A stretch of 64,000 nt of DNA from Kineothrix sp. MSJ-39. Lineage in GTDB: Bacteria > Bacillota > Clostridia > Lachnospirales > Lachnospiraceae. The translations under genes were made by a program, and so were the position numbers. Positions 1-64,000 of this stretch are shown here, piece by piece (positions within the stretch are counted from its first letter, which is position 1; each line of letters begins with the position of its first letter). Below the pieces are notes generated by a model. The model searched no databases, was not told where the DNA came from, and saw only the letters and a program-made list of their open reading frames with translations. The stretch is taken from positions 62,001 through 126,000 of the forward strand of contig NZ_JAHLPN010000005.1 in the NCBI RefSeq assembly GCF_018917935.1, read 5' to 3'.

Positions 1-459
1 AAAATATGATCTATGCTGTCTGATGACCATATTTTTGCAGCCTTCCACTACAAAATCAAAGCCCGAAACAACGATTGCACAACTGATCTGCGGAAAATAA
101 GCACCGCAAAGTGCCGTATAGGCAGCACCAAGTGAAAGCCCGATCATGCCGATCTTGGTTACCTTTACCGGACATTTTTCTTTTAACCAGTCGATCGCCA
201 GTTCCACATAATCGAGTGGGATCGCTACGGTCTGTCTGGAAAGCGGCTTCCAAAGATAGTAGCCCACTGCTAACACGCTGTAGCCCTCTTTTGCCAGGAT
301 CGCAGCTCTTGCCTCTACCACATTCCGTGGTTCTCCACTGCCTCCCACAAAAATGATCGCTTTATCCACATAACGGTCTCCCTGATAAAAACTGCCAAGA
401 AACCCTTCCTTTTCCAAGCTGCAGATCAGATCCGGTTTTCTTTCCTGTCCGTTTTCCAT
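1..459 (-). CDS. Acyl-CoA thioester hydrolase/BAAT-like alpha/beta hydrolase, C-terminus cut by window edge
   Basis: The first 153 residues of an alpha/beta hydrolase are present; the gene runs off the left edge. A nucleophile elbow GLSLG sits at residues 107-111, so Ser109 is the likely nucleophile. It is preceded by an oxyanion-type segment (VGGSGEPRN, about 38-46) and by the LDYVELAIDWL helix that I associate with the BAAT C-terminal family. The catalytic Asp and His would lie outside the window. The ATG at 459 has a good ribosome site (GGAAGGGAG). The substrate is unknown: a thioester or ester hydrolase is the family role. No partner gene is visible; the upstream gene on this strand is the PstS-like lipoprotein. 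Confidence 0.7.
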   Translation of the reverse strand, partial: MENGQERKPDLICSLEKEGFLGSFYQGDRYVDKAIIFVGGSGEPRNVVEARAAILAKEGYSVLAVGYYLWKPLSRQTVAIPLDYVELAIDWLKEKCPVKVTKIGMIGLSLGAAYTALCGAYFPQISCAIVVSGFDFVVEGCKNMVIRQHRSYF

Positions 460-475
460 AAAAAAACTCCCTTCC

Positions 476-514
476 GTGTTACATGTTAGTCAATTCTAAC
501 TCAAATTGTAACAC
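476..514. other. Imperfect nested inverted repeat between lipoprotein and hydrolase genes
   Basis: Outer arms GTGTTAC/GTAACAC and inner arms GTTAG/CTAAC can form one nested hairpin. No T-run follows on either strand, so a classic terminator is not supported. It lies directly upstream of the hydrolase ribosome site and could act as a leader hairpin or operator. Confidence 0.35.
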
Positions 515-530
515 AGAAGGGATCGTTTTA

Positions 531-1373
531 CTATCTTTTATTCAGATCCTGCCAGCTTTCATATTTCTTATCATAGATTTTCTGTATATTCTTTTTAGAA
601 AGCTCTTCCAGTGGATTTTCTGTATTTACGATCACCGCGATCGCATCCCGTCCGAATACCTGCGTCTGTAACAGCTCTTTTTCATATGCTTTCAGACTTC
701 TGGATGACATCGCCAGATCGCAGCGGTTTTGCAGTACATCGTTGATACCCTGCGTGGAATCCGACACCTCGATCTCTATCTTCGCATTGGGATTTTGCTT
801 TTCATAATCTGCTGCAAGCTCCTGCATCATTGGTGCCATAGAGGAAGAACCATGTATCACGAGCGTTCCCTTTGACTGATCTGACAAAAATGTTTCCGAT
901 TTCTGAACAGGCACGCAGTACTTTCCTACCAGCTCCTGTCCCTTTGTCCGTACATAGTACAGGAAATCATTTGCAACAGCGGACAGTGTATCCGGATATG
1001 CCACATAATACTCTCTTGTCAGCGGATATTTTCTTTCTTCTATCGTCTGCTGTGTCGGCAGACTTCCATCGATCGCAAGTACCTTGATCTGTGCAGACTC
1101 CTGTAATGCGCTGTATGCCACATATCCGATCGCATCCTTTGCTGCCTCCACCTGCTGTATCATATCCTCTGTGGAAGCTGCGATCTCTTTTGTGCCTGAT
1201 GCATCTGTATTTACCAGATTTTCAAATTCCGCTTTTGTACCGGAACCGTCTTCTCTGGAAATTACCTGCAGCTTACCCATTTGGGACAGATCAGGAAGCG
1301 TCTTTTGTCCACAGCCTGTCAGAAGCAATAGGAAAGCGGGCAACAGTAAAAGTAATTTTCTCTGTCCTTTCAT
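531..1373 (-). CDS. Circularly permuted PstS-like phosphate-binding lipoprotein
   Basis: A 280-residue lipoprotein with lipobox LTGC (Cys21), so it is anchored outside the membrane. It carries all the PstS family landmarks but in swapped order. The normally C-terminal half comes first (SREDGSGTK at 39-47, the IGY segment near 82-84, YPLTR at 116-120). The normally N-terminal half follows (GSSSMAP at 175-181, then the DLAMSSR, IAVIVN and IYD...W blocks). Both phosphate-contacting loops (GSGT and GSSS) are kept, so anion binding is plausible. It starts one base after the Na/Pi symporter stop, which indicates translational coupling. No PstCAB genes are nearby. Phosphate as ligand is inference from family and partner. 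Confidence 0.85.
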   Translation of the reverse strand: MKGQRKLLLLLPAFLLLLTGCGQKTLPDLSQMGKLQVISREDGSGTKAEFENLVNTDASGTKEIAASTEDMIQQVEAAKDAIGYVAYSALQESAQIKVLAIDGSLPTQQTIEERKYPLTREYYVAYPDTLSAVANDFLYYVRTKGQELVGKYCVPVQKSETFLSDQSKGTLVIHGSSSMAPMMQELAADYEKQNPNAKIEIEVSDSTQGINDVLQNRCDLAMSSRSLKAYEKELLQTQVFGRDAIAVIVNTENPLEELSKKNIQKIYDKKYESWQDLNKR

Positions 1374-1374
1374 G

Positions 1375-3120
1375 CTATGCCAGACTCCCTTCTGCTGCGG
1401 GAACCTTCAGACCTTCCCTTACAAGTTCTTCGTTTTCGATGGCAAACTTGTCGAATGTGATATGCTCCAGTGCTTCCTCCGCGATTGCTGCGCAGTTATC
1501 TGCCATTCTGTCCATATTATATAGAATAGAGGAATACGTTGCTGTCAACTTACCGGAACAGGTCTTTTTCTTGACTCTGGCAAGATGTGCCTTGTTGTTC
1601 TGCTTCTGTGCCTTCGTCATTTTACGTTTATCCATGACTACTTTTTCAGCCACCTGTTCGTTCCCATCTGTTACAGCTTCCACGCATCCTCCGAAAAGTT
1701 TTTCCAGAATCTGCATACAGTCTTTTAATTCCTTAACAGCCGCTTCAGAAAAATACTTGTCTTTTTCTTCCATTTTTTCAATAAAACCGCTTATTTCCTG
1801 ACAACGGTCTGCAATCCTGTCCACGTTATTATTGATGACCAGAAGACCGGCTGTCTGTTCTGCCTGTGTTTCCGTCAGGTTGCCACCGGCAAACATTTTG
1901 GATATATAATCTGTAATCCGATCCTGCAGCTTCTTCACAGTTTCATATTCTGCATGATATTCGCTTCTCTGTTCTTTGTTTTTCCCGTCGGAAAGTACCT
2001 GCTTCATATTGGAAAGCATGGCAGCTGTATGACCGCAGAGTTTTGTCAGCTCACAGGATACCAGATACATGGCAACTGCCGACTGACCGATCAGATGTTC
2101 ATCCAAAAATTGTGGCTGATAAGAAACAACCGGCTGTTTGTCCTCTCCGCGGATGATAAATTTCACGATCTTTACCATGATCGGGATAAGTGGCAGCCAG
2201 ATCAGCGTACATACGACGTTAAAGGTTGTATGCGCATTGGCGATCTGTCTGGAGATCACTTCTATTTCCGGTCCTTTCGGTGAAATGAACTGTACAAACT
2301 TTGTCAGTACAGGGATCAGGAACAGAAACAGGATACTGCCCGTAATATTAAATACACTATGTGCAACTGCTGTTCTCTTTGCATTCTTGGACTGTCCGAT
2401 AGAAGCAAGCAGTGCTGTGATCGTTGTACCGATATTATCACCAAGCAGGATCGGGATCGCTCCGGCAAGTCCTATTACGCTGACCGTGCTGTCTGCCGCA
2501 ATCGGCTGCGTGGCAAAATTCTGCAAAACGGCAATGGTTGCAGAACTGCTCTGTACAACAAGTGTCATGATCATGCCGAGTAACACACCGAGAACCGGTA
2601 TATCACTGACCTTTCCCATCAGATCCAGAAAGATCGGGCTTCTTGCCAGCGGTTTCATAACGCTTCCCATGATTTCGATACCTTCAAACAACAGACCAAA
2701 GGAGAATATGACCATACCGATATTTTTGATCTTCTCTTTTTTGCAGGCGAAGAACAGCATAAAGCCCACAAAAATGATCGGATAAATATAATCACTGATC
2801 TTAAACGCCATTAACTGCGCAGTCATTGTTGTTCCGATATTCGCACCGAAAATAACGGAAATTGCCTGTGGCAGCGACATGAGTCCTGCACTGACAAAAC
2901 CGATCACCATAACGGTTGTCGCAGAGCTGGACTGCAGTACGGCTGTTACCAGTGCTCCCGCAAGCGCTCCCATGATCGGATTCTTTGTCAGAAAGCCCAA
3001 TACCTTTTTCATCTTTTCACCGGCTGCTTTCTGCAGGGCATCGCTCATACTGTTCATACCATATAAGAACAGTGCAAGACCGCCCACCAGACCAAATATT
3101 ACTTGTACTTTTTCATTCAT
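1375..3120 (-). CDS. Na+/phosphate symporter family protein with PhoU-like C-terminal domain
   Basis: A 581-residue membrane protein with two Na_Pi cotransporter repeats, each carrying the QSSSAT signature (about residues 63-68 and 190-195), separated by hydrophobic helices. After about residue 340 comes a soluble helical region typical of PhoU-like domains, with two sets of charged three-helix segments. This matches the YjbB/NptA-type architecture, which takes up or exports phosphate. The next gene on the same strand, one base away, is a phosphate-binding-type lipoprotein, so the two probably act together. The ATG at 3120 follows an AGGAGAA ribosome site. A hairpin at 3138-3161 lies in its leader. 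Confidence 0.88.
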   Translation of the reverse strand: MNEKVQVIFGLVGGLALFLYGMNSMSDALQKAAGEKMKKVLGFLTKNPIMGALAGALVTAVLQSSSATTVMVIGFVSAGLMSLPQAISVIFGANIGTTMTAQLMAFKISDYIYPIIFVGFMLFFACKKEKIKNIGMVIFSFGLLFEGIEIMGSVMKPLARSPIFLDLMGKVSDIPVLGVLLGMIMTLVVQSSSATIAVLQNFATQPIAADSTVSVIGLAGAIPILLGDNIGTTITALLASIGQSKNAKRTAVAHSVFNITGSILFLFLIPVLTKFVQFISPKGPEIEVISRQIANAHTTFNVVCTLIWLPLIPIMVKIVKFIIRGEDKQPVVSYQPQFLDEHLIGQSAVAMYLVSCELTKLCGHTAAMLSNMKQVLSDGKNKEQRSEYHAEYETVKKLQDRITDYISKMFAGGNLTETQAEQTAGLLVINNNVDRIADRCQEISGFIEKMEEKDKYFSEAAVKELKDCMQILEKLFGGCVEAVTDGNEQVAEKVVMDKRKMTKAQKQNNKAHLARVKKKTCSGKLTATYSSILYNMDRMADNCAAIAEEALEHITFDKFAIENEELVREGLKVPAAEGSLA

Positions 3121-3137
3121 AATTCTTCTCCTTTGTC

Positions 3138-3161
3138 TGATACACTTTCTTCAGTGTATCA
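3138..3161 (-). promoter_or_regulatory. Perfect 9-bp hairpin in the leader of the Na/Pi symporter gene
   Basis: TGATACACT and AGTGTATCA are exact inverted arms around a 6-nt loop, ending a few bases before the ribosome site of the symporter gene. No T-run follows. It could be an operator (possibly for a phosphate regulator) or an RNA hairpin affecting initiation. Which of these is not decidable from sequence. Confidence 0.45.
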
Positions 3162-3214
3162 GTGAGAAGAAATATGCAATATCACATACCGGTAAAATGA
3201 AAGTAAAATTTATG

Positions 3215-4822
3215 TCAAGCGTGCAGCAGCTTTGCCAGATCTTCTTTAGGCGTGGAAATTTTGCCGATATTATAGTTCTTTACTAAGATATCCAGTACAT
3301 CGCCGGACAAAAATGCAGGCAGTGTAGGACCAAGCAGGATATCGTGGATGCCCAGATGCAGCAGTGTCAATAGAATGCAGACTGCCTTCTGCTCATACCA
3401 GGAAAGCACCATGGAAAGCGGCAGTTCATTGACACTGCAGCCAAACGCCTCTGCCAGCGCAAGTGCGATCCTGATCGCACCATAGGCATCATTACACTGT
3501 CCGACATCCATGATACGCGGAAGTCCCGCTATCGTTCCGAGATCCAGATCATTAAAGCGGAACTTTCCACATGCCAGCGTCAGAACGATCGTATCCGGCG
3601 GTGTCTGTTTGACAAATTCCGTATAGTAGTTTCTGCCCGGCTTTGCACCGTCGCAGCCACCCACCAGAAAGAAATGGCGGATCTTTCCGGCTTTGACCGC
3701 TTCCACCACTTCAGCCGTATGCGAAAGCACTGCGTGATGTCCGAAGCCTGTCATCACCTTTTCTCCACCGTTGATGCCATGAAGCTGCTTATCCTCCTGA
3801 TAGCCGCCCAGTGCAAGTGCCTTTTCAATGACCGGTGTAAAATCCTTATCGTCTCCGATATGCACCATCTCAGGATAGGAAACAACCTCCGTTGTAAAGA
3901 TCCTGTCCGCGTAGCTTTCCTTTGGTGGCATCAGGCAGTTAGTTGTGAACAACACTGGCGCGGGAATATCTGCAAACTCCTTTTGCTGATTCTGCCATGC
4001 GGTTCCGAAATTTCCTTTTAACTGCGGATGCTTTTTCAGCTCCGGGTAGCCATGCGCGGGCAGCATTTCACCATGTGTATAGACATTTACGCCTCTACCG
4101 TCTGTCTGCTCCAGCAAAAGTTTTAGATCCAGCAGATCATGCCCGGATACGACAATAAACGGTCCTTTTTCGATCTTCAGCGGAACCTCCGTCGGCTCAG
4201 GATTTCCATAGCTTTCCGTGTTGGCACGATCTAACAGTTCCAGACAGAGCAGATTCTTTTCTCCCACTTCATCTACAAGGGGCAGCAGATCTTCTACTGT
4301 CAGTTCTTCCCCCAGCAAAAAGAGTGCTTTTATCATGAAATAGTTTACTTCTTCATTCCGAAAGCCAAGCACCATGGCATGATACGCATAAGCTGCCATA
4401 CCACGCAGCCCGAATAGCACAAGAGATTTTAAAGATCTGATATTTTCCTCCGCCGTCCAGATGCTGCCAAGCTGCAGATCCTCGGTCATCCCACAAGGAT
4501 TCGCACAGCTCTTACAGCCGGGCTTTAAGCTGTCCTTTTCCTGCTGCACCGCTGCGATCATTTCCTTTATGGATGCTTCATTAAAATTGACATTCGTCAG
4601 TGTGGCAAACAATGAGCGGATCACCAGATCACTTGTCCGCTGCTCTACTTTTCCGGCTCCGTTTAAAGAACGGGCAAGCCCGATCAACGCGCCGGTCAGT
4701 TCATCCTGCAGATTTGCCACCTCCGCCGTTTTGCCGCAGACACCCACTTTTCCGCTGCAGCCATCACAGCCCGCAGTCTGCTCACACTGAAAACAAAACA
4801 TATTCTGTATTTCTTTTCCCAC
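3215..4822 (-). CDS. hcp: Hybrid cluster protein (hydroxylamine reductase)
   Basis: A 535-residue cytoplasmic iron-sulfur protein of the prismane/Hcp family, which reduces hydroxylamine and is implicated in nitric oxide detoxification. The N-terminal cluster Cys residues are visible (Cys10, Cys13, Cys22, Cys29, plus an extra Cys19). Hybrid-cluster motifs follow: NCLMPP, VGGCDGAKPGRNYY and LACGKFRFN. The start is a GTG at 4822 with AGGAGAG about 9 nt upstream; the ATG seven codons later has no good ribosome site. The gene stands alone. An imperfect dyad at 4892-4908 (TTAC...GATAA type) upstream could be a CRP/FNR-like HcpR site, but that is weak. Confidence 0.95.
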   Translation of the reverse strand: MGKEIQNMFCFQCEQTAGCDGCSGKVGVCGKTAEVANLQDELTGALIGLARSLNGAGKVEQRTSDLVIRSLFATLTNVNFNEASIKEMIAAVQQEKDSLKPGCKSCANPCGMTEDLQLGSIWTAEENIRSLKSLVLFGLRGMAAYAYHAMVLGFRNEEVNYFMIKALFLLGEELTVEDLLPLVDEVGEKNLLCLELLDRANTESYGNPEPTEVPLKIEKGPFIVVSGHDLLDLKLLLEQTDGRGVNVYTHGEMLPAHGYPELKKHPQLKGNFGTAWQNQQKEFADIPAPVLFTTNCLMPPKESYADRIFTTEVVSYPEMVHIGDDKDFTPVIEKALALGGYQEDKQLHGINGGEKVMTGFGHHAVLSHTAEVVEAVKAGKIRHFFLVGGCDGAKPGRNYYTEFVKQTPPDTIVLTLACGKFRFNDLDLGTIAGLPRIMDVGQCNDAYGAIRIALALAEAFGCSVNELPLSMVLSWYEQKAVCILLTLLHLGIHDILLGPTLPAFLSGDVLDILVKNYNIGKISTPKEDLAKLLHA

Positions 4823-4908
4823 CGGATACTCTCTCCTTTTCTATGTTTTCTTATGTATTTAGTATTCTTCCGAATTGCATTTCTATGTATTTTATCATAA
4901 AAATGTAA

Positions 4909-7008
4909 CTATTCGGCTGCGCCATAAGAAAAACTGATCGGGACTGATTCATGGTAGGCTTCCATCGCCTTGTTAAAATCTGCTTCGGACCGGGTGTCAT
5001 CCTTCTGCTCACAGATAAGCTGACACGTCGTTTCATCGATCGCATATTTACTTACACTATGATTTCCCGCCGTATAGATACAGCCCTGCCCATAGCTGAC
5101 AGGATATGCGGTTCCTTCGCTTTCCACACTGCCCAGATCCTTTACACTACCGTCTATCACATAATATACATGGCAGTCCAGAGCAGCCTGCACGCCCGTA
5201 TCGTAGGTATAGCTTTGCTCTGTGGTAAACAGCACAGGATGCTCCAGTCCGATATCAACCAGTGCAAACTGTGTCTGATCATCCAGTCCGGCTATGGTAT
5301 TCCCGTACAGTAACGCATTTTCCGCACTCTTTGTCACATCTTCTATCTCAATCGTTCCCGTATCGTAGCTCTGCAGATTCCATGTTTTTACCTGTATGCT
5401 ACTGTCTGCCGGATCACTTGCAGGCGCTGGGAAGGTAAACGTTCCGCTGTAGCCATCTGCTGCTTTTTCCATGGTCGGCTCTGAGTCGGATGTACCGGTA
5501 TAAGCCCATGGTGTATAGAAATAATTCCAGTTATCCTCACCGTTTAACTTATTGTTCAGAAGGATACCATAACTTCCGTATTCCCCACAGAGAAAACCAT
5601 ACGCCGCATACTGTCCGGTCGGATCCTCCGCCATTTTGATGAGTGCCCTGGCATCGTCCTTAAATTTTGGAGTGTTGCCCCACGGATACGCCTTGGAGAG
5701 ATCCCCGTCAAGCTCTGCCAGAATGCTGTCCATCATGTCCTGTACCTGCTCCTCCATTTTCTGTCGTGCACTCTCGGCAGCAGCTTCCGCTGCTTTCTCT
5801 GCATCCTGTTGCGCCTGCTCTGCTGCATTGGCTGCATCTGCTGCATCTGCTGTTGTTTCCGACTCCTGCTGTGCCTGTTCCGCCGTCTGTCTGGCAGCTT
5901 CCGTCTCCTGCTGCGCTGCTTCTGCTGCTTTCTTATTCTGGACATTTTCAGTTACCTGTTGCTCACTTTGTGCAGCATCTGCTGTCTGTAAAGCGCTTGT
6001 GTCATCCTCTGTTTTCTGACCGGTCAGACAGAATACTGCTGCCAGTATCACAGCCAGTATCGCCAGAAGACTGCCCCACACCTTCGGCTTTTTAAAGTCC
6101 AAAATATTTTTAATACGTCCTGATGTATCGGATTCTCCGAATGCCAATGGGGAGAAAGTGACCTGCTTTCTGCCTGTCGCAAAAGTAAGCAGGGAGTTAC
6201 TGTATGCTTTCCGAATCTGTGTCCCAAGCTGCAAAAGTACAGCTTCATCACAGCTCATTTCCATATCCCGGATCATCAGAAAGTAGGCGATCCAGACAAA
6301 TGGATTGATCCAGTAAGCTGCCAGTAATACAAATGCAAGCAGCCGGACAATCGGATCTCCTCTCCTGATATGATACATTTCATGCGCCAGAATATAAGGC
6401 TTTTCTTCCACAGATAAATGGAACGGAATATAAATGCGCGGTTTTATGATCCCCAGAACAAACGGAGTTGTCAGATGATCGCATTCCCAGATATTTGCCT
6501 CCATATGTACTGCCTGTGCAGTCATTCTCCTGCATTTTAAATAAGAAATAATGCCATACAGCATCAGCGCGATCACGCCGGCGATCCAGATAAACATACA
6601 GATCTGCAAAATCTGATTCCATCCGCTGCCCAGTCCGGATCCTGCCTGTGACAGTCCCTGTGCTGCTCCGGTCACTGTCTGTCCTGTAATAAGCTGCCCT
6701 GCCGGCTGCAGATTCTGCGTGCCCGCCTGCAGATCTGTTAGCCTTTGCATATTGGATATGGTTACCTTCGGCGAATCCGTTAGAAACCGGATACCACTGA
6801 TCCGCTGCATCAGGAAATGCCAGATACTGAGTAAACTGAACCGTGCTGGGAGCTGTATCTGGAACAGCATCCGGATACCAACCACTGACCAAAGCAGATA
6901 GCTGTATTTTTTCGGCAGTCTGCGCAAAATGAGACGCACCAGTAAAACAGCAAGGATCACAAGTGTCAAAATTCCGTTTCTCTGTAAAAATGTCATAAAG
7001 AATTCCAT
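4909..7008 (-). CDS. BlaR1/MecR1-like M56 membrane metalloprotease with unfamiliar sensor domain
   Basis: A 699-residue membrane protease. N-terminal membrane helices are followed by the zinc motif HEMYH (near residue 208) and a further helix pair near residue 310. Next comes a roughly 95-residue Ala/Gln/Glu-rich coiled-coil linker, then an extracellular domain of about 250 residues. That domain lacks the SxxK...KTG pattern of the BlaR1 penicillin-sensing domain, so a beta-lactam sensor is not supported. The gene starts 3 bp after the BlaI-like repressor stop, the classic pair. By family analogy, ligand binding would activate the protease and lead to cleavage of the repressor. The signal sensed and the target genes are unknown. 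Confidence 0.85.
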   Translation of the reverse strand: MEFFMTFLQRNGILTLVILAVLLVRLILRRLPKKYSYLLWSVVGIRMLFQIQLPARFSLLSIWHFLMQRISGIRFLTDSPKVTISNMQRLTDLQAGTQNLQPAGQLITGQTVTGAAQGLSQAGSGLGSGWNQILQICMFIWIAGVIALMLYGIISYLKCRRMTAQAVHMEANIWECDHLTTPFVLGIIKPRIYIPFHLSVEEKPYILAHEMYHIRRGDPIVRLLAFVLLAAYWINPFVWIAYFLMIRDMEMSCDEAVLLQLGTQIRKAYSNSLLTFATGRKQVTFSPLAFGESDTSGRIKNILDFKKPKVWGSLLAILAVILAAVFCLTGQKTEDDTSALQTADAAQSEQQVTENVQNKKAAEAAQQETEAARQTAEQAQQESETTADAADAANAAEQAQQDAEKAAEAAAESARQKMEEQVQDMMDSILAELDGDLSKAYPWGNTPKFKDDARALIKMAEDPTGQYAAYGFLCGEYGSYGILLNNKLNGEDNWNYFYTPWAYTGTSDSEPTMEKAADGYSGTFTFPAPASDPADSSIQVKTWNLQSYDTGTIEIEDVTKSAENALLYGNTIAGLDDQTQFALVDIGLEHPVLFTTEQSYTYDTGVQAALDCHVYYVIDGSVKDLGSVESEGTAYPVSYGQGCIYTAGNHSVSKYAIDETTCQLICEQKDDTRSEADFNKAMEAYHESVPISFSYGAAE

Positions 7009-7011
7009 CTG

Positions 7012-7374
7012 CTATTCCTCCTTATGTGCCTCGATCATCTGTTTCAGTGCTTCCGCTTCCTCACCGGATATCTTTCTGCCCCCCAGAAATGCTGCAATAA
7101 AACCGGGCAGAGATCCGTCAAAAGTTCTCTCCACAAACTCCTCCGATTCCTTTGCCTGTATCTGCTCTTTGGATACCAGTGCTGATACGATCGTGTCCTT
7201 ATTTTCCAGATATCCTTTTTCACACAGCTTTCTGAGAACGGTGTAAGTTGTTGATTTCTTCCAGCCCAGCTTTTCCTGGCATAAACTAACCAGTTGCCCG
7301 GAACTTACCGGCTCTGCCTCCCAGATCACACACATAAAACGATATTCGCTGTCACATAATTTTGCATATTCCAT
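7012..7374 (-). CDS. BlaI/MecI/CopY-family transcriptional repressor
   Basis: A 120-residue winged-helix repressor. The N-terminal DNA-binding part includes the typical segments VIWEAEPVSSGQLV and KKSTTYTVLRKLCEKGYL. A short helical dimerisation tail follows, where family members are cleaved by their membrane protease partner. It is the first gene of a two-gene operon with the BlaR1-like protease. It probably represses its own promoter, because an exact dyad sits between the -35 and -10 boxes at 7433-7448. No beta-lactamase gene is nearby, so the regulon is unclear. Confidence 0.92.
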   Translation of the reverse strand: MEYAKLCDSEYRFMCVIWEAEPVSSGQLVSLCQEKLGWKKSTTYTVLRKLCEKGYLENKDTIVSALVSKEQIQAKESEEFVERTFDGSLPGFIAAFLGGRKISGEEAEALKQMIEAHKEE

Positions 7375-7431
7375 TTGACATTCTCCTTTTCCGGGTTCTT
7401 CGGTCTATAGTTGTAAACCTATTGTGGTTTT

Positions 7432-7460
7432 AGTTTATAACCATAAACCAGAGCTGTCAA
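7432..7460 (-). promoter_or_regulatory. Promoter and operator of the blaI/blaR1-like operon
   Basis: -35 TTGACA (7455-7460), a 17-bp spacer and -10 TAAACT (7432-7437) on the minus strand. The dyad GTTTAT-N4-ATAAAC (7433-7448) fills the spacer and covers the -10, an ideal repressor site. The -35 box overlaps the TGA stop of the upstream fic gene (7457-7459). Confidence 0.75.
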
Positions 7461-8344
7461 TATGCAATTCTAAAATAATCTAAATATGCTTTATACCTGT
7501 CCTGCGCTGTCAGACAAGTATCCGTCAGATACCCCTTCTCATTGTCCCATTCCTTCAGTCCACGATAATAGAACAGCTTCAGATCATCTTCAATAATAAA
7601 CGGAACGATATGATATTTCAGACATTCCTTAAACAGGATAAGTCTCCCTACACGCCCATTTCCATCCTGAAACGGATGAATCCGTTCAAATTTCACATGG
7701 AAGTCCAGAATATCTTCCAATGTCTTTTCTTCCTTGCTGTTATATGCCGCCAGCAGCTTCTTCATCTCACCGGCAACTTCTTCCGGAAGTGTAGTTTCCA
7801 TACCCCCAACTTCATTCGGCAGCTTTTTATAGTCCCCGACAACAAACCACTCTTTTCTGGAATCACTGGTACCGTTCTTTAAGATCAGATGCAGTTCTTT
7901 GATAAACTTTTCTGTAAGAGTTGTTTTTGCACAGTCAATGATGCTGTCAATGCAGCGGAAATGGTTTGCCGTTTCGATCACATCGTCTACATTGAGTACT
8001 TCTTTTTCGATACCGATTGTGTTTGTTTCAAATATATACCGGGTCTGATCATGTGTCAGGCGACTGCCTTCCATGTGGTTGGAATTATAGGTCAGTTCGA
8101 TCTGTGTCTTATGATAAATACCACCGGCATATCTGTTTGCCTTTTCATCCTGCAAAATATCCAGCAAAGTTACCGACTGCTCCTTTTTATTGGAACGCTC
8201 GGGCTTTTCTGCTTTTTCCGGAATATACCATGTTTTCCCTTTCAAAAAGGCTTCCGGTACACGTCCCTGTGCACAATAATTTCTAACGCTGCGTTCCGAT
8301 ATATTCCACTTTTTTGCCATCTCAGCCACGGAAAGATATTGCAT
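7457..8344 (-). CDS. Fic-domain AMPylase-like protein with N-terminal helix-turn-helix
   Basis: A 295-residue protein. Residues 1-45 look like a MerR/excisionase-type DNA-binding helix-turn-helix. The Fic core motif HPFQDGNGRVGR is intact (the family pattern is HPFx[DE]GNGRxxR), so AMP transfer chemistry is possible. An inhibitory-helix motif of the SxxxEG type (SNHMEG, about residues 89-94) lies N-terminal of the core, as in class II Fic proteins that carry their own inhibitor. The target is unknown and no separate antitoxin gene is visible. ATG at 8344 follows GGGAGG. The DNA-binding part and an inverted repeat upstream suggest possible autoregulation. Confidence 0.9.
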   Translation of the reverse strand: MQYLSVAEMAKKWNISERSVRNYCAQGRVPEAFLKGKTWYIPEKAEKPERSNKKEQSVTLLDILQDEKANRYAGGIYHKTQIELTYNSNHMEGSRLTHDQTRYIFETNTIGIEKEVLNVDDVIETANHFRCIDSIIDCAKTTLTEKFIKELHLILKNGTSDSRKEWFVVGDYKKLPNEVGGMETTLPEEVAGEMKKLLAAYNSKEEKTLEDILDFHVKFERIHPFQDGNGRVGRLILFKECLKYHIVPFIIEDDLKLFYYRGLKEWDNEKGYLTDTCLTAQDRYKAYLDYFRIAY

Positions 8345-8388
8345 ATGTGTCCTCCCTTTTAAAGTTTTAAGCCACGTCTGTTTTCATT

Positions 8389-8455
8389 AGTATACCATAT
8401 TATCGGCAATAAATGCGCTGATTTGTATTGTTTTTATCCATATTTCTTGCCGATA
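8389..8455 (-). promoter_or_regulatory. Possible fic promoter with a spaced inverted repeat
   Basis: An extended -10 (TGG then TATACT, -10 at 8389-8394) precedes fic; no good -35 is visible. Exact 9-bp arms TATCGGCAA (8401-8409) and TTGCCGATA (8447-8455) are separated by 37 bp, with the inner arm in the promoter spacer. The arrangement would suit an autoregulator. Function is inferred. Confidence 0.4.
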
Positions 8456-8560
8456 CAAGTTATTACCAGATCTACAACCCAATCAAAAAGAACGTAATAT
8501 TCATAGTACACTCTCACGCTGAATGCGGTTGCTTGCATTATATATGCTATCACAGAGAAA

Positions 8561-8597
8561 TCCCGGACAAAGCAGCCACAGGCTGCTTCATCCGGGA
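8561..8597 (-). terminator. Terminator-like hairpin after the PqqD-like gene
   Basis: A long stem (TCCCGGA...TCCGGGA with inner AGCAGCC/GGCTGCT) lies about 45 bp after the PqqD-like stop. The following U tract on the minus strand is short, so termination may be partial. The rest of 8345-8642 shows no gene. Confidence 0.55.
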
Positions 8598-8642
8598 TTC
8601 TTATTCTGGTTTTCTTTTTATTCACATGCATTCATATGCACG

Positions 8643-8981
8643 TTATACCTTACGGAACGTAATAAAACCTTTTCCATACAGTATCTTCATATACTGTGCC
8701 AGTCTTTCATATAAGGGCTCCGCTTTCTCGCCAAAGGCTTCCTGCACCAGTTCACCGATCTGCAGGATGCTTTTCTCTCCGTCGATCTGCTGCCAGATAA
8801 AGCTGCCCAGTTCTTCCAGCGTGATATGGCTGACCTTCGGTCTGCCAAAACAAAGCTGTGCAATGCGGTTCGCCAGACCTTTGTTTTCCATAGCAATGAT
8901 GACATGGTCTTTTTCCAGCCTCCAGCTTATTCCCTCTTTGATCTTCGGAATATATTCCAAAAAATTATCTTGCTTCTTCAT
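8643..8981 (-). CDS. PqqD-like peptide-chaperone family protein
   Basis: A 112-residue cytoplasmic protein. Residues 48-112 match the PqqD fold: a strand/helix start (ITLEELGSFIWQQIDGEKSI), then helical segments ending in a YMKILYGKGFI-type winged-helix finish. PqqD-like proteins bind precursor peptides and present them to radical SAM enzymes. No radical SAM or precursor gene is visible here, so that role is not shown. It follows the OPT transporter by 2 bp and is surely co-transcribed, which suggests a task linked to the imported peptide. Residues 1-47 form an extra N-terminal part of unknown role. Confidence 0.75.
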   Translation of the reverse strand: MKKQDNFLEYIPKIKEGISWRLEKDHVIIAMENKGLANRIAQLCFGRPKVSHITLEELGSFIWQQIDGEKSILQIGELVQEAFGEKAEPLYERLAQYMKILYGKGFITFRKV

Positions 8982-8983
8982 AG

Positions 8984-10906
8984 TTACTCTTTGTCAACCT
9001 TTTTATTCCAGATCGTAAATTTCAGGATTGTTAAAATGACAAGGGCAAGTACAACAAGTGCTCCGATCTGTCCGAGATTTACGCTGCCTGACAGATCAAT
9101 ATACTCTGCAAGTGATCTTCCGTTTACTTTTACAACCGCAAATACGGCAAGTAAAATGCCGACCAGACCTTCGCCTGCGATCATACCGGAACAGCAGAGC
9201 ACACCATTTGAAATTGTGCTTTCCTTCTGCTCCCCACTCTTATATTTTCTCTTTTCCAGTGCCCAGCGTAAAATACCACCGATCATGATGCAGGAACTGA
9301 GCTCGATCGGCAGATACAGGCCAATGGCAAACGGCAGTACCGGAATGCCAAGAAGCTCTACGGCAAGTGCAATAAAGACACCGATGAAAACAAGTGTCCA
9401 TGGCAGATTGCCACCCATAACACCTTCTACGATCATCTTCATGAGTGTTGCCTGTGGTGCGGAAAGCTCCGGTGTACCAAAGCCCCAGGCTGCATTTAAC
9501 AGATATAATACAAAACCGATCGTTACAGCAGATACAACGGTTCCGATCATTTCACCGTACTGCTGTTTCACTGGGGTTGCACCTAAAATATAACCTGTCT
9601 TTAAGTCCTGTGACATATCGCCTGCCATTGCAGCGACAATACAGATCACGGAACCGATCGCGATCGCTGCTGTCATACCGGACATACCTGTGTGACCGGT
9701 TGCTTTCAGCAGAACAGTTGTCACAAGCAGTGTTGCGATCGCCATACCGGATACCGGGTTATTGGAACTGCCGACCAGTCCTACCATACGGGAAGAAACG
9801 GTTGCAAAGAAGAAACCGAAGATAACGATCACGATCGCGCCGATCACATCAATCGGAATAACCGGTGTCACTGCGATAGCAACAATGAGGATTGCCAGCA
9901 TAATGAGTACAACCGACATCTTCAGATCTTTTTCGGTACGCAGTTCATTTGCCTGTTTCCCGGAATTTTTCAGTCCTTTCATTGCATCTGCGAATGTTCT
10001 GACGATCAGTGGCAGAGACTTGATCAGACTCACAATACCACCTGTTGCCACAGCACCTGCACCGATATAGCGGATGTAGCTGCTCCAGATACCGGATGCA
10101 CCAGCCTGCTCCCAAAGCTCATGTACGGAAACACTTGCCGGGAATAACGTCGTATCCGCACCAAATAAATAGATCATCGGAATGAGAACGAGCCAGCCTA
10201 AAATACCGCCCGCAAACATATAAGAAGAAATCTTAAAACCGCAGATATAACCTACGCTGACAAGTGCCGGATATACCTGCGCACTGATCTCTCCGTGAAT
10301 TTTCTGTACAGTTACCGTAACGGCAGAAGATACCACTTTCAGACCGTCTACAATAAATTTAAACAGAGCTGCGATTCCCATGCCAAGGAATACGACTGAT
10401 GCATTTGCACCGCCCTTTTCGCCTGCCAGCAATACTTCCGCACAGGCAGTTCCCTCCGGATAAGGCAGTGTTCCGTGCTCTTTTACGATCAGTGCCTTTC
10501 TAAGCGGTACCATAAAGCAGATACCAAGCAGTCCACCGATCAGGGCAATGAGTGCAATTTCCATAATGCTTGGCATTTTAGTGCCTTCCTCCTGTGCCCA
10601 TAAAAAAAGCGCCGGCATCGTAAAGATCGCACCGGCTGCAAGTGATTCACCTGCCGAACCGATCGTCTGTACCATGTTGCTTTCCAGAATCGTGTCCTTT
10701 TTTCTGCACAGGCGGTAAACGCCCATACCAAGAACAGCCGCCGGGATCGATGCGGATACGGTCATACCGACACGCAGACCCAGATATGCATTGGCAGCAC
10801 CGAAAACGATCGCCAGAATGATACCGACAATAATAGAAAGCGGTGTCATTTCATGCAGCGTCCGATCTGCGCTGATGTAAGGTTTCATAGTTTCTTTTTC
10901 TTCCAT
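8984..10906 (-). CDS. OPT-family oligopeptide transporter
   Basis: A protein of about 640 residues with some 15 hydrophobic segments, typical of the bacterial OPT/YSL-like family that moves small peptides or metal chelates with protons. Recognisable segments include FGAANAYLGLRVGMTVSASIP near the N-terminus and a GSAGESLAAGAIFTMPALFL loop. I place the start at the ATG at 10906, downstream of AGGAGG, rather than a longer reading frame reaching 11002 that runs through the promoter. It is followed at once by a PqqD-like gene. Transcription likely starts at the promoter at 10971-10999 and first crosses a strong hairpin. Confidence 0.9.
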   Translation of the reverse strand: MEEKETMKPYISADRTLHEMTPLSIIVGIILAIVFGAANAYLGLRVGMTVSASIPAAVLGMGVYRLCRKKDTILESNMVQTIGSAGESLAAGAIFTMPALFLWAQEEGTKMPSIMEIALIALIGGLLGICFMVPLRKALIVKEHGTLPYPEGTACAEVLLAGEKGGANASVVFLGMGIAALFKFIVDGLKVVSSAVTVTVQKIHGEISAQVYPALVSVGYICGFKISSYMFAGGILGWLVLIPMIYLFGADTTLFPASVSVHELWEQAGASGIWSSYIRYIGAGAVATGGIVSLIKSLPLIVRTFADAMKGLKNSGKQANELRTEKDLKMSVVLIMLAILIVAIAVTPVIPIDVIGAIVIVIFGFFFATVSSRMVGLVGSSNNPVSGMAIATLLVTTVLLKATGHTGMSGMTAAIAIGSVICIVAAMAGDMSQDLKTGYILGATPVKQQYGEMIGTVVSAVTIGFVLYLLNAAWGFGTPELSAPQATLMKMIVEGVMGGNLPWTLVFIGVFIALAVELLGIPVLPFAIGLYLPIELSSCIMIGGILRWALEKRKYKSGEQKESTISNGVLCCSGMIAGEGLVGILLAVFAVVKVNGRSLAEYIDLSGSVNLGQIGALVVLALVILTILKFTIWNKKVDKE

Positions 10907-10934
10907 TTGTAATGTGTTCCTCCTAAATAAAAGT

Positions 10935-10959
10935 GCGTTGGCTAACGAGTAGCCAACGC
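10935..10959 (-). promoter_or_regulatory. Strong hairpin at the very start of the OPT transporter transcript
   Basis: Exact 10-bp arms GCGTTGGCTA/TAGCCAACGC around a 5-nt loop, with flanking AAAGT/ACTTT that can extend the stem. On the minus strand it is followed by TTTTATTT and then the AGGAGG ribosome site. It lies just downstream of the predicted start point, so it may be an attenuator or an mRNA 5' stabiliser. Confidence 0.6.
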
Positions 10960-10970
10960 TAACTTTCACG

Positions 10971-10999
10971 ATTGTATCATATTGCACAAAAAATTGCAA
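10971..10999 (-). promoter_or_regulatory. Promoter of the OPT transporter operon
   Basis: -35 TTGCAA (10994-10999), 17-bp spacer, -10 TACAAT (10971-10976), reading leftwards. It lies between the aldolase gene and the transporter. Confidence 0.65.
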
Positions 11000-11044
11000 C
11001 ATACTGTTCCCGTTTTCACTCCGTTTCCAGTATTTTGTGCATTT

Positions 11045-11890
11045 TCAGGCTTTTCCATTCGAACCGAATAATAAAATCTTGTCACGGACAACTTCTTTCA
11101 TGGCATCGATCTCATACGGAATGAGCCCCATCATAGACTTTGCTCCTGCTGCAAGTCCCGCTTCAATACCACGCTTTCCAGCCTTATCGATGTCCGTAAA
11201 GATATTGACCTTGGCAACACCTTCCTTGACAGCCGTCTTAAAATCTGTATCGGAAAGCCCGCTGCCGCCATGCAGCACAAGCGGAATCCCTGTTTTTCCC
11301 GCGATCACACGAATGCGGTCAAAATCCAGCTTTGGCGGGAATGCATAATCGCCATGTGCGTTACCGACTGCTACCGCAAGAGAATCCACGCCTGTCCGTT
11401 TTACAAAATCTGCGGCTGTTTCCGGATCTGTAAAATAATCACTCGGATTTTCCAGTTTGCCTGCGCCGGCATTATCGCCGACATGCCCCAGCTCACCTTC
11501 TACCGTTCTGCCCATTGCATGACAGATCTTTACCATTTCAGCCACCTTTTCAATATTCTCCTCATATGGAGCGGTAGAGCAGTCATACATAATAGAAGTG
11601 AAACCGAGCTCCAGTGCCTGCATACATTTTTCAAAGGTCAGACCGTGATCGTAATGTACACAGACAGGCACACTTGCCTTTTCTGCCATCGGAATCAGAT
11701 ACTCCGCTACTCTTGTCATTTCCATAGCAGGCAGCAGGACTTCTGCCGTTCCGACCATGACCGGAGCTTTCAGTTCTTCTGCTGTTTCAATAATGGCTCT
11801 TGCCATCTCTACATTAACCGCATTAAAAAATCCTACGCCGTAACCGCCCTTCTTTGCAGGCAGCAGGACATCATTCATATTGGCTAACAT
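11045..11890 (-). CDS. Class II fructose-bisphosphate aldolase family protein
   Basis: A 281-residue class II (zinc) aldolase, length normal for the KbaY/FbaA/IolJ group. Visible features are GFFNAVNVEMARAI at the N-terminus, the zinc site HYDHG near residue 82, EGELGHVG, VAVGNAHG and the phosphate loop LHGGSGLSD. It would cleave a phosphorylated ketose to dihydroxyacetone phosphate and an aldehyde. Upstream on the same strand are a PfkB kinase and a sugar isomerase, which together make an isomerise-phosphorylate-cleave pathway. The exact sugar is not clear. An unusual 75-bp repeat array separates it from the kinase. The start ATG at 11890 follows AAGGAGGAG. Confidence 0.9.
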   Translation of the reverse strand: MLANMNDVLLPAKKGGYGVGFFNAVNVEMARAIIETAEELKAPVMVGTAEVLLPAMEMTRVAEYLIPMAEKASVPVCVHYDHGLTFEKCMQALELGFTSIMYDCSTAPYEENIEKVAEMVKICHAMGRTVEGELGHVGDNAGAGKLENPSDYFTDPETAADFVKRTGVDSLAVAVGNAHGDYAFPPKLDFDRIRVIAGKTGIPLVLHGGSGLSDTDFKTAVKEGVAKVNIFTDIDKAGKRGIEAGLAAGAKSMMGLIPYEIDAMKEVVRDKILLFGSNGKA

Positions 11891-11910
11891 CTTTTCTCCT
11901 CCTTACATAT

Positions 11911-12285
11911 GTGGAACCTCTCGCATGTTTAATCGCTGCGCGATGCGAGAGGCTACATCATGCATCTAACGATGCATGACATTTTGTGGAACCTCTCGCA
12001 TGTTTAATCGCTGCGCGATGCGAGAGGCTACATCATGCATCTAACGATGCATGACATTTTGTGGAACCTCTCGCATGTTTAATCGCTGCGCGATGCGAGA
12101 GGCTACATCATGCATCTAACGATGCATGACATTTTGTGGAACCTCTCGCATGTTTAATCGCTGCGCGATGCGAGAGGCTACATCATGCATCTAACGATGC
12201 ATGACATTTTGTGGAACCTCTCGCATGATTGATTGCTGCGCGATGCGAGGGGCTGCATCATGCACCTATCGATGCATGACATTTG
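11911..12285. repeat. Five-unit 75-bp tandem array, each unit forming two hairpins
   Basis: Units start at 11911, 11986, 12061, 12136 and 12211. The first four are identical over 75 bp; the fifth differs at about seven positions and covers the last codons of the kinase gene. Each unit holds two palindromes: a 10-bp stem CCTCTCGCAT/ATGCGAGAGG with a 16-nt loop, and a 9-bp stem TCATGCATC/GATGCATGA with a TAAC loop. The array lies in the transcript between kinase and aldolase. It fills the 367-bp gap, which has no gene. Possible roles are an mRNA processing or stability element, translational uncoupling, or a protein or sRNA decoy. Confidence 0.95.
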
Positions 12286-13397
12286 TCCCAACCTGCGGCG
12301 ATCTTCTTCCGCAGCTCATCAAACGGCTTCAATCCGCTTAGTGCGTCATATTCCGTTACACAGCAGGCACCTGTCGCCGCCGCCAGATGCAGTGCTTCCT
12401 CCGGCTCACAACCTTCCAGCATGGCAGTCAGAAACGCTGCAATGCTCGAATCACCCGCTCCTGTCCCGGAACGTACTCTGTCCGGTACATAGCTTCTCTC
12501 AAAGATCTCTTTTTCTGCCCATGCATCTGCGGTAAGCTCTGCCTTACTGCCGATCTCCCGCAACGCAGCTTTGTCTGCCGTGCGCAGATACATGCCCGGA
12601 ACACCGCATTTGATCAAAAGTACCTTTGCCCCCAGCTCCATACACGCATCTGCAAGAGGTCTGATATCTTTCTCCACATCCAGGATTTCCGTGATATCAC
12701 GTCCGCCTGCCCTCTCCTGCCATGCATGAAACCGCTCACGATCCAGCATAAAGCAAAGTTCTTCCACGCTTGGGACAAAGAAATCCACAAAAGGCAGTAC
12801 ATTTTTCAGAATTTCTTTCCAGTCAGCCTGTCCTGCCGGTGCATTTTCATCTACCGCTGCCATATCCAGTGAAGTTGCCACGCCTGCAGCTTTTGCACGT
12901 TTCATCAGTGAAACGAGCTCTGCACCGTTGTCCGCATACATTTCCGGCATTAGCGGTGGGTAACCAAAGTGGAACAACGCTGCTTCCTCCAGTTTTTCCT
13001 GTGGAATATCCGCTGCCTTAAAATGACGGTTTGCCCCCGCATTATGCAAAAAGATGCGGTCGATCCCCGGAATTGCAAGCACGACAGAATAAGAGGTCTC
13101 TTCCCCCTCTTCTATCAGCATATCCGTATCCGCATCATGTTTTTTCAAAATATCCAGGATCATATTGCCAAAAGCATCTTTTCCGACCTTTCCCATCAAA
13201 GAGACATCAGCGCCAAGCTTCTTCATGGCAAGCCCCGTATTGGCAACACTGCCACCTGTATGTACATCAGCCGCGCCAACCTCCAGAAGCTTTCCGGGGG
13301 ATAGGATCTCCCCCGGATGCTGTACTTTTCTGTCTGGAAACATCGGTGTGATATCAAGGCAGATATGACCTGCCGCGATTACCTTCTTTTTTTCCAT
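12258..13397 (-). CDS. PfkB-family carbohydrate kinase
   Basis: A 379-residue ribokinase/PfkB sugar kinase. The N-terminal GG motif (HTGGSVANTGLAMKKLG) and the C-terminal ATP/catalytic motif GTGAGDSSIAAFL (Asp is the catalytic base) are both intact. It is longer than usual for the family (about 300-330) because of an N-terminal insert around residues 20-40 and extra loops. It starts 2 bp after the isomerase stop and precedes the aldolase, so it probably phosphorylates the ketose made by the isomerase. The last codons and the TGA lie inside the diverged fifth unit of the 75-bp tandem array, so array growth began at the end of this gene. Confidence 0.9.
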   Translation of the reverse strand: MEKKKVIAAGHICLDITPMFPDRKVQHPGEILSPGKLLEVGAADVHTGGSVANTGLAMKKLGADVSLMGKVGKDAFGNMILDILKKHDADTDMLIEEGEETSYSVVLAIPGIDRIFLHNAGANRHFKAADIPQEKLEEAALFHFGYPPLMPEMYADNGAELVSLMKRAKAAGVATSLDMAAVDENAPAGQADWKEILKNVLPFVDFFVPSVEELCFMLDRERFHAWQERAGGRDITEILDVEKDIRPLADACMELGAKVLLIKCGVPGMYLRTADKAALREIGSKAELTADAWAEKEIFERSYVPDRVRSGTGAGDSSIAAFLTAMLEGCEPEEALHLAAATGACCVTEYDALSGLKPFDELRKKIAAGWDKCHASIGA

Positions 13398-13399
13398 AC

Positions 13400-14434
13400 T
13401 TATTCAATCCCCATCAGTAAATTCATCACATACATTTCAAGTGCTTCGAAGTCTCTGTTTTCCACACATTTCTTCTGGAACTCATAGTCAAATCTATCTA
13501 CCTTTTCTTCCAGTGCCTTAAAGATCTTCAAGCTGTTTTCCAGATGCTTATAGCTGTCCTCGTCCTTTGTGGTACGCATTGCTTTTACATCCAGTCCGAC
13601 ATATTCACCATGGCTTCCATAGCCGTTTTCTTTCAGTACCTTTACCTGATTAAAGGCAGCACGCAGATTTTCTACGCCGAAGGATTTATCCTGATCGTAA
13701 CGGATTCCGTTCTGGTCATTTAAGTGCACTGTCATCAGCTTGCCCATTGCAAGTGCAAAACCGATCTCATTTGCCGGATCCAGACCTGCCAGGATCGCAT
13801 GTGCGCTTTCCAGATTACCGCCGACACGGGAAGGATCAATCGTAGCTGCTGAAATTGCCATGACATGCCCCATTGTACCACAGATGCTTCTGTCGATTGG
13901 TTCATTTGGTTTTGGCTCGATGCAGACACGGATCTTCGGATCATATTCAAGCATCTTGTTGATCGCTTCTATCAGCATCTTGGTTGCCCATACAGGAGAT
14001 TTTGACTCTGCACATAAGGTACCTTCTCTTGCCAGCCAGAGCACGATCATATCTGTGCCAAGCTCATTTGCAATATCAATAGAACGGTAAGCTCTCCACA
14101 TTGCATACTCTCTGTCTTCCTTGGAAGTGCTCATGAATCCGCCGTCCTGTGTATGCTCATCCATCCAGAGACGAGGTGCCACGAACTCTGCCTTTAAGTT
14201 GTACTTGTCTAATGTTTTCTTTAATTCTCTTGCTTTTTCCCTGATCTCTTCTTCTGTGTAATCATTGATGTTCGGTACTGCGTCATCATCATGGAACTGC
14301 ACTGCAGAGAATCCAAGCTCTGCAAATTTTTTATATTTTTCCTCTGCCGGAATATCTGCTCTTGTTGCCGGTCCGTAAGAATCTGCTCCCGGATGTACGT
14401 TCCATGGTCCTACTGAAAATTTAAACTGTGACAT
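13400..14434 (-). CDS. Xylose isomerase-like TIM-barrel sugar isomerase
   Basis: A 344-residue protein resembling a short xylose isomerase. Visible blocks are VQFHDDD, VLWLAREG (compare WGGREG in XylA), RVCIEPKPNEP, GNLESAHAILAG and HLNDQNG, which carry the metal and substrate ligands of the fold. XylA proper is usually longer, so the substrate may differ. I start it at the ATG at 14434, which follows AGGAGG; an upstream TTG in frame would bury that ribosome site. It is the first gene of the isomerase-kinase-aldolase operon, divergent from an AraC regulator. The pathway sugar is unknown: a pentose, hexose or deoxy sugar would all fit. Confidence 0.82.
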   Translation of the reverse strand: MSQFKFSVGPWNVHPGADSYGPATRADIPAEEKYKKFAELGFSAVQFHDDDAVPNINDYTEEEIREKARELKKTLDKYNLKAEFVAPRLWMDEHTQDGGFMSTSKEDREYAMWRAYRSIDIANELGTDMIVLWLAREGTLCAESKSPVWATKMLIEAINKMLEYDPKIRVCIEPKPNEPIDRSICGTMGHVMAISAATIDPSRVGGNLESAHAILAGLDPANEIGFALAMGKLMTVHLNDQNGIRYDQDKSFGVENLRAAFNQVKVLKENGYGSHGEYVGLDVKAMRTTKDEDSYKHLENSLKIFKALEEKVDRFDYEFQKKCVENRDFEALEMYVMNLLMGIE

Positions 14435-14568
14435 ATTGTTTTCCTCCTTTTCCAATCATACTGCACGCGTTGTATTCTATATCCTCCGGGTATTACCGGA
14501 GTTGTTTTTGATGTATTTATCCTACTATGGAACGCAGCTTTTGGCTGTTACAAGTTTAAGGAAAAAAC
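14435..14568. promoter_or_regulatory. Divergent control region of the sugar operon and its AraC regulator
   Basis: This 134-bp gap must hold both promoters. A 6-bp hairpin CTCCGG/CCGGAG (14484-14501) lies in the sugar-operon leader. No strong -35/-10 pair is obvious for the sugar operon, consistent with an activator-dependent promoter. For the regulator, a candidate -10 TATCAT (14591-14596) with a weak -35 lies just inside its longest reading frame. Confidence 0.4.
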
Positions 14569-15636
14569 ATGACTAATTTGCTGTATTGTGCTATCATAAT
14601 ACACATGATGAAAAGAGAATACGAGATCATTTCCCATGAGGAAACCAATTTTAAAGTATTTGTGGTGAATCTGCTCTACCGCGCACCACACATTCATAAA
14701 GACTTTGAGCTCGGACTTGTGCTGGACGGTAACATCTCCATCCTGCTGCCCGGGCAGACACTTTTGCTGCAGCCCGGCGACTTCTGGCTGATCAATCCGT
14801 TCCAGAGCCACGAAATAAAAGCGGACAAGCCTGCACTGCTGCTTTCCCTGCAGGTTTCATCCGCCTTTTTTGCTCCGTATTATCCCGAGATCGATCATCT
14901 GGAATTTATTTCCTGTGTTCTGTCTGCCAGTGCCGATCCACAGTACCGGACACTGTTTTCCGATATGACTGCACTTGCCCTTACTTATTTTCAAAAAGAT
15001 GCCTACTTTGCGCTCCGCTGCGCCAGTCTGGTCAATGCCTGCTTTTTCTCCCTGCTGCAGCTTTTGCCGCACCATTTTATTTCCCATCAGGAATCACAGT
15101 TGCTCCATGAAAATGCCAGACGTACCAGAAGCATCTCCCAGTATATTGAACAGCATGCAGGAGAAAAGCTGCTGCTTTCCGATATTGCAGCACGCGAAAA
15201 TCTTTCCCTGTACTACCTTTCCCATCTGTTCAAGGAAACATTCGGAATGCCCTTTCAGACGTATCTGCTCAAAATACGATGTGAAAATGCCAGACGACTT
15301 TTGCTCCTGACCGATCTTTCCCTGCTTGATATCTGTATTAGCTGCGGCTTTTCCGATCCCAAGTATTTTAACAAAGGCTTCCGCCAGCAATATCAGCTCT
15401 CCCCGAAGGAATACAGACAGCAGTTCCAGCACGAAAAGCTGCCACAGCAGCAAAAATCCATGCTGACAACGCAGGAATTTTTATCAGAAAGCGCGAGCCT
15501 TATTGTACTGGAAAATGCCTATCGCAAGTCCAGCGGTTACAAGCTCCGCAATGCCAAAGGCGAGGAAGACACCGTTCGCCCCCAGACTTCTGCTGAGAAG
15601 CCAGGCAGCAGGGATAATGACCACGACATATCTTGA
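14569..15636 (+). CDS. AraC-family transcriptional regulator with antisense-encoded C-terminal tail
   Basis: The N-terminal cupin-type sensor (residues 15-100, with HKDFELG and LLLQPGDFWLINPFQSHE) is followed by the double helix-turn-helix AraC domain (about 185-285, ending SPKEYRQQF). It probably controls the divergent sugar operon. The start at 14569 has an AAGGA ribosome site; an internal ATG pair at 14605/14608 is the alternative. Odd feature: after the normal end of the domain the frame stays open for about 70 more residues, the last 51 of them read antisense through the 3' end of the convergent MATE gene (153-bp overlap). The tail has no domain look and may come from loss of the original stop. 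Confidence 0.88.
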   Translation: MTNLLYCAIIIHMMKREYEIISHEETNFKVFVVNLLYRAPHIHKDFELGLVLDGNISILLPGQTLLLQPGDFWLINPFQSHEIKADKPALLLSLQVSSAFFAPYYPEIDHLEFISCVLSASADPQYRTLFSDMTALALTYFQKDAYFALRCASLVNACFFSLLQLLPHHFISHQESQLLHENARRTRSISQYIEQHAGEKLLLSDIAARENLSLYYLSHLFKETFGMPFQTYLLKIRCENARRLLLLTDLSLLDICISCGFSDPKYFNKGFRQQYQLSPKEYRQQFQHEKLPQQQKSMLTTQEFLSESASLIVLENAYRKSSGYKLRNAKGEEDTVRPQTSAEKPGSRDNDHDIS

Positions 15637-16818
15637 CAGCGAGATAAAGAAGGATGGAATTCCTTTTCCCAGTCCTTCCAGCACACCGGAACATGTCACA
15701 GATACGGAAGATACCACAAAGCCAAGGCTGATCAGCCGAAGTGCTGTCATACCCAGACGCAGCGTTTCTTCATTCGTGATAAAAATGCCCATAAGCTGCT
15801 TTGGCAGACACAGGCAGAGCAGCATACCAACTGCCATGATCCCCATGATCAGGGCAAGGGCAAAACGGTAAATCTGTTTTACCCGCTTTTCTTCCCTGGC
15901 ACCGTAGTTATAACCGATCAGCGGACGGATTCCCTGGATAATACCGTTTGCCGGCAGATACAGGAAAGTCTGCAGCTTGTAATAGACACCAAGCACCAGC
16001 ACGTAAGCCTGTGAAAAGCCGGAAAGGATCGTATTCAGTGCAGAGATCAGAAGCGACGGAAGTGCCATATTCAACGTTGCGGGGATTCCGACACCATACA
16101 GCCGTTTCGCCGTTTCACTGTCCGGTTTCCAGCCCTTTAACTGCACCTTGACGGGGATTGGGCTGGCATAATAAAACACCAGATACACCAGCAATGTAAT
16201 GACCTGTCCGATGCCTGTTGCTACTGCCGCACCTTCCATGCCCATTTCCGGGAACGGTCCCAGTCCGAAGATCAGGACAGGATCCAGCACAATATTGGTG
16301 ATAAAGCCTGCCATCATACTGATCATCGATACCTTCATCCTGCCAACCGCCTGAAAGATCTTTTCATAGGCAATTCCCACCGTAATGACAACCGCAAACG
16401 AAAATGCGATCCGTGAATAGGAAAGCCCGTAGGCGATCACTACCTCATCCTCTGTAAAAAAACGCAAAAATGCCGGCATAAAAAGCAGACAGCCGATCAC
16501 CAGCAGAATGCCATGCAAAATGTTGTACAGAATTGCATCTGCCGCTGCCTGGTCTGCCTTGTCCTGCTTCCCTGCGCCCAGATAGAAAGCGATCGCCGCA
16601 TTCACACCGACAGAAAAGCCGACCGCGATCGCCGTGATCAGGTTCTGTACCGGATACACAAGAGAAAGTGCCGTCATTGCCTTATCACTGATCTTTGCCA
16701 CAAAGTAGCTGTCTACAATATTATAAAGGGAATTGACCAACATCGACGCTGCCATCGGAAGTGACATCGATATGACAAGCGGGATGACCGGTTTTTCTTT
16801 CATAAAAGTCTGGTTCAT
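15484..16818 (-). CDS. MATE-family multidrug/cation efflux transporter
   Basis: A 444-residue membrane protein with about 12 hydrophobic helices in two MatE repeats, beginning with the typical PLVISMSLPMAASMLVNSLYNIVDSYFVAK. The family exports drugs or other organic cations by Na+ or H+ antiport. The start ATG at 16818 follows AAGGAGA. It converges with the AraC gene and overlaps it by 153 bp; the MATE C-terminus itself looks normal. A hairpin at 16847-16880 lies upstream. There is no adjacent MarR-type regulator. Confidence 0.93.
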   Translation of the reverse strand: MNQTFMKEKPVIPLVISMSLPMAASMLVNSLYNIVDSYFVAKISDKAMTALSLVYPVQNLITAIAVGFSVGVNAAIAFYLGAGKQDKADQAAADAILYNILHGILLVIGCLLFMPAFLRFFTEDEVVIAYGLSYSRIAFSFAVVITVGIAYEKIFQAVGRMKVSMISMMAGFITNIVLDPVLIFGLGPFPEMGMEGAAVATGIGQVITLLVYLVFYYASPIPVKVQLKGWKPDSETAKRLYGVGIPATLNMALPSLLISALNTILSGFSQAYVLVLGVYYKLQTFLYLPANGIIQGIRPLIGYNYGAREEKRVKQIYRFALALIMGIMAVGMLLCLCLPKQLMGIFITNEETLRLGMTALRLISLGFVVSSVSVTCSGVLEGLGKGIPSFFISLSRYVVVIIPAAWLLSRSLGANGVFLAFGIAELVTAGLAIGIFQYNKARAF

Positions 16819-16846
16819 TTTGGTTCTCCTTCCTTATTACAACAAA

Positions 16847-16880
16847 CGCCACATAACTGCCTACTGGCAATTATGTGGCG
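16847..16880 (-). terminator. Strong hairpin after azlD, upstream of the MATE gene
   Basis: Exact 10-bp arms CGCCACATAA/TTATGTGGCG plus inner TGCC/GGCA. On the minus strand it is followed by TTTGTTGT, a weak U tract. It fits an azlCD terminator or a leader hairpin of the MATE transcript. Confidence 0.55.
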
Positions 16881-16927
16881 AAAAATAGATACATATCCTA
16901 AAAAATCCACATGATTTTTATTATAGC

Positions 16928-17230
16928 TTATACAAACAACTCGATCACAAATACGAGCAGGCAGCAGATGACAGATACCGGAAAAAGTCCCGCACCAAGC
17001 CATGCTGCGATCATGCCCGCGATCAGTGCTGCCAGACCGGAGATCGGACTCTGCGTGGCATGTACGATAGCCGGGAAAGTCATGACGGCAAGTGTGACAT
17101 ACGGTACATAATATAAAAAGGACTGAATAAACCGGTTTTTGATCGGTTTTCGGATCAGCGTCAGAGGCAGGATACGGATTGTGTAAGATACCAGTGCCAT
17201 GACAATAATATAGATCACATTACTTCTCAC
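16928..17230 (-). CDS. azlD: AzlD-type branched-chain amino acid export subunit
   Basis: A 100-residue protein with four hydrophobic segments and the AzlD pattern (SYTIRILPLTLIRKPIKN, then FLYYVPYVTLAVMTFPA). With AzlC it forms a branched-chain amino acid exporter. The start is a GTG at 17230 with GAGGAGG 9 nt upstream. It overlaps the end of azlC by 11 bp, which indicates translational coupling. No Lrp-type regulator is adjacent. Confidence 0.92.
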   Translation of the reverse strand: MRSNVIYIIVMALVSYTIRILPLTLIRKPIKNRFIQSFLYYVPYVTLAVMTFPAIVHATQSPISGLAALIAGMIAAWLGAGLFPVSVICCLLVFVIELFV

Positions 17231-17993
17231 TTGTCTGTCCCTCCTCTTCCTGTGTATCCTTTACCGGGAATAAGATCGCTGCTGCGCCTGCGATCAGTAC
17301 TGTCAGCAGGATCGTTCTTGTACCGTCCGACAACTTTGAAATAAGCGGCAGATAACCACAGACAAAGCTCAGCGCAAAACTGATCACAACCAGCACACCT
17401 ACGATCTTATCTTTTTTAGCAGGCGGAATGATGATCGCAAGGAACATACCATACAGTGCCACACTCAGCGCACTTACAATCCGAAGCGGCAGTGCATTAC
17501 CCGCCATGATGCCAAATGCTGTACCGAGTGCCCAGGCAGGTGCTGCCAGCAGGATCGCACCATATGTATAGAAGGGATTCAGATACCCCGGTCTTGCGAT
17601 CGTAATACCAAATAATTCATCCGTCACATCATAACCTATGATCAGTCTGTGATAAAATGGCATGCCCGGTGCACATCTCTGCGCCAGTGCACAGCTCATC
17701 AGCAAATATCTCGCATTGGCGATCAGCGTGATGATCGCAACCTCCAGATAAGTTGCGTGCGCCGCGATCAATGTAAATGCTGCGTATTCTCCTGCGGATG
17801 CATTGTTAAACAGGCTGGCGAAGAATCCCTGCAGCGGTGTCAGCCCGGCTTTTCTTGCTGCGATTCCAAGCGAAAAGGAAACCGCAAAGTAACCAAGGGC
17901 AATCGGGAAGCCATCCCGCATACCATCACAGAACACTTTTCTGTTAAATGCATAGACCGCTTTATCTACTACATTTTCTTTTGTTTTACTCAT
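17220..17993 (-). CDS. azlC: AzlC-type branched-chain amino acid permease
   Basis: A 257-residue membrane protein with the AzlC landmark GMRDGFPIALGYFAVSFSLGI near the N-terminus and about seven or eight helices. It is the large subunit of the AzlCD exporter. I start it at the ATG at 17993, which follows TGAGGAAAAAGTC; the open frame to 18062 is an unsupported extension. The tail is acidic (DTQEEEGQ). It overlaps azlD by 11 bp. Confidence 0.92.
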   Translation of the reverse strand: MSKTKENVVDKAVYAFNRKVFCDGMRDGFPIALGYFAVSFSLGIAARKAGLTPLQGFFASLFNNASAGEYAAFTLIAAHATYLEVAIITLIANARYLLMSCALAQRCAPGMPFYHRLIIGYDVTDELFGITIARPGYLNPFYTYGAILLAAPAWALGTAFGIMAGNALPLRIVSALSVALYGMFLAIIIPPAKKDKIVGVLVVISFALSFVCGYLPLISKLSDGTRTILLTVLIAGAAAILFPVKDTQEEEGQTSEK

Positions 17994-18245
17994 GACTTTT
18001 TCCTCAAAACTGATTTTCTTCCAACACCGACAGACCATTTCCCACTTATCGATGTCAGTCACCGGATAATATCCGCATAGCTGTCCGACTGCTGATTGGA
18101 ATAAATCAGGTTATATATTCCAGTCCGTATACAGCCAAGGCATATTATAACGCACAAATCAGGAAGAAAAAAGAGGCAATCTGTCCAATTTCCAACTAAT
18201 TTCTGCTATTTTTCATGTTTTGGCACAATTTTTCTCCCGCCATGT

Positions 18246-18446
18246 TACAATATGGAAGGCACAAAGAATGTGCCCTGGCACATTCTTGCGCCTGCGGCGG
18301 TCGCTTGCGACATCCACATTGTACGCCGCAGTGCGCATCCCCGCGGAGCGTTTTTGTGTAACAGGAACGAAGTTTCCTATTACACAAAAAAACAGATTCT
18401 GTTACATTTCAGATAGCGGAATGAAATTATAAAAGGAAATTACTCT
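18246..18446 (+). promoter_or_regulatory. Promoter and highly structured leader upstream of fliB
   Basis: An extended -10 (TGT then TACAAT, -10 at 18246-18251) would start a leader of about 190 nt. The leader holds three hairpins. The first is GAATGTGCC/GGCACATTC (18266-18285). The second is TGCGGCG/CGCCGCA (18293-18330) enclosing GTCGC/GCGAC. The third is GTGTAA-AGGAA/TTCCT-TTACAC (18351-18390), with T and A flanks that extend the stem. No T-run follows, so none is a simple terminator. The remaining part, 17994-18245, shows no gene. Confidence 0.45.
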
Positions 18447-19643
18447 ATGCTGACAATTTATCCAGACTATTATACTCAATTTACCTGCATCGCCGATTCC
18501 TGCTCCATCACCTGCTGCCAGGAGTGGAAGATCTATGTAGACGATACAACAAAGAATAAATGGAAAACACTCTCTGCACCTGACTCTATGGATGCAGATG
18601 GCAGAAAGCTTTCTTCCTATATCACGAAAAAAGAAGGCTCTCACGTGATCCGGCTTCTGCCGGACCATCGTTGTCCTTTTCTAACCGATAATAAATTATG
18701 TTGCCTTGTACAAACTTACGGAGACAGCGTGCTGTCCGAAACCTGTACCTCATTTCCAAGGGAGCTGCATACATTTTCTACGCATAAAGAGGCTTCTCTT
18801 ATGCCATGCTGCCCTGCAGTGATCGATCTGTGGCAGCAGGCTGATGCTATGGGCTTTCCTTCTTATACCATGTTTTCCGAACAGATTCTGCCTCCTTCTG
18901 CCGGTCAGACACAGGCAGCCTTTTTACTGCGTGATCACCTGATCCAGCTTTTCTCTGATGCCAGTCTGACACCGGAGGAAGCACTTTTGACTGCCTTCTA
19001 TTTTCTGCAGGAGCTGCTGCGGGAAGAAAAATCCGGCAAAAAACTGACAACGTCTTTGGTAGCATCTTATTTCCAAAAAGAAAACCTGCAACAGTTGCTG
19101 CAGGCTATTCACGAAATGCCATGTGTCATTTCCGATCTGTTATACGAATGTAATGAACTTCTGCAGGATCTTTCCGTCAATTACCTGCAGGAAGGGTTGT
19201 ATACTGCTTACCTTTCTCCACTGATGGAACAGGCAGAAAATTTAACGCAGTTATTTCAGGAGCCAACTGATTCAGATGCCCGTATGGCATCCCTCTGGAA
19301 AGACTTCATGCGCAGCTTTTCTGTCTATCATCCGCTCCTGAGAAGCTATCTGGCAAATGACATATATGCGGATCTTCTCATTGACGAAGACCTTTCCCTG
19401 TCACACATGCTCATGCGCCTTGAGTGGACGACGCTCCAGTATACTGCGATCCGTCACAGTCTGTTCCTGCAATATCAGGCACAGGATGTGCCTGTCCTCT
19501 CTTATGAAGCAGTACGGGAATCCCTTGTTATCCTGACCCGTATGACAGGCTATGAAGAAGAGGATATCATCAGCTATCTGGAAAGCAGCTTTGAAGCACT
19601 CTTATGGGATTTTGGTTACCCTGCGCTTATTGTTGGCCGGTAA
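18447..19643 (+). CDS. fliB: Flagellin lysine N-methylase (FliB)
   Basis: A 398-residue protein of the FliB family, which methylates lysines on flagellin. The N-terminal half carries the cysteine clusters expected of this YkgJ/FliB-type metal-binding fold: C-x5-C-x4-CC early (residues 11-23), then CPFL, CC and ETCTSFPR near 72-100, and CC near 118. The C-terminal half is helical and family-specific. No flagellin gene is in the window. It ends 17 bp inside the convergent downstream gene. Enzymatic mechanism is from family knowledge; methylation here is inferred. Confidence 0.9.
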   Translation: MLTIYPDYYTQFTCIADSCSITCCQEWKIYVDDTTKNKWKTLSAPDSMDADGRKLSSYITKKEGSHVIRLLPDHRCPFLTDNKLCCLVQTYGDSVLSETCTSFPRELHTFSTHKEASLMPCCPAVIDLWQQADAMGFPSYTMFSEQILPPSAGQTQAAFLLRDHLIQLFSDASLTPEEALLTAFYFLQELLREEKSGKKLTTSLVASYFQKENLQQLLQAIHEMPCVISDLLYECNELLQDLSVNYLQEGLYTAYLSPLMEQAENLTQLFQEPTDSDARMASLWKDFMRSFSVYHPLLRSYLANDIYADLLIDEDLSLSHMLMRLEWTTLQYTAIRHSLFLQYQAQDVPVLSYEAVRESLVILTRMTGYEEEDIISYLESSFEALLWDFGYPALIVGR

Positions 19644-20214
19644 CATCCAGTATTTCGGATGATGCTTCAGGCGATACTTCGGGAAGTTCGCCCTGTGCCT
19701 CTGTATTGTCAGCGACACCTTCCGGATCGTACTCTCCGCCTTCCTCATCGTCCCAGAGAGAATCGTATTCCTTCTGCTTTTCTTTCATGGCAGCCATCAT
19801 CATCTGTGCCTGTTTTGCCTTACCATACAGGTCCGAATCATACTCCATCAGCTTCTTTTCATCCGCATAAGGTACTTTATCCCCCGCACACATTCTGGCT
19901 ACCGTTGTCATGATCTTGGACATAGTTGCTGCCATACCTGTTTCCGGATCTGCCAGTGCCTTTGCATTTTCCGCGTTAGCTGCCAAACACCACTGTTCCG
20001 TCAGGCCGTCCAGCACTTCCTGGTTCTTATCAAATTCTTCCTGCGTCTTTTCGATGGAAAGCTGCAGCGTCGCAGCCTCATCCGACCACGTTTTGTCATT
20101 GGTTGCCTCAAATTTGGCTTTTGCAGCATCTCTTTGTTTTACCAGACTGCGCGTCTGATCAACTAGCTGCTGCCTGTATCTCTGATAAATAGGCATTGCG
20201 TCCTTGAGCTTCAT
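19627..20214 (-). CDS. Hypothetical helical acidic protein
   Basis: A 195-residue soluble protein I do not recognise. Residues 1-95 are predicted helical and charged (QQLVDQTRSLVKQRDAAKAKFEA), probably coiled coil. The middle has a Met/Lys-rich helix (KAKQAQMMMAAMKEKQKEY) and the last 45 residues are acidic and low-complexity. There is no signal peptide or membrane segment. It converges with fliB and overlaps it by 17 bp. The reading frame has a proper ribosome site (GGGAGG upstream of 20214), so it is probably real. A flagellar link through its neighbour is speculation. Confidence 0.75.
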   Translation of the reverse strand: MKLKDAMPIYQRYRQQLVDQTRSLVKQRDAAKAKFEATNDKTWSDEAATLQLSIEKTQEEFDKNQEVLDGLTEQWCLAANAENAKALADPETGMAATMSKIMTTVARMCAGDKVPYADEKKLMEYDSDLYGKAKQAQMMMAAMKEKQKEYDSLWDDEEGGEYDPEGVADNTEAQGELPEVSPEASSEILDVTGQQ

Positions 20215-20438
20215 CTTTTCAACCTCCCTGTTGCTATTGTGATCAAGTTATATACTTCCCTGTATTTTACCTTTTATATCATATAAATCGGCATATTGCC
20301 ATGCAGGCTTAACCATCTCTGCTCCTCTTTGCAGTTCCGCCACAAATTTTCCTTTTTATTTCATGTGGCAGATAGTATACTATATGTAAGGAATTTATTA
20401 CCCCGTACTAACCTTATAGAAGAAAGGATTTCTCATCT

Positions 20439-21794
20439 ATGGAAAAGTTTTTTAAACTCAAAGAAAACGGAACCGACGTCCGTACAGAGGTTCTTGCCGG
20501 TATTACCACTTTTATGACAATGGCGTATATTCTGGCGATCAACCCGAACATGCTCTCCGCAGCAGGCATGGACGCTACAGCCGTTCTGATCGCAACCTGC
20601 TTATCCGCCTTCTTTGGCACCATGTGCATGGCACTATTTGCAAACTATCCGTTTGCGCTTGCTCCTGGCATGGGGCTGAATGCTTACTTTGCTTATACGG
20701 TCTGCCTTGGCATGGGCTATGACTGGCGTGTTGCACTGGCAGCCGTTGCGGTGGAAGGTATCATTTTTATCGTTTTATCGCTCACCAATGTCCGCGAAGC
20801 TATTTTCAATGCGATCCCAAGCATGCTCAAGAAGGGCGTCAGCGCAGGTATCGGTCTTTACATCGCTTTCATCGGTCTGCAGGGTGCTCATATCGTCGTC
20901 AACAGTGATTCGACTCTGATCACCTACGTCAGCTTCCGTTCCAAATTCGGAACCGAAGGCATCTGTGCACTGCTTGCCCTGATCGGTCTTTTCCTGACCG
21001 CCATTTTATATGCCCGCAATGTGAGGGGATCTATCCTGATCGGTATTATCGCCACATGGGTTCTTGGTATGCTCTGTCAGGCAGTCGGTATCTATCAGGT
21101 AACACCGGAGGAAGGCTTCTATTCCTTATATCCGTCCCTTGCCCTTACCGATTTTTCAAAGTTTTCCCTGACTTTCGGACAAGTGTTCAAGGCTGATTTT
21201 TCAGGTGTCAGCCTCAGTAATTTCATTGCCATTTTATTTGCTTTTCTTTTTGTTGATATGTTTGATACGATCGGTACTTTGGTCGGCGTTGCGACGAAGG
21301 CAGATATGCTTGACAAGGATGAAAAGCTGCCTCGCATCAAACAGGCTTTGTTTGCAGATGCGATCGCTACGTTAGTCGGTGCTATCTTCGGTACTTCCAC
21401 AACAACGACCTATGTGGAAAGCTCCGCCGGTGTCGGTGCAGGTGCCAGAACCGGTCTTGCCTCTGTTGTAACCGGCCTGATGTTCCTGCTTGCCATTTTC
21501 TTTGCCCCGATTTTCACAGCCATTCCGGGCTTTGCTACCGCTCCGGCTCTGATCTTCGTCGGTTTCCTGATGGTAACCGCAGTGACAGGCATCAGCTTTG
21601 ATGATCTGACAGAAGCAGTTCCCGCTTATCTCTGCCTGCTTGCCATGCCACTCATGTATAGCATTTCAGAAGGTATCGCGATCGGCGTGATCTCCTATGT
21701 CATCATCAACCTGTTTACCAAAAAGGCAAAAAAGATCACACCACTGATGTATGTACTGGCAATCTTATTTGTTGCCAAATATATCTTCCTGTGA
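20439..21794 (+). CDS. NCS2-family guanine/hypoxanthine permease
   Basis: A 451-residue membrane protein of the AzgA/PbuG branch of NCS2 purine transporters. Diagnostic segments are EVLAGITTFMTMAYIL, NYPFALAPGMGLNAYFAY, the FVDMFDTIGTLVGVA helix and GTSTTTTYVESSAGVGAG. It imports guanine, hypoxanthine or adenine with protons. I looked for a purine riboswitch in the 5' region and did not find one; only a candidate -10 (TATACT near 20380) is seen. A terminator follows at 21851-21899. Confidence 0.93.
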   Translation: MEKFFKLKENGTDVRTEVLAGITTFMTMAYILAINPNMLSAAGMDATAVLIATCLSAFFGTMCMALFANYPFALAPGMGLNAYFAYTVCLGMGYDWRVALAAVAVEGIIFIVLSLTNVREAIFNAIPSMLKKGVSAGIGLYIAFIGLQGAHIVVNSDSTLITYVSFRSKFGTEGICALLALIGLFLTAILYARNVRGSILIGIIATWVLGMLCQAVGIYQVTPEEGFYSLYPSLALTDFSKFSLTFGQVFKADFSGVSLSNFIAILFAFLFVDMFDTIGTLVGVATKADMLDKDEKLPRIKQALFADAIATLVGAIFGTSTTTTYVESSAGVGAGARTGLASVVTGLMFLLAIFFAPIFTAIPGFATAPALIFVGFLMVTAVTGISFDDLTEAVPAYLCLLAMPLMYSISEGIAIGVISYVIINLFTKKAKKITPLMYVLAILFVAKYIFL

Positions 21795-21835
21795 TCCTAT
21801 AAAGTGTGCGCGAAGTGCGCATCTTTGCAAGCTTA

Positions 21836-21899
21836 TTTCCTATACATTAGGAAATGCCCAGCCTCCCCCGGTCCAAGACTGAGGGTGGCTGGACATTTC
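21836..21899 (+). terminator. Terminator region after the purine permease with two overlapping hairpins
   Basis: The main stem GAAATG-CCAGCC/GGCTGG-CATTTC (21851-21897) is followed by TTCTTGTT. A small exact hairpin TTTCCTA/TAGGAAA (21836-21854) overlaps its 5' arm, so the two are mutually exclusive. Confidence 0.6.
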
Positions 21900-21940
21900 T
21901 TGTTATGGCGACCGTTCATCAGAGCGTATCCCGTCTCTGC

Positions 21941-22588
21941 TTATAATCCCAGATCTGCATAATCCTGCGGCAGAAATCTGTGATAGATCATATGACAGCC
22001 TTCGTCTTTAAAGCAGTAATAATACCTGTCTTCTCCTTCCGTAAAACGGATATAAAAATCAAACTCATCCGCCTGCATTTCTTTTGTCAGAAACGGCTTT
22101 TCCTGTGCTTCAAATAATGCCGTCACCTCCTGTTTTGTTACCCCATGCTTACTTACAAGATCTATCAGCCTTGCAATAAATGGATTCTCCTGTTTATGCG
22201 CATGCACATAAGCCGATGCTTCCTCTGTCAGAAAGAAACAGAAACGATCTCCCTGATGCGTTACCCTGCTCTCACCAAATATAGGCTGCTTCACTGTCAG
22301 GAAATCCTGTAACCTTGCCTGCATTTCTTCTGTCAAAACCTCATCACCAAAGAAATGATTTAAAGAGGACAGTGGATAATATAACCTGACCGGCTCATCA
22401 CGATACCCCAGCTTGATCTGCTGCTCCAGCATCACGTCCTCTATATTTGCTGCTAACTTTTGATATGCTTCTTCCCACATATGACTACTCGCTTTCTTTT
22501 CATTTCCATCGGTACAGATGAATCTGCACACTTTTCTATGATCATCATAACCTATTTTTCCCGGTATCGCCACATTCTTTTCCTTCAT
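21941..22588 (-). CDS. Conserved hypothetical protein, possibly DUF3877
   Basis: A soluble protein of about 215 residues, no signal or membrane segment. Its middle (YRDEPVRLYYPLSSLNHFFG) and its end (CFKDEGCHMIYHRFLPQDYADLGL) recall a Lachnospiraceae-specific family that I remember as DUF3877; this is from memory and unchecked. Function is unknown. I favour the ATG at 22588 (GGAG 7 nt upstream); the frame is open to 22615, and a later ATG at about 22480 is also possible. It is divergent from glycerate kinase. Confidence 0.65.
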   Translation of the reverse strand: MKEKNVAIPGKIGYDDHRKVCRFICTDGNEKKASSHMWEEAYQKLAANIEDVMLEQQIKLGYRDEPVRLYYPLSSLNHFFGDEVLTEEMQARLQDFLTVKQPIFGESRVTHQGDRFCFFLTEEASAYVHAHKQENPFIARLIDLVSKHGVTKQEVTALFEAQEKPFLTKEMQADEFDFYIRFTEGEDRYYYCFKDEGCHMIYHRFLPQDYADLGL

Positions 22589-22674
22589 TCCATTGCTCCA
22601 ATTTACATGACGCATTTGCGCTTCTTACAATCTCTGCTATACTGAAAGAAAAGATTTTATAGGAGGAACTGCAC

Positions 22675-23814
22675 ATGAAGGTTCTGATCGCCATAGATTC
22701 ATTCAAAGGAAGTCTGTCCTCTTTGGAGGCAGCATATGCCATACAGGAAGGCATTTACAATGCAGATTCTCATACTGATGTCTGCATCCGTCCACTTGCA
22801 GACGGCGGGGAAGGCACAGCCCAGGCTCTGACACAGGGCATGCATGGGCATATGGAAACAGTCACTGTCACAGGTCCGCTTGGTGATCCCGTAAAGGCAG
22901 ACTACGGCATTATTGGTGATACGGCTGTGATTGAAATGGCTGCGGCTGCAGGCATTACACTCGTTCCTGCCGGCAGACGCAATCCGCTTTATACTACTAC
23001 CTACGGCGTCGGCGAGCTTATTTTAGATGCCATGGAGAAAGGCTGCAGACACTTCATCATCGGGATTGGCGGAAGTGCCACAAATGACTGTGGGGTCGGT
23101 ATGCTGCAGGCACTTGGCTTTGGCTTTTCGGATTGCAATGGCAAACCTGTATCTTTTGGTGCAGACGGCGTAAAAGACATTGCAGCCATAGACAACTCTC
23201 ATGTATCTCCCCTGGTATCCCGATGTGATTTCCGGATTGCCTGCGATGTTACAAATCCGCTTTGCGGAGAAAACGGCTGCAGCAGTGTTTACGGTCCGCA
23301 AAAAGGCGCAGATCCTGCCATGATCGTCCGGATGGATGCATGGCTGTCTGCTTTTGCCGCTCTGACAAAAGCGCAGTATCCAAATGCAGATCCCTCCATG
23401 CCCGGCGCAGGTGCAGCAGGTGGTCTCGGCTTTGCCTTTTCTGCTTATCTCGGTGCCACGCTCCAGTCAGGCATTTCCATTGTCTTAGAAGAAACACAGA
23501 TGGAAGCTGCCATAAAAGAAGCTGATCTCATCGTTACAGGAGAAGGCAGACTGGATGGCCAGACTGTGATGGGAAAAGCCCCTGTCGGGATCGCTGTCCT
23601 TGCCCAGAAACACCATAAAAAGGTTATTGCTTTTTGCGGCTGTGCGGCAGATGACGCTTCTCTTTGCAATGCGCATGGAATTGATGCTTACTTCCCGATC
23701 CTGCAAAAGCCTGTCAGCCTGGAAGAAGCCATGGATCCTGTGATCGCCGCCGAAAACCTGAAAAAAACAGCAGAGCAGGTCTTCCGGCTGCTGACCTGCT
23801 CTGCTGCCTTATAA
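22675..23814 (+). CDS. Glycerate kinase
   Basis: A 379-residue member of the GlxK/GarK glycerate kinase family, which phosphorylates D-glycerate at the end of glyoxylate, serine or sugar-acid routes. Landmarks are MKVLIAIDSFKGSLSS at the N-terminus, RPLADGGEGT, the glycine loop IGIGGSATNDCGVGMLQALGF, and ITGEG-type LIVTGEGRLDGQT. Full length. The ribosome site is AGGAGG, and a TTGCGC/TATACT promoter lies just upstream (about 22615-22645). Its last 15 codons contain a 14-bp inverted repeat that acts as a terminator signal for the opposite strand. Confidence 0.94.
   Translation: MKVLIAIDSFKGSLSSLEAAYAIQEGIYNADSHTDVCIRPLADGGEGTAQALTQGMHGHMETVTVTGPLGDPVKADYGIIGDTAVIEMAAAAGITLVPAGRRNPLYTTTYGVGELILDAMEKGCRHFIIGIGGSATNDCGVGMLQALGFGFSDCNGKPVSFGADGVKDIAAIDNSHVSPLVSRCDFRIACDVTNPLCGENGCSSVYGPQKGADPAMIVRMDAWLSAFAALTKAQYPNADPSMPGAGAAGGLGFAFSAYLGATLQSGISIVLEETQMEAAIKEADLIVTGEGRLDGQTVMGKAPVGIAVLAQKHHKKVIAFCGCAADDASLCNAHGIDAYFPILQKPVSLEEAMDPVIAAENLKKTAEQVFRLLTCSAAL
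23761..23806 (-). terminator. Minus-strand terminator embedded in the 3' end of the glycerate kinase gene
   Basis: Exact 14-bp arms CAGCAGAGCAGGTC/GACCTGCTCTGCTG (23768-23781, 23793-23806) followed on the minus strand by TG and seven T. It would stop the leftward signalling operon, or ancestrally the permease, inside glycerate kinase coding sequence. Confidence 0.8.
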
Positions 23815-23820
23815 CTGACT

Positions 23821-23877
23821 TTATTTATTTTTCCTTTGTGACATAATAGAGACCATATCCCATTCCGGCTGCCAATA
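23821..23877. repeat. Left copy of an exact 57-bp direct repeat
   Basis: Identical over 57 bp to 28849-28905, in the same orientation. The right copy is the 3' end of the ABC-2 permease gene; this copy is a detached fragment just after glycerate kinase. Confidence 0.95.
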
Positions 23878-23911
23878 TCTCTGGCATGACAATCAATACT
23901 ATATAAACGGT
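23825..23911 (-). pseudogene. Orphan 3' fragment of an ABC-2 permease gene
   Basis: The minus strand encodes a hydrophobic 28-residue end, finishing LAAGMGYGLYYVTKEK and a stop, identical in its last part to the intact permease at 28853-29956. It has no start and begins within the stop region of the response regulator gene. Upstream of the exact 57 bp the similarity fades. Confidence 0.8.
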
Positions 23912-24675
23912 TATATACCCAAATGTTTTTCAATCATCGCCAGAATATTTTCCTGCCTGGCCGGCTTTAAAATATAACCATCAGGCTTTAATGCCAAAAG
24001 TTCCTGTATATAATCACGATCCGCTACAGCAGATAAAAAAATAACTGGTAGATGAGCAAACTGATAATTTGCCCGAATAGCTTTTAATACCATTTTCCCA
24101 TTTATAATGGGCATTTCGCAATCCAGAAAAATGAGATCCGGACACTCCTGTTGCATAACCTCAAAAGCCTGTGATCCGGAAACTGCAATTGATACCCGAT
24201 ATTTATCACTGACCAGAGCCTTCATGCTACGTAGCAGCAGTGGGTTATCATCCACAAACAGAATATGTTTTCTCCGATCCTTTTTCTCCAATATTTTATC
24301 CTCATAATCTGTGTAGGAAATCCCCATGCTTTCACACAATGCTCTTATGATTTCCTGATTTTTTACAGGCCTTGTAAGACAATGTATATGAATACTGTCT
24401 GAATCAAAGCCATATCCCTTAAATTCATATTGACTTCCAACAAGCACTGCCTGCAGCATATCATACTCTTTTAAAATATTCTTTATCCCTCTTATACCTG
24501 TACTGTCTATTTGATTAAATAAAACCAATAAAATATCCGGCTCAAAAATCTTTAACATTTTCCCGGCATAATCCATATCCGCCACACATAACTGCACTTG
24601 AAAATAAGGTAGCATTGCCTCATTCAGACTTCTGGTGATTTCATTCATTTCAGCAATCAATAATACTCTTTTCAT
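23911..24675 (-). CDS. Double-receiver response regulator without output domain
   Basis: 254 residues made of two receiver-type domains. The C-terminal one (about 138-254) is canonical: acidic pair VDD, phosphoacceptor Asp185 in IFLDCEMP, Ser/Thr switch and the late Lys in LKPARQ. The N-terminal one (1-115) keeps the fold pattern but shows VLFNQ where the Asp should be, so it is a pseudo-receiver. There is no DNA-binding or enzymatic output, so it is likely a phosphorelay or protein-interaction component. It overlaps the hybrid kinase stop by 4 bp (ATGA). It sits in an A+T-rich three-gene operon. Confidence 0.88.
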   Translation of the reverse strand: MKRVLLIAEMNEITRSLNEAMLPYFQVQLCVADMDYAGKMLKIFEPDILLVLFNQIDSTGIRGIKNILKEYDMLQAVLVGSQYEFKGYGFDSDSIHIHCLTRPVKNQEIIRALCESMGISYTDYEDKILEKKDRRKHILFVDDNPLLLRSMKALVSDKYRVSIAVSGSQAFEVMQQECPDLIFLDCEMPIINGKMVLKAIRANYQFAHLPVIFLSAVADRDYIQELLALKPDGYILKPARQENILAMIEKHLGI

Positions 24676-27140
24676 ATGATCTCTCCTCTCATCATCTGTC
24701 TGATTCTTTCCCCCAATTCTACTGCTTTTTTATTATTTAGATCCCGAACAGACTCCTGTAGCTGTAAAACCAGATCCTGCACTGGTTTTACATACTGATA
24801 TTGTTCCAGTTTTTTCTCTATCCTGTCAGCTTCGTCATAATCAAATCTGCACATAGCATCTAAAATCATCTGCACCATGATCTGAAGCTGTTGCATATCT
24901 TCGCTTTTTATCTGCTTTGTCTCTTGAAATAACATAGCAAGGTCATTCTCTCCCCGTTCTATTTCCTCTAACAATACCGGAAGCAGCATCTTTATTCGGT
25001 CAATATTACCATCTCTGGCTGCTGTTTCTATTACCTTTGACAAACTTGAAATTGTCAAAGCCCCAGCAGCGGCCGTCAGCCCTTTTAAAGAATGCACAGC
25101 AATACGAAGCTCATCCAGATCAATCTCTGTGTCTTTTTTCTCAAGTATAACACGCCACTCACATTTGAAATCAGGAAGAGTCTGCCGCAAACCGTTCAAC
25201 AATTCCAATAGCTGTTCCTCTTCCGGGTTATATAGTTTTGCATAATCCCATTGAAAACAACTAAGATCCGTAAGTCTATCAAAACAAGTGTTTTCCTCTT
25301 TTTCTCCCACCTCTTCTATTCTATTGCTGCTAATAAAGCGACATATTTCCTTTTTCAGTTTTTGAGGATCGATTGGCTTTGATAAATAACCATCAAAGCC
25401 CTCCCTCTCATATTCTTCTCTTGCACCAGCTATTGCATTGGCGGTCAGCATAATGACAGGTGTTTTTCTGTTTTTGCCATTCTCATCCAGCCTTAGCCTG
25501 TGCATTGCCTCAATTCCATCCATATCCGGCATCATATTATCCATAAATATAAGATCATAAACTTCTTCCTTTGCTTTTCTGATACACTCCCGTCCACTTT
25601 CTGCCTCTACTACCTGTATCCCGGTCTGTTTTAACAGTCCCTTGAATACACGCCGATTAAGATCTATATCATCTGTAACAAGCACACATACATTCGGTGC
25701 CCGAAAACCGGCATGATGTGTTTTCTGTCCTTTATCATTCTTTAGTCGTTCCTCCAGATTACCTATTGCTTCCCCACTTACAATTTTCTGTTCCACAGTA
25801 AAGAAGAAGCAAGATCCTTTTCCATAAACGCTTTCTACACGCAAAGTTGATCCCATTAACAATAACAGCTGCTGTGTAATATTAATACCCAGCCCTGTTC
25901 CTTCTATTGTACGGTTTCTCTTTTCCTCAATTCTCGTAAATGCCTCAAAAAGCTTATTTATATCCTCTTCTTTGATCCCAATGCCTGTATCCTTTACCTG
26001 AAAATCAAGTGCACAGGTATTTCCCTTTATACCGCCATCTACATTTAATGTTACAGTCCCCTGTTCTGTGTACTTTACTGCATTTGTCATCAGATTAACA
26101 AGAATCTGTTTCAGTCGGACATCATCCCCGTATAGCACCGATGGAATTGACTCATTCACTTTAATTTGTATGCTAAGACCTTTCTGTCTGGCTCTGTCAC
26201 CAATCAACATATAAATATCATGAAGTAAACTGGAAAGTTGATATGTCACAGGTTCAATCTCCATATGACCAGACTCAATCTTTGAAAAATCCAGAATATC
26301 ATTTACAATGCCTAGCAATGAATTTGCCGCCGCGTAAATATCCCCGGCATATGATAGAATTTCTTTCTCCCTACTCTCCCGCAAAATCATCTCGCTCATT
26401 CCTATGACCGCGTGGATCGGTGTTCTTATCTCATGCGACATATTTGCCAAAAATGCTGATTTTGCATGATTGGCTCCCTCTGCCAGCTTTTTTTCTTCCT
26501 TCAGCTGTTCAATCAAATGAATATCTGGGCTTTCCACAGTCAGGAAAAAACCAAGGTTTACCAATGTAATTCCCAGACATGATATCAAAGAAAGGGGTCT
26601 GAATGCCTGATAGACAGATATCGTTACCTGAAACACTACAGTAATCAATATAATTTCCCGTTTCTTTTTTTCCATGTCTTTGTAATGACATAAAAGAGAG
26701 TAACTCATCATAACTGTATAAATTGCAACACTACCATAGGTCACATAAGCAGCCGGTCCATAGGAATAATTTCCCAGTTCTGTGATGCGGTAGTATAAAG
26801 GAAGTACACCCGCTGCTGCTACAGAGGCAATCATAAGCCAGCCATTCTCTCCGACAGCTTCCTCATAAATCATCAGCAATACATATCGATAAATCAGATA
26901 AATACAAGCCACAAGGCTCATCAGGAAAAGACGATGCATCAATTGATTCCAAGCAGCTGGAACCTTACTGATATGATTTACCGTATATACCGTTATTCTG
27001 TCAAAGACCAGATATAATAACGATATGATCAACAATAAAGAATATAATTTATGTGATCTGGTAACCGTTCTTTTTACTGAAAAATACAATATCATAATAA
27101 ATATTGTGATAATAAAGCAGCCAGTCTGTAATTTCCCCAT
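24672..27140 (-). CDS. Hybrid sensor histidine kinase (7TM-HisKA-HATPase-REC-Hpt)
   Basis: 822 residues. About seven membrane helices (1-205) precede a short linker and the HisKA domain with His236 in MSHEIRTP. The ATPase domain follows (N-box NLMTNAVKYTEQG, G-boxes DTGIGI and GTGLG). Next is a receiver with Asp534 in IFMDNMMPD, then an Hpt domain with His683 in VHSLKG. It can therefore run a full intramolecular phosphorelay. The membrane part resembles an intracellular-signal or 7TM-type sensor with no large outer domain. It is 5 bp after the LuxR gene and overlaps the receiver protein gene. The ligand is unknown. Confidence 0.93.
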   Translation of the reverse strand: MGKLQTGCFIITIFIMILYFSVKRTVTRSHKLYSLLLIISLLYLVFDRITVYTVNHISKVPAAWNQLMHRLFLMSLVACIYLIYRYVLLMIYEEAVGENGWLMIASVAAAGVLPLYYRITELGNYSYGPAAYVTYGSVAIYTVMMSYSLLCHYKDMEKKKREIILITVVFQVTISVYQAFRPLSLISCLGITLVNLGFFLTVESPDIHLIEQLKEEKKLAEGANHAKSAFLANMSHEIRTPIHAVIGMSEMILRESREKEILSYAGDIYAAANSLLGIVNDILDFSKIESGHMEIEPVTYQLSSLLHDIYMLIGDRARQKGLSIQIKVNESIPSVLYGDDVRLKQILVNLMTNAVKYTEQGTVTLNVDGGIKGNTCALDFQVKDTGIGIKEEDINKLFEAFTRIEEKRNRTIEGTGLGINITQQLLLLMGSTLRVESVYGKGSCFFFTVEQKIVSGEAIGNLEERLKNDKGQKTHHAGFRAPNVCVLVTDDIDLNRRVFKGLLKQTGIQVVEAESGRECIRKAKEEVYDLIFMDNMMPDMDGIEAMHRLRLDENGKNRKTPVIMLTANAIAGAREEYEREGFDGYLSKPIDPQKLKKEICRFISSNRIEEVGEKEENTCFDRLTDLSCFQWDYAKLYNPEEEQLLELLNGLRQTLPDFKCEWRVILEKKDTEIDLDELRIAVHSLKGLTAAAGALTISSLSKVIETAARDGNIDRIKMLLPVLLEEIERGENDLAMLFQETKQIKSEDMQQLQIMVQMILDAMCRFDYDEADRIEKKLEQYQYVKPVQDLVLQLQESVRDLNNKKAVELGERIRQMMRGEII

Positions 27141-27145
27141 ATCTG

Positions 27146-28612
27146 CTACCTCAATGACAGTATTTTATTCTCATTCGCTATCCGGATTGCCTGCTGTCTT
27201 GTTCTAACATTTAATTTAGTATAAATATTTTTTACATGAAATTTTACAGTGTTAATACTAATGTCCATAAAATCTGCAATTTCTGCATTTGATCTTCCAT
27301 CTGCGATCAGACATAAGATTTCTTTTTCTGTTTCTGTTAATGCAGGATAATCTTCTTTTGCTTTTCTTAGATAGTCCGGATACAGCAATGCCATTCTTTT
27401 AGACAAGCTGATCAGTTTATTCAGATACTCATTTTCTTTTTGCCTTTCTTTTTTATAACTACGAAGCAGAAAATATATTTTTTCCCCCTCATCTGCTACC
27501 AGCCTGTCAAATCTTCTTTCCAGTATCACTGGTAAGATACGATCCAATATGCTATAAGCTTCTCCCGGATTTCCACACAGAAAATAGCTGATTGCACTCA
27601 GTATATCAAGTTCACACAAATCCATTATGCGTCCGGCCTCCTGCAACGGTCGTCTTAAATACTCTGCCAGTGAAAGCTGAGCTATATATTTCTCTTCCAG
27701 AATATATGCTCTCATTTTTACCATATATTTATATATATCCAACATACATAGTTCCCCCATCTCCCCCGGTGCTTCCCGTGCCATCCACTCTGATACTGTA
27801 TGTATATCCCCATCATACAATAGTCCCTTTGCACGCATGGCGCTGAAATTTTCAAGCAGCCATCTACTTCTTCCTTCATATAACCTCTGATAAATCTGAT
27901 CAAGCATTGGGTACACTACAGCAATCTGTCCCGTGGCGATCATTATTTTCATCTGCAAACTCAACGCAATGAACAGAACAGCAATCTCTCCCTCTTTTTC
28001 AATAAATGGAATAATACTCACCAAAGTTGTAATTGCCTCAAAGCATGCGTCCCGCTGATAGCTTATTTCTGCATAAGCGATCTCTGCCATACCGATTGCA
28101 CTGTCTCCGTATAACTGATTTATATATCTGCCAAGTTGTTCTTTATGACCCAGTATCCAGTTACTATAGGCTGTGAAATCCCTAAATCCATTCACAAGTG
28201 TCAAACGTCCGGCTGCCAGAGGCAGGTTAGGTAAAATACCATGACTTTGCTGTAGTCCTGCCAGCTTTTGAAGCGCACGGATTACTTTTTCCATATCATT
28301 CCCCGGAATGATCACATCTAGGTGAAGTTTCATAAGAGGTTCGTTTTCCACACATAATGCATACCGCTTTGCCCGCTCCAGATCCCCATAAATAGCACTG
28401 ATTACAGCCGCTGCAGTTGCCAGATAAGGCGTTTGCATAATTTCCTCTTCCGAAAACGCATTTAAATACTTTCTGCAATATCGAAACCCATTCAAGCAAC
28501 ACGGATATGCCAATATTCTACTCAATTGATCTTTCAATGCTTCTTTATTGCCTGCCTGTAATAACTCATCCAGTTCTTCTTTCACGAAAAATTCATTATC
28601 CCGATTTTTCAT
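27146..28612 (-). CDS. LuxR-type transcriptional regulator with long helical N-terminal region
   Basis: 488 residues. The C-terminal LuxR helix-turn-helix is clear (about 421-480: LTETEKEILCLIADGRSNAEIADFMDIS, then NTVKFHVKNIYTKL). Residues 1-410 are all-helical and TPR-like, as in the C-terminal part of MalT-type regulators. No Walker A motif is present, so the MalT NTPase module is missing. It is the first gene of the LuxR-kinase-receiver operon and probably the transcriptional output. Promoter at 28642-28670. The cassette is visibly richer in A+T than its flanks. Confidence 0.9.
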   Translation of the reverse strand: MKNRDNEFFVKEELDELLQAGNKEALKDQLSRILAYPCCLNGFRYCRKYLNAFSEEEIMQTPYLATAAAVISAIYGDLERAKRYALCVENEPLMKLHLDVIIPGNDMEKVIRALQKLAGLQQSHGILPNLPLAAGRLTLVNGFRDFTAYSNWILGHKEQLGRYINQLYGDSAIGMAEIAYAEISYQRDACFEAITTLVSIIPFIEKEGEIAVLFIALSLQMKIMIATGQIAVVYPMLDQIYQRLYEGRSRWLLENFSAMRAKGLLYDGDIHTVSEWMAREAPGEMGELCMLDIYKYMVKMRAYILEEKYIAQLSLAEYLRRPLQEAGRIMDLCELDILSAISYFLCGNPGEAYSILDRILPVILERRFDRLVADEGEKIYFLLRSYKKERQKENEYLNKLISLSKRMALLYPDYLRKAKEDYPALTETEKEILCLIADGRSNAEIADFMDISINTVKFHVKNIYTKLNVRTRQQAIRIANENKILSLR

Positions 28613-28641
28613 GCTCCCCCTCCTTCCTCTTTTACACTGTA

Positions 28642-28670
28642 AGCATAAATAACTTTTACAGGATTGTAAA
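28642..28670 (-). promoter_or_regulatory. Promoter of the LuxR-kinase-receiver operon
   Basis: -35 TTTACA (28665-28670), 17-bp spacer, -10 TATGCT (28642-28647), reading leftwards. Confidence 0.55.
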
Positions 28671-28778
28671 CTACCCTCATGGGTGGGAAACTAAGAACTA
28701 CAGAATTTATTGTTGATTAGCTGGTCTCAAATATCCGCCTATATGATTGTAGTATCTGTTTTTCCCTTTCGCTACAAT

Positions 28779-28813
28779 AAATGCCCAGAAGTATACCAAC
28801 TATCTGGGCATTT
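28779..28813 (-). terminator. Hairpin after the ABC-2 permease gene
   Basis: Exact 11-bp arms AAATGCCCAGA/TCTGGGCATTT with a 13-nt loop, about 40 bp after the permease stop. The following sequence ATTGTAG is not a good U tract, so termination would be weak. Confidence 0.5.
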
Positions 28814-28848
28814 GCATCCTAATATGTGTTTTAGTGCTAGAACCGAAA

Positions 28849-28905
28849 TTATTTATTTTTCCTTTGTGACATAATAGAGACCATATCCCATTCCGGCTGC
28901 CAATA
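28849..28905. repeat. Right copy of an exact 57-bp direct repeat
   Basis: Identical to 23821-23877 and in the same orientation; comprises the last 53 bp of the ABC-2 permease gene and 4 bp beyond its stop. The two copies bracket the LuxR-kinase-receiver cassette. Confidence 0.95.
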
Positions 28906-29956
28906 CCGCTGTCAGACTGTAAATAACCGGTTTCAGCGCAGTCGCCGAAGATACTTCAAAAATGGCAATGGTTTTTCCTGTCATGATAAAAATACCGATT
29001 GTACTGATAACTGCCAGCAGGACTGGCATCCATTCATATTGAAATCCACCGTTTTTTGCAAGATTTCTTCTTTTCTCCATCCGGATCACAAGCCAGAACA
29101 GTACTGCGGTCACGAGCAGAAGCACTATGCAAAGCAGTCCCATACTCCACGGACTGACAGCTATTTCATTTCCCTTTGTTTCATACAATGTGTTATAGCT
29201 GTAGATAAGTGTTCCCTGCAATGACAGGTTAAAATTATAGCGCCACATGCCCTGACAAAATGCCAGCATCAGATAGCCCCAGACAACCAAAAACAGACAA
29301 CTGCCCGGCGTATTGGTCATTGCTTTCGCCAGAAGTACGATTGCATAAAGCAGCAGACCGATTTCAAGCATCGCAAACACATACAAACTTTCCAGCAAAT
29401 AGTTCGCTGCAGACATCATATTTTTCGCCTGAGGAAACTGCTCTGTCAGCGTATGCTGCATGGAAAGCTCCAATCCAAGCTGCCCTGCCATATAAAGCAC
29501 ATATGTGACTGCAAAGAACAGAATGCCGGTCAGCATTTCATAACTTGCAGACTTTCCTCGTGTGATCGGCAATGTTGCACTGAATTCTCTCCCTCGCCTG
29601 TTCTCCAGCAATATCCATTTAACAAACTGGAGTATGACCAGAAGTGCTGTAAGCAACTTGGCTGCCAGACATGCATTCATCGTTACCACTCTGTAAGACA
29701 AATCCTGCAGTTCTGTCATTGTGCTCTCATACCCATCTCTGAGCATTGTTTCTTCCTGCAGCTTTTCAGAGCCTGTTTCCTGCATTTTCTCTATCTTTTC
29801 ATCCATTCCCTGTATTGCTTTCCGGTATTCTGCTTCCGTTTCTATACCGGATCTGAGATTCTGCGCATTTTGTCCCAGAAAGAACAAGATCAGTAAAACA
29901 GATGCCAGTGTCAAAATAACCAGTTCCAAACGGTCTCTGTATAATAGTTTCTTCAT
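28853..29956 (-). CDS. ABC-2-type transporter permease
   Basis: A 367-residue membrane protein with about six helices and a large loop after the first helix (residues 30-95), the layout of YtrC/ABC-2 permeases. It is transcribed with the ATPase 11 bp upstream and a GntR repressor, giving a YtrA-type operon often linked to cell-envelope stress or antibiotic response. The substrate is unknown. Its last 53 bp form the right copy of the 57-bp direct repeat; the gene itself is intact. Confidence 0.87.
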   Translation of the reverse strand: MKKLLYRDRLELVILTLASVLLILFFLGQNAQNLRSGIETEAEYRKAIQGMDEKIEKMQETGSEKLQEETMLRDGYESTMTELQDLSYRVVTMNACLAAKLLTALLVILQFVKWILLENRRGREFSATLPITRGKSASYEMLTGILFFAVTYVLYMAGQLGLELSMQHTLTEQFPQAKNMMSAANYLLESLYVFAMLEIGLLLYAIVLLAKAMTNTPGSCLFLVVWGYLMLAFCQGMWRYNFNLSLQGTLIYSYNTLYETKGNEIAVSPWSMGLLCIVLLLVTAVLFWLVIRMEKRRNLAKNGGFQYEWMPVLLAVISTIGIFIMTGKTIAIFEVSSATALKPVIYSLTAVLAAGMGYGLYYVTKEK

Positions 29957-29967
29957 GCTAACCCCTC

Positions 29968-30864
29968 CTATTTTTCCAGTGCTTTTATCATATCTACATT
30001 CTCATTCCATGTCAGAAATACTTCCTCAAAACTGATCTTCTGCCGTGTGAGTGACTGCACGCCCATCTGGCTGAGCATTTGTTCGGTTTCTGCTGCATTG
30101 CCCATTGTCTGGAACGTAACGAGCCTTCCCATCTGCTTTACTTCATAAAGCCCGATCTGTTTTCTGACTCTTTCCAGTTCATCCTGTCCAATTTCTCCCT
30201 GCCACTTCTGTACGCTCTCTATCACATCGTCCATGTCACTATGTCTTTGGATCCTGCCTTGTTTCATAAAAGAAACTTCATCACATAGCATCTCCAGTCC
30301 GTTCAGATCATGGGACGATAGGATCACACACAGCTCTCTCTTTTCCGTTTCCTCGATCAGCACATCCTTCAGGTAGCTTCGGCTTCCCACATCCAGTCCG
30401 TCAGTTGGTTCATCCATCAGGATATAAGCAGGTCTTCTGGCGATCGCCAGCATAAAGGGAAGCCGCATCTTCTGCCCCTTTGACAGTGCTCCGATTCCCT
30501 TTTTCAGATCCACTCCAAATTTCTGATTCAGCTTCATAAACTGATCCATCTGAAAATCCGGGTAACATTTCTGATAGAATTTGAGCAGTCCTCTCACGGA
30601 ATAGATTGAAAAGAACTCCTGCGAGTCCGATATAAACGCAACTCTTTGCAGTGTTTCTTCGTTATCGTAGATTGCTTCCTTGTCATATGTAATACTGCCG
30701 CTTTCCGGCCGGTAGATCCCCGCCATACATTTTAAAAGAGTAGTCTTTCCCGCTCCGTTTTCTCCGATAAACCCATGGATCCTGCCTCTGTCCGCCAAAA
30801 TCGTTGCATCCTCTACCGCAACTTTCTTCCCATATTTTTTTGTTACATTCATTACTTCCAACAT
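29968..30864 (-). CDS. ABC transporter ATP-binding protein
   Basis: A 298-residue ABC ATPase: Walker A GENGAGKT (near 35), Q-loop region, signature LSKGQ, Walker B YILMDEPTDGLD, and switch His in SSHDLNGLE. After about residue 210 comes a regulatory tail of about 85 residues as in YtrB/NatA-like exporters. It works with the ABC-2 permease that follows. GntR repressor upstream by 75 bp. The start at 30864 has a moderate ribosome site (GGGGGAAAAC). Confidence 0.93.
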   Translation of the reverse strand: MLEVMNVTKKYGKKVAVEDATILADRGRIHGFIGENGAGKTTLLKCMAGIYRPESGSITYDKEAIYDNEETLQRVAFISDSQEFFSIYSVRGLLKFYQKCYPDFQMDQFMKLNQKFGVDLKKGIGALSKGQKMRLPFMLAIARRPAYILMDEPTDGLDVGSRSYLKDVLIEETEKRELCVILSSHDLNGLEMLCDEVSFMKQGRIQRHSDMDDVIESVQKWQGEIGQDELERVRKQIGLYEVKQMGRLVTFQTMGNAAETEQMLSQMGVQSLTRQKISFEEVFLTWNENVDMIKALEK

Positions 30865-30939
30865 AGCCGTTTTCCCCCTGTCATGCTTTCAATGGTTATC
30901 TCTTTTCAATTTACCTTCTCCTGTGAAACTAACCTGCTG

Positions 30940-31311
30940 CTAGATCTCTTCATAGGCTTCCGCCATCAGTTCCATGACCTGCTCTCTTGTATATCCCATC
31001 ATTTTCAGCTCCAATGCGATACTTTTCAGAGAATTACGAAGAGAAAGCACTTTTTTGTCATCCATCCGAATTTCTACTTCCTGTGCAATGAAAGTACCTT
31101 TTGCACGGATCGTTTCGATCACGCCCTGCCTCTCCAGTTCCTGGTAAGCCTTAGCTACCGTAGACGGCGTGATCCCAAGCTCTGCCGCCAGCCTGCGAAC
31201 CGATGGAATGGCATCTCCCGGATTAAGACTTTCCCGCATGACAAGCAGCTTGAACTGTTCGATGATCTGCTCATACAATGGTTTGCTGCTTCGTTCATCC
31301 AGTTGAATCAT
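30940..31311 (-). CDS. GntR-family regulator, YtrA subfamily
   Basis: A 123-residue regulator: an N-terminal winged helix (QIIEQFKLLVMRESLNPGDAIPSVRRLAAELGI, split across residues 14-46) and only a short C-terminal helical dimerisation region, as in YtrA. It heads the GntR-ATPase-permease operon and probably represses it by binding the ACTGTAT-N3-ATACAGT palindrome over the -10. Ribosome site AGGAGG before ATG at 31311. Confidence 0.93.
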   Translation of the reverse strand: MIQLDERSSKPLYEQIIEQFKLLVMRESLNPGDAIPSVRRLAAELGITPSTVAKAYQELERQGVIETIRAKGTFIAQEVEIRMDDKKVLSLRNSLKSIALELKMMGYTREQVMELMAEAYEEI

Positions 31312-31361
31312 GGTATCCTCCTTTCGTTCTATAGTAACGCGCTTTCTGTATTAACTGTACT

Positions 31362-31404
31362 ACTGTATGTAATACAGTATAGGTACGAAAATTTATTTTG
31401 TCAA
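31362..31404 (-). promoter_or_regulatory. Promoter and palindromic operator of the GntR/ABC operon
   Basis: -35 TTGACA (31399-31404), 17-bp spacer, -10 TATACT (31376-31381): near-consensus, reading leftwards. The palindrome ACTGTAT-N3-ATACAGT (31362-31378) overlaps the -10 and start site, as expected for a YtrA-type repressor. Confidence 0.85.
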
Positions 31405-31444
31405 GTATCTGTATTTACATTTTCCTCGTCGCTATAACAAAAAA

Positions 31445-31464
31445 GGAGAGAATTTCTTCTCTCC
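31445..31464 (-). terminator. Terminator after the GH5 glucanase gene
   Basis: GGAGAGAA/TTCTCTCC stem with a 4-nt loop followed on the minus strand by a run of T (complement of 31437-31444). Confidence 0.85.
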
Positions 31465-31478
31465 CTTCCGATTTCTGC

Positions 31479-33179
31479 TTACTGTACTGTTACCTGCCCG
31501 GATGCACTGATGATAAATCCAACATCCGTCGCAGCTTCTCCCGCCTTGATCTCTCCGTTATAGTCCTTTGAACGGATCACCAGTTTCTTACCGTCTGCCT
31601 GATATTCACCGTTCCAGCCATCGGACAGCGTGATCGTATCCGAGAATGTCAGCGATACTTCCCAGGATGACGTTGTCTCTTTTCCATTGTTTGTAATCGT
31701 AAGCTGATACTGATAAAAGGTCTTGCCCTCCGACTCCCAGCTTCCTGTTACCTGCGCATCTACTGTCAGATCTCCCGATTTTACCGTCTGTGCAGCAGCA
31801 TTTTCATGCTGATCTGCGGCATTTGCGTTCTCCGCTGTTCCGGTGTTGTTTTCCTGTGTCTGGTTTTGCTGGCTCTGCGCGGAAGTCTTACTGTCACGCT
31901 CTACAGATTCTGTATCCTGATTTTTCTTATCTCCTGCGCTGCCACCAGTGTTTCCTTCCGTATGCAGCATATCATAGATCCATTTACCGCTTTCACTCAG
32001 ATCTTCTCTAGTAAAACCGGAGGTTTTCTGGCAAGAAGAAGCGATCAATGCCGAAGTTTCCTCTTTATTACAGAAGCTCCATACCGCATAACTGATGCCT
32101 TCTTGGTCCATCGTATCGATCCAGCTCTGCGCCTGCCCCAGATCATTTCCTCCGTTTCCGCTTGCATCACACAGACCATATTCGCTGACAAATACAGGAG
32201 TTCCGGCTTCTACCGCACTTACCATTTTATTGCGCAGATCTTCCTTGTGCGTTGCTGCATAGAAGTGAAGTGTATACATGATATTGTCATAGTCTGTGAT
32301 CGGATCATTTTGCGGCTTGTCAATTTCCTGGCTCCACGTTGGTGTGCCAACCAATATCACGGCGTCCGGCGCATTTTCGCGGATCACGGGGATCACCTCA
32401 TTGGCATACGACTTGATATCTTCCCAGCTGCAGCCGCTGTTCGGCTCATTACAGATCTCATACAGCACATGTTTTTCGTCTTTCAGTTTCTCTGTCATTT
32501 CTTTAAAGAATTGCAGTGCTTCCGTCTTATGGGTCAATGGATTGCTGTCATGCAGGATATGCCAGTCCACGATCACATACATATCTGCCTGCTTTGCATA
32601 TTCCACGCCGTCTGTTACAAGTGCCTTCAGCTTTTCCTTGTCTCCGTCTGTACAATACCCGCCGTTCTCATCCGTATACATGGCGATCCGGAACAGATTC
32701 GCGCCCCAATCCGTACTGAGCTGCATCACAGCATCCTGATTTACAAAATCGGGAAACCATGCAATACCGTGGGTGCTGATCCCGCGAAGCTGCACTGCCT
32801 GTCCTTTTTCATCCACGAGCTGTGTGCCTTTCACGGACAATGCCCCATTTTGAGATGGCCGCGCCAGAATGTAATCGCCGTTTTTCACGATCCCCTGCTC
32901 CGCAGCTTCATCCTTTTCATTTTCTACAGACACTGCATCTGTACTGCTCTTGGCATCTGCACCACTGTTTCCTATATCCGTGTCTGCTTCAACATTCTTC
33001 GGATCATCTGCGCCTTTTGCTGCCTGTTTCCCCACAGTTTCTTTCTCCTGTGTCTGTCCTGTTTCCTGTTCTGCCGTCTGCTGCGCATCCTTCTTTCCAC
33101 ACGCAGTAAGCCCCAGACAACATATGCATATGCCCATGATCACTACACTTTTCTTGAATCCCTCATATAATTGTCTCAT
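31479..33179 (-). CDS. Lipoprotein endoglucanase: GH5 catalytic domain plus CBM2-like module
   Basis: 566 residues from the ATG at 33179. A lipobox LTAC anchors it to the cell surface. A low-complexity linker (about 30-100) leads to a GH5 barrel (about 105-415), with RGISTHG, acid/base Glu245 in CNEPN and nucleophile Glu333 in VSEYG. A second Gln/Asn/Ala-rich linker (about 415-470) precedes a C-terminal CBM2-like domain (VTGSWESEG, ITNNGKETTSSWEV, then a late NGEIKAGEAATDVGF block). It would cut beta-1,4-glucans at the cell surface. It starts one base after the stop of a small unknown gene and ends in a strong terminator. Confidence 0.9.
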   Translation of the reverse strand: MRQLYEGFKKSVVIMGICICCLGLTACGKKDAQQTAEQETGQTQEKETVGKQAAKGADDPKNVEADTDIGNSGADAKSSTDAVSVENEKDEAAEQGIVKNGDYILARPSQNGALSVKGTQLVDEKGQAVQLRGISTHGIAWFPDFVNQDAVMQLSTDWGANLFRIAMYTDENGGYCTDGDKEKLKALVTDGVEYAKQADMYVIVDWHILHDSNPLTHKTEALQFFKEMTEKLKDEKHVLYEICNEPNSGCSWEDIKSYANEVIPVIRENAPDAVILVGTPTWSQEIDKPQNDPITDYDNIMYTLHFYAATHKEDLRNKMVSAVEAGTPVFVSEYGLCDASGNGGNDLGQAQSWIDTMDQEGISYAVWSFCNKEETSALIASSCQKTSGFTREDLSESGKWIYDMLHTEGNTGGSAGDKKNQDTESVERDSKTSAQSQQNQTQENNTGTAENANAADQHENAAAQTVKSGDLTVDAQVTGSWESEGKTFYQYQLTITNNGKETTSSWEVSLTFSDTITLSDGWNGEYQADGKKLVIRSKDYNGEIKAGEAATDVGFIISASGQVTVQ

Positions 33180-33180
33180 G

Positions 33181-33489
33181 CTAATCCTTCTCATCCGGCG
33201 CAAACAGACCTTCCCATTTCATCTGATTCCATTTCGCATTATTCTGCTCCATGCCCTTCTTCTGCATGATACGGTTCCGGTCACTTAAGATCGCAAGCAT
33301 CTCATCCACGATCTCTTCCTCCGGAAGATTTGTATAATGTGACAGATAGCCGATCATCCGTCCGGCTGTAAAATCCGTATTCAGATTTCTTGTGATCAGC
33401 TCGCTGAACTGCTGTGAATAGCCCTTTTCCTGCAATATGTCATACAGTTCTTCACTGATGGGAGATTTCGAGTTTCTTTCCGCCTGCAT
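33181..33489 (-). CDS. Small hypothetical protein upstream of the glucanase
   Basis: 102 residues, soluble, charged and helical, no signal peptide and no motif I recognise. ATG at 33489 follows AAGG; an extended -10 TATAAT at 33527-33532 makes it the first gene of a two-gene operon. Its stop is one base from the start of the glucanase, so translation is coupled. An intracellular helper or a regulator of the glucanase is possible but unsupported. Confidence 0.75.
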   Translation of the reverse strand: MQAERNSKSPISEELYDILQEKGYSQQFSELITRNLNTDFTAGRMIGYLSHYTNLPEEEIVDEMLAILSDRNRIMQKKGMEQNNAKWNQMKWEGLFAPDEKD

Positions 33490-33554
33490 TTTCGCCTTAT
33501 GCCTTTCTTTGCTTTTCTATAGGCACATTATATCATTTGAAAAAGAAACCTGCA

Positions 33555-36074
33555 TCAGAATATTTTCTTTACCATGGCTCTCGGAATTAATGCCGCAATC
33601 ACCCCAAATACAGGGATACATGCAAGCATCGGCCAGATCACATAATGACTGGTGAACATGATCATACCACCGGCAATCGCATATACAACGTAGTAATTCA
33701 GTAGCTGCCCTACCGTCAGTACAAGTACAAATGCAAGTCCCATTCTCAGCATTCCTTCAAAGGAAAGCATGAAAGCGATCTGCTTTTTTGTCATACCGAC
33801 AGACCATAAGATTTTCAGTTCCTGTTTCCGTTCATGGATCGAGGTGTAAGTCAGATTGATAAAATTCAAAATGCCAATCAGCGCCAGGATCGCACTCAAC
33901 GCACCTCCTACGATCAGAAACATGTTTACCATATCTTTAAATTCCTGCAGATACATTTTTCTGGATTTAAAATCCAACTTTTGATTTGTCACATCACAAT
34001 ACTGTTCTACATACGCCTCATCCGCCTCAAGATACTCCTTCTCCACATTGATCATGAATTGCAAAGCGCCCTTCGCCTGTGGCACAACCTTCAGATATTC
34101 CGCAGCGGGTATTGTTATATAGATGTCCATTCCATGGCTGTGCATTGGTCCCATGACATATGGCACATCTCCGATTCCAATGACCTCATATTCCTTTGTG
34201 CTGCCATCCGGCAGCTGAACCGGTATTTTCTCTCCTACCTGATACAGCGCCAGATCCGCATCGTTGCCGTCACTATCCAACATAGAAGATACAATGGCAT
34301 AATCGCCGGAGCAAAAAGTATTCCAGTCGACCTTATCCGTTTCCAGTTCCAGTGCATGGAAGACCAGCTCATCCACACCATACAAATGAGAGCTGATCTC
34401 TTTCCGGTCGTAAACACACGAATCCCACCACTCTTTTTCATCCGGGCTTTGCACATACCAGTCAGTATGTTCCTCATATATTTTTTTCATCCTTTCCCAT
34501 GCATCGCCTTCCAGCTTCTGCTCCGATTCCTCCATATAGATTGCACCGGATTCTGTAACACCATCCATTGCTCTGAGTGCTTCCATATCCTGTGCAGATA
34601 CTCCCTCCAGATTTTTGTCAATAGCACTGAGATTATATAACGTGGCATCTGCAATGGAAAAATCACTGCCCGCAAACATGGAAATATATTTATCTTCATC
34701 AAAGCAGGAAACGATCGATACTGTAACATTGATCATCAGAACGCTGAGTACCATGGATAATAGCACCGCTGTCGTTCTCTTCTTATTTCTTTTCAGATTT
34801 TCCCATGCCATGGAAAACGGCGTTACCCACTTTGCCTTTTTATGCTTTGACAGCTTTTCTACCGGACAGTCACTGAACTTTACAGCCTCTACCGGAGATA
34901 TTTTCCGAATGATCCTGCAGGGCTTTGCGCAACTGATCCTGACTGTGATCCACGCAAATACAGCACAGGCAAGAAACACAAATCCATTCGGATAAACCTT
35001 GCATGCATCTGTCAACATATTATTTGCAATCAGAGGCACTACAAAATATGATATCAGATAGCCCAGAAGCATGCCTACCGGGATCGCGATCACACTTAAA
35101 AACAATGCCTGCCTTAAAACCATTTTTTTCAACTGCCTGTTCGTCATTCCGATCGTTTTCAACAGACCATAATAATGAATATCGGACGTGATCGCGATCA
35201 GGAAAATGTTATAAATGATCAGATACCCCGCCAAAATGATCATGATCAATATAACTGCAACGATCAGAACGGTTGTTGCATCCAGCTCACTTGTCGTATA
35301 TGCCCAGTTAATGCCATCCTTGATTTCCTCTCCGAAACCGAGTCTGTCCTTCAGCGCATCCATTTTTCCTGTAATATTGAAGGAAGAACTGAAATTAAAA
35401 TCAGGATTGATGGAACCTGCATAGGAATTTGCCTGCATATATCTGTTATAATCCTCTCTATTCTTCCAGACAGGCGCAAAACTTTCCTGAAATTCTTTTG
35501 AAAAATAAATTTCATTTGTCAGCGTCGACGCCGGTTTCTCCCAGATCCCGCAGACTTTAAAATCTCCTTCATAGGTATCAAATCCATTGGTGAGCTGCAG
35601 ATGCAGGATCTGTCCAAGCTCGTGTGGAACACCGAAGGCGTCCAGAACCGCAGTACAGGTTGCCACTTCCTCATATTTTTGAGGCAGCGTTCCTGTCTCC
35701 GGGTAAGAATAGCTCTGCTTTGCGCAAAGAGGCTCCGTGTATCTGATCTCTGTATAATCTTCAGATAATTCTTCATTTAACACTTCTCCAAGTATGACAT
35801 TATAGGACAGATCGTAAATTTTTGTATCTGTTTTGAGCTTATCATATTCTTCCTGTGTCAGATACTTGAAACCTGCATGTGTGTATGTACCGACCTGATA
35901 GCAGGTTGCAGTTTCAAGCGATTTGATCAGACTGCTTATCACCGTAAACAGCGTGGTGAGCATGACCGTTGTTAAAATGATCGCTGCCAGCAGGATACTG
36001 TTTCTCTTTTTATTTGCCAGTATGCTCTTTTTACTGATATTCGCAATACATTTCCCATTTTGCACCTTACGCAT
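33555..36074 (-). CDS. FtsX-family ABC permease (MacB/Bce-like)
   Basis: 839 residues with the two-fold FtsX layout: a first helix (about 25-47), a large outer region (about 50-260), three helices (about 265-370), a second transmembrane helix (about 425-445), another outer region (450-700), and three final helices. Such permeases pair with LolD-type ATPases for peptide sensing, lipoprotein or toxin-peptide handling. It overlaps the ATPase gene by 8 bp. The downstream-acting two-component genes upstream on the same strand suggest antimicrobial peptide response, an inference from gene context. Confidence 0.9.
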   Translation of the reverse strand: MRKVQNGKCIANISKKSILANKKRNSILLAAIILTTVMLTTLFTVISSLIKSLETATCYQVGTYTHAGFKYLTQEEYDKLKTDTKIYDLSYNVILGEVLNEELSEDYTEIRYTEPLCAKQSYSYPETGTLPQKYEEVATCTAVLDAFGVPHELGQILHLQLTNGFDTYEGDFKVCGIWEKPASTLTNEIYFSKEFQESFAPVWKNREDYNRYMQANSYAGSINPDFNFSSSFNITGKMDALKDRLGFGEEIKDGINWAYTTSELDATTVLIVAVILIMIILAGYLIIYNIFLIAITSDIHYYGLLKTIGMTNRQLKKMVLRQALFLSVIAIPVGMLLGYLISYFVVPLIANNMLTDACKVYPNGFVFLACAVFAWITVRISCAKPCRIIRKISPVEAVKFSDCPVEKLSKHKKAKWVTPFSMAWENLKRNKKRTTAVLLSMVLSVLMINVTVSIVSCFDEDKYISMFAGSDFSIADATLYNLSAIDKNLEGVSAQDMEALRAMDGVTESGAIYMEESEQKLEGDAWERMKKIYEEHTDWYVQSPDEKEWWDSCVYDRKEISSHLYGVDELVFHALELETDKVDWNTFCSGDYAIVSSMLDSDGNDADLALYQVGEKIPVQLPDGSTKEYEVIGIGDVPYVMGPMHSHGMDIYITIPAAEYLKVVPQAKGALQFMINVEKEYLEADEAYVEQYCDVTNQKLDFKSRKMYLQEFKDMVNMFLIVGGALSAILALIGILNFINLTYTSIHERKQELKILWSVGMTKKQIAFMLSFEGMLRMGLAFVLVLTVGQLLNYYVVYAIAGGMIMFTSHYVIWPMLACIPVFGVIAALIPRAMVKKIF

Positions 36075-36753
36075 GGATCTGACCCCCTCCCGCTAAAATG
36101 CGTCCATCCTCAATACGGATGATGCGGTCAGCCATCTGCGCGATCTCCTCGTTATGTGTGATCATAACGATCGTCTGTTTAAATTTCTGCCCAGTTACCT
36201 TAAGCAAACCCAATACATCCTGACTTGTCTTGGAATCCAGATTTCCGGTCGGCTCATCTGCCAGAATAATAGATGGTTTTGTGGCAAGTGCTCTCGCGAT
36301 CGCCACCCTCTGCTGCTGTCCGCCGGAAAGCTGATTTGGCAGACTGTTTTTCTTTTCGGTAAGACCTAATGTCTCAATTACCTGTTCTATGAATGCCTCA
36401 TCCACTCTGCCGCCGTCTAACTGGATCGGCAGTACGATATTCTCATATACGTTCAGCACCGGAACAAGATTATATGCCTGAAACACAAAACCGATCTTTC
36501 TTCTTCTGAAAATAGTCAGTTCTTCCTCTTTCAGGTCAAAGATCTTTTTCCCATCTACCAGCACAGTACCTGCTGTAGGGCGGTCAAGTCCTCCCAGCAT
36601 ATGCAGGAGTGTGGACTTTCCGCTGCCCGATGTACCGACGATTGCTACAAATTCGCCCTGTTCTACCGACAGATCCACGCCATCCAATGCTTTCACACAT
36701 ACCATGTTCTGGTCATAATATTTCTTCAGATTTTCTGTTCTTAAAATTTCCAT
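36067..36753 (-). CDS. ABC transporter ATP-binding protein (LolD/MacB/BceA type)
   Basis: 228 residues from the ATG at 36753 (AGGA 7 nt upstream); the frame is open to 36831 but that extension crosses a hairpin. Walker [10 protein letters not shown], signature LSGGQQQR, Walker [13 protein letters not shown] and the switch His in MITHNEE are intact. It energises the FtsX permease, with which it overlaps by 8 bp. The kinase and response regulator genes lie directly upstream. Confidence 0.95.
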
Positions 36754-36798
36754 TTTGCTTTCCTTTCCATTGTAGTTTATTATAATCCCGTCAATTAA

Positions 36799-36833
36799 AT
36801 ATGCTGGGTATTTCTTTACAATACCCAGCATAT
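36799..36833 (-). terminator. Strong hairpin between the histidine kinase and the ABC genes
   Basis: Exact 13-bp arms ATATGCTGGGTAT/ATACCCAGCATAT with a 9-nt loop, followed on the minus strand by TTTAATTG. It would end or attenuate the two-component transcript. A TATAAT box just beyond (36779-36784) may give the ABC pair its own start. Confidence 0.65.
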
Positions 36834-36865
36834 CGCATTGTTCTTTCCAGATTCTTTCTCAAATC

Positions 36866-37738
36866 TTACAATGTTGCAATATTTGGAACCTCCATCCGTG
36901 CATCTCTTGGAAAGCATATATCAAATGTAGAACCCTTTAAGACCTCTGACCTGACCTTTATGTATCCTCCGTTATGTTCCACGATTTCCCGCGCCAGATA
37001 TAAGCCGATGCCTATTCCTTCTTTGTCATGCACTGCTTTACCTCTGTAAAACCGTCCAAACAATAACGGAATTTCTTCTTCCGCAATGCCCACACCCTGA
37101 TCTGTGATCCGTATTCCCGAAAAAAATTCATAAGAAAACTCTTCCACAGAAATCACTGTACCTGCGTCTGAATACTTGATCGCATTGTCCAGAATGTTAT
37201 AAACTGCTTCCACAACCCATTTTTCGTCAATGTTTGCCTGATAGCAGTTACCTTCTTTTATACAGATCGTTATCTTCTTTTCGGTAGCTTTAGGCAACGC
37301 CTGTTCCACCGCTTTGCTGATGATTGTCTGATAAGCAGTTATCTTTTGCTCATATTGGAAGATTCCGGTCTCAAGCCGTGACATTTTCACAAGTGCACCG
37401 ATCAGGCTTTCCAGCTTCTTTCCCTGCGCATGTATTTCACCTGCATATTCCTTTTCCTTCTCTGTCTCCGCTTCCTCTGTCAACAGTTCCGCATACATCA
37501 GTATATTCGTAAGCGGTGTTTTTGTCTGGTGCGAAATATTTGTGATGAGCTCCTTTATGTTATTCTTTTCTTCACAGATCTTCTTTTCAGACATCGATGC
37601 TGTAGTCAGATAACGCATCAGCTTTGTCTGCAATTTTGAGAGCTCACTTTCATCAAAGCAGTTTTCCTCAAAAGTGCCTGCGATCGCATCATCCAGCATC
37701 TGATTTAAAATTTCATATTCGTTTCTTCTAAATTTCAT
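36866..37738 (-). CDS. Soluble sensor histidine kinase
   Basis: 290 residues. DHp histidine in NISHQTKTPLTN, ATPase N-box NILDNAIKYSDAG, G-boxes DQGVGIAEE and GIGIGLYLA. Unlike the usual BceS kinases it has no membrane helix; residues 1-95 are helical and soluble. It probably senses through a partner, such as the FtsX permease, or an internal signal. It partners with the OmpR-type regulator 51 bp upstream. ATG at 37738 is weakly supported by a GGTGGAAAC ribosome site. Confidence 0.9.
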   Translation of the reverse strand: MKFRRNEYEILNQMLDDAIAGTFEENCFDESELSKLQTKLMRYLTTASMSEKKICEEKNNIKELITNISHQTKTPLTNILMYAELLTEEAETEKEKEYAGEIHAQGKKLESLIGALVKMSRLETGIFQYEQKITAYQTIISKAVEQALPKATEKKITICIKEGNCYQANIDEKWVVEAVYNILDNAIKYSDAGTVISVEEFSYEFFSGIRITDQGVGIAEEEIPLLFGRFYRGKAVHDKEGIGIGLYLAREIVEHNGGYIKVRSEVLKGSTFDICFPRDARMEVPNIATL

Positions 37739-37789
37739 GTTTCCACCTATGCTGCCATCACAAATATCTGCTATCCGGCAGATGCGCCG

Positions 37790-38467
37790 CTATCCTTTCA
37801 AAACATATCCAATACCGTATATAGTATGGATCAGCCGCTCCCCGGGGCTTTCTATTTTATCCCGCAGTCTTTTCACACTGACAGACAATGCATTTTCATC
37901 CACATACTGCTGATTCTGCCATACATGGTCGATCAGCTTTTCCCGGGAAAGCGTGATCCCTTCATTTTCCGTGAAATATTTCAGCAGGCGGATCTCCGTC
38001 TTACTCAGCTCAATTTCTGTACCATTTCTCTGAAACAACAAATTGTCAAAATCCAGAAACAAACCATGTTTTTCGTATCTGTTTGCATGCTCTGCCTGTC
38101 TGGATCCTGCTCTTGCCAGCAGATTGTTCACGCGAAGCCTTAATGTCATGAGCGAAAATGGCTTTGTGACATAATCATCTGCCCCCAGCGTCAGTCCCAT
38201 CACCTCGTCCAGTTCCGTATCGTTCGCCGTAAGTATCAGGATCGGTACATTGGATATCTTTCTGACTTGCCTCAAATAATCAAATCCGTTTCCGTCCGGC
38301 AGATTGATATCCAGGATCACAAGATCCGCCTGCTCTATATGCTGAATCTCACCTAGTGAAAAAAACTGACGACACTCATATGCTTCATTTCCAAGCGTCA
38401 GCTCAATTCCGTGATTCAGTGCCACGTCATCTTCTATGATGTAGATTATCTTTTTGTCCTGTGCCAT
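37790..38467 (-). CDS. OmpR-family response regulator
   Basis: 225 residues from the ATG at 38467, which follows AGGAG; a TTG five codons upstream is the alternative. The receiver has IIEDD, phosphoacceptor Asp in VILDINLPDG and Lys in VTKPF. The winged helix is C-terminal (RNGTEIELSKTEIRLLKYF through YVDENALSVSVKRLRDKI). It probably activates the FtsX/ABC genes downstream. An extended -10 (TGCTATGAT; -10 at 38571-38576) precedes it. Confidence 0.94.
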   Translation of the reverse strand: MAQDKKIIYIIEDDVALNHGIELTLGNEAYECRQFFSLGEIQHIEQADLVILDINLPDGNGFDYLRQVRKISNVPILILTANDTELDEVMGLTLGADDYVTKPFSLMTLRLRVNNLLARAGSRQAEHANRYEKHGLFLDFDNLLFQRNGTEIELSKTEIRLLKYFTENEGITLSREKLIDHVWQNQQYVDENALSVSVKRLRDKIESPGERLIHTIYGIGYVLKG

Positions 38468-38614
38468 TTTGCTCTCCTGCAAGTTGTCATTACATTTCTG
38501 TATCCATCCGTAAAAGCCATCTCTTAAATGGTCAGGCTTATTACAGCTTTACATCGTTTTGAATACTTACATCATAGCATATTTTCAGGCGTTTGGAATT
38601 TCTTTTACACGCTT

Positions 38615-39730
38615 TCACTGAATATCTATCGAAACCGGCTCCTCTCCCGGCTTAACCAGAAGCAATAACGACTGTATCTCATCCACATCTACCACGCGGT
38701 CATAACCTGTGATATGGTATGCATGTGTTGCATCCGTATAGCCGACATTTCCGCCATCTGCCAGATACGGAATATGGGTTCCGTCTTTCAGAATGACACC
38801 TTTTACTTCCGGGATTCCAATTTCATCTTCATTTGCCTCCATATCCGCAGAAACTGTGTAATTTACCCGCATGGATATCGGTGATATTTCCGCGTCTGTG
38901 ACTGTAATGTCCGCTCCCGCCAATTCTTTATTGATATCAAAATGCTTTGCGGAGCTGACATCAGGCAGTTTCATTTCAAATTTCCATACGCCGTCTTTTT
39001 CATTGGTAAAATCCGTTTTATATAAGGTTCCCAGATTCTCAAACTCCACATTTACTGTTTTACCTAACAGTGTATCTTTTTCATCGGCAACAAATGCCTT
39101 GATAATATATTCCAGATTACCATTTTCATCCAGATAATGACTTATGACATCTCCATCCTCTCCGAACTGAATAGCACTTCCGTCCTCATACACCGGGGTT
39201 CCATTTTCATCCGGTACGATCCCATCATAAATTGATCCTGCCATATTCAACAGGACATCTTTGGAATCCACATTAACGCTTTCAAATCCCGGTTCCTTGT
39301 CCCCACTTACCTGATATCCTGAGATAGTAAAAGACATGTAGGCAAAACGCTCGTCCACAATGACTGTATCAGGCGCGATCGTTACCCCATTATCTACAAC
39401 CTTTAATGCTTCATAATCAGCCTTTTCCGGATAAATTTCAGCAATGCTGTCATTTGTCAACTGCTGTTGCTGTGTATCACTTGCCTGTATATTGCCATTC
39501 ATCCCCCTTCCCCAGTAATGATGAATCGCAGCCACCACACTTGCACTGCTGACTGCCAGTATACATGCACCTGCGATGACCGCAGCCTGTGATTTCAACC
39601 ATGTTCTCTTATTCTTCTTGCTCATTATGACACAATCCTCCTGTCTGATCATTTCAAAGGCATGATTGGTCTTCTTTAATACACTTTCTGATAATTCAAT
39701 TTCTTCCGGTAATATTTTTTCTTCCATCAT
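38615..39730 (-). CDS. DUF4179 membrane protein, anti-sigma-like
   Basis: 371 residues: a cytoplasmic N-terminus (1-47), one transmembrane helix (about 48-68), then a large outer DUF4179-type beta-rich region. Such proteins are usually encoded right after an ECF sigma factor and act as its anti-sigma or sensor. Here the ATG (39730, AGGAG upstream) overlaps the end of the sigma gene by 4 bp. The sigma partner is damaged, so this gene may have lost its regulatory target, although its own frame is intact. Confidence 0.85.
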   Translation of the reverse strand: MMEEKILPEEIELSESVLKKTNHAFEMIRQEDCVIMSKKNKRTWLKSQAAVIAGACILAVSSASVVAAIHHYWGRGMNGNIQASDTQQQQLTNDSIAEIYPEKADYEALKVVDNGVTIAPDTVIVDERFAYMSFTISGYQVSGDKEPGFESVNVDSKDVLLNMAGSIYDGIVPDENGTPVYEDGSAIQFGEDGDVISHYLDENGNLEYIIKAFVADEKDTLLGKTVNVEFENLGTLYKTDFTNEKDGVWKFEMKLPDVSSAKHFDINKELAGADITVTDAEISPISMRVNYTVSADMEANEDEIGIPEVKGVILKDGTHIPYLADGGNVGYTDATHAYHITGYDRVVDVDEIQSLLLLVKPGEEPVSIDIQ

Positions 39731-40104
39731 ATGAATTCTCCTCTCCGTAAAACTTTGCGAGCTGCTTTCTTCCTCTTGAAAGATATGTTTTTATCGTATT
39801 TTGCACTTTCTTCACATTGATCCAGTCCAATATAAACTCTTTTTTCTCTCAAAATAGTATAACAATGATTGATCAGTATTCTTGTAAGCCATGTCTTAAA
39901 GTATTGCGGCTTCTTCAAGGTATCTATCTTTTCCCAGCACGATAATATAGTATCCTGCATCGCATCTCCGGCATCTTCTTCACTTGCCAGAATGGCGATT
40001 GCAACGCGATACATATCCTTCATCTGTAAGTCCAGCAATTCGCAAAAAGCATCTTTATCACGCCTTTGTGCTCGTTTGACTAAAAATATGTTTTCTGTAT
40101 TCAT
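39727..40104 (-). CDS. ECF sigma factor gene broken by deletion; region 4 lost (likely pseudogene)
   Basis: 125 residues from the ATG at 40104 (AGGAG upstream). Sigma region 2 is intact (about 3-90: DAFCELLDLQMKDMYRVAI, DAGDAMQDTIL, TWLTRILINHC). Region 4, needed for -35 recognition, is absent, and ECF factors are usually 160-190 residues. In the next frame the DNA still encodes a typical region 4 end, NTIKTYLSRGRKQLA, finishing at a stop at 39696-39698. So an internal, out-of-frame deletion removed about 40-45 codons and shifted the frame. The current stop overlaps the DUF4179 start. It is probably non-functional. Confidence 0.8.
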   Translation of the reverse strand: MNTENIFLVKRAQRRDKDAFCELLDLQMKDMYRVAIAILASEEDAGDAMQDTILSCWEKIDTLKKPQYFKTWLTRILINHCYTILREKRVYIGLDQCEESAKYDKNISFKRKKAARKVLRRGEFI

Positions 40105-40212
40105 TTTTTCTCCTGCGCGCATATCTGTAATTTTAAAATAAAGCGTCCTTTATTTCATTTTACATACATTAGACGGAGATTGGTGGGATTGGGTTTCAAG
40201 AATATGAAAAAA

Positions 40213-40240
40213 GGGTTCCAGAGGAAATCCTCTGGAACCC
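40213..40240 (-). terminator. Terminator after the NTF2-like gene
   Basis: Exact 12-bp arms GGGTTCCAGAGG/CCTCTGGAACCC with a 4-nt loop, followed on the minus strand by six T (complement of 40207-40212). A textbook intrinsic terminator. Confidence 0.9.
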
Positions 40241-40309
40241 TATAAACCCATAGTGTGAAAATATACTAAGATCTAATTGCATTTAGAATCTGTAAAATTT
40301 GTAGTAATT

Positions 40310-40675
40310 CTATTCTCCATATGGATAATAATGCTCTGCCTTCGACTGAAACTCCTTCAAATCACAAATCTTCCTATCCGCATCAAACTCCGCAATGGTA
40401 ACCCCGTTAAAGCCATCCACATTACCATCATAGTTGCACTTAAAATACCACTCTACAACGACTGTATTTTCTGAAACAATCACACGCTTTATATTCCACT
40501 GTAAAACCGTACCTTTCCGATTCCATTCTTCAAACCATCTGATTACCTGTCCAATGCCTTTATATACCGGACCATAACACTCACTGTAAATAACATTGTC
40601 ACTGAAAATCTGTTTTACAACAGTAATATCTTTATCCAACCAGCATTGAAAATATTTTCTAATAACCTCTTCCAT
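40310..40675 (-). CDS. NTF2/SnoaL-like small protein
   Basis: 121 residues from the ATG at 40675 (GGGAG 9 nt upstream); a GTG seven codons earlier is less likely. The sequence follows the SnoaL/NTF2 cone fold: N-terminal helices with YFQCWLDKDITVVKQIFSDNVIYSE, then beta strands with VIRWFEEWNRKG and VVVEWYFKC. These are small-ligand binding or isomerase-type proteins, often uncharacterised. It is a single gene with its own terminator. No substrate can be named. Confidence 0.8.
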   Translation of the reverse strand: MEEVIRKYFQCWLDKDITVVKQIFSDNVIYSECYGPVYKGIGQVIRWFEEWNRKGTVLQWNIKRVIVSENTVVVEWYFKCNYDGNVDGFNGVTIAEFDADRKICDLKEFQSKAEHYYPYGE

Positions 40676-40789
40676 TCTACTGTTCTCCCTTTCCACATAA
40701 ACTTGTTATAGTACTTACAACTTTACCCTTGCAACAAGTGTTTCAAATCCTTAATTAAATAAATATTCAAGCATACAAAAAGAACCAAA

Positions 40790-42295
40790 TTATTTTTTTC
40801 GGTATCGTCTATCACGGTTACTACCGATAATTTCAATATGGTCGGAAAGACCTTTTAAAATATCTTTTGTTCGACTTTCTTTCAAACCTAACAATTCACA
40901 GAAATCCCAAATACCATACTCTTTTCCATCTTCCATAAATTCAAGAATTCTATCATATTGCATTTGAGTTTTCTTAGTCACTTTCTTACCGCCGCTTTTT
41001 ATCGCCGTTTTTTTATCGCCGCTTTTTATCGCCGCTTTTTTATCGCCGCTTTTTTTGAACGAAAGCGACAGTACCGTTCTATCAGGATCAAATCTCTCCT
41101 CAATCACCGGTTCTTCTAGACCTTCATCTGCCCAAACATTAAAGATATTCGGCACACCACTTCCAGCACGTTCACCGATATTGATAAGATTAAACATCTT
41201 CATAAGTGCCTTGTTTCGCGGATCGGATTCACCGCCAAGACGCATCTGCTTTTTACCCGTTCTGATATAACCGGGATTTGCCAAAACCAGCTTGTCCGGC
41301 TCTTTTCGAATAACAATGCCACGCAAGCCATGATAATCTGCATTAATTAAACAGTTTGCCAATGCTTCGCGAATTGCCTTGTGTACCGGCGTATCGTCAA
41401 CACGCTCACCACCGGACATTTTGAATGGCACCTTAACATCTTTGATAATTTTGTTATAAACTCTGAAATAAAAGTCGCACACATTTCCGGACCATTCACC
41501 GGAACTGGACTGCAATCTGTCACTCCAGCGCGTAGTAGGATCTAACTCTTCTCTATAATCCAAGAAATACTCAGGGAAATGACGAACAATATTATACTCA
41601 TCCCCGAACATCAACATGCCCGCTGCCGTAGGATGCAACCTTCCATCTTCCTCAGAAATTGCAGCCGCACCAATGCTTCGCAAGTATTCATGATCACTCA
41701 AACGTTCAAATGGATGTCCTTCTTTTAATGTACGATGACTGTTGCGATATCCATGAATCGTATCATAATTCAAATCTTCCATATGAACCTTGTCCAGCAC
41801 TTCCATATCCATGGTACGCTCAGTCTGATCACGGAGCATTGTTTTTACCTGCAGTCGGGTACAGTGATAATCGCCCTCATAATTTCTGCGGAATGTACCA
41901 TTAAAAATATCATTATTAATGTACACCGGCTTCTGCTCGCGCTTTGCCATCGGCACATAAATGACCATAATGACATCCTTATTATCACCAACCTCATATA
42001 TCTGTACATCATCTTCTGACAGGAGATTGATACTTACCTTCTTAGAATTGTTCATATTATCCCAAAATTCTTTACGAAGTTTAGATGCATTCTGAAGACC
42101 AGTGGTTCTCCAACTACCATCCTTATTTTCTTTGACACCAAGAATAATAACTCCGCCATAGCAATTTGCAAAAGAAGAATAGGTATCCCACAAAGAAACT
42201 GGCAATCCACCTTCTGCTTTTTTCACTTCTCTTCTGTTATCTTCTCTATATTCATCAAACTGTGAAAGGTCAAAAGTATTTTTCAATGGGCTCAT
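40790..42295 (-). CDS. AlbA_2 (Schlafen-like)/HATPase putative transcriptional regulator with repeat tract
   Basis: 501 residues. N-terminal AlbA_2/Schlafen-like domain (about 10-145; EVKKAEGGLP, FANCYGGVIILGV). Next is an ATPase-like C-terminal domain of the HATPase_c_4 type (about 300-410; REALANCLINADYHG, GERAGSGVPNIF). A Lys-rich spacer made of a 9-residue repeat KSGDKKxAI (about 413-435) leads to a winged-helix end. Proteins like this are annotated as putative DNA- or RNA-binding regulators, and some relatives occur in defence contexts. The repeat is coded by 13- and 14-bp units rich in T runs and is prone to slippage. Confidence 0.85.
   Translation of the reverse strand: MSPLKNTFDLSQFDEYREDNRREVKKAEGGLPVSLWDTYSSFANCYGGVIILGVKENKDGSWRTTGLQNASKLRKEFWDNMNNSKKVSINLLSEDDVQIYEVGDNKDVIMVIYVPMAKREQKPVYINNDIFNGTFRRNYEGDYHCTRLQVKTMLRDQTERTMDMEVLDKVHMEDLNYDTIHGYRNSHRTLKEGHPFERLSDHEYLRSIGAAAISEEDGRLHPTAAGMLMFGDEYNIVRHFPEYFLDYREELDPTTRWSDRLQSSSGEWSGNVCDFYFRVYNKIIKDVKVPFKMSGGERVDDTPVHKAIREALANCLINADYHGLRGIVIRKEPDKLVLANPGYIRTGKKQMRLGGESDPRNKALMKMFNLINIGERAGSGVPNIFNVWADEGLEEPVIEERFDPDRTVLSLSFKKSGDKKAAIKSGDKKTAIKSGGKKVTKKTQMQYDRILEFMEDGKEYGIWDFCELLGLKESRTKDILKGLSDHIEIIGSNRDRRYRKK
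40991..41056. repeat. Short tandem repeat within the AlbA/HATPase gene
   Basis: Alternating 13- and 14-bp units of the form GCCG(C/T)T(5-7)ATC, about five in a row. A pair makes 27 bp and nine codons, so loss or gain of one unit shifts the frame while a pair keeps it. Confidence 0.85.
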
Positions 42296-42561
42296 CTCTT
42301 TTCTATTCTAAGATTGATTTTATCTTACTTCTCATCTAATAATTCTTTCACATCATCTTTATTTTATATATTTAATATTAACATAGTAATTTTTATTTGT
42401 ACACAAGTCTTAATAGTACAAAAAAGGTCATTTACGCCGCTCCACTATATCTCAGCCGCGAACTTTCCCCAATAAATAAACAAAAATAAACCCAGAAACA
42501 AACAAGCTTGTTCCTGGGCTATATTTTTACTTATTTACTTGGCTCATTGCCATCGCGCAGA
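42296..42561. terminator. Intergenic region with the tuf terminator
   Basis: The terminator stem CCCAG...CTGGG with inner AACA/TGTT (42491-42517) is followed on the minus strand by TTTATTTTTGTTT, ending the tuf transcript. The rest (42296-42480) is A+T-rich and shows no gene. Confidence 0.75.
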
Positions 42562-43749
42562 TTACTCGATGATTGTAGCAACACGTCCTGAACCTACAGT
42601 ACGTCCACCTTCACGAATAGCGAATGTAAGACCCTGCTCCATAGCGATTGGATGGATCAGTTCGATTGTCATTTCTACGTTATCACCAGGCATGCACATT
42701 TCTGTACCTTCTGGTAATTCACAAACACCTGTGATATCAGTTGTTCTGAAGTAGAACTGAGGTCTGTAGTTGTTGAAGAAAGGAGTATGACGTCCACCTT
42801 CATCTTTTGTTAAAACGTAAACCTGAGCTGTGAACTTTCTGTGGCATGTTACACTACCTGGTTTAGCAAGAACCTGTCCTCTTTCGATATCTGTTCTCTG
42901 GATACCACGAAGAAGTGCACCGATGTTATCACCAGCCTGAGCTTCGTCTAACAGCTTACGGAACATTTCGATACCAGTTACAACAGTCTTCTGTGTTTCT
43001 TCCTTAACACCAACGATTTCAACTTCATCAGACATATGAAGAACACCACGCTCTACTCTACCAGTAGCAACTGTACCACGACCTGTAATAGAGAATACGT
43101 CTTCGATAGGCATCAGGAATGGCTTATCTGTATCACGCTGAGGATCTGGAATATAAGAATCAACTGTATCCATAAGTTCCATGATCTTGTCGCCCCACTC
43201 GCTCATCGGATCTTCCAGAGCTTTCAGAGCAGAACCTTTGATGATTGGGCAGCCTGTGAAATCATATTCCTCTAACTGCTCTGTGATTTCCATTTCTACT
43301 AATTCAAGTAATTCTGGATCATCAACCATATCACATTTGTTCATGAATACTACGATGTAAGGTACACCTACCTGACGAGACAGAAGGATGTGCTCCTTTG
43401 TCTGAGCCATAACACCATCAGTAGCAGCTACAACGAGGATAGCACCATCCATCTGAGCAGCACCTGTGATCATGTTCTTTACATAGTCAGCATGGCCTGG
43501 GCAGTCAACGTGAGCGTAATGTCTCTTTGCTGTCTGGTATTCAACGTGAGCTGTAGAAATTGTGATACCACGTTCTCTTTCTTCTGGAGCCTTATCGATA
43601 TTTTCGAAATCAACTTTTTCGTTACCTGGTACTCTTTCAGCTAATACTCTTGTGATAGCTGCTGTTAAAGTTGTTTTACCATGGTCAACGTGACCGATAG
43701 TACCAATGTTACAATGTGGTTTGGTTCTGTCAAATTTAGCTTTTGCCAT
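42562..43749 (-). CDS. tuf: Elongation factor Tu
   Basis: 395 residues, full length, from the ATG at 43749 (AAGGAG upstream). G1 GHVDHGKT, switch [14 protein letters not shown] and the GSALKAL G5 region are intact; domains 2 and 3 are standard. It delivers aminoacyl-tRNA to the ribosome. It ends the str cluster after fusA but has its own strong promoter in the 116-bp gap, overlapped by a perfect 12-bp palindrome. Confidence 0.98.
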
Positions 43750-43800
43750 TTTGAAACTCTCCTTTAATTTTCTTATTATTGTTTGTTTGTGTCTATTAAC

Positions 43801-43842
43801 TCGGCTATCTTTGATTATAGTAAAGATAGCCGATAATTTCAA
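43801..43842 (-). promoter_or_regulatory. tuf promoter framed by a perfect 12-bp palindrome
   Basis: -35 TTGAAA (43837-43842), 17-bp spacer, -10 TATAAT (43814-43819), reading leftwards. Exact arms TCGGCTATCTTT (43801-43812) and AAAGATAGCCGA (43822-43833) flank the -10. They could form an operator or, in read-through RNA from fusA, a hairpin without a U tract. Confidence 0.8.
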
Positions 43843-43865
43843 GCATTTTTAGCCGCAGGGGTCAA

Positions 43866-45983
43866 TTATTTTGCCTTTGCTGCTAAAACCTTTTCCTGTA
43901 CGGACTTCGGTACCGGCTCATATTTCTCGAAGAACATTGAGTAGTTACCACGTCCCTGTGTCTTAGAACGCAGGTCTGTAGAATAACCGAACATTTCAGC
44001 AAGCGGAACATAACCCTTAACCATCTTGCCGCCGCCGATATCTTCCATACCTTCGATACGTCCACGACGTGAGTTGATATCACCGATTACATCACCCATG
44101 TATTCTTCAGGCATTGTAACTTCTACCTTCATGATAGGCTCAAGTAATACAGGTGCAGCCTTCTGCATAGCTTCCTTGAATGCCATAGATCCGGCAATAT
44201 GGAATGCCATTTCTGAGGAATCGACTTCATGGTAAGAACCATCGTATACATTTGCATGTACACCAAGTACAGGGAATCCTCCAAGGATACCAGCCTTTGC
44301 AGCTTCTTCGATACCTTCACCGACTGCTGGGATGTATTCCTTCGGAATAGCACCACCGACAACGGTAGACTCGAACTTGAATGTTTCTTCGCCGTTCGGA
44401 TCCATTGGCTCGAATTTAACTTTACAGTGTCCGTACTGTCCACGACCACCGGACTGCTTAGCATATTTGTATTCCTGATCAACAGGCTTTGTAAATGTCT
44501 CTTTGTAAGCAACCTGAGGAGCACCTACGTTAGCTTCTACCTTGAATTCACGAAGCAGACGGTCAACGATGATCTCCAGATGAAGCTCACCCATACCGGC
44601 GATGATTGTCTGACCAGTTTCCTGATCTGTGTGCGCACGGAATGTCGGATCTTCTTCAGCAAGTTTTGCTAAAGCTTCACCTAATTTACCCTGACCTGCT
44701 TTTGTCTTAGGCTCGATAGCGAGCTCGATAACAGGTTCCGGGAATTCCATAGACTCAAGGATAACAGGATGCTGCTCATCACAGATTGTATCACCTGTTG
44801 TTGTGAACTTAAAACCAACTGCTGCTGCGATATCACCAGAGTAAACTTTGTCAAGCTCTGCTCTCTTGTTTGCATGCATCTGCAGGATACGTCCAACACG
44901 TTCCTTTTTGTCTTTTGTAGCGTTCAGTACATAAGATCCAGCATTCATTGTACCGGAATATACACGGAAGAATGCAAGCTTACCAACGAATGGGTCAGCC
45001 ATGATCTTGAATGCAAGAGCTGAGAAAGGTTCTTCATCAGAAGAATGTCTTACGATCTCATTGCCCTCTAAGTCAACACCCTTGATAGGTGGGATGTCTG
45101 TAGGTGCCGGCATGTACTCCAGGATAGCATCCAGAAGCTTCTGTACACCTTTGTTACGATATGCGGAACCACAGCAAACCGGAATAGCTGTACATTCACA
45201 TGTAGCTTTACGAAGAACTTTCTTTAAATCTTCAACAGCTGGTTCTTCTCCTTCCAGATACTGCATCATCAGATCATCGTCCAGCTCGCAGATCTTTTCG
45301 ATCAGTTCGCTACGATATAATTCTGCATCATCCTTCATATCATCCGGGATATCAGTGATGGAAATATCATCACCCTTATCGTCGTTGTAAATATATGCTT
45401 TCATCTCGAACAGATCGATAATTCCCTTGAAATCATCTTCTTTACCGATTGGTAACTGAAGAACGATCGCATTCTTACCTAATCTTGTTCTGATCTGCTC
45501 TACTGCACCGTAGAAGTTTGCGCCCAGGATGTCCATTTTGTTAATGAAAGCCATTCTAGGTACGTTGTATGTGTCAGCCTGACGCCATACATTTTCTGAC
45601 TGAGGCTCTACACCACCCTTTGCACAGAATACGCCGACAGCGCCATCCAGTACACGAAGGGAACGCTCAACCTCAACTGTAAAGTCAACGTGTCCAGGAG
45701 TATCAATGATGTTGATACGATGCTCTAAAGCGCCTGGTTTTGGCTTACAGTTTTCCTCTAATGTCCAGTGACATGTAGTAGCGGCTGATGTGATTGTAAT
45801 ACCTCTTTCCTGCTCCTGTTCCATCCAGTCCATGGTAGCAGTACCTTCATGGGTATCACCAATCTTGTAGTTAACACCAGTATAATAAAGGATACGCTCT
45901 GTTAATGTTGTTTTACCAGCATCGATATGAGCCATAATACCTATATTTCTGGTTCTCTCTAATGGATATTCTCTTCCAGCCAA
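43866..45983 (-). CDS. fusA: Elongation factor G
   Basis: 705 residues, full length. G1 [17 protein letters not shown] and NKMD identify the GTPase; domains II-V are present. It drives ribosomal translocation. It follows rpsG by 14 bp, with AAAGGAGG before ATG at 45983. The catalytic G domain is of the ordinary EF-G type (tail ending [11 protein letters not shown]), not the tetracycline-resistance TetM type. Confidence 0.98.
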
Positions 45984-45997
45984 GGTATTTCCTCCTT

Positions 45998-46495
<498 letters not shown>

Positions 46496-46625
46496 CTAAA
46501 TCATAGGTACTCACATATAACCACTAATGTGTACGTGCGGTATTGTCTATCCACACAATGTGTGATAATCGAATCCCAACACTAAATTAGTCTGTAACCT
46601 GTGGTACATTTGAAACCAAGCCGGA

Positions 46626-47045
46626 TTATTTAGCCTGTTTTGGTCTCTTAGCGCCGTATTTGGAACGGGCCTGCTTTCTGTTAGCAACTCCTGCTGTATC
46701 CAAAGTACCTCTGATTACGTGATAACGTGTACCAGGAAGGTCCTTTACTCTACCACCTCTTACTAAAACAACGCTATGCTCCTGTAAGTTGTGGCCTTCA
46801 CCTGGAATATAAGATGTAACTTCGATTCCGTTTGAAAGACGAACTCTGGCGATCTTTCTAAGAGCTGAGTTAGGTTTCTTAGGAGTAGCAGTCTTAACAG
46901 CTGTACAAACACCACGCTTCTGTGGTGAAGAAACATCAGTAGCTTTCTTGTGAAGGGAGTTATATCCTTTCTGAAGAGCAGGTGCTGTTGATTTCTTTAC
47001 AGATGTCTGACGTCCTTTTCTTACTAACTGGTTAAATGTTGGCAT
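46626..47045 (-). CDS. rpsL: Ribosomal protein S12
   Basis: 139 residues, standard for Firmicutes. The decoding-centre segments [11 protein letters not shown] and [10 protein letters not shown] are wild type, without the Lys changes that give streptomycin resistance. First gene of the rpsL-rpsG-fusA-tuf block; it has its own near-consensus promoter at 47121-47149, right after the rpoC terminator. Confidence 0.98.
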
Positions 47046-47120
47046 TCTTTTTCACCTCATTTCTTATAGTTTGATTTTCTATGCGCACAAAAATAAATGC
47101 AATTTCATGCACACTCGTTT

Positions 47121-47149
47121 AGTATAGGTTCTGATTTTCCCTTTGTCAA
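47121..47149 (-). promoter_or_regulatory. rpsL (str operon) promoter
   Basis: -35 TTGACA (47144-47149), 17-bp spacer, -10 TATACT (47121-47126), reading leftwards. Confidence 0.88.
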
Positions 47150-47191
47150 GTAGTATTCCCACTTTTTTCTTTCTTAACGGGCAAAGAAAAG

Positions 47192-47220
47192 GGGCTTTCC
47201 GGTCATTTTCCGGAAAGCCC
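47192..47220 (-). terminator. rpoBC operon terminator
   Basis: Exact 11-bp arms GGGCTTTCCGG/CCGGAAAGCCC followed on the minus strand by CTTTTCTTT, just after the rpoC stop. Confidence 0.88.
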
Positions 47221-47234
47221 TGTCAAATTCTGCT

Positions 47235-50200
47235 TTATTCTGTTACATTTTCTGTTGTTTCTTCTGTTTCAGCAGCTTCGGTATCTTCTACCTGCTCTGC
47301 TACATCTTCCGCAACATCATCGAAACTTACTTCATCATCAAAGGAGATCTCATCTTCCGGATCCTTATCTGTACTTAAGACTACATTTCTGTATCTCTTC
47401 ATACCGGTTCCTGCCGGGATCAGCTTACCGATGATTACGTTTTCTTTCAGACCGATCAGTGGATCAACCTTACCCTTGATAGCTGCTTCTGTCAGAACCT
47501 TTGTTGTTTCCTGGAAGGAAGCGGCTGACAGGAAGGAGTTTGTAGCAAGGGCTGCCTTTGTGATACCAAGCATTACCTGCTTGCCTTCTGCCGGCTGTTT
47601 ACCCTGTGCGATCAGTTCTTCATTCATATCTTCGAAGTCGAGTACATCAACTAAGATACCAGGTAAGAAATCGGAATCTCCGTTGTTCTCGATGCGGATC
47701 TTCTTCAGCATCTGACGTACGATTACTTCGATATGCTTATCTGCAATATCAACACCCTGCAGACGGTATACACGCTGTACTTCACGGATCATGTAATCCT
47801 GTACTGCACGGATACCCTTGATCTTTAACAGATCGTGTGGGTTGACACTACCTTCTGTCAGTTCATCACCGGCTTCAAGTTTTGCACCGTCTAAGATCTT
47901 GATACGTGATCCGTAAGGGATCAGATATGTCTTGCTTTCGCCTGTTTCTTCATTTGTAATGATAATCTCACGTTTCTTCTTTGTATCCTTGATCGTAGCA
48001 ATTCCACCGAACTCAGCAATGATTGCAAGTCCCTTTGGCTTTCTTGCTTCAAAAAGCTCTTCGACACGAGGAAGACCCTGTGTGATATCGTCACCGGCTA
48101 CACCACCTGTATGGAAGGTACGCATCGTAAGCTGTGTACCAGGTTCACCGATTGACTGGGCAGCGATAATACCAACTGCTTCACCGACCTGTACGGCTTC
48201 ACCTGTTGCCATGTTGGCACCGTAGCACTTAGAGCAGATACCGTTGTGGCAGCGGCAGCCAAGGATCGTACGGATCTTGACCTGCTCGATCGGATTGCCG
48301 TCTTTATCTACACCAACGCTCATGATCTTGCTTGCTCTGCTTGGAGTGATCATGTGGTTTGCCTTTACGATCAGATTACCGTCTTTATCTTTGATATCTT
48401 CGCAGGAGAAACGTCCTGTGATACGGTCTTTCAGACCTTCGATCGTTTCTTTTCCATCCATGAATGCTTTTACATACATACCAGGGATTTCGCTGCGGTT
48501 TTCGCTACAATCTGTTTCACGGATGATCAGTTCCTGTGAAACGTCAACCATACGTCTTGTCAGGTATCCGGAATCGGCTGTACGAAGCGCCGTATCGGAC
48601 AGACCCTTACGGGCACCATGCGCTGACATGAAGTATTCCAGTACGTCAAGACCTTCACGGAAATTTGACTTGATAGGCAATTCGATCGTACGACCGGTTG
48701 TATCTGCCATCAGACCACGCATACCTGCAAGCTGTTTGATCTGCTGGTTGGAACCACGGGCACCAGAGTCAGCCATCATGAAGATGTTATTGTACTGATC
48801 CAGACCTTTCAGAAGGACATCTGTCAGTTCCTTATCTGTCTCGTTCCATGTTTCAACAACAGCTCTGTATCTTTCTTCTTCTGTAATAAGACCACGGTTG
48901 AAGTTCTTTGTGATCAGATCAACTGTCTTCTGGGCTTCTTCCAGCATCTGTGGCTTCTGCGCCGGTACTGTCATATCGGAAATGGATACGGTCATAGCGG
49001 CTCTTGTAGAGTACTTGTAACCCATTGCCTTGATATCATCCAGTACTTCTGCTGTCTTTGTTGCACCATGTGTATTGATAACTTTTTCCAGAATCTGCTT
49101 CAGTCCCTTTTTACCGACATGGAAGTCGATCTCAAGTGCCAGTGCATTATCCGGATTGCTTCTGTCTACAAATCCAAGATCCTGCGGGATGATCTCATTT
49201 AAGATGAAACGTCCCATTGTGGACTCTACATTACCTGTTACTGTGCTGCCATCAGGCATCTGCTTGTGTACACGGACCTTGATACGGCTGTGCAGTGTAA
49301 TGATCTGGTTTTCATATGCCAGGATTGCTTCATTCACACTCTTGAAGAATTTGCCTTCTCCCTTTGCACCAGGTCTTTCCTGTGTCAGGTAGTAAATACC
49401 AAGTACCATATCCTGTGAAGGAACGGCTACAGGGCCACCATCGGATGGCTTTAACAGGTTGTTCGGTGATAACAGGAGGAATCGGCATTCTGCCTGTGCT
49501 TCCACGGAAAGCGGAAGATGGACAGCCATCTGGTCACCGTCGAAATCGGCGTTGTATGCGGTACATACAAGTGGATGCAGCTTAATAGCCTTACCTTCTA
49601 CCAGGATTGGCTCAAATGCCTGAATACCAAGTCTGTGCAGTGTAGGAGCACGGTTCAACATAACCGGATGCTCTTTGATGACTTCTTCGAGCACATCCCA
49701 AACCTGTGTATCTAACTTTTCAACTAATTTCTTTGCGTTTTTAATATTCTGTGAAATGCCTCTTGAAACAAGCTCTTTCATAACGAAAGGCTTGAATAAT
49801 TCAATCGCCATTTCTTTCGGCAGACCACACTGATAGATCTTCAGTTCCGGTCCTACAACGATAACGGAACGTCCTGAGTAGTCAACACGCTTACCTAACA
49901 GGTTCTGACGGAAACGACCGCCCTTACCTTTCAGCATATCGGACAGGGACTTCAGTGCTCTGTTGCCAGGGCCTGTTACCGGACGTCCTCTACGACCGTT
50001 ATCGATCAGAGCATCTACAGCTTCCTGCAGCATTCTCTTTTCGTTTCGAACGATGATATCCGGTGCACCGAGCTCGATCAGTCTCTTCAGACGGTTGTTT
50101 CTGTTGATGATACGACGATACAGATCATTCAAATCTGATGTTGCAAAACGTCCACCATCGAGCTGTACCATTGGTCTTAAATCCGGTGGGATAACCGGGA

Positions 50201-50915
50201 TCGCATCCATGATCATCCATTCCGGTCTGTTTCCTGACTCACGGAAAGCTTCTACAACTTCCAGTCTTTTGATAATTCTGGCACGTTTTTGTCCGTTGGC
50301 ATCCTTCAGCTCTGTTTTCAGCTCTACGGAATCCTTTTCCAGATCGATCGCTTCCAGAAGCTCTTTGACTGCCTCAGCACCCATGCCTGCACGGAATGCA
50401 TTTGCGCCGTATTTATCTTTGGCATCCTGACATTCCTTCTCTGACAGGATCTGTTTGTATTCCAGATCTGTCTCACCTGCATCCAGTACGATATAAGATG
50501 CAAAATATAATACCTTTTCCAGTACACGAGGAGAAAGGTCTAATAAAAGACCCATTCTACTCGGGATTCCCTTGAAATACCAGATATGGGAAACCGGTGC
50601 TGCCAGTTCGATATGTCCCATACGCTCTCTACGGACGCTTGACTTTGTAACTTCAACGCCACAACGATCGCAGACAACACCTTTATATCTGATTTTTTTG
50701 TATTTACCACAATGACATTCCCAGTCCTTGCTTGGTCCGAAAATTCTTTCACAGAACAGACCGTCACGTTCCGGCTTTAACGTTCTGTAGTTGATCGTTT
50801 CCGGCTTCAGGACTTCTCCTCTGGACCATTCTCTGATCTTATCCGGTGATGCCAATCCAATTTTGATCGCATCAAATGTCACTGGTTCGTACGTTTCGTT
50901 TTTTGTTTCTGACAT
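47235..50915 (-). CDS. rpoC: RNA polymerase beta' subunit
   Basis: 1226 residues, full length for Firmicutes. The N-terminal zinc site ([20 protein letters not shown]), the active-site motif NADFDGD and the second zinc site ([13 protein letters not shown]) are present. The C-terminus ends in an acidic Glu/Asp/Thr tail of about 45 residues. It forms the catalytic clamp of RNA polymerase with RpoB, whose gene is 36 bp upstream. Confidence 0.98.
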
Positions 50916-50951
50916 TTATGGCACTCCTTCCAACTTACGTTTGTAGAATCC

Positions 50952-53900
50952 TTATTCGTCATATGAATCATCCAGACCGTCGCCGTCGAACGAAAAGTCC
51001 TCTGCATCGTCTGCTTCATCATCTACATTGATCAGTTCCTCGCTATCTTCATCAAATTCCTGCTTCTGATAGCCCATGCTTCCTAATGAATCCTCTTCAT
51101 TATAGTTGCCTCTGTGTCCGCCTTCCATTTCAGCGCGCATGTCTGTATCGCCGTAATCGATGGTCTCCATAATGTCGATTTCATTCTGGTTTTCATCGAG
51201 TACCTTTACATCCAGACCAAGAGACTGTAATTCTTTCAAGAGTACCTTGAAGGATTCCGGAATACCCGGTTCAGGAATATTTTCACCCTTGATGATCGCT
51301 TCGTATGTCTTCACACGTCCGATCACATCATCGGATTTCACTGTCAGGATCTCCTGCAGTGTATAAGATGCACCATAAGCTTCCAGTGCCCAAACTTCCA
51401 TTTCACCGAAACGCTGACCACCGAACTGTGCTTTACCACCGAGTGGCTGCTGTGTAACTAAGGAGTATGGTCCGGTTGAACGGGCATGGATCTTATCATC
51501 TACCAGATGGTGGAGTTTCAGGTAATGCATGTGACCGATCGTTACCGGTGAATCAAAGAACTCACCTGTTCTACCGTCACGGAGTCTTACTTTACCGTCT
51601 CTGGAGATCGGAACACCCTTCCACAGCTTTCTGTGATCTCTGTTTTCATATAAGTAATCCAGGACTTCAGGCAGGAGTTCTTCGCCATGTTTTGCTTTGA
51701 ACTCATCCCATTCCAGATTGACGTAATCATTTGCAAGCTCCAGCGTATCCATGATATCGCTTTCCTTTGCGCCATCGAATACAGGTGTTGCTACATTGAA
51801 GCCAAGTGCTTTGGCTGCAAGAGAAAGATGGATCTCCAGCACCTGTCCGATATTCATACGGGAAGGCACACCAAGTGGATTTAATACGATATCCAGCGGA
51901 CGGCCGTTTGGCAGGTATGGCATATCTTCTACAGGAAGTACACGGGAAACGACACCCTTGTTACCATGACGACCGGCCATCTTATCACCGACTGAAATCT
52001 TTCTCTTCTGTGCAATGTAAATACGAACTGCCTGATTGACACCAGGAGATAATTCGTCACCGTTTTCTCTTGTGAATACCTTGGCATCTACAACAATACC
52101 ATATTCACCATGCGGAACCTTCAGGGAAGTATCACGTACTTCACGTGCCTTTTCACCGAAGATCGCACGAAGCAGTCTTTCTTCTGCTGTCAGCTCAGTT
52201 TCACCCTTTGGTGTTACCTTACCGACTAAGATATCACCCGCGCGGACTTCTGCACCGATACGGATGATACCACGGTCATCCAGATCCTTCAGTGCGTCAT
52301 CGCCGACACCCGGAACATCTCTTGTGATCTCTTCCGGTCCGAGCTTTGTATCTCTGGCTTCTGCTTCATATTCTTCAATATGGATAGATGTATAAACATC
52401 CTCCTGTACTAATCTTTCACTTAATAATACAGCATCCTCGTAGTTATAACCTTCCCATGTCATAAAGCCGATCAGCGGGTTCTTACCAAGTGCAAGCTCA
52501 CCACCGTCTGTAGAAGGGCCGTCTGCGATCACTTCGCCGGCTTCTACATGATCGCCCTTGAATACGATCGGTTTCTGGTTATAGCAGTTGGACTGGTTAC
52601 TTCTGGAGAATTTTGTTAAATGATATTCATCCTTTTCGCCATCATCATATGTCATCTTGATCAGCTTGGAAGATACATAATCAACTGTACCTGCCTTCTT
52701 AGCAACAACACAGACACCTGAGTCGACTGCTGTCTTAGGCTCCATACCTGTACCAACAACAGGAGCCTCTGTAAATAACAGCGGAACTGCCTGACGCTGC
52801 ATGTTGGATCCCATCAGCGCACGGTTGGCATCATCGTTCTGCAGGAACGGGATCAGTGCTGTTGCAACGGAGAAGATCATCTTTGGAGATACGTCCATGT
52901 AATCGATCATAGTACGAGGATATTCCTGTGTTTCCTCACGGTAACGGCCGGAAATGGATGTTTTCTTGAAATATCCGTTTTCGTCCAGAGGTTCACTCGC
53001 CTGTGCTACATGGTAATTATCTTCTTCATCTGCTGTCATGTATACAACTTCGTCTGTTACACGCGGATTCTGCGGATCAGACTTATCAACCTTACGATAA
53101 GGTGCTTCCACGAAACCATATTCATTGATTCTTGCATAAGATGCAAGAGAGTTGATCAGACCGATGTTAGGGCCTTCAGGTGTTTCGATAGGACACATTC
53201 TTCCGTAGTGGGAGTAATGTACGTCTCGAACCTCGAAACCTGCACGATCTCTGGAAAGACCACCAGGACCAAGTGCGGAAAGACGTCTCTTATGGGTCAG
53301 CTCACCAAGCGGGTTGTTCTGATCCATGAACTGTGACAACTGGGAAGATCCGAAGAATTCCTTCACTGCTGCCTGTACCGGCTTGATATTGATCAGTGCC
53401 TGTGCAGTCACTTCTTCTGTATCATGTGTTGTCATTCTTTCACGAACAACACGCTCCAGTCTTGTCAGACCTACACGGTACTGGTTCTGCAGCAGTTCAC
53501 CTACCGCACGGATACGTCTGTTACCGAGGTGATCGATATCATCATCGTTACCCAGACCGTATTCCAGATGCATATTATAGTTAATGGAAGCTAAAATATC
53601 TTCCTTTGTGATATGTTTCGGAATCAGTTCTGATACATTTTTTGAAATAGCATCTGCTAATTCTTCCGGCTTATCAGAGTACTCCTGCAGGATCTGCTGC
53701 AGAACAGGGAAATATACCAGTTCTGTAATACCAAGCTCTTTTGGATTGCAGTCCACAAAGCTTGTCAGATCTACCATCATATTGGAAAGAACCTTGACTT
53801 CTCTCTCTTCTGTCTGGATCCATACATATGGAACAGCAGCATTCTGGATCTCATCAGCCAGCTCTGCGCTGACTACATCACCGGCACTTGCAATGATCTC

Positions 53901-54833
53901 CCCTGTGAAAGGATTGGTAACATCCTGTGACAGAGTAGCATGTCTGATACGGTTTTTCAGTGCAAGCTTTTTGTTGAATTTATAACGTCCAACCTTTGCA
54001 AGGTCATAACGTCTTGGATCAAAGAACATAGCTGTGATAAGGCTTTCAGCACTTTCTACGCTGAGCGGTTCACCAGGACGGATCTTACGATACAGTTCAA
54101 GAAGACCTTCCTCATAGCTGCCTTCCGGATTTCTTTCTGTAATAGAAGGATCCTTTGTGAAGCTGGCAAGAATCTTTGGTTCCTCACCGAATAACTCCAG
54201 GATCTCTGAGTTAGTACCGATACCAAGTGCACGTAAAAATACGGTGATCGGCACCTTTCTTGTTCTATCTACACGAACGCTGAAAACATCATTGGAATCT
54301 GTTTCATACTCTAACCATGCACCACGGTTAGGAATTACGGTACAGGAATAAAGCTCCTTTCCGATCTTATCATGACCAATCGCATAATAAATACCCGGAG
54401 AACGAACTAACTGACTGACGATAACACGTTCAGCACCGTTGATCACGAATGTACCTGTTTCTGTCATGAGCGGAAGATCGCCCATAAAGATGGAATGTTC
54501 TGTGATCTCTTCCTTTTCCTTGTTGTAAAGACGTACTTTTACCTTTAAAGGTGCTGCATATGTTGCATCACGCTCTTTACACTTTTCAATAGAATACTTG
54601 ACTTCGTCTTCACAGAGTTCAAAATCAACAAACTCCAGACTTAAGTGTCCACTGTAATCGGCAATCGGAGAAATATCTGCAAATACTTCTTTCAGGCCTT
54701 CGTCCAGAAACCATTTATAGGATTCCTTCTGAACCTCAATCAGGTTTGGCATATCCAAAACTTCTTTTTGCCGTGAGTAACTCATACGTATATGCTTGCC
54801 GGAAGCAATCGGACGTATTCTGTTCTTTTCCAT
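50952..54833 (-). CDS. rpoB: RNA polymerase beta subunit
   Basis: 1293 residues from the ATG at 54833, which has GAGGTG 7 nt upstream; an ATG two codons earlier is too close to it. The rifampicin-site region is wild type ([27 protein letters not shown]), so sensitivity is expected. The acidic Asp/Glu-rich C-terminal tail (about 60 residues) is longer than in Bacillus. The promoter at 54933-54961 is separate from rplJL. Confidence 0.98.
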
Positions 54834-54932
54834 TGACATTCACCTCGTTCATATTATTTGCCATGCTGCTTTTGGCTTTTCTCCCAGATATGGGCATAAA
54901 ATAGCCTACCGCACCACAATAGTGCACCATAC

Positions 54933-54961
54933 ATTCTACTACAACGTGTTTTTCAAGTCAA
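54933..54961 (-). promoter_or_regulatory. rpoBC promoter
   Basis: -35 TTGACT (54956-54961), 17-bp spacer, -10 TAGAAT (54933-54938), reading leftwards and placed after the rplL terminator. Confidence 0.85.
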
Positions 54962-54986
54962 CAAAAACTTTTCTCAAATTTAAAAA

Positions 54987-55008
54987 GCCCCAGACAAATG
55001 TCTGGGGC
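54987..55008 (-). terminator. rplJL terminator
   Basis: Exact 10-bp arms GCCCCAGACA/TGTCTGGGGC followed by TTTTTAAA on the minus strand. It separates rplJL from rpoBC transcription. Confidence 0.9.
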
Positions 55009-55026
55009 CTGTTATTTACGCTTTGA

Positions 55027-55416
55027 TTATTTAAGAGTAACCTTTGCGCCTTCAGCTTCAAGTTTAGCCTTGATATCATCAGCTTCTTCTTTAGAAGCAG
55101 CTTCTTTGATAACCTTAGGAGCGCCGTCAACTACGTCTTTAGCTTCCTTTAAGCCAAGGCCTGTAGCTTCACGAACAACCTTGATAACCTTAACCTTGTT
55201 AGGACCAACTTCTGTCAGCTCTACGTCGAACTCTGTCTTTTCTTCTTCAGCTGCTGCGCCAGCACCTGCTGCTGCAACTACAACGCCTGCTGCTGCAGAT
55301 ACGCCGAATTCTTCTTCACAAGCTTTTACTAAATCATTTAATTCTAAAACTGTTAACTCTTTGATAGCATCAATAAGTTCTGCTGTTGTTAATTTTGCCA
55401 TTTTAATATCCTCCAT
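55027..55416 (-). CDS. rplL: Ribosomal protein L7/L12
   Basis: 129 residues: N-terminal dimerisation helices, an Ala/Gly-rich hinge (about 38-55) and the conserved C-terminal domain ([34 protein letters not shown]). It forms the ribosomal stalk that recruits translation factors. It follows rplJ by 24 bp and is transcribed with it. Confidence 0.98.
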
Positions 55417-55440
55417 TTTTAATAGTTTGTTTTCGTTTTC

Positions 55441-55995
55441 TTATTCAGCCGGTGTTTCAGCTGCTTCTTCTGCCGGAGCCTCTGCTGCTTCTGCAAGAGC
55501 TTCTGCTACTTCGCCGCCTTTTTCAGCGATCTGCTTAATAACACGGGCAAAGTTTGTAATAGGTGACTGCATGCTTCCCAGTAATTTGGAAAGGAGTTCC
55601 TCTCTGCTTGGAATTGTTGCGATGTTTGCAATACCTGCTGCATCGTAAGCAATACCTTCAACTACACCACCCTTGATCTCAAGCTTGTCAGCTTCCTTGG
55701 CGAATTTACCAAGTACACGTGCAGGTGCTGTTGCATCTGTAGTAGAGATAGCTGCTGCGCTAGGTCCTTCCAGATATGGAGCAAGAGCTTCAAACTGTGT
55801 TCCCTTGAATGCAAAGTTCATCATTGTGTTCTTGTAAACTTTGTATGTTACGCCGTTCTCACGACACAGCTTACGAAGCTTTGTATCCTGTTCTACTGTA
55901 AGACCACGATAGTCAACAAGGACAACTGACTGTGCATCTTTGATGTTTTCTGAAATTTCAGCTACAATCGGCTGCTTTAATTCTACTTTAGCCAT
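55441..55995 (-). CDS. rplJ: Ribosomal protein L10
   Basis: 184 residues, somewhat longer than the usual 165 because of an acidic Ala/Glu-rich tail. The core (VVLVDYRGLTVEQDTKLRKLCREN) is standard. It anchors L7/L12 to 23S rRNA and in most bacteria regulates its own mRNA. A recognisable L10 leader and an attenuator hairpin lie upstream at 56070-56190. Confidence 0.97.
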   Translation of the reverse strand: MAKVELKQPIVAEISENIKDAQSVVLVDYRGLTVEQDTKLRKLCRENGVTYKVYKNTMMNFAFKGTQFEALAPYLEGPSAAAISTTDATAPARVLGKFAKEADKLEIKGGVVEGIAYDAAGIANIATIPSREELLSKLLGSMQSPITNFARVIKQIAEKGGEVAEALAEAAEAPAEEAAETPAE

Positions 55996-56069
55996 TTTTT
56001 TACCTCCTTTTAGATTTGCTGTCGTCTGGAGTCATAGCCTTTTAAACGAGTGCGTGATACGCTATAAAA

Positions 56070-56190
56070 AGCCTCCCGAAAACGGAAGGCTAAACATTCA
56101 AACTAACTATTGAATCTTTCCCTCGGCAGGCGATACACTTACGCTCATCGAGCACCTGCTGTCTTCGGCATGATCTAAAACGACCTTGTA
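56070..56190 (-). promoter_or_regulatory. L10 leader RNA with attenuator hairpin
   Basis: On the minus strand the block GACAGCAGGTGC ... CGCCTGCCGAGG (about 56119-56165) matches the conserved ribosomal protein L10 leader. It is followed by a terminator-like stem AGCCTTCCG/CGGGAGGCT (56070-56091) and TTTTTATA. L10 or its complex would bind the leader and favour termination. The rplJ start is about 75 nt further on. Confidence 0.82.
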
Positions 56191-56191
56191 T

Positions 56192-56220
56192 AAATTAGCA
56201 TATTATGAGGGCTCTGTCAA
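56192..56220 (-). promoter_or_regulatory. rplJL promoter
   Basis: -35 TTGACA (56215-56220), 17-bp spacer, extended -10 TGC-TAATTT (-10 at 56192-56197), reading leftwards. It lies between capA-like and rplJ, so rplJL does not depend on read-through from rplKA. Confidence 0.75.
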
Positions 56221-56276
56221 GGCATTTTTCCTTTTTTGTTCAAAACTTTGAACAAATATCCGCACCACCTCGACTA

Positions 56277-57563
56277 TCACTTATTGATATAACCTTCCAC
56301 ATCGATCGTGACATTTTCCGACAAGCTCTGCAGATAATTGATGACCCGTTCTTTTTCTGCACCGTCCAGTGCATTTGTGCTGCAATCCTTCTGCAGAGCC
56401 GGGATCATCTGGACGCTTTCCAGCGCACTGCCCTGCACCGTCACTTTCAGAAGTGCCGTATCTGCCTCTTTGGAATTAAACCAGAAATTGCCAAGACTGT
56501 AGATCACCGGCGTATCTCCCATGTAGTCGATTCCCTGCAGACAGTGTGGATGGCATCCGACGATCAGATCCGCGCCAGCCTCCGCGATCAGTTTTGCCTG
56601 ATAGGGCTGTGCCCAGTCAAGTTCGTCTGTATTTTCCGTTCCCCAGTGTATGTATACCGTCAGAAAATCGCATTGCTGTTTTGTCTGTTTTATCTGGTCC
56701 AGCAGACGGTTTAATTCCGTTTCGTTAAAGCACCTAAATACGCCCGGGCTGTTTTCGGCCGCGCCCTTCGTATCCGGGTTTTCCAGCCGTTCAATCTGGG
56801 TAGCTGCTAAAATACCGATCTTTGTTCCATTTATATCAAAATACGCAGGTGCCATCGCTTCTTCCAGATTTCTGCCGGCTCCCACATGCGCAACTCCTTC
56901 CCCATCCAGTGTATCCAGACTGTCAAGAAGTGCATCCGGTCCGTAATCATACGCATGATTATTGGCAAGTGAAACAATATCCACACCCATCTGTGACAGC
57001 AGCTTTACATTGGCCGGCTTACTACGGAATGCAAAAGTCTTTTCTTCGATCGGCTGTCCGCGGTCTGAATATGGGAACTCATTATTGACCATACAAATAT
57101 CCGCATTGCGCATTTCCGCAAGAAGTGATGCGCCGATACAACTTTCGATGTTACCACCGCGGGTAGAAAGCGCATACATGTTGGCATACGCATCATGAAA
57201 GCAGATATCTCCCGCAAAAGTCATGACAACCTTTCCTTTTTCTTCTGCCGAATCAATCGTCTGTTCTTCCTGTGGAGTCAGAATTTCCTGGTCCGTCCTG
57301 ATCTCCGGAAGCATTGCATCTTTATCAACCGTTTCCTCAGTCTTGTCATCCTGCCCGTTTCCGATCTGCGTGCCCGCTCCTGCATGCATTGGTGTTTCTG
57401 CATCTGTTTCTGCAATCTTCTCTGCCTGCATCTGCTCCTGCCAGACTGTATTTTCCTTCTTTTTATGTTGTAATACAGTCACCAGTACTACTGTTCCGAC
57501 AAGCAGTGTCAGAACAAGTGCCATCGTGAACCATACTAATTTTCGTTTCCAGCTTTTCTTCAT
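56277..57563 (-). CDS. CapA-family protein inserted in the ribosomal protein cluster
   Basis: 428 residues. One N-terminal transmembrane helix (about 8-30) anchors a linker (30-110) and a PGA_cap domain of the calcineurin-like phosphoesterase fold (about 115-370; motifs FAGDICFHD, NNEFPYS, SLANNHAYDYG, VYIHWGTE, GCHPHCLQG). Family members are involved in poly-gamma-glutamate capsule or envelope metabolism, but many are uncharacterised. No capB, capC or capE gene is nearby. It sits between rplA and rplJ, where most Firmicutes have nothing, flanked by the rplA terminator and the rplJ promoter. Confidence 0.92.
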   Translation of the reverse strand: MKKSWKRKLVWFTMALVLTLLVGTVVLVTVLQHKKKENTVWQEQMQAEKIAETDAETPMHAGAGTQIGNGQDDKTEETVDKDAMLPEIRTDQEILTPQEEQTIDSAEEKGKVVMTFAGDICFHDAYANMYALSTRGGNIESCIGASLLAEMRNADICMVNNEFPYSDRGQPIEEKTFAFRSKPANVKLLSQMGVDIVSLANNHAYDYGPDALLDSLDTLDGEGVAHVGAGRNLEEAMAPAYFDINGTKIGILAATQIERLENPDTKGAAENSPGVFRCFNETELNRLLDQIKQTKQQCDFLTVYIHWGTENTDELDWAQPYQAKLIAEAGADLIVGCHPHCLQGIDYMGDTPVIYSLGNFWFNSKEADTALLKVTVQGSALESVQMIPALQKDCSTNALDGAEKERVINYLQSLSENVTIDVEGYINK

Positions 57564-57607
57564 CTATTTCATTCCCTATTTAATCTTTGCAAGCTTGTTT
57601 GCTTTTG

Positions 57608-57642
57608 CTACATAGGAAATCCCTTCGGAATTCCCTATGTAG
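57608..57642. repeat. Imperfect palindrome upstream of the capA-like gene
   Basis: Outer arms CTACATAGG/CCTATGTAG with a nearly paired interior around TTCG. Similar AGGAA/TTCCT-cored hairpins occur at 18351-18390 and 21836-21854. It lies in the leader of the capA-like gene; function unknown. Confidence 0.55.
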
Positions 57643-57651
57643 TAAAAAGAA

Positions 57652-57674
57652 GGCGACCGGTATGACCGATCGCC
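57652..57674 (-). terminator. rplKA operon terminator
   Basis: Stem GGCGA-CGGT/ACCG-TCGCC with a 3-nt loop followed on the minus strand by TTCTTTTTAC, 25 bp after the rplA stop. Confidence 0.85.
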
Positions 57675-57698
57675 TCAATTGATCTCTAATAATACGAA

Positions 57699-58388
57699 TT
57701 AGAATTTAGCTACGCTAACCTTTACACCAGGTCCCATTGTAGGAGCAAGTGTAATGCTTCTTAAATACTGACCCTTTAATGTGCTTGGTTTTGCCTTTAC
57801 GATAGCATCCATCAGTGCATCAAAGTTCTGCTGAAGCTGTTCCTCTGTGAAAGAAGCCTTTCCAACTGGAACGTGGATAATGTTGGACTTATCTAATCTG
57901 TACTCGATCTTACCGGCTTTGATATCTTTAACAGCCTTTGTAACATCCATTGTTACTGTACCGGCCTTCGGGTTTGGCATTAAACCTTTCGGTCCTAAAA
58001 CCTTACCAAGACGACCAACAACGCCCATCATATCAGGTGTTGCAACAACAACGTCGAAGTCTAACCATCCATCATTCTGGATCTTAGGGATCAGCTCATC
58101 GCCACCGACAAAATCTGCACCGGCTGCTTCAGCTTCTGCAATCTTATCACCTTTAGCGAATACTAAAACCTTTACTTCTTTACCTGTTCCGTTTGGAAGA
58201 ACAACTGCGCCACGGATCTGCTGATCTGCATGACGTCCGTCACATCCTGTTCTGATGTGAACTTCGATTGTTTCATCAAATTTAGCAACTGCTGACTTCT
58301 TTGCTAATGCAATAGCTTCTGCAGGTTCAAACTGTGTAGCGCGATCGAATGCTTTCGCAGCATCGCTATATTTCTTACCATGTTTCAT
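57699..58388 (-). CDS. rplA: Ribosomal protein L1
   Basis: 229 residues, standard length, with [20 protein letters not shown] and [15 protein letters not shown]. It binds 23S rRNA at the E-site stalk and represses its own operon by binding an mRNA mimic. A hairpin with L1-site character lies immediately upstream (58404-58432) and again before rplK. Confidence 0.98.
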
Positions 58389-58403
58389 TTCGTTTACCTC
58401 CTA

Positions 58404-58432
58404 GTGGTAGTGGCGGAACTAATTCCTCCCAC
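58404..58432 (-). promoter_or_regulatory. L1-site-like hairpin between rplK and rplA
   Basis: On the minus strand GTGGGAGG pairs with CCGCCAC, followed by TACCAC, just before the rplA ribosome site. It shares this sequence with 58904-58931, so L1 autoregulation at two sites is likely. Confidence 0.6.
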
Positions 58433-58456
58433 TTTTGTGTTATGTCTGCAAAAGTA

Positions 58457-58882
58457 TTATTCTTCTACAGTGATTCCCATACTTCTTGCTGTACCAGCGA
58501 TCATGCTCATAGCAGCCTCAAGGCTTGCTGCATTTAAATCTGGCATCTTTGTCTCAGCGATCTTCTGCAGATCAGCTTTAGAGATTGTTGCAACCTTTGT
58601 CTTGTTAGGTGTTGCAGAACCGGATTTGATGTTGCATGCTTTCTTTAAAAGAACCGGTGCAGGTGGAGTTTTCGTTACGAAACTGAAACTTCTGTCTGCA
58701 TAAACTGTGATAACTACAGGAATGATCATATCACCCTGATCAGCTGTCTTTGCGTTGAACTGTTTTGTAAATTCAACGATGTTTACACCATGCTGTCCAA
58801 GTGCAGGACCAACTGGTGGTGCTGGTGTAGCTTTACCAGCAGGGATCTGTAACTTAATGTATCCTTCTACTTTCTTTGCCAT
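58457..58882 (-). CDS. rplK: Ribosomal protein L11
   Basis: 141 residues, standard. The N-terminal Pro-rich segment [20 protein letters not shown] and the RNA-binding end ([11 protein letters not shown]) are intact. It forms the GTPase-associated centre with 23S rRNA. It precedes rplA by 68 bp; both gaps hold an L1-type hairpin. Confidence 0.98.
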
Positions 58883-58903
58883 TTTGGCACCTCCTAATAA
58901 ATT

Positions 58904-58931
58904 GTGGTAGTGGCGGGCATTGCCCTCCCAC
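58904..58931 (-). promoter_or_regulatory. L1-site-like hairpin in the rplK leader
   Basis: On the minus strand GTGGGAGGGC pairs with GCCCGCCAC, followed by TACCAC and then the AGGAGG site of rplK. It matches the element before rplA and the general form of L1 mRNA binding sites. Confidence 0.65.
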
Positions 58932-59001
58932 AGTCCAAGTATGAACCTTCTTATATAAGTAGGACTTCATCCTATGAACATCTTGTTCTGTCTGTGCAAG
59001 A

Positions 59002-59520
59002 TTATGACATCTTGCGAATTTCCGCAAAGCTGATCTCAACCGGTGTTTCACGACCGAACAGCTCTACATTGATCGTTGCAGTCTGTTTGTTGTAGTCCAT
59101 TCTCTGAACCATACCAACCGTATCCTTCCAGACACCTGCAACAACAGCGATCGTATCGCCTTCTTCAAAGTCAACCGATACATTCTCTGTCTTGATTCCG
59201 AGCGGTTTCATTTCCGCTTCGGATAATGGAACCGGTTTGCTTCCCGGACCAACGAATCCTGTCACGCCACGTGTGTTGCGGACTACATACCAGGTATCAT
59301 CGTTCATGACCATATTGATCAGTACATAGCCTGGGAACATCTTTTTCTGAACAGTCTTTTTCGCACCGTTCTTTACTTCCACAACATCCTGAAGCGGAAC
59401 TCTAACTTCCAGAATCTCCTCTTCCAGATGACGGTTTTCGATTGTCTTTTCAATATTGGCTTTTACTTTGTTTTCATAGCCTGAGTAGGTATGCACTACA
59501 TACCAGTTTGCGTCTGCCAT
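59002..59520 (-). CDS. nusG: Transcription elongation/antitermination factor NusG
   Basis: 172 residues: the NGN domain (WYVVHTYSGYENKVKANIE at the start, KMFPGYVLINM) and the C-terminal KOW domain (FEEGDTIAVVAGVWKDTVG). It couples RNA polymerase pausing, Rho and ribosomes. It follows secE by 15 bp in the usual order. Confidence 0.98.
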   Translation of the reverse strand: MADANWYVVHTYSGYENKVKANIEKTIENRHLEEEILEVRVPLQDVVEVKNGAKKTVQKKMFPGYVLINMVMNDDTWYVVRNTRGVTGFVGPGSKPVPLSEAEMKPLGIKTENVSVDFEEGDTIAVVAGVWKDTVGMVQRMDYNKQTATINVELFGRETPVEISFAEIRKMS

Positions 59521-59535
59521 ATACTTTTCCTCACT

Positions 59536-59730
59536 CTACATTGTTATTAAGTTTACCGCATACTGCATGACTGTATCGAGCAGTGCGATGATCAGTCCTA
59601 AAACAATAGAAATTGCAGTAACAGCTACCGCCTGTTTTCCGAGTGTTGTTTTGTCGGGCCAGATAATCTTCTGGAACTCAGCCTTCAGCCCTTTGAAAAA
59701 ACCAACCTTTTCGTTACTACTTTCTCCCAT
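59536..59730 (-). CDS. secE: Preprotein translocase subunit SecE
   Basis: 64 residues with a cytoplasmic amphipathic helix (FFKGLKAEFQKIIWPDKTTL) and one transmembrane helix, the short bacterial form. It clamps SecY in the translocon. It lies between rpmG and nusG in the conserved order. Confidence 0.96.
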   Translation of the reverse strand: MGESSNEKVGFFKGLKAEFQKIIWPDKTTLGKQAVAVTAISIVLGLIIALLDTVMQYAVNLITM

Positions 59731-59759
59731 AACTTTGACTCCTGTTCTTGAAAAACGGA

Positions 59760-59909
59760 TTATTTTGTTTCTTTGTGTAAAGTATGAGTCTTGCAGAATC
59801 TACAATATTTCTTTGTTTCCATTCTGTCCGGATGATTCTTTTTATCCTTTGTCATGTTGTAGTTACGGTTCTTGCACTCTGTACAAGCTAATGTGATTTT
59901 TGTACGCAT
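59760..59909 (-). CDS. rpmG: Ribosomal protein L33
   Basis: 49 residues from the ATG at 59909 with AAGGAG upstream. Four cysteines in two CxxC pairs (CTEC and CRFC) give the zinc-binding form of L33. It is the first gene of rpmG-secE-nusG-rplK-rplA. An in-frame extension to 59978 runs into the structured leader and is not real. Confidence 0.97.
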
Positions 59910-60135
59910 TCTTTTCTCCTTCTTGCCGCCCGCATGCTTTACTTCTGTGCGACCTTTTCCTGTTTGACATCTGCGCACGCGTCAGAGGACAGATGTACGA
60001 GACCGTCCACACCCGGTTTATGCTTGTCTTGCCACCATCTGGTAGAGCCTGGAAACCGGCTGCCCGCAGAAATCTGCCGGACAGGTTCAATTTTTACAGC
60101 ATAAAAAAAAGACCTAAAAGTCACCTCGCCTGTCT
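59910..60135 (-). ncRNA. Candidate structured leader RNA upstream of rpmG
   Basis: A leader of about 220 nt from the predicted promoter to rpmG. It can form P1 CCGGCAGA/TCTGCGGG (60063-60080). P2 is CCGGTTT/AAACCGG (60013-60019 with 60053-60059), enclosing ACCA-GA-TGGT. P3 is ACATCTG/CAGATGT (59967-59973 with 59990-59996). It holds no convincing reading frame and I do not recognise a known RNA family. It may regulate the operon. Confidence 0.55.
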
Positions 60136-60164
60136 AATATAGCATAGCTGCAGCCCCGCGTCAA
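60136..60164 (-). promoter_or_regulatory. Promoter of the rpmG-secE-nusG-rplKA operon
   Basis: -35 TTGACG (60159-60164), 17-bp spacer, extended -10 TGC-TATATT (-10 at 60136-60141), reading leftwards. A tract of eight T follows within 30 nt of the expected start. Confidence 0.85.
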
Positions 60165-60244
60165 TTCCTTTTCCTGATTTTTTTCTGTATTTACGCAGTT
60201 TTCCCTGATTTCTTTACCGTTTTTTCTGTAGAAATGATTGCATT

Positions 60245-60279
60245 TTGCATATTGCAATGCTATATTTACTATATATAAG
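60245..60279 (+). promoter_or_regulatory. Possible promoter of the FliD-like gene
   Basis: -35 TTGCAA (60252-60257), 16-bp spacer and -10-like TATAAG (60274-60279); an overlapping TTGCAT (60245) is an alternative -35. Moderate match only. Confidence 0.4.
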
Positions 60280-60361
60280 TAGATTCTCATGCCCATGCAA
60301 AGGCTGACAAGGAGTGTCAAAGCCGTAATATGCAGATTCAAGGAAGAAAGGAGGGCTTCTG

Positions 60362-61669
60362 ATGGCAATCGGATTCGATGCGCTCAATCAGGTTTACAAT
60401 CATTACCTGACGGAATATGCGCCCAAGCCAAATACTGCACTCGATACGCATAAGAAGAGTGATCTGCGCAGTATCTATAATTCCATCGTTAAATTAAATA
60501 AAGATGCTCCCCTTTGTATTCTGGATACAAGCGATGAAGCAAAGCAGTACGCCGTTTCCTTAAAGGAACAGTCAAGGCTTTTCAGAAACGCCCTGATCGC
60601 CACAAAAGGCAGCAGTGATTCCGAACAGCTCCTGCAGCAGAAGGTTGCTTACTCTACAAAGGAGAATATCGCGACTGCATCGTATGTCGGCAGTGAAAGC
60701 GAATCGGATACCCCTTCTTTTACGCTTTCCGTAGAACGGCTGGCAAGTGAGCAGGTCAATTTCGGCAGAGCGGTTCCGGGTGATGATAAGATTTCGCTTG
60801 CGCCGGACACTTATTCCTTTGATTTGTCCGTTTCCGATATGAACTATGAATTCCAGTTCCAGCTCCATGAGGATGATACGAACCGTGAAGTCATGGAACG
60901 GCTCGGGCGTCTGATCACGAAATCGGATGTCGGGCTCAACGCAGAAGTCCTTCCTGATAACGAAGGGAATGTCTTCTTAAAACTCTCTTCCGAAGCGACC
61001 GGAAAGCCGGATGGCAGAGAACTGCAGTTTGAGATCAGCGATCATAATACAAGCAAAAAGGCAGGTATCGTATCTTATTTTGGCATGGATCAGGTATCGC
61101 AGAATCCCGAAAATGCTTTATTTGAGATCAATCACATTGAACATACCGCCTCTTCCAACACCTTTACCGTGGAAAAGGCTTACGAAATCACCTTACAGGG
61201 TGCAAGTCCCGATCCCGATACTGTGACGGAGATCGGTGTAAAAAATAATGTAGAAAGTCTGCGGGCAAATGTCCATTCTTTAGCAGACAGCTACAACGAA
61301 TATCTCGGGCAGATCGCACAGCCACAGGCATCGCATACGAGAAGCTCCCAGCTTCTGAGTGAGTTATCCCGGATCTCCCGGCATTATGCGCAGTCACTCT
61401 CCTCTGTCGGACTTTCTTTTGCAGAAGACGGCAGTTTAAATGTGGATGATGCGCAGCTATCCGACGCAGCACAGGCAGATGCACAAATGAGCCTGAAGCC
61501 GGTACAGGATTTCGCAAACGCCATGCTAAGGAAGAGCAACCAGATTTCTTTAAATCCGATGGAATACGTCAACAAGACGATCGTGGCATACAAAAATCCG
61601 GGCAGGAATTATCCGTCGCCCTATATCACCAGTGCCTATTCCGGTATGCTGTTTAATAATTATTGTTAA
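60362..61669 (+). CDS. Orphan FliD-like (flagellar cap/hook-associated) protein
   Basis: 435 residues, no signal peptide. The C-terminal third follows the FliD pattern: SYNEYLGQIAQP, then LLSELSRISRHYAQSLSSVGLSFAEDGSLNVD split over residues 325-356, then NPMEYVNKTIVAYKNPG and a Tyr-rich end. The middle (about 115-260) looks like the beta domains of hook-associated proteins. It is probably an extracellular filament-associated or capping-like protein of the flagellar export system, but no flagellar operon is nearby. The ribosome site is AGGAGGG and a bidirectional terminator follows. Assignment is by pattern and needs a profile check. Confidence 0.65.
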   Translation: MAIGFDALNQVYNHYLTEYAPKPNTALDTHKKSDLRSIYNSIVKLNKDAPLCILDTSDEAKQYAVSLKEQSRLFRNALIATKGSSDSEQLLQQKVAYSTKENIATASYVGSESESDTPSFTLSVERLASEQVNFGRAVPGDDKISLAPDTYSFDLSVSDMNYEFQFQLHEDDTNREVMERLGRLITKSDVGLNAEVLPDNEGNVFLKLSSEATGKPDGRELQFEISDHNTSKKAGIVSYFGMDQVSQNPENALFEINHIEHTASSNTFTVEKAYEITLQGASPDPDTVTEIGVKNNVESLRANVHSLADSYNEYLGQIAQPQASHTRSSQLLSELSRISRHYAQSLSSVGLSFAEDGSLNVDDAQLSDAAQADAQMSLKPVQDFANAMLRKSNQISLNPMEYVNKTIVAYKNPGRNYPSPYITSAYSGMLFNNYC

Positions 61670-61670
61670 A

Positions 61671-61701
61671 AACGGATGTACTTTTAAAAAGCACATCCGT
61701 T
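61671..61701. terminator. Bidirectional terminator between the FliD-like and CMP-sugar synthetase genes
   Basis: Exact 9-bp arms AACGGATGT/ACATCCGTT flanked by A and T runs on both sides; serves both convergent genes. Confidence 0.85.
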
Positions 61702-61706
61702 TTTGT

Positions 61707-62729
61707 TTACTCTTCTTTGTCAAATTCCCTGTATAAAAATTCCAGATCCAGCATTTTATCATCCACATAATAATCCGCATTCGGTTTTCCCATATGCAGC
61801 TCATCGTATTTTACACCCCAGTTCTGCATCTGTTTTTCTGTCACAGGCTTCCAGTCGATCCCTGTCACATAACCACGAGCCGTAAAAAGTACAATACGAT
61901 TGCCCCAGTCGTGCAGCTTGTTGATGATACGGATCATTCTTTCATTCGGCATTGCCTGTCCGTAATCCAGATCCTCGCGCTTCATGGCGATCACGCCGTC
62001 AATATCAAAGACAAACAGTTTGCCACCCTGTCGGATCCTCATGAAATCATCCACTCTGGCAAAATCCGCCTCTGTATCCACATCATACATTTCCTTCATG
62101 ACATAACCTTTGATTTTCTTACCGGTCATGGAATGCAGCTCTGTCACATTACGCGGTCTGAGCAGATCCACGTTTCCGTTCTGATAATAGGTGTCAGGAA
62201 GCTGCTGGCGTGGCATATTATAAGCTTCCGGAATATCCTTTAAGATCGGATCAAGCGTTCCGTCCTCTCCCACATACCACATTTTATGCGGAACCACTTC
62301 GTTTTTCTTAATACTGCGGACAGCATCTACAGTTTCATCATTTAACATGATCTCGATCATGGCATCGATATCCGCCGGATCGCGGAACGGATAGGTCGGT
62401 CTGAGCTGGACGATGATATCCGGTACATAATCTTCCTTTTCTTTCAGGAAAGAAAGCGCATGGGCAAATACATCAATATCCAGTGCCGTATCCGTTGCAT
62501 ATTCCGCCGGGCGGATAAACGGGGTTTCCGCACCGTATTCTCTGGCGATCTGTGCATATTCCTCACTGTCTGTGGAAACGATGATCCGGTTGATATATTT
62601 AGATGCCTTTGCATGCTCTATCGAATATGCCATCATCGGTTTGCCGTTGATCTTTCTGATGTTTTTATTCACGACACTTTTGGATCCGCTTCTTGCCGGG
62701 ATCAGTGCCAGGATCTTTTTCTCTGCCAT
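61707..62729 (-). CDS. CMP-sugar (acylneuraminate-type) cytidylyltransferase fused to a HAD domain
   Basis: 340 residues from the ATG at 62729 (AGAGG upstream). Residues 1-230 are a NeuA-type cytidylyltransferase (IPARSGSK near the start, STDSEEYA, QLRPTYPFRD), which activates a nonulosonic or related acid with CTP. Residues 235-340 are a HAD-type phosphatase-like module (FVFDIDGVI, LFTARG, late NADYYVDDK). Fusions of this kind join phosphate removal and CMP activation. It follows glf by 4 bp in a surface polysaccharide locus. The sugar acid is unknown. Confidence 0.85.
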   Translation of the reverse strand: MAEKKILALIPARSGSKSVVNKNIRKINGKPMMAYSIEHAKASKYINRIIVSTDSEEYAQIAREYGAETPFIRPAEYATDTALDIDVFAHALSFLKEKEDYVPDIIVQLRPTYPFRDPADIDAMIEIMLNDETVDAVRSIKKNEVVPHKMWYVGEDGTLDPILKDIPEAYNMPRQQLPDTYYQNGNVDLLRPRNVTELHSMTGKKIKGYVMKEMYDVDTEADFARVDDFMRIRQGGKLFVFDIDGVIAMKREDLDYGQAMPNERMIRIINKLHDWGNRIVLFTARGYVTGIDWKPVTEKQMQNWGVKYDELHMGKPNADYYVDDKMLDLEFLYREFDKEE

Positions 62730-62733
62730 TTTC

Positions 62734-63840
62734 TTACCTCTCTTTTTCCGCCGCAGCCATATCAAGTGCTGCTCTGATCACTTTATCCATATCATAGTAT
62801 TTATACTGTCCAAGTCTGCCGCCAAACAAAATATTTCCCTGTTCTTTGGCAAGCACCTCATATTTCCGGTACAGTGCGCCGTTCTTTTCGTCATTGACCG
62901 GATAATACGGCTCATTTCCCCGCGTAAATGCTGCAGGATATTCTCTTGTGATGACCGTTCCTTCGCCTTTGCCAAATTCAAAATGCTTGTGCTCGATGAT
63001 GCGGGTATAAGGGACCTCCCGCTCCGTATAGTTGACAACCGCATTGCCCTGGAAATTATCCTCATCCGGCAGATACTCACTTTCAAACCGCAGGGAGCGA
63101 TATTCCAGCTGTCCGTAGCAATACTCGAAAAATTCATCGATCATGCCTGTATACAAAACCTTATCAAAGGTGTCTTCCGTTTCCGTCAGGAATGCTTTGT
63201 ATTCTGTCCCCAGTCTGACAGGAATGTCTGCCAGCAGTTTTTCTGCAATCTGTGTATAGCCGCCTACCGGAATGCCCTGATATCTGTCATTAAAATAATT
63301 ATTATCATAAGTATAACGCAGTGGCAATCTTTTTATAATAAACGGCGGAAGCTCTCTGCAGTCACGTCCCCACTGTTTCTCCGTATAGCCCTTGACCAGC
63401 TTTTCATATACCGTCGTTCCGGCAAGAGAAATTGCCTGCTGTTCCAGATTCTGCGGATTGGTAACGCCGGCTTCTTTGATCTGCTCCGCAATCACCTGCT
63501 TTGCCTCTTTGGGTGTATTTACGCCGAACAGAGCATGAAAAGTATTCATATTAAACGGCAGATTATAAAGCTCACCTTTATAAACCGCTACCGGTGAGTT
63601 GATATAGTTGTTAAAATCTGCCAGTGCATTGACATAGTCCCACACCTCCCGGTCAGAGGTGTGAAAAATATGTGCACCATACATATGCACCTGAATCCCA
63701 TGCTGCTCCTTCGTATAAATATTACCCGCGATATGGTCTCTCTTTTCTATTACCAGACAGGATTTTCCCGCCTGTTTCATCTCATGGGAAAATACACAGC
63801 CAAACAGCCCTGCACCCACGATCAAGTAATCATATTTCAC
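62734..63840 (-). CDS. glf: UDP-galactopyranose mutase
   Basis: 368 residues. N-terminal FAD-binding loop VGAGLFG, EKRDHIAGN, the family motif MYGAHIFHT and the active-site region QGIPVGGYTQ are present. It converts UDP-galactopyranose to UDP-galactofuranose for surface glycans. The start is a GTG at 63840 that overlaps the TGA of the upstream glycosyltransferase gene by 4 bp, so the genes are coupled. Confidence 0.96.
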   Translation of the reverse strand: MKYDYLIVGAGLFGCVFSHEMKQAGKSCLVIEKRDHIAGNIYTKEQHGIQVHMYGAHIFHTSDREVWDYVNALADFNNYINSPVAVYKGELYNLPFNMNTFHALFGVNTPKEAKQVIAEQIKEAGVTNPQNLEQQAISLAGTTVYEKLVKGYTEKQWGRDCRELPPFIIKRLPLRYTYDNNYFNDRYQGIPVGGYTQIAEKLLADIPVRLGTEYKAFLTETEDTFDKVLYTGMIDEFFEYCYGQLEYRSLRFESEYLPDEDNFQGNAVVNYTEREVPYTRIIEHKHFEFGKGEGTVITREYPAAFTRGNEPYYPVNDEKNGALYRKYEVLAKEQGNILFGGRLGQYKYYDMDKVIRAALDMAAAEKER

Positions 63841-64000
63841 AAGATTTCCTCCAGTATTTTCGTCCTTATATCCCAGGTATGTCCTGCCAGCGCCAGCTCT
63901 CTTCCGGCTTTTGCGATCTTCTGCAGTTTTTCGTCCATCTGCGGCTGCAAAAGCGTGATCAGCCGTTCCGCAAGTTTCCCCGGTTCCTCTCTATCATACA
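63837..64000 (-). CDS. C-terminal end of a probable glycosyltransferase (cut by window edge)
   Basis: Only the last 53 codons are present. The translated end (EEPGKLAERLITLL, then AGHTWDIRTKILEEIL) is of the type seen at the C-terminus of GT4-like glycosyltransferases. Its stop overlaps the glf start, which fits a polysaccharide operon. The family cannot be fixed from this fragment. Confidence 0.6.
   Translation of the reverse strand, partial: YDREEPGKLAERLITLLQPQMDEKLQKIAKAGRELALAGHTWDIRTKILEEIL

Follow-up and report, generated by a model that had tools for sequence, protein, structure and literature searches.

REPs that carry a GTAG tag are bulged palindromes located downstream of genes, and their stems occur with alternative complementary bases (PMC3733652). 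In E. coli, neither the GTAG tag nor the unpaired bulge can be dispensed with for REP recognition (PMC8266576). REPtrons can vanish by deletion, and CGTC REPs exist without a dedicated transposase (PMC3733652). Neither Firmicutes nor Clostridia are mentioned in the text of PMC3733652 and Lachnospiraceae are not mentioned in that of the RepRanger survey, while a search of the open-access literature for REP or MITE repeats of Lachnospiraceae returned nothing relevant. Here, we have analyzed an array of double-hairpin units in Kineothrix sp. MSJ-39, a member of this family, and consider it probable that the unit is a REP-like miniature non-coding mobile DNA repeat, which was inserted at the end of a kinase gene and then expanded locally in tandem.

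The array lies in a window of 64,000 nucleotides, the whole stretch of DNA that was analyzed, where Tandem Repeats Finder places it at 11910-12284 (period 75, 5.0 copies, 97% match, score 701). It is composed of five 75-bp units arranged head to tail, with the minus strand as the sense strand as in the surrounding operon, although this number was read from a 54-contig draft assembly, and short-read assembly may give a wrong count of identical copies in tandem. Unit 1 (12210-12284), next to the kinase gene, differs at seven of 75 positions from the other four, which are identical to each other: unit 2 (12135-12209), unit 3 (12060-12134), unit 4 (11985-12059), and unit 5 (11910-11984), next to the aldolase gene. 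Repeat finding and unit comparison thus agree with the preliminary description, which had reported four identical units and a diverged one between kinase and aldolase, each with two palindromes (found in all five); only its coordinates, 11911-12285, were shifted by one base. Since whole units are identical and unique spacers are absent, the pattern of short identical repeats and unique spacers seen in CRISPR does not apply.

On the minus strand, each unit reads AAATG, hairpin 1 (TCATGCATC..GATGCATGA), a single T, the GTAG tag, hairpin 2, and TTCCACA. Hairpin 2 consists of CCTCTCGCAT, an inner hairpin CGCGCAGCG, the bulge ATTAAAC, and ATGCGAGAGG. In unit 5, hairpin 1 (TCATGCATC, loop, GATGCATGA) is located at 11958-11979, a position equivalent in all units, the tag between the hairpins (GTAG here, GCAG in unit 1) at 11953-11956, and hairpin 2, with a 10-bp outer stem, an inner stem closed by a GNA triloop, and a bulge on the 3′ side, at 11917-11952. 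No window-wide excess of GNA-triloop hairpins was seen. Elsewhere in the window, a short tandem repeat of CTTTTTTATCGCCG (approximately 5.5 copies) is present at 40981-41055 and a ribosomal protein L10 leader (RF00557, 70.9 bits) at 56056-56186.

The operon on the minus strand encodes a xylose-isomerase-like TIM-barrel protein (13400-14455), a PfkB-family sugar kinase (12258-13397) and, beyond the array, a class-II fructose/ketose-bisphosphate aldolase (11045-11890), whose ATG lies 19 nt past the array; the gene for an AraC regulator is divergent. The kinase stop codon at 12258 falls within unit 1, in accordance with the overlap that had been described before. The kinase ends in ...AAGWDKCHASIGA*, the final nine codons (K through stop) being within unit 1, whose hairpin 1 contributes the C-terminal residues and the TGA stop codon; the terminal octapeptide is KCHASIGA, and its K could be ancestral. 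Orthologous kinases end in GWKKTNNREVR*, GWEKN*, GWEKA*, GWEKSS*, GWEKVTM*, or GWQKA*, and no unit was found at their junctions, where only a short gap is present if the aldolase gene comes next; this comparison rests on orthologues of 53-67% identity and concerns presence or absence only. The unit-free junctions, together with the kinase tail and stop in unit 1, suggest that one copy landed at the 3′ end of the kinase gene, which thereby gained a new stop codon. This copy would then have been duplicated in tandem, with the kinase-proximal copy diverging, and a later copy would have been amplified recently to give the four identical units, for which replication slippage or unequal recombination may be the simplest route. 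The earlier proposal that the array grew from the kinase end by recent duplication holds for its recency, given the four identical units, and for its origin at the kinase 3′ end, given the unit-free orthologous junctions, but needs refinement as to direction: the identical units are the aldolase-proximal ones, which places the latest expansion at that end, after unit 1 had diverged. Taken as a whole, the array is most likely a tolerated mobile insertion followed by slippage.

The preliminary description had also proposed that single units be looked for in the genome, and dozens were revealed by DNA search and covariance models. In the 2.99-Mb genome of the strain (54 contigs), DNA search detected the unit at 13 other places, with stem sequences that differ between copies and retain their self-complementarity. 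A first covariance model, built from four copies of this genome, gave 56 matches in it at E<=0.1 and matches in 14 of 299 genomes of Lachnospiraceae; the true double-hairpin carriers are fewer than 14, because several of the weakest matches are to other elements that have no more than the bulged hairpin in common with the unit. A second model, built from 51 members of seven genera, found 45 copies in the same genome at E<=0.001 and further copies in seven other genera of Lachnospiraceae (23 in G224, 10 in G282, 16 in G087, 8 in G117, 12 in G252, 10 in G265, and 71 in G108), and none in the sole congener searched, G001, whose genome is 84% complete. In an order-wide draw of 295 genomes with stricter filters (E<=1e-5), the genome of the strain alone passed. 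Mobile DNA would be expected to show such a patchy, high-copy distribution. A search with a strict hairpin-1 pattern gave no indication of a viral or wider origin, with no match in viral_contigs or genome_contigs. A similar bulged core (CCAT-stem-GNA-stem-ATTTTGCATGG) lacking hairpin 1 was observed at eight loci (L053, L054, L055, L056, L057, L064, L065, and L067) of genomes G119, G290, G164, G230, G084, and G292, inside other elements flanked by sequence of the GTTACTGTTCA / GTGAACAGTAAC type; the bulged hairpin core is possibly a module common to several dispersed repeat families.

Of 41 unit clusters, 12 have their start close to an upstream stop codon, at -26 to +4 nt from it. Between co-oriented genes, 15 clusters are in sense and six in antisense orientation (p = 0.08); four of the six antisense clusters lie inside a larger second dispersed element, without which the ratio becomes 15:2 (p = 0.002), all orientation calls being based on simple open-frame picking. 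Seven genera together have 16 direct arrays of 2-5 units, 15 with a step of unit length; one array, in G224, has four copies at an 84-bp step. All 16 are head to tail, with no inverted arrangement among them, and the family habitually duplicates locally. In the other genera, the top-ranking Pfam families in 50 proteins encoded beside the units included neither a transposase nor a shared gene class.

The second dispersed element ('GCAATCGATAGTGTAGNCGACCGAGATTT...AAATCGCAGGGNAGNCAAACGTGATTGC') is 129-130 nt in length, or 154-215 nt if its apex contains a nested double-hairpin unit, and is present in the same genome at L028, L029, L032, L033 (two copies), L034, L035, L039, L150, L151 (two copies), L152, L153, L154, and L155; it has no Rfam match. 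Of the 15 copies read, 14 are enclosed by complementary arms that score 14-20 points (null maximum score 10), differ in sequence from locus to locus, and mostly have A/T runs alongside; the arrangement resembles a bidirectional terminator with the element as its loop. Terminator loops may be its insertion sites, or the variable outer stem may belong to the second element itself. At the 3′ end of serA (L033), two copies occupy the place of a plain terminator-like hairpin (AAAATCCTTCCC...GGGAAGGATTTTTT) of the congener (L156, G001:C1:69000-71000). Insertion into hairpin loops as a rule for the double-hairpin unit was rejected: only L017 and L068 lie between inverted arms above 99% of the null, with L033 and L036 near it, and loop insertion fits the larger second element, not the double-hairpin unit. 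Moreover, a small palindrome of the GTCGCATATTTGCGNAGCAAATGTGCGAC type recurs (L023:1501-1612, L016, L002), in L023 within the hairpin-1 loop of a unit. The units at 1501-1578 of both L016 and L019 have common flanks on both sides (TTTCAACCGAGCGTA ... AGAGAAAAACAGAAGCAGCATAGCTG), and therefore both may have moved within a larger unit.

The fold of the unit is strongly conserved. In an alignment of 48 distinct members, which was fitted to the structure of the model and hence favours it somewhat, standard pairs fill 97.2% of the pair cells (26-38% paired in slid-structure controls), and two-sided changes occur at 24 of 27 pairs. The covariation score is 0.645, compared with 0.169 for shuffles, none of which (0/500) reached it, and at most 0.075 for slid structures. 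The GYAG tag is present in 47 of the 48 members, the hairpin-2 loop is GNA in 39 with N free, and the 3′ bulge of hairpin 2 is kept across the family. GNA loops are the form that gives very stable DNA mini-hairpins.

Conservation of this kind raises the question of whether the units act as functional RNA in the kinase-aldolase mRNA, stabilizing or processing the transcript or binding a regulator, with selection on the RNA fold keeping the pairs. The array sits between operon genes, its minus-strand RNA is predicted to fold at -189.9 kcal/mol (shuffles -120.5 +/- 5.5, z = -12.6), and the sense-orientation bias of the units, which an RNA role would predict too, counts against our reading to that extent; in addition, roles in mRNA stabilization have been proposed for REPs (PMC3733652). 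By analogy with those proposals, a strong transcript fold may possibly affect RNase access or the kinase:aldolase ratio. However, some copies are antisense or between convergent genes, copies elsewhere flank unrelated genes with no common function seen, and unit 1 carries pair-breaking changes. A known RNA family was ruled out, as the units had no Rfam match at the gathering score and only chance matches at a relaxed E-value.

The mode of sequence change is the main argument against the RNA fold as the conserved object. RNA normally drifts via G-U pairs, and a folded single DNA strand is less tolerant of G-T. One-sided and two-sided changes number 9:294 in the family, leaving out two positions at the feet of the stems that are always G-U, versus 67:235 in the lysine riboswitch (p ~ 1e-13), a single control RNA family from 28 genomes of the same bacterial family. 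Similarly, G-U makes up 1.4% of the family pairs versus 8.3% in the riboswitch, excluding its invariant G-U pairs and a poorly aligned helix (p ~ 7e-15). Among mismatches, 16 G-U versus four A-C lean slightly to the sense strand and are too few to weigh. Because one-sided and G-U changes are nearly absent, unlike in the riboswitch control, it is more likely a DNA than an RNA structure that is conserved, and the family does not display the covariation with G-U intermediates typical of RNA. The RNA-level roles put forward initially (RNase blocking, a decoy for a regulator or sRNA) are not borne out by covariation of this kind, nor by neighbouring genes that share no function. An RNA role for the array is possible but unsupported, and we regard it as unlikely that RNA function explains the family.

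If the repeat is DNA, it might be an ordinary GTAG REP moved by a Y1 tyrosine transposase (a true RAYT/TnpA-REP system) that was recently lost or missed. The GYAG tag beside a bulged palindrome, the gene-end location, and the sub-families with alternative stems are as in GTAG REPs (PMC3733652, PMC8266576), and deletions that remove the transposase have been described (PMC3733652). However, a search with PF01797 (Y1/RAYT) in the genome of the strain and 21 others does not support RAYT as the mobiliser: it is absent from the genome of the strain, G224, G282, G087, G252, and G108, which make up six of the eight copy-rich genomes (the remaining two have either a single IS200-like gene or fragments), and was detected in seven of eight copy-free genomes, a convenience set (Fisher p = 0.04). 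The units also form direct repeats only, without REPIN-like inverted pairs. A RAYT-driven origin therefore appears quite improbable.

The pairing could also be kept mainly by template-switch correction during replication, without recognition or function, so that the family would be a mutational by-product. Template switching creates and maintains stems, and switching from arm to arm alters both arms together (PMC8794818), which would account for two-sided changes without intermediates. On the other hand, unbiased arm copying should erase the 3′ bulge, which is kept along with the GYAG tag and the head and tail motifs, and some 50 dispersed copies would be left unexplained. Because plain palindrome correction would erase the bulge, recognition of the fold is the likelier constraint, and we consider a pure by-product very doubtful. 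A wrong unit number through misassembly, conceivable for four identical copies in a 54-contig draft, is extremely unlikely, as independent arrays of 2-4 units exist in six other genera and short-read assembly tends to collapse identical repeats rather than multiply them.

We accordingly return to a REP-like mobile DNA repeat, each 75-bp unit of which would be one copy with hairpin 1, an unpaired GYAG tag, and a bulged hairpin 2. Its mobility is suggested by presence and absence relative to orthologues, with no target-site duplication defined. What is conserved would be the folded single DNA strand, probably via recognition by a single-strand DNA-processing enzyme, and template switching between hairpin arms may help to keep the arms matched. 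More broadly, we tentatively suggest, at somewhat less than even confidence, that Lachnospiraceae harbour a class of mobile double-hairpin DNA with a GYAG tag that is undescribed and does not depend on RAYT; it would spread to gene ends and multiply in situ into direct tandem arrays, and its 'RNA-like' covariation would arise in the DNA itself, through recognition of the single strand, template switching from arm to arm, or both. REP-like elements would thereby be extended to this family in a form without a known mobiliser, and therefore a new single-strand DNA-processing enzyme may await discovery. The case is also a cautionary one: very strong base-pair covariation is usually regarded as proof of a functional RNA, and here the pattern points to DNA. 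In addition, local arrays alter gene ends, as in the kinase C-terminus, and could vary between strains.

Compared with known systems, the unit most closely resembles the GTAG-tagged REPs (PMC3733652; E. coli REP/BIME; Pseudomonas REPINs), being a short palindrome whose stem is bulged and bears an unpaired tag at its foot, dispersed over gene ends in tens of copies (45-56 in the genome of the strain, mostly extragenic), with the tag at one palindrome end and sub-families with alternative complementary stem bases. It differs from them in the second hairpin that abuts the tag, the unit length of approximately 74-85 nt, the exclusively direct arrays, the absence of RAYT from the genome of the strain and most other carriers, and the scarcity of G-T pairs, which PMC3733652 reports as frequent. 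As no RAYT gene flanked by the repeat was found in the genome of the strain, and no inverted palindrome pair forming a larger hairpin, as in REPIN/BIME, was found among the 16 arrays, the repeat is called REP-like as a working term rather than a RAYT-REP. Like the ends of IS200/IS605 elements (IS608, ISDra2), which are recognized by Y1 enzymes, it has subterminal hairpins and unpaired bases at the stem, reminiscent of the single-strand recognition of IS ends (PMC8266576); unlike them, it has neither a transposase gene nor a pair of left and right ends. With MITEs, ERIC, BOX, and NEMIS/Correia it shares a non-coding, intergenic, dispersed, and gene-proximal character, and it is set apart from them, by description rather than by sequence, in having no bounding terminal inverted repeats or recognized parent IS.
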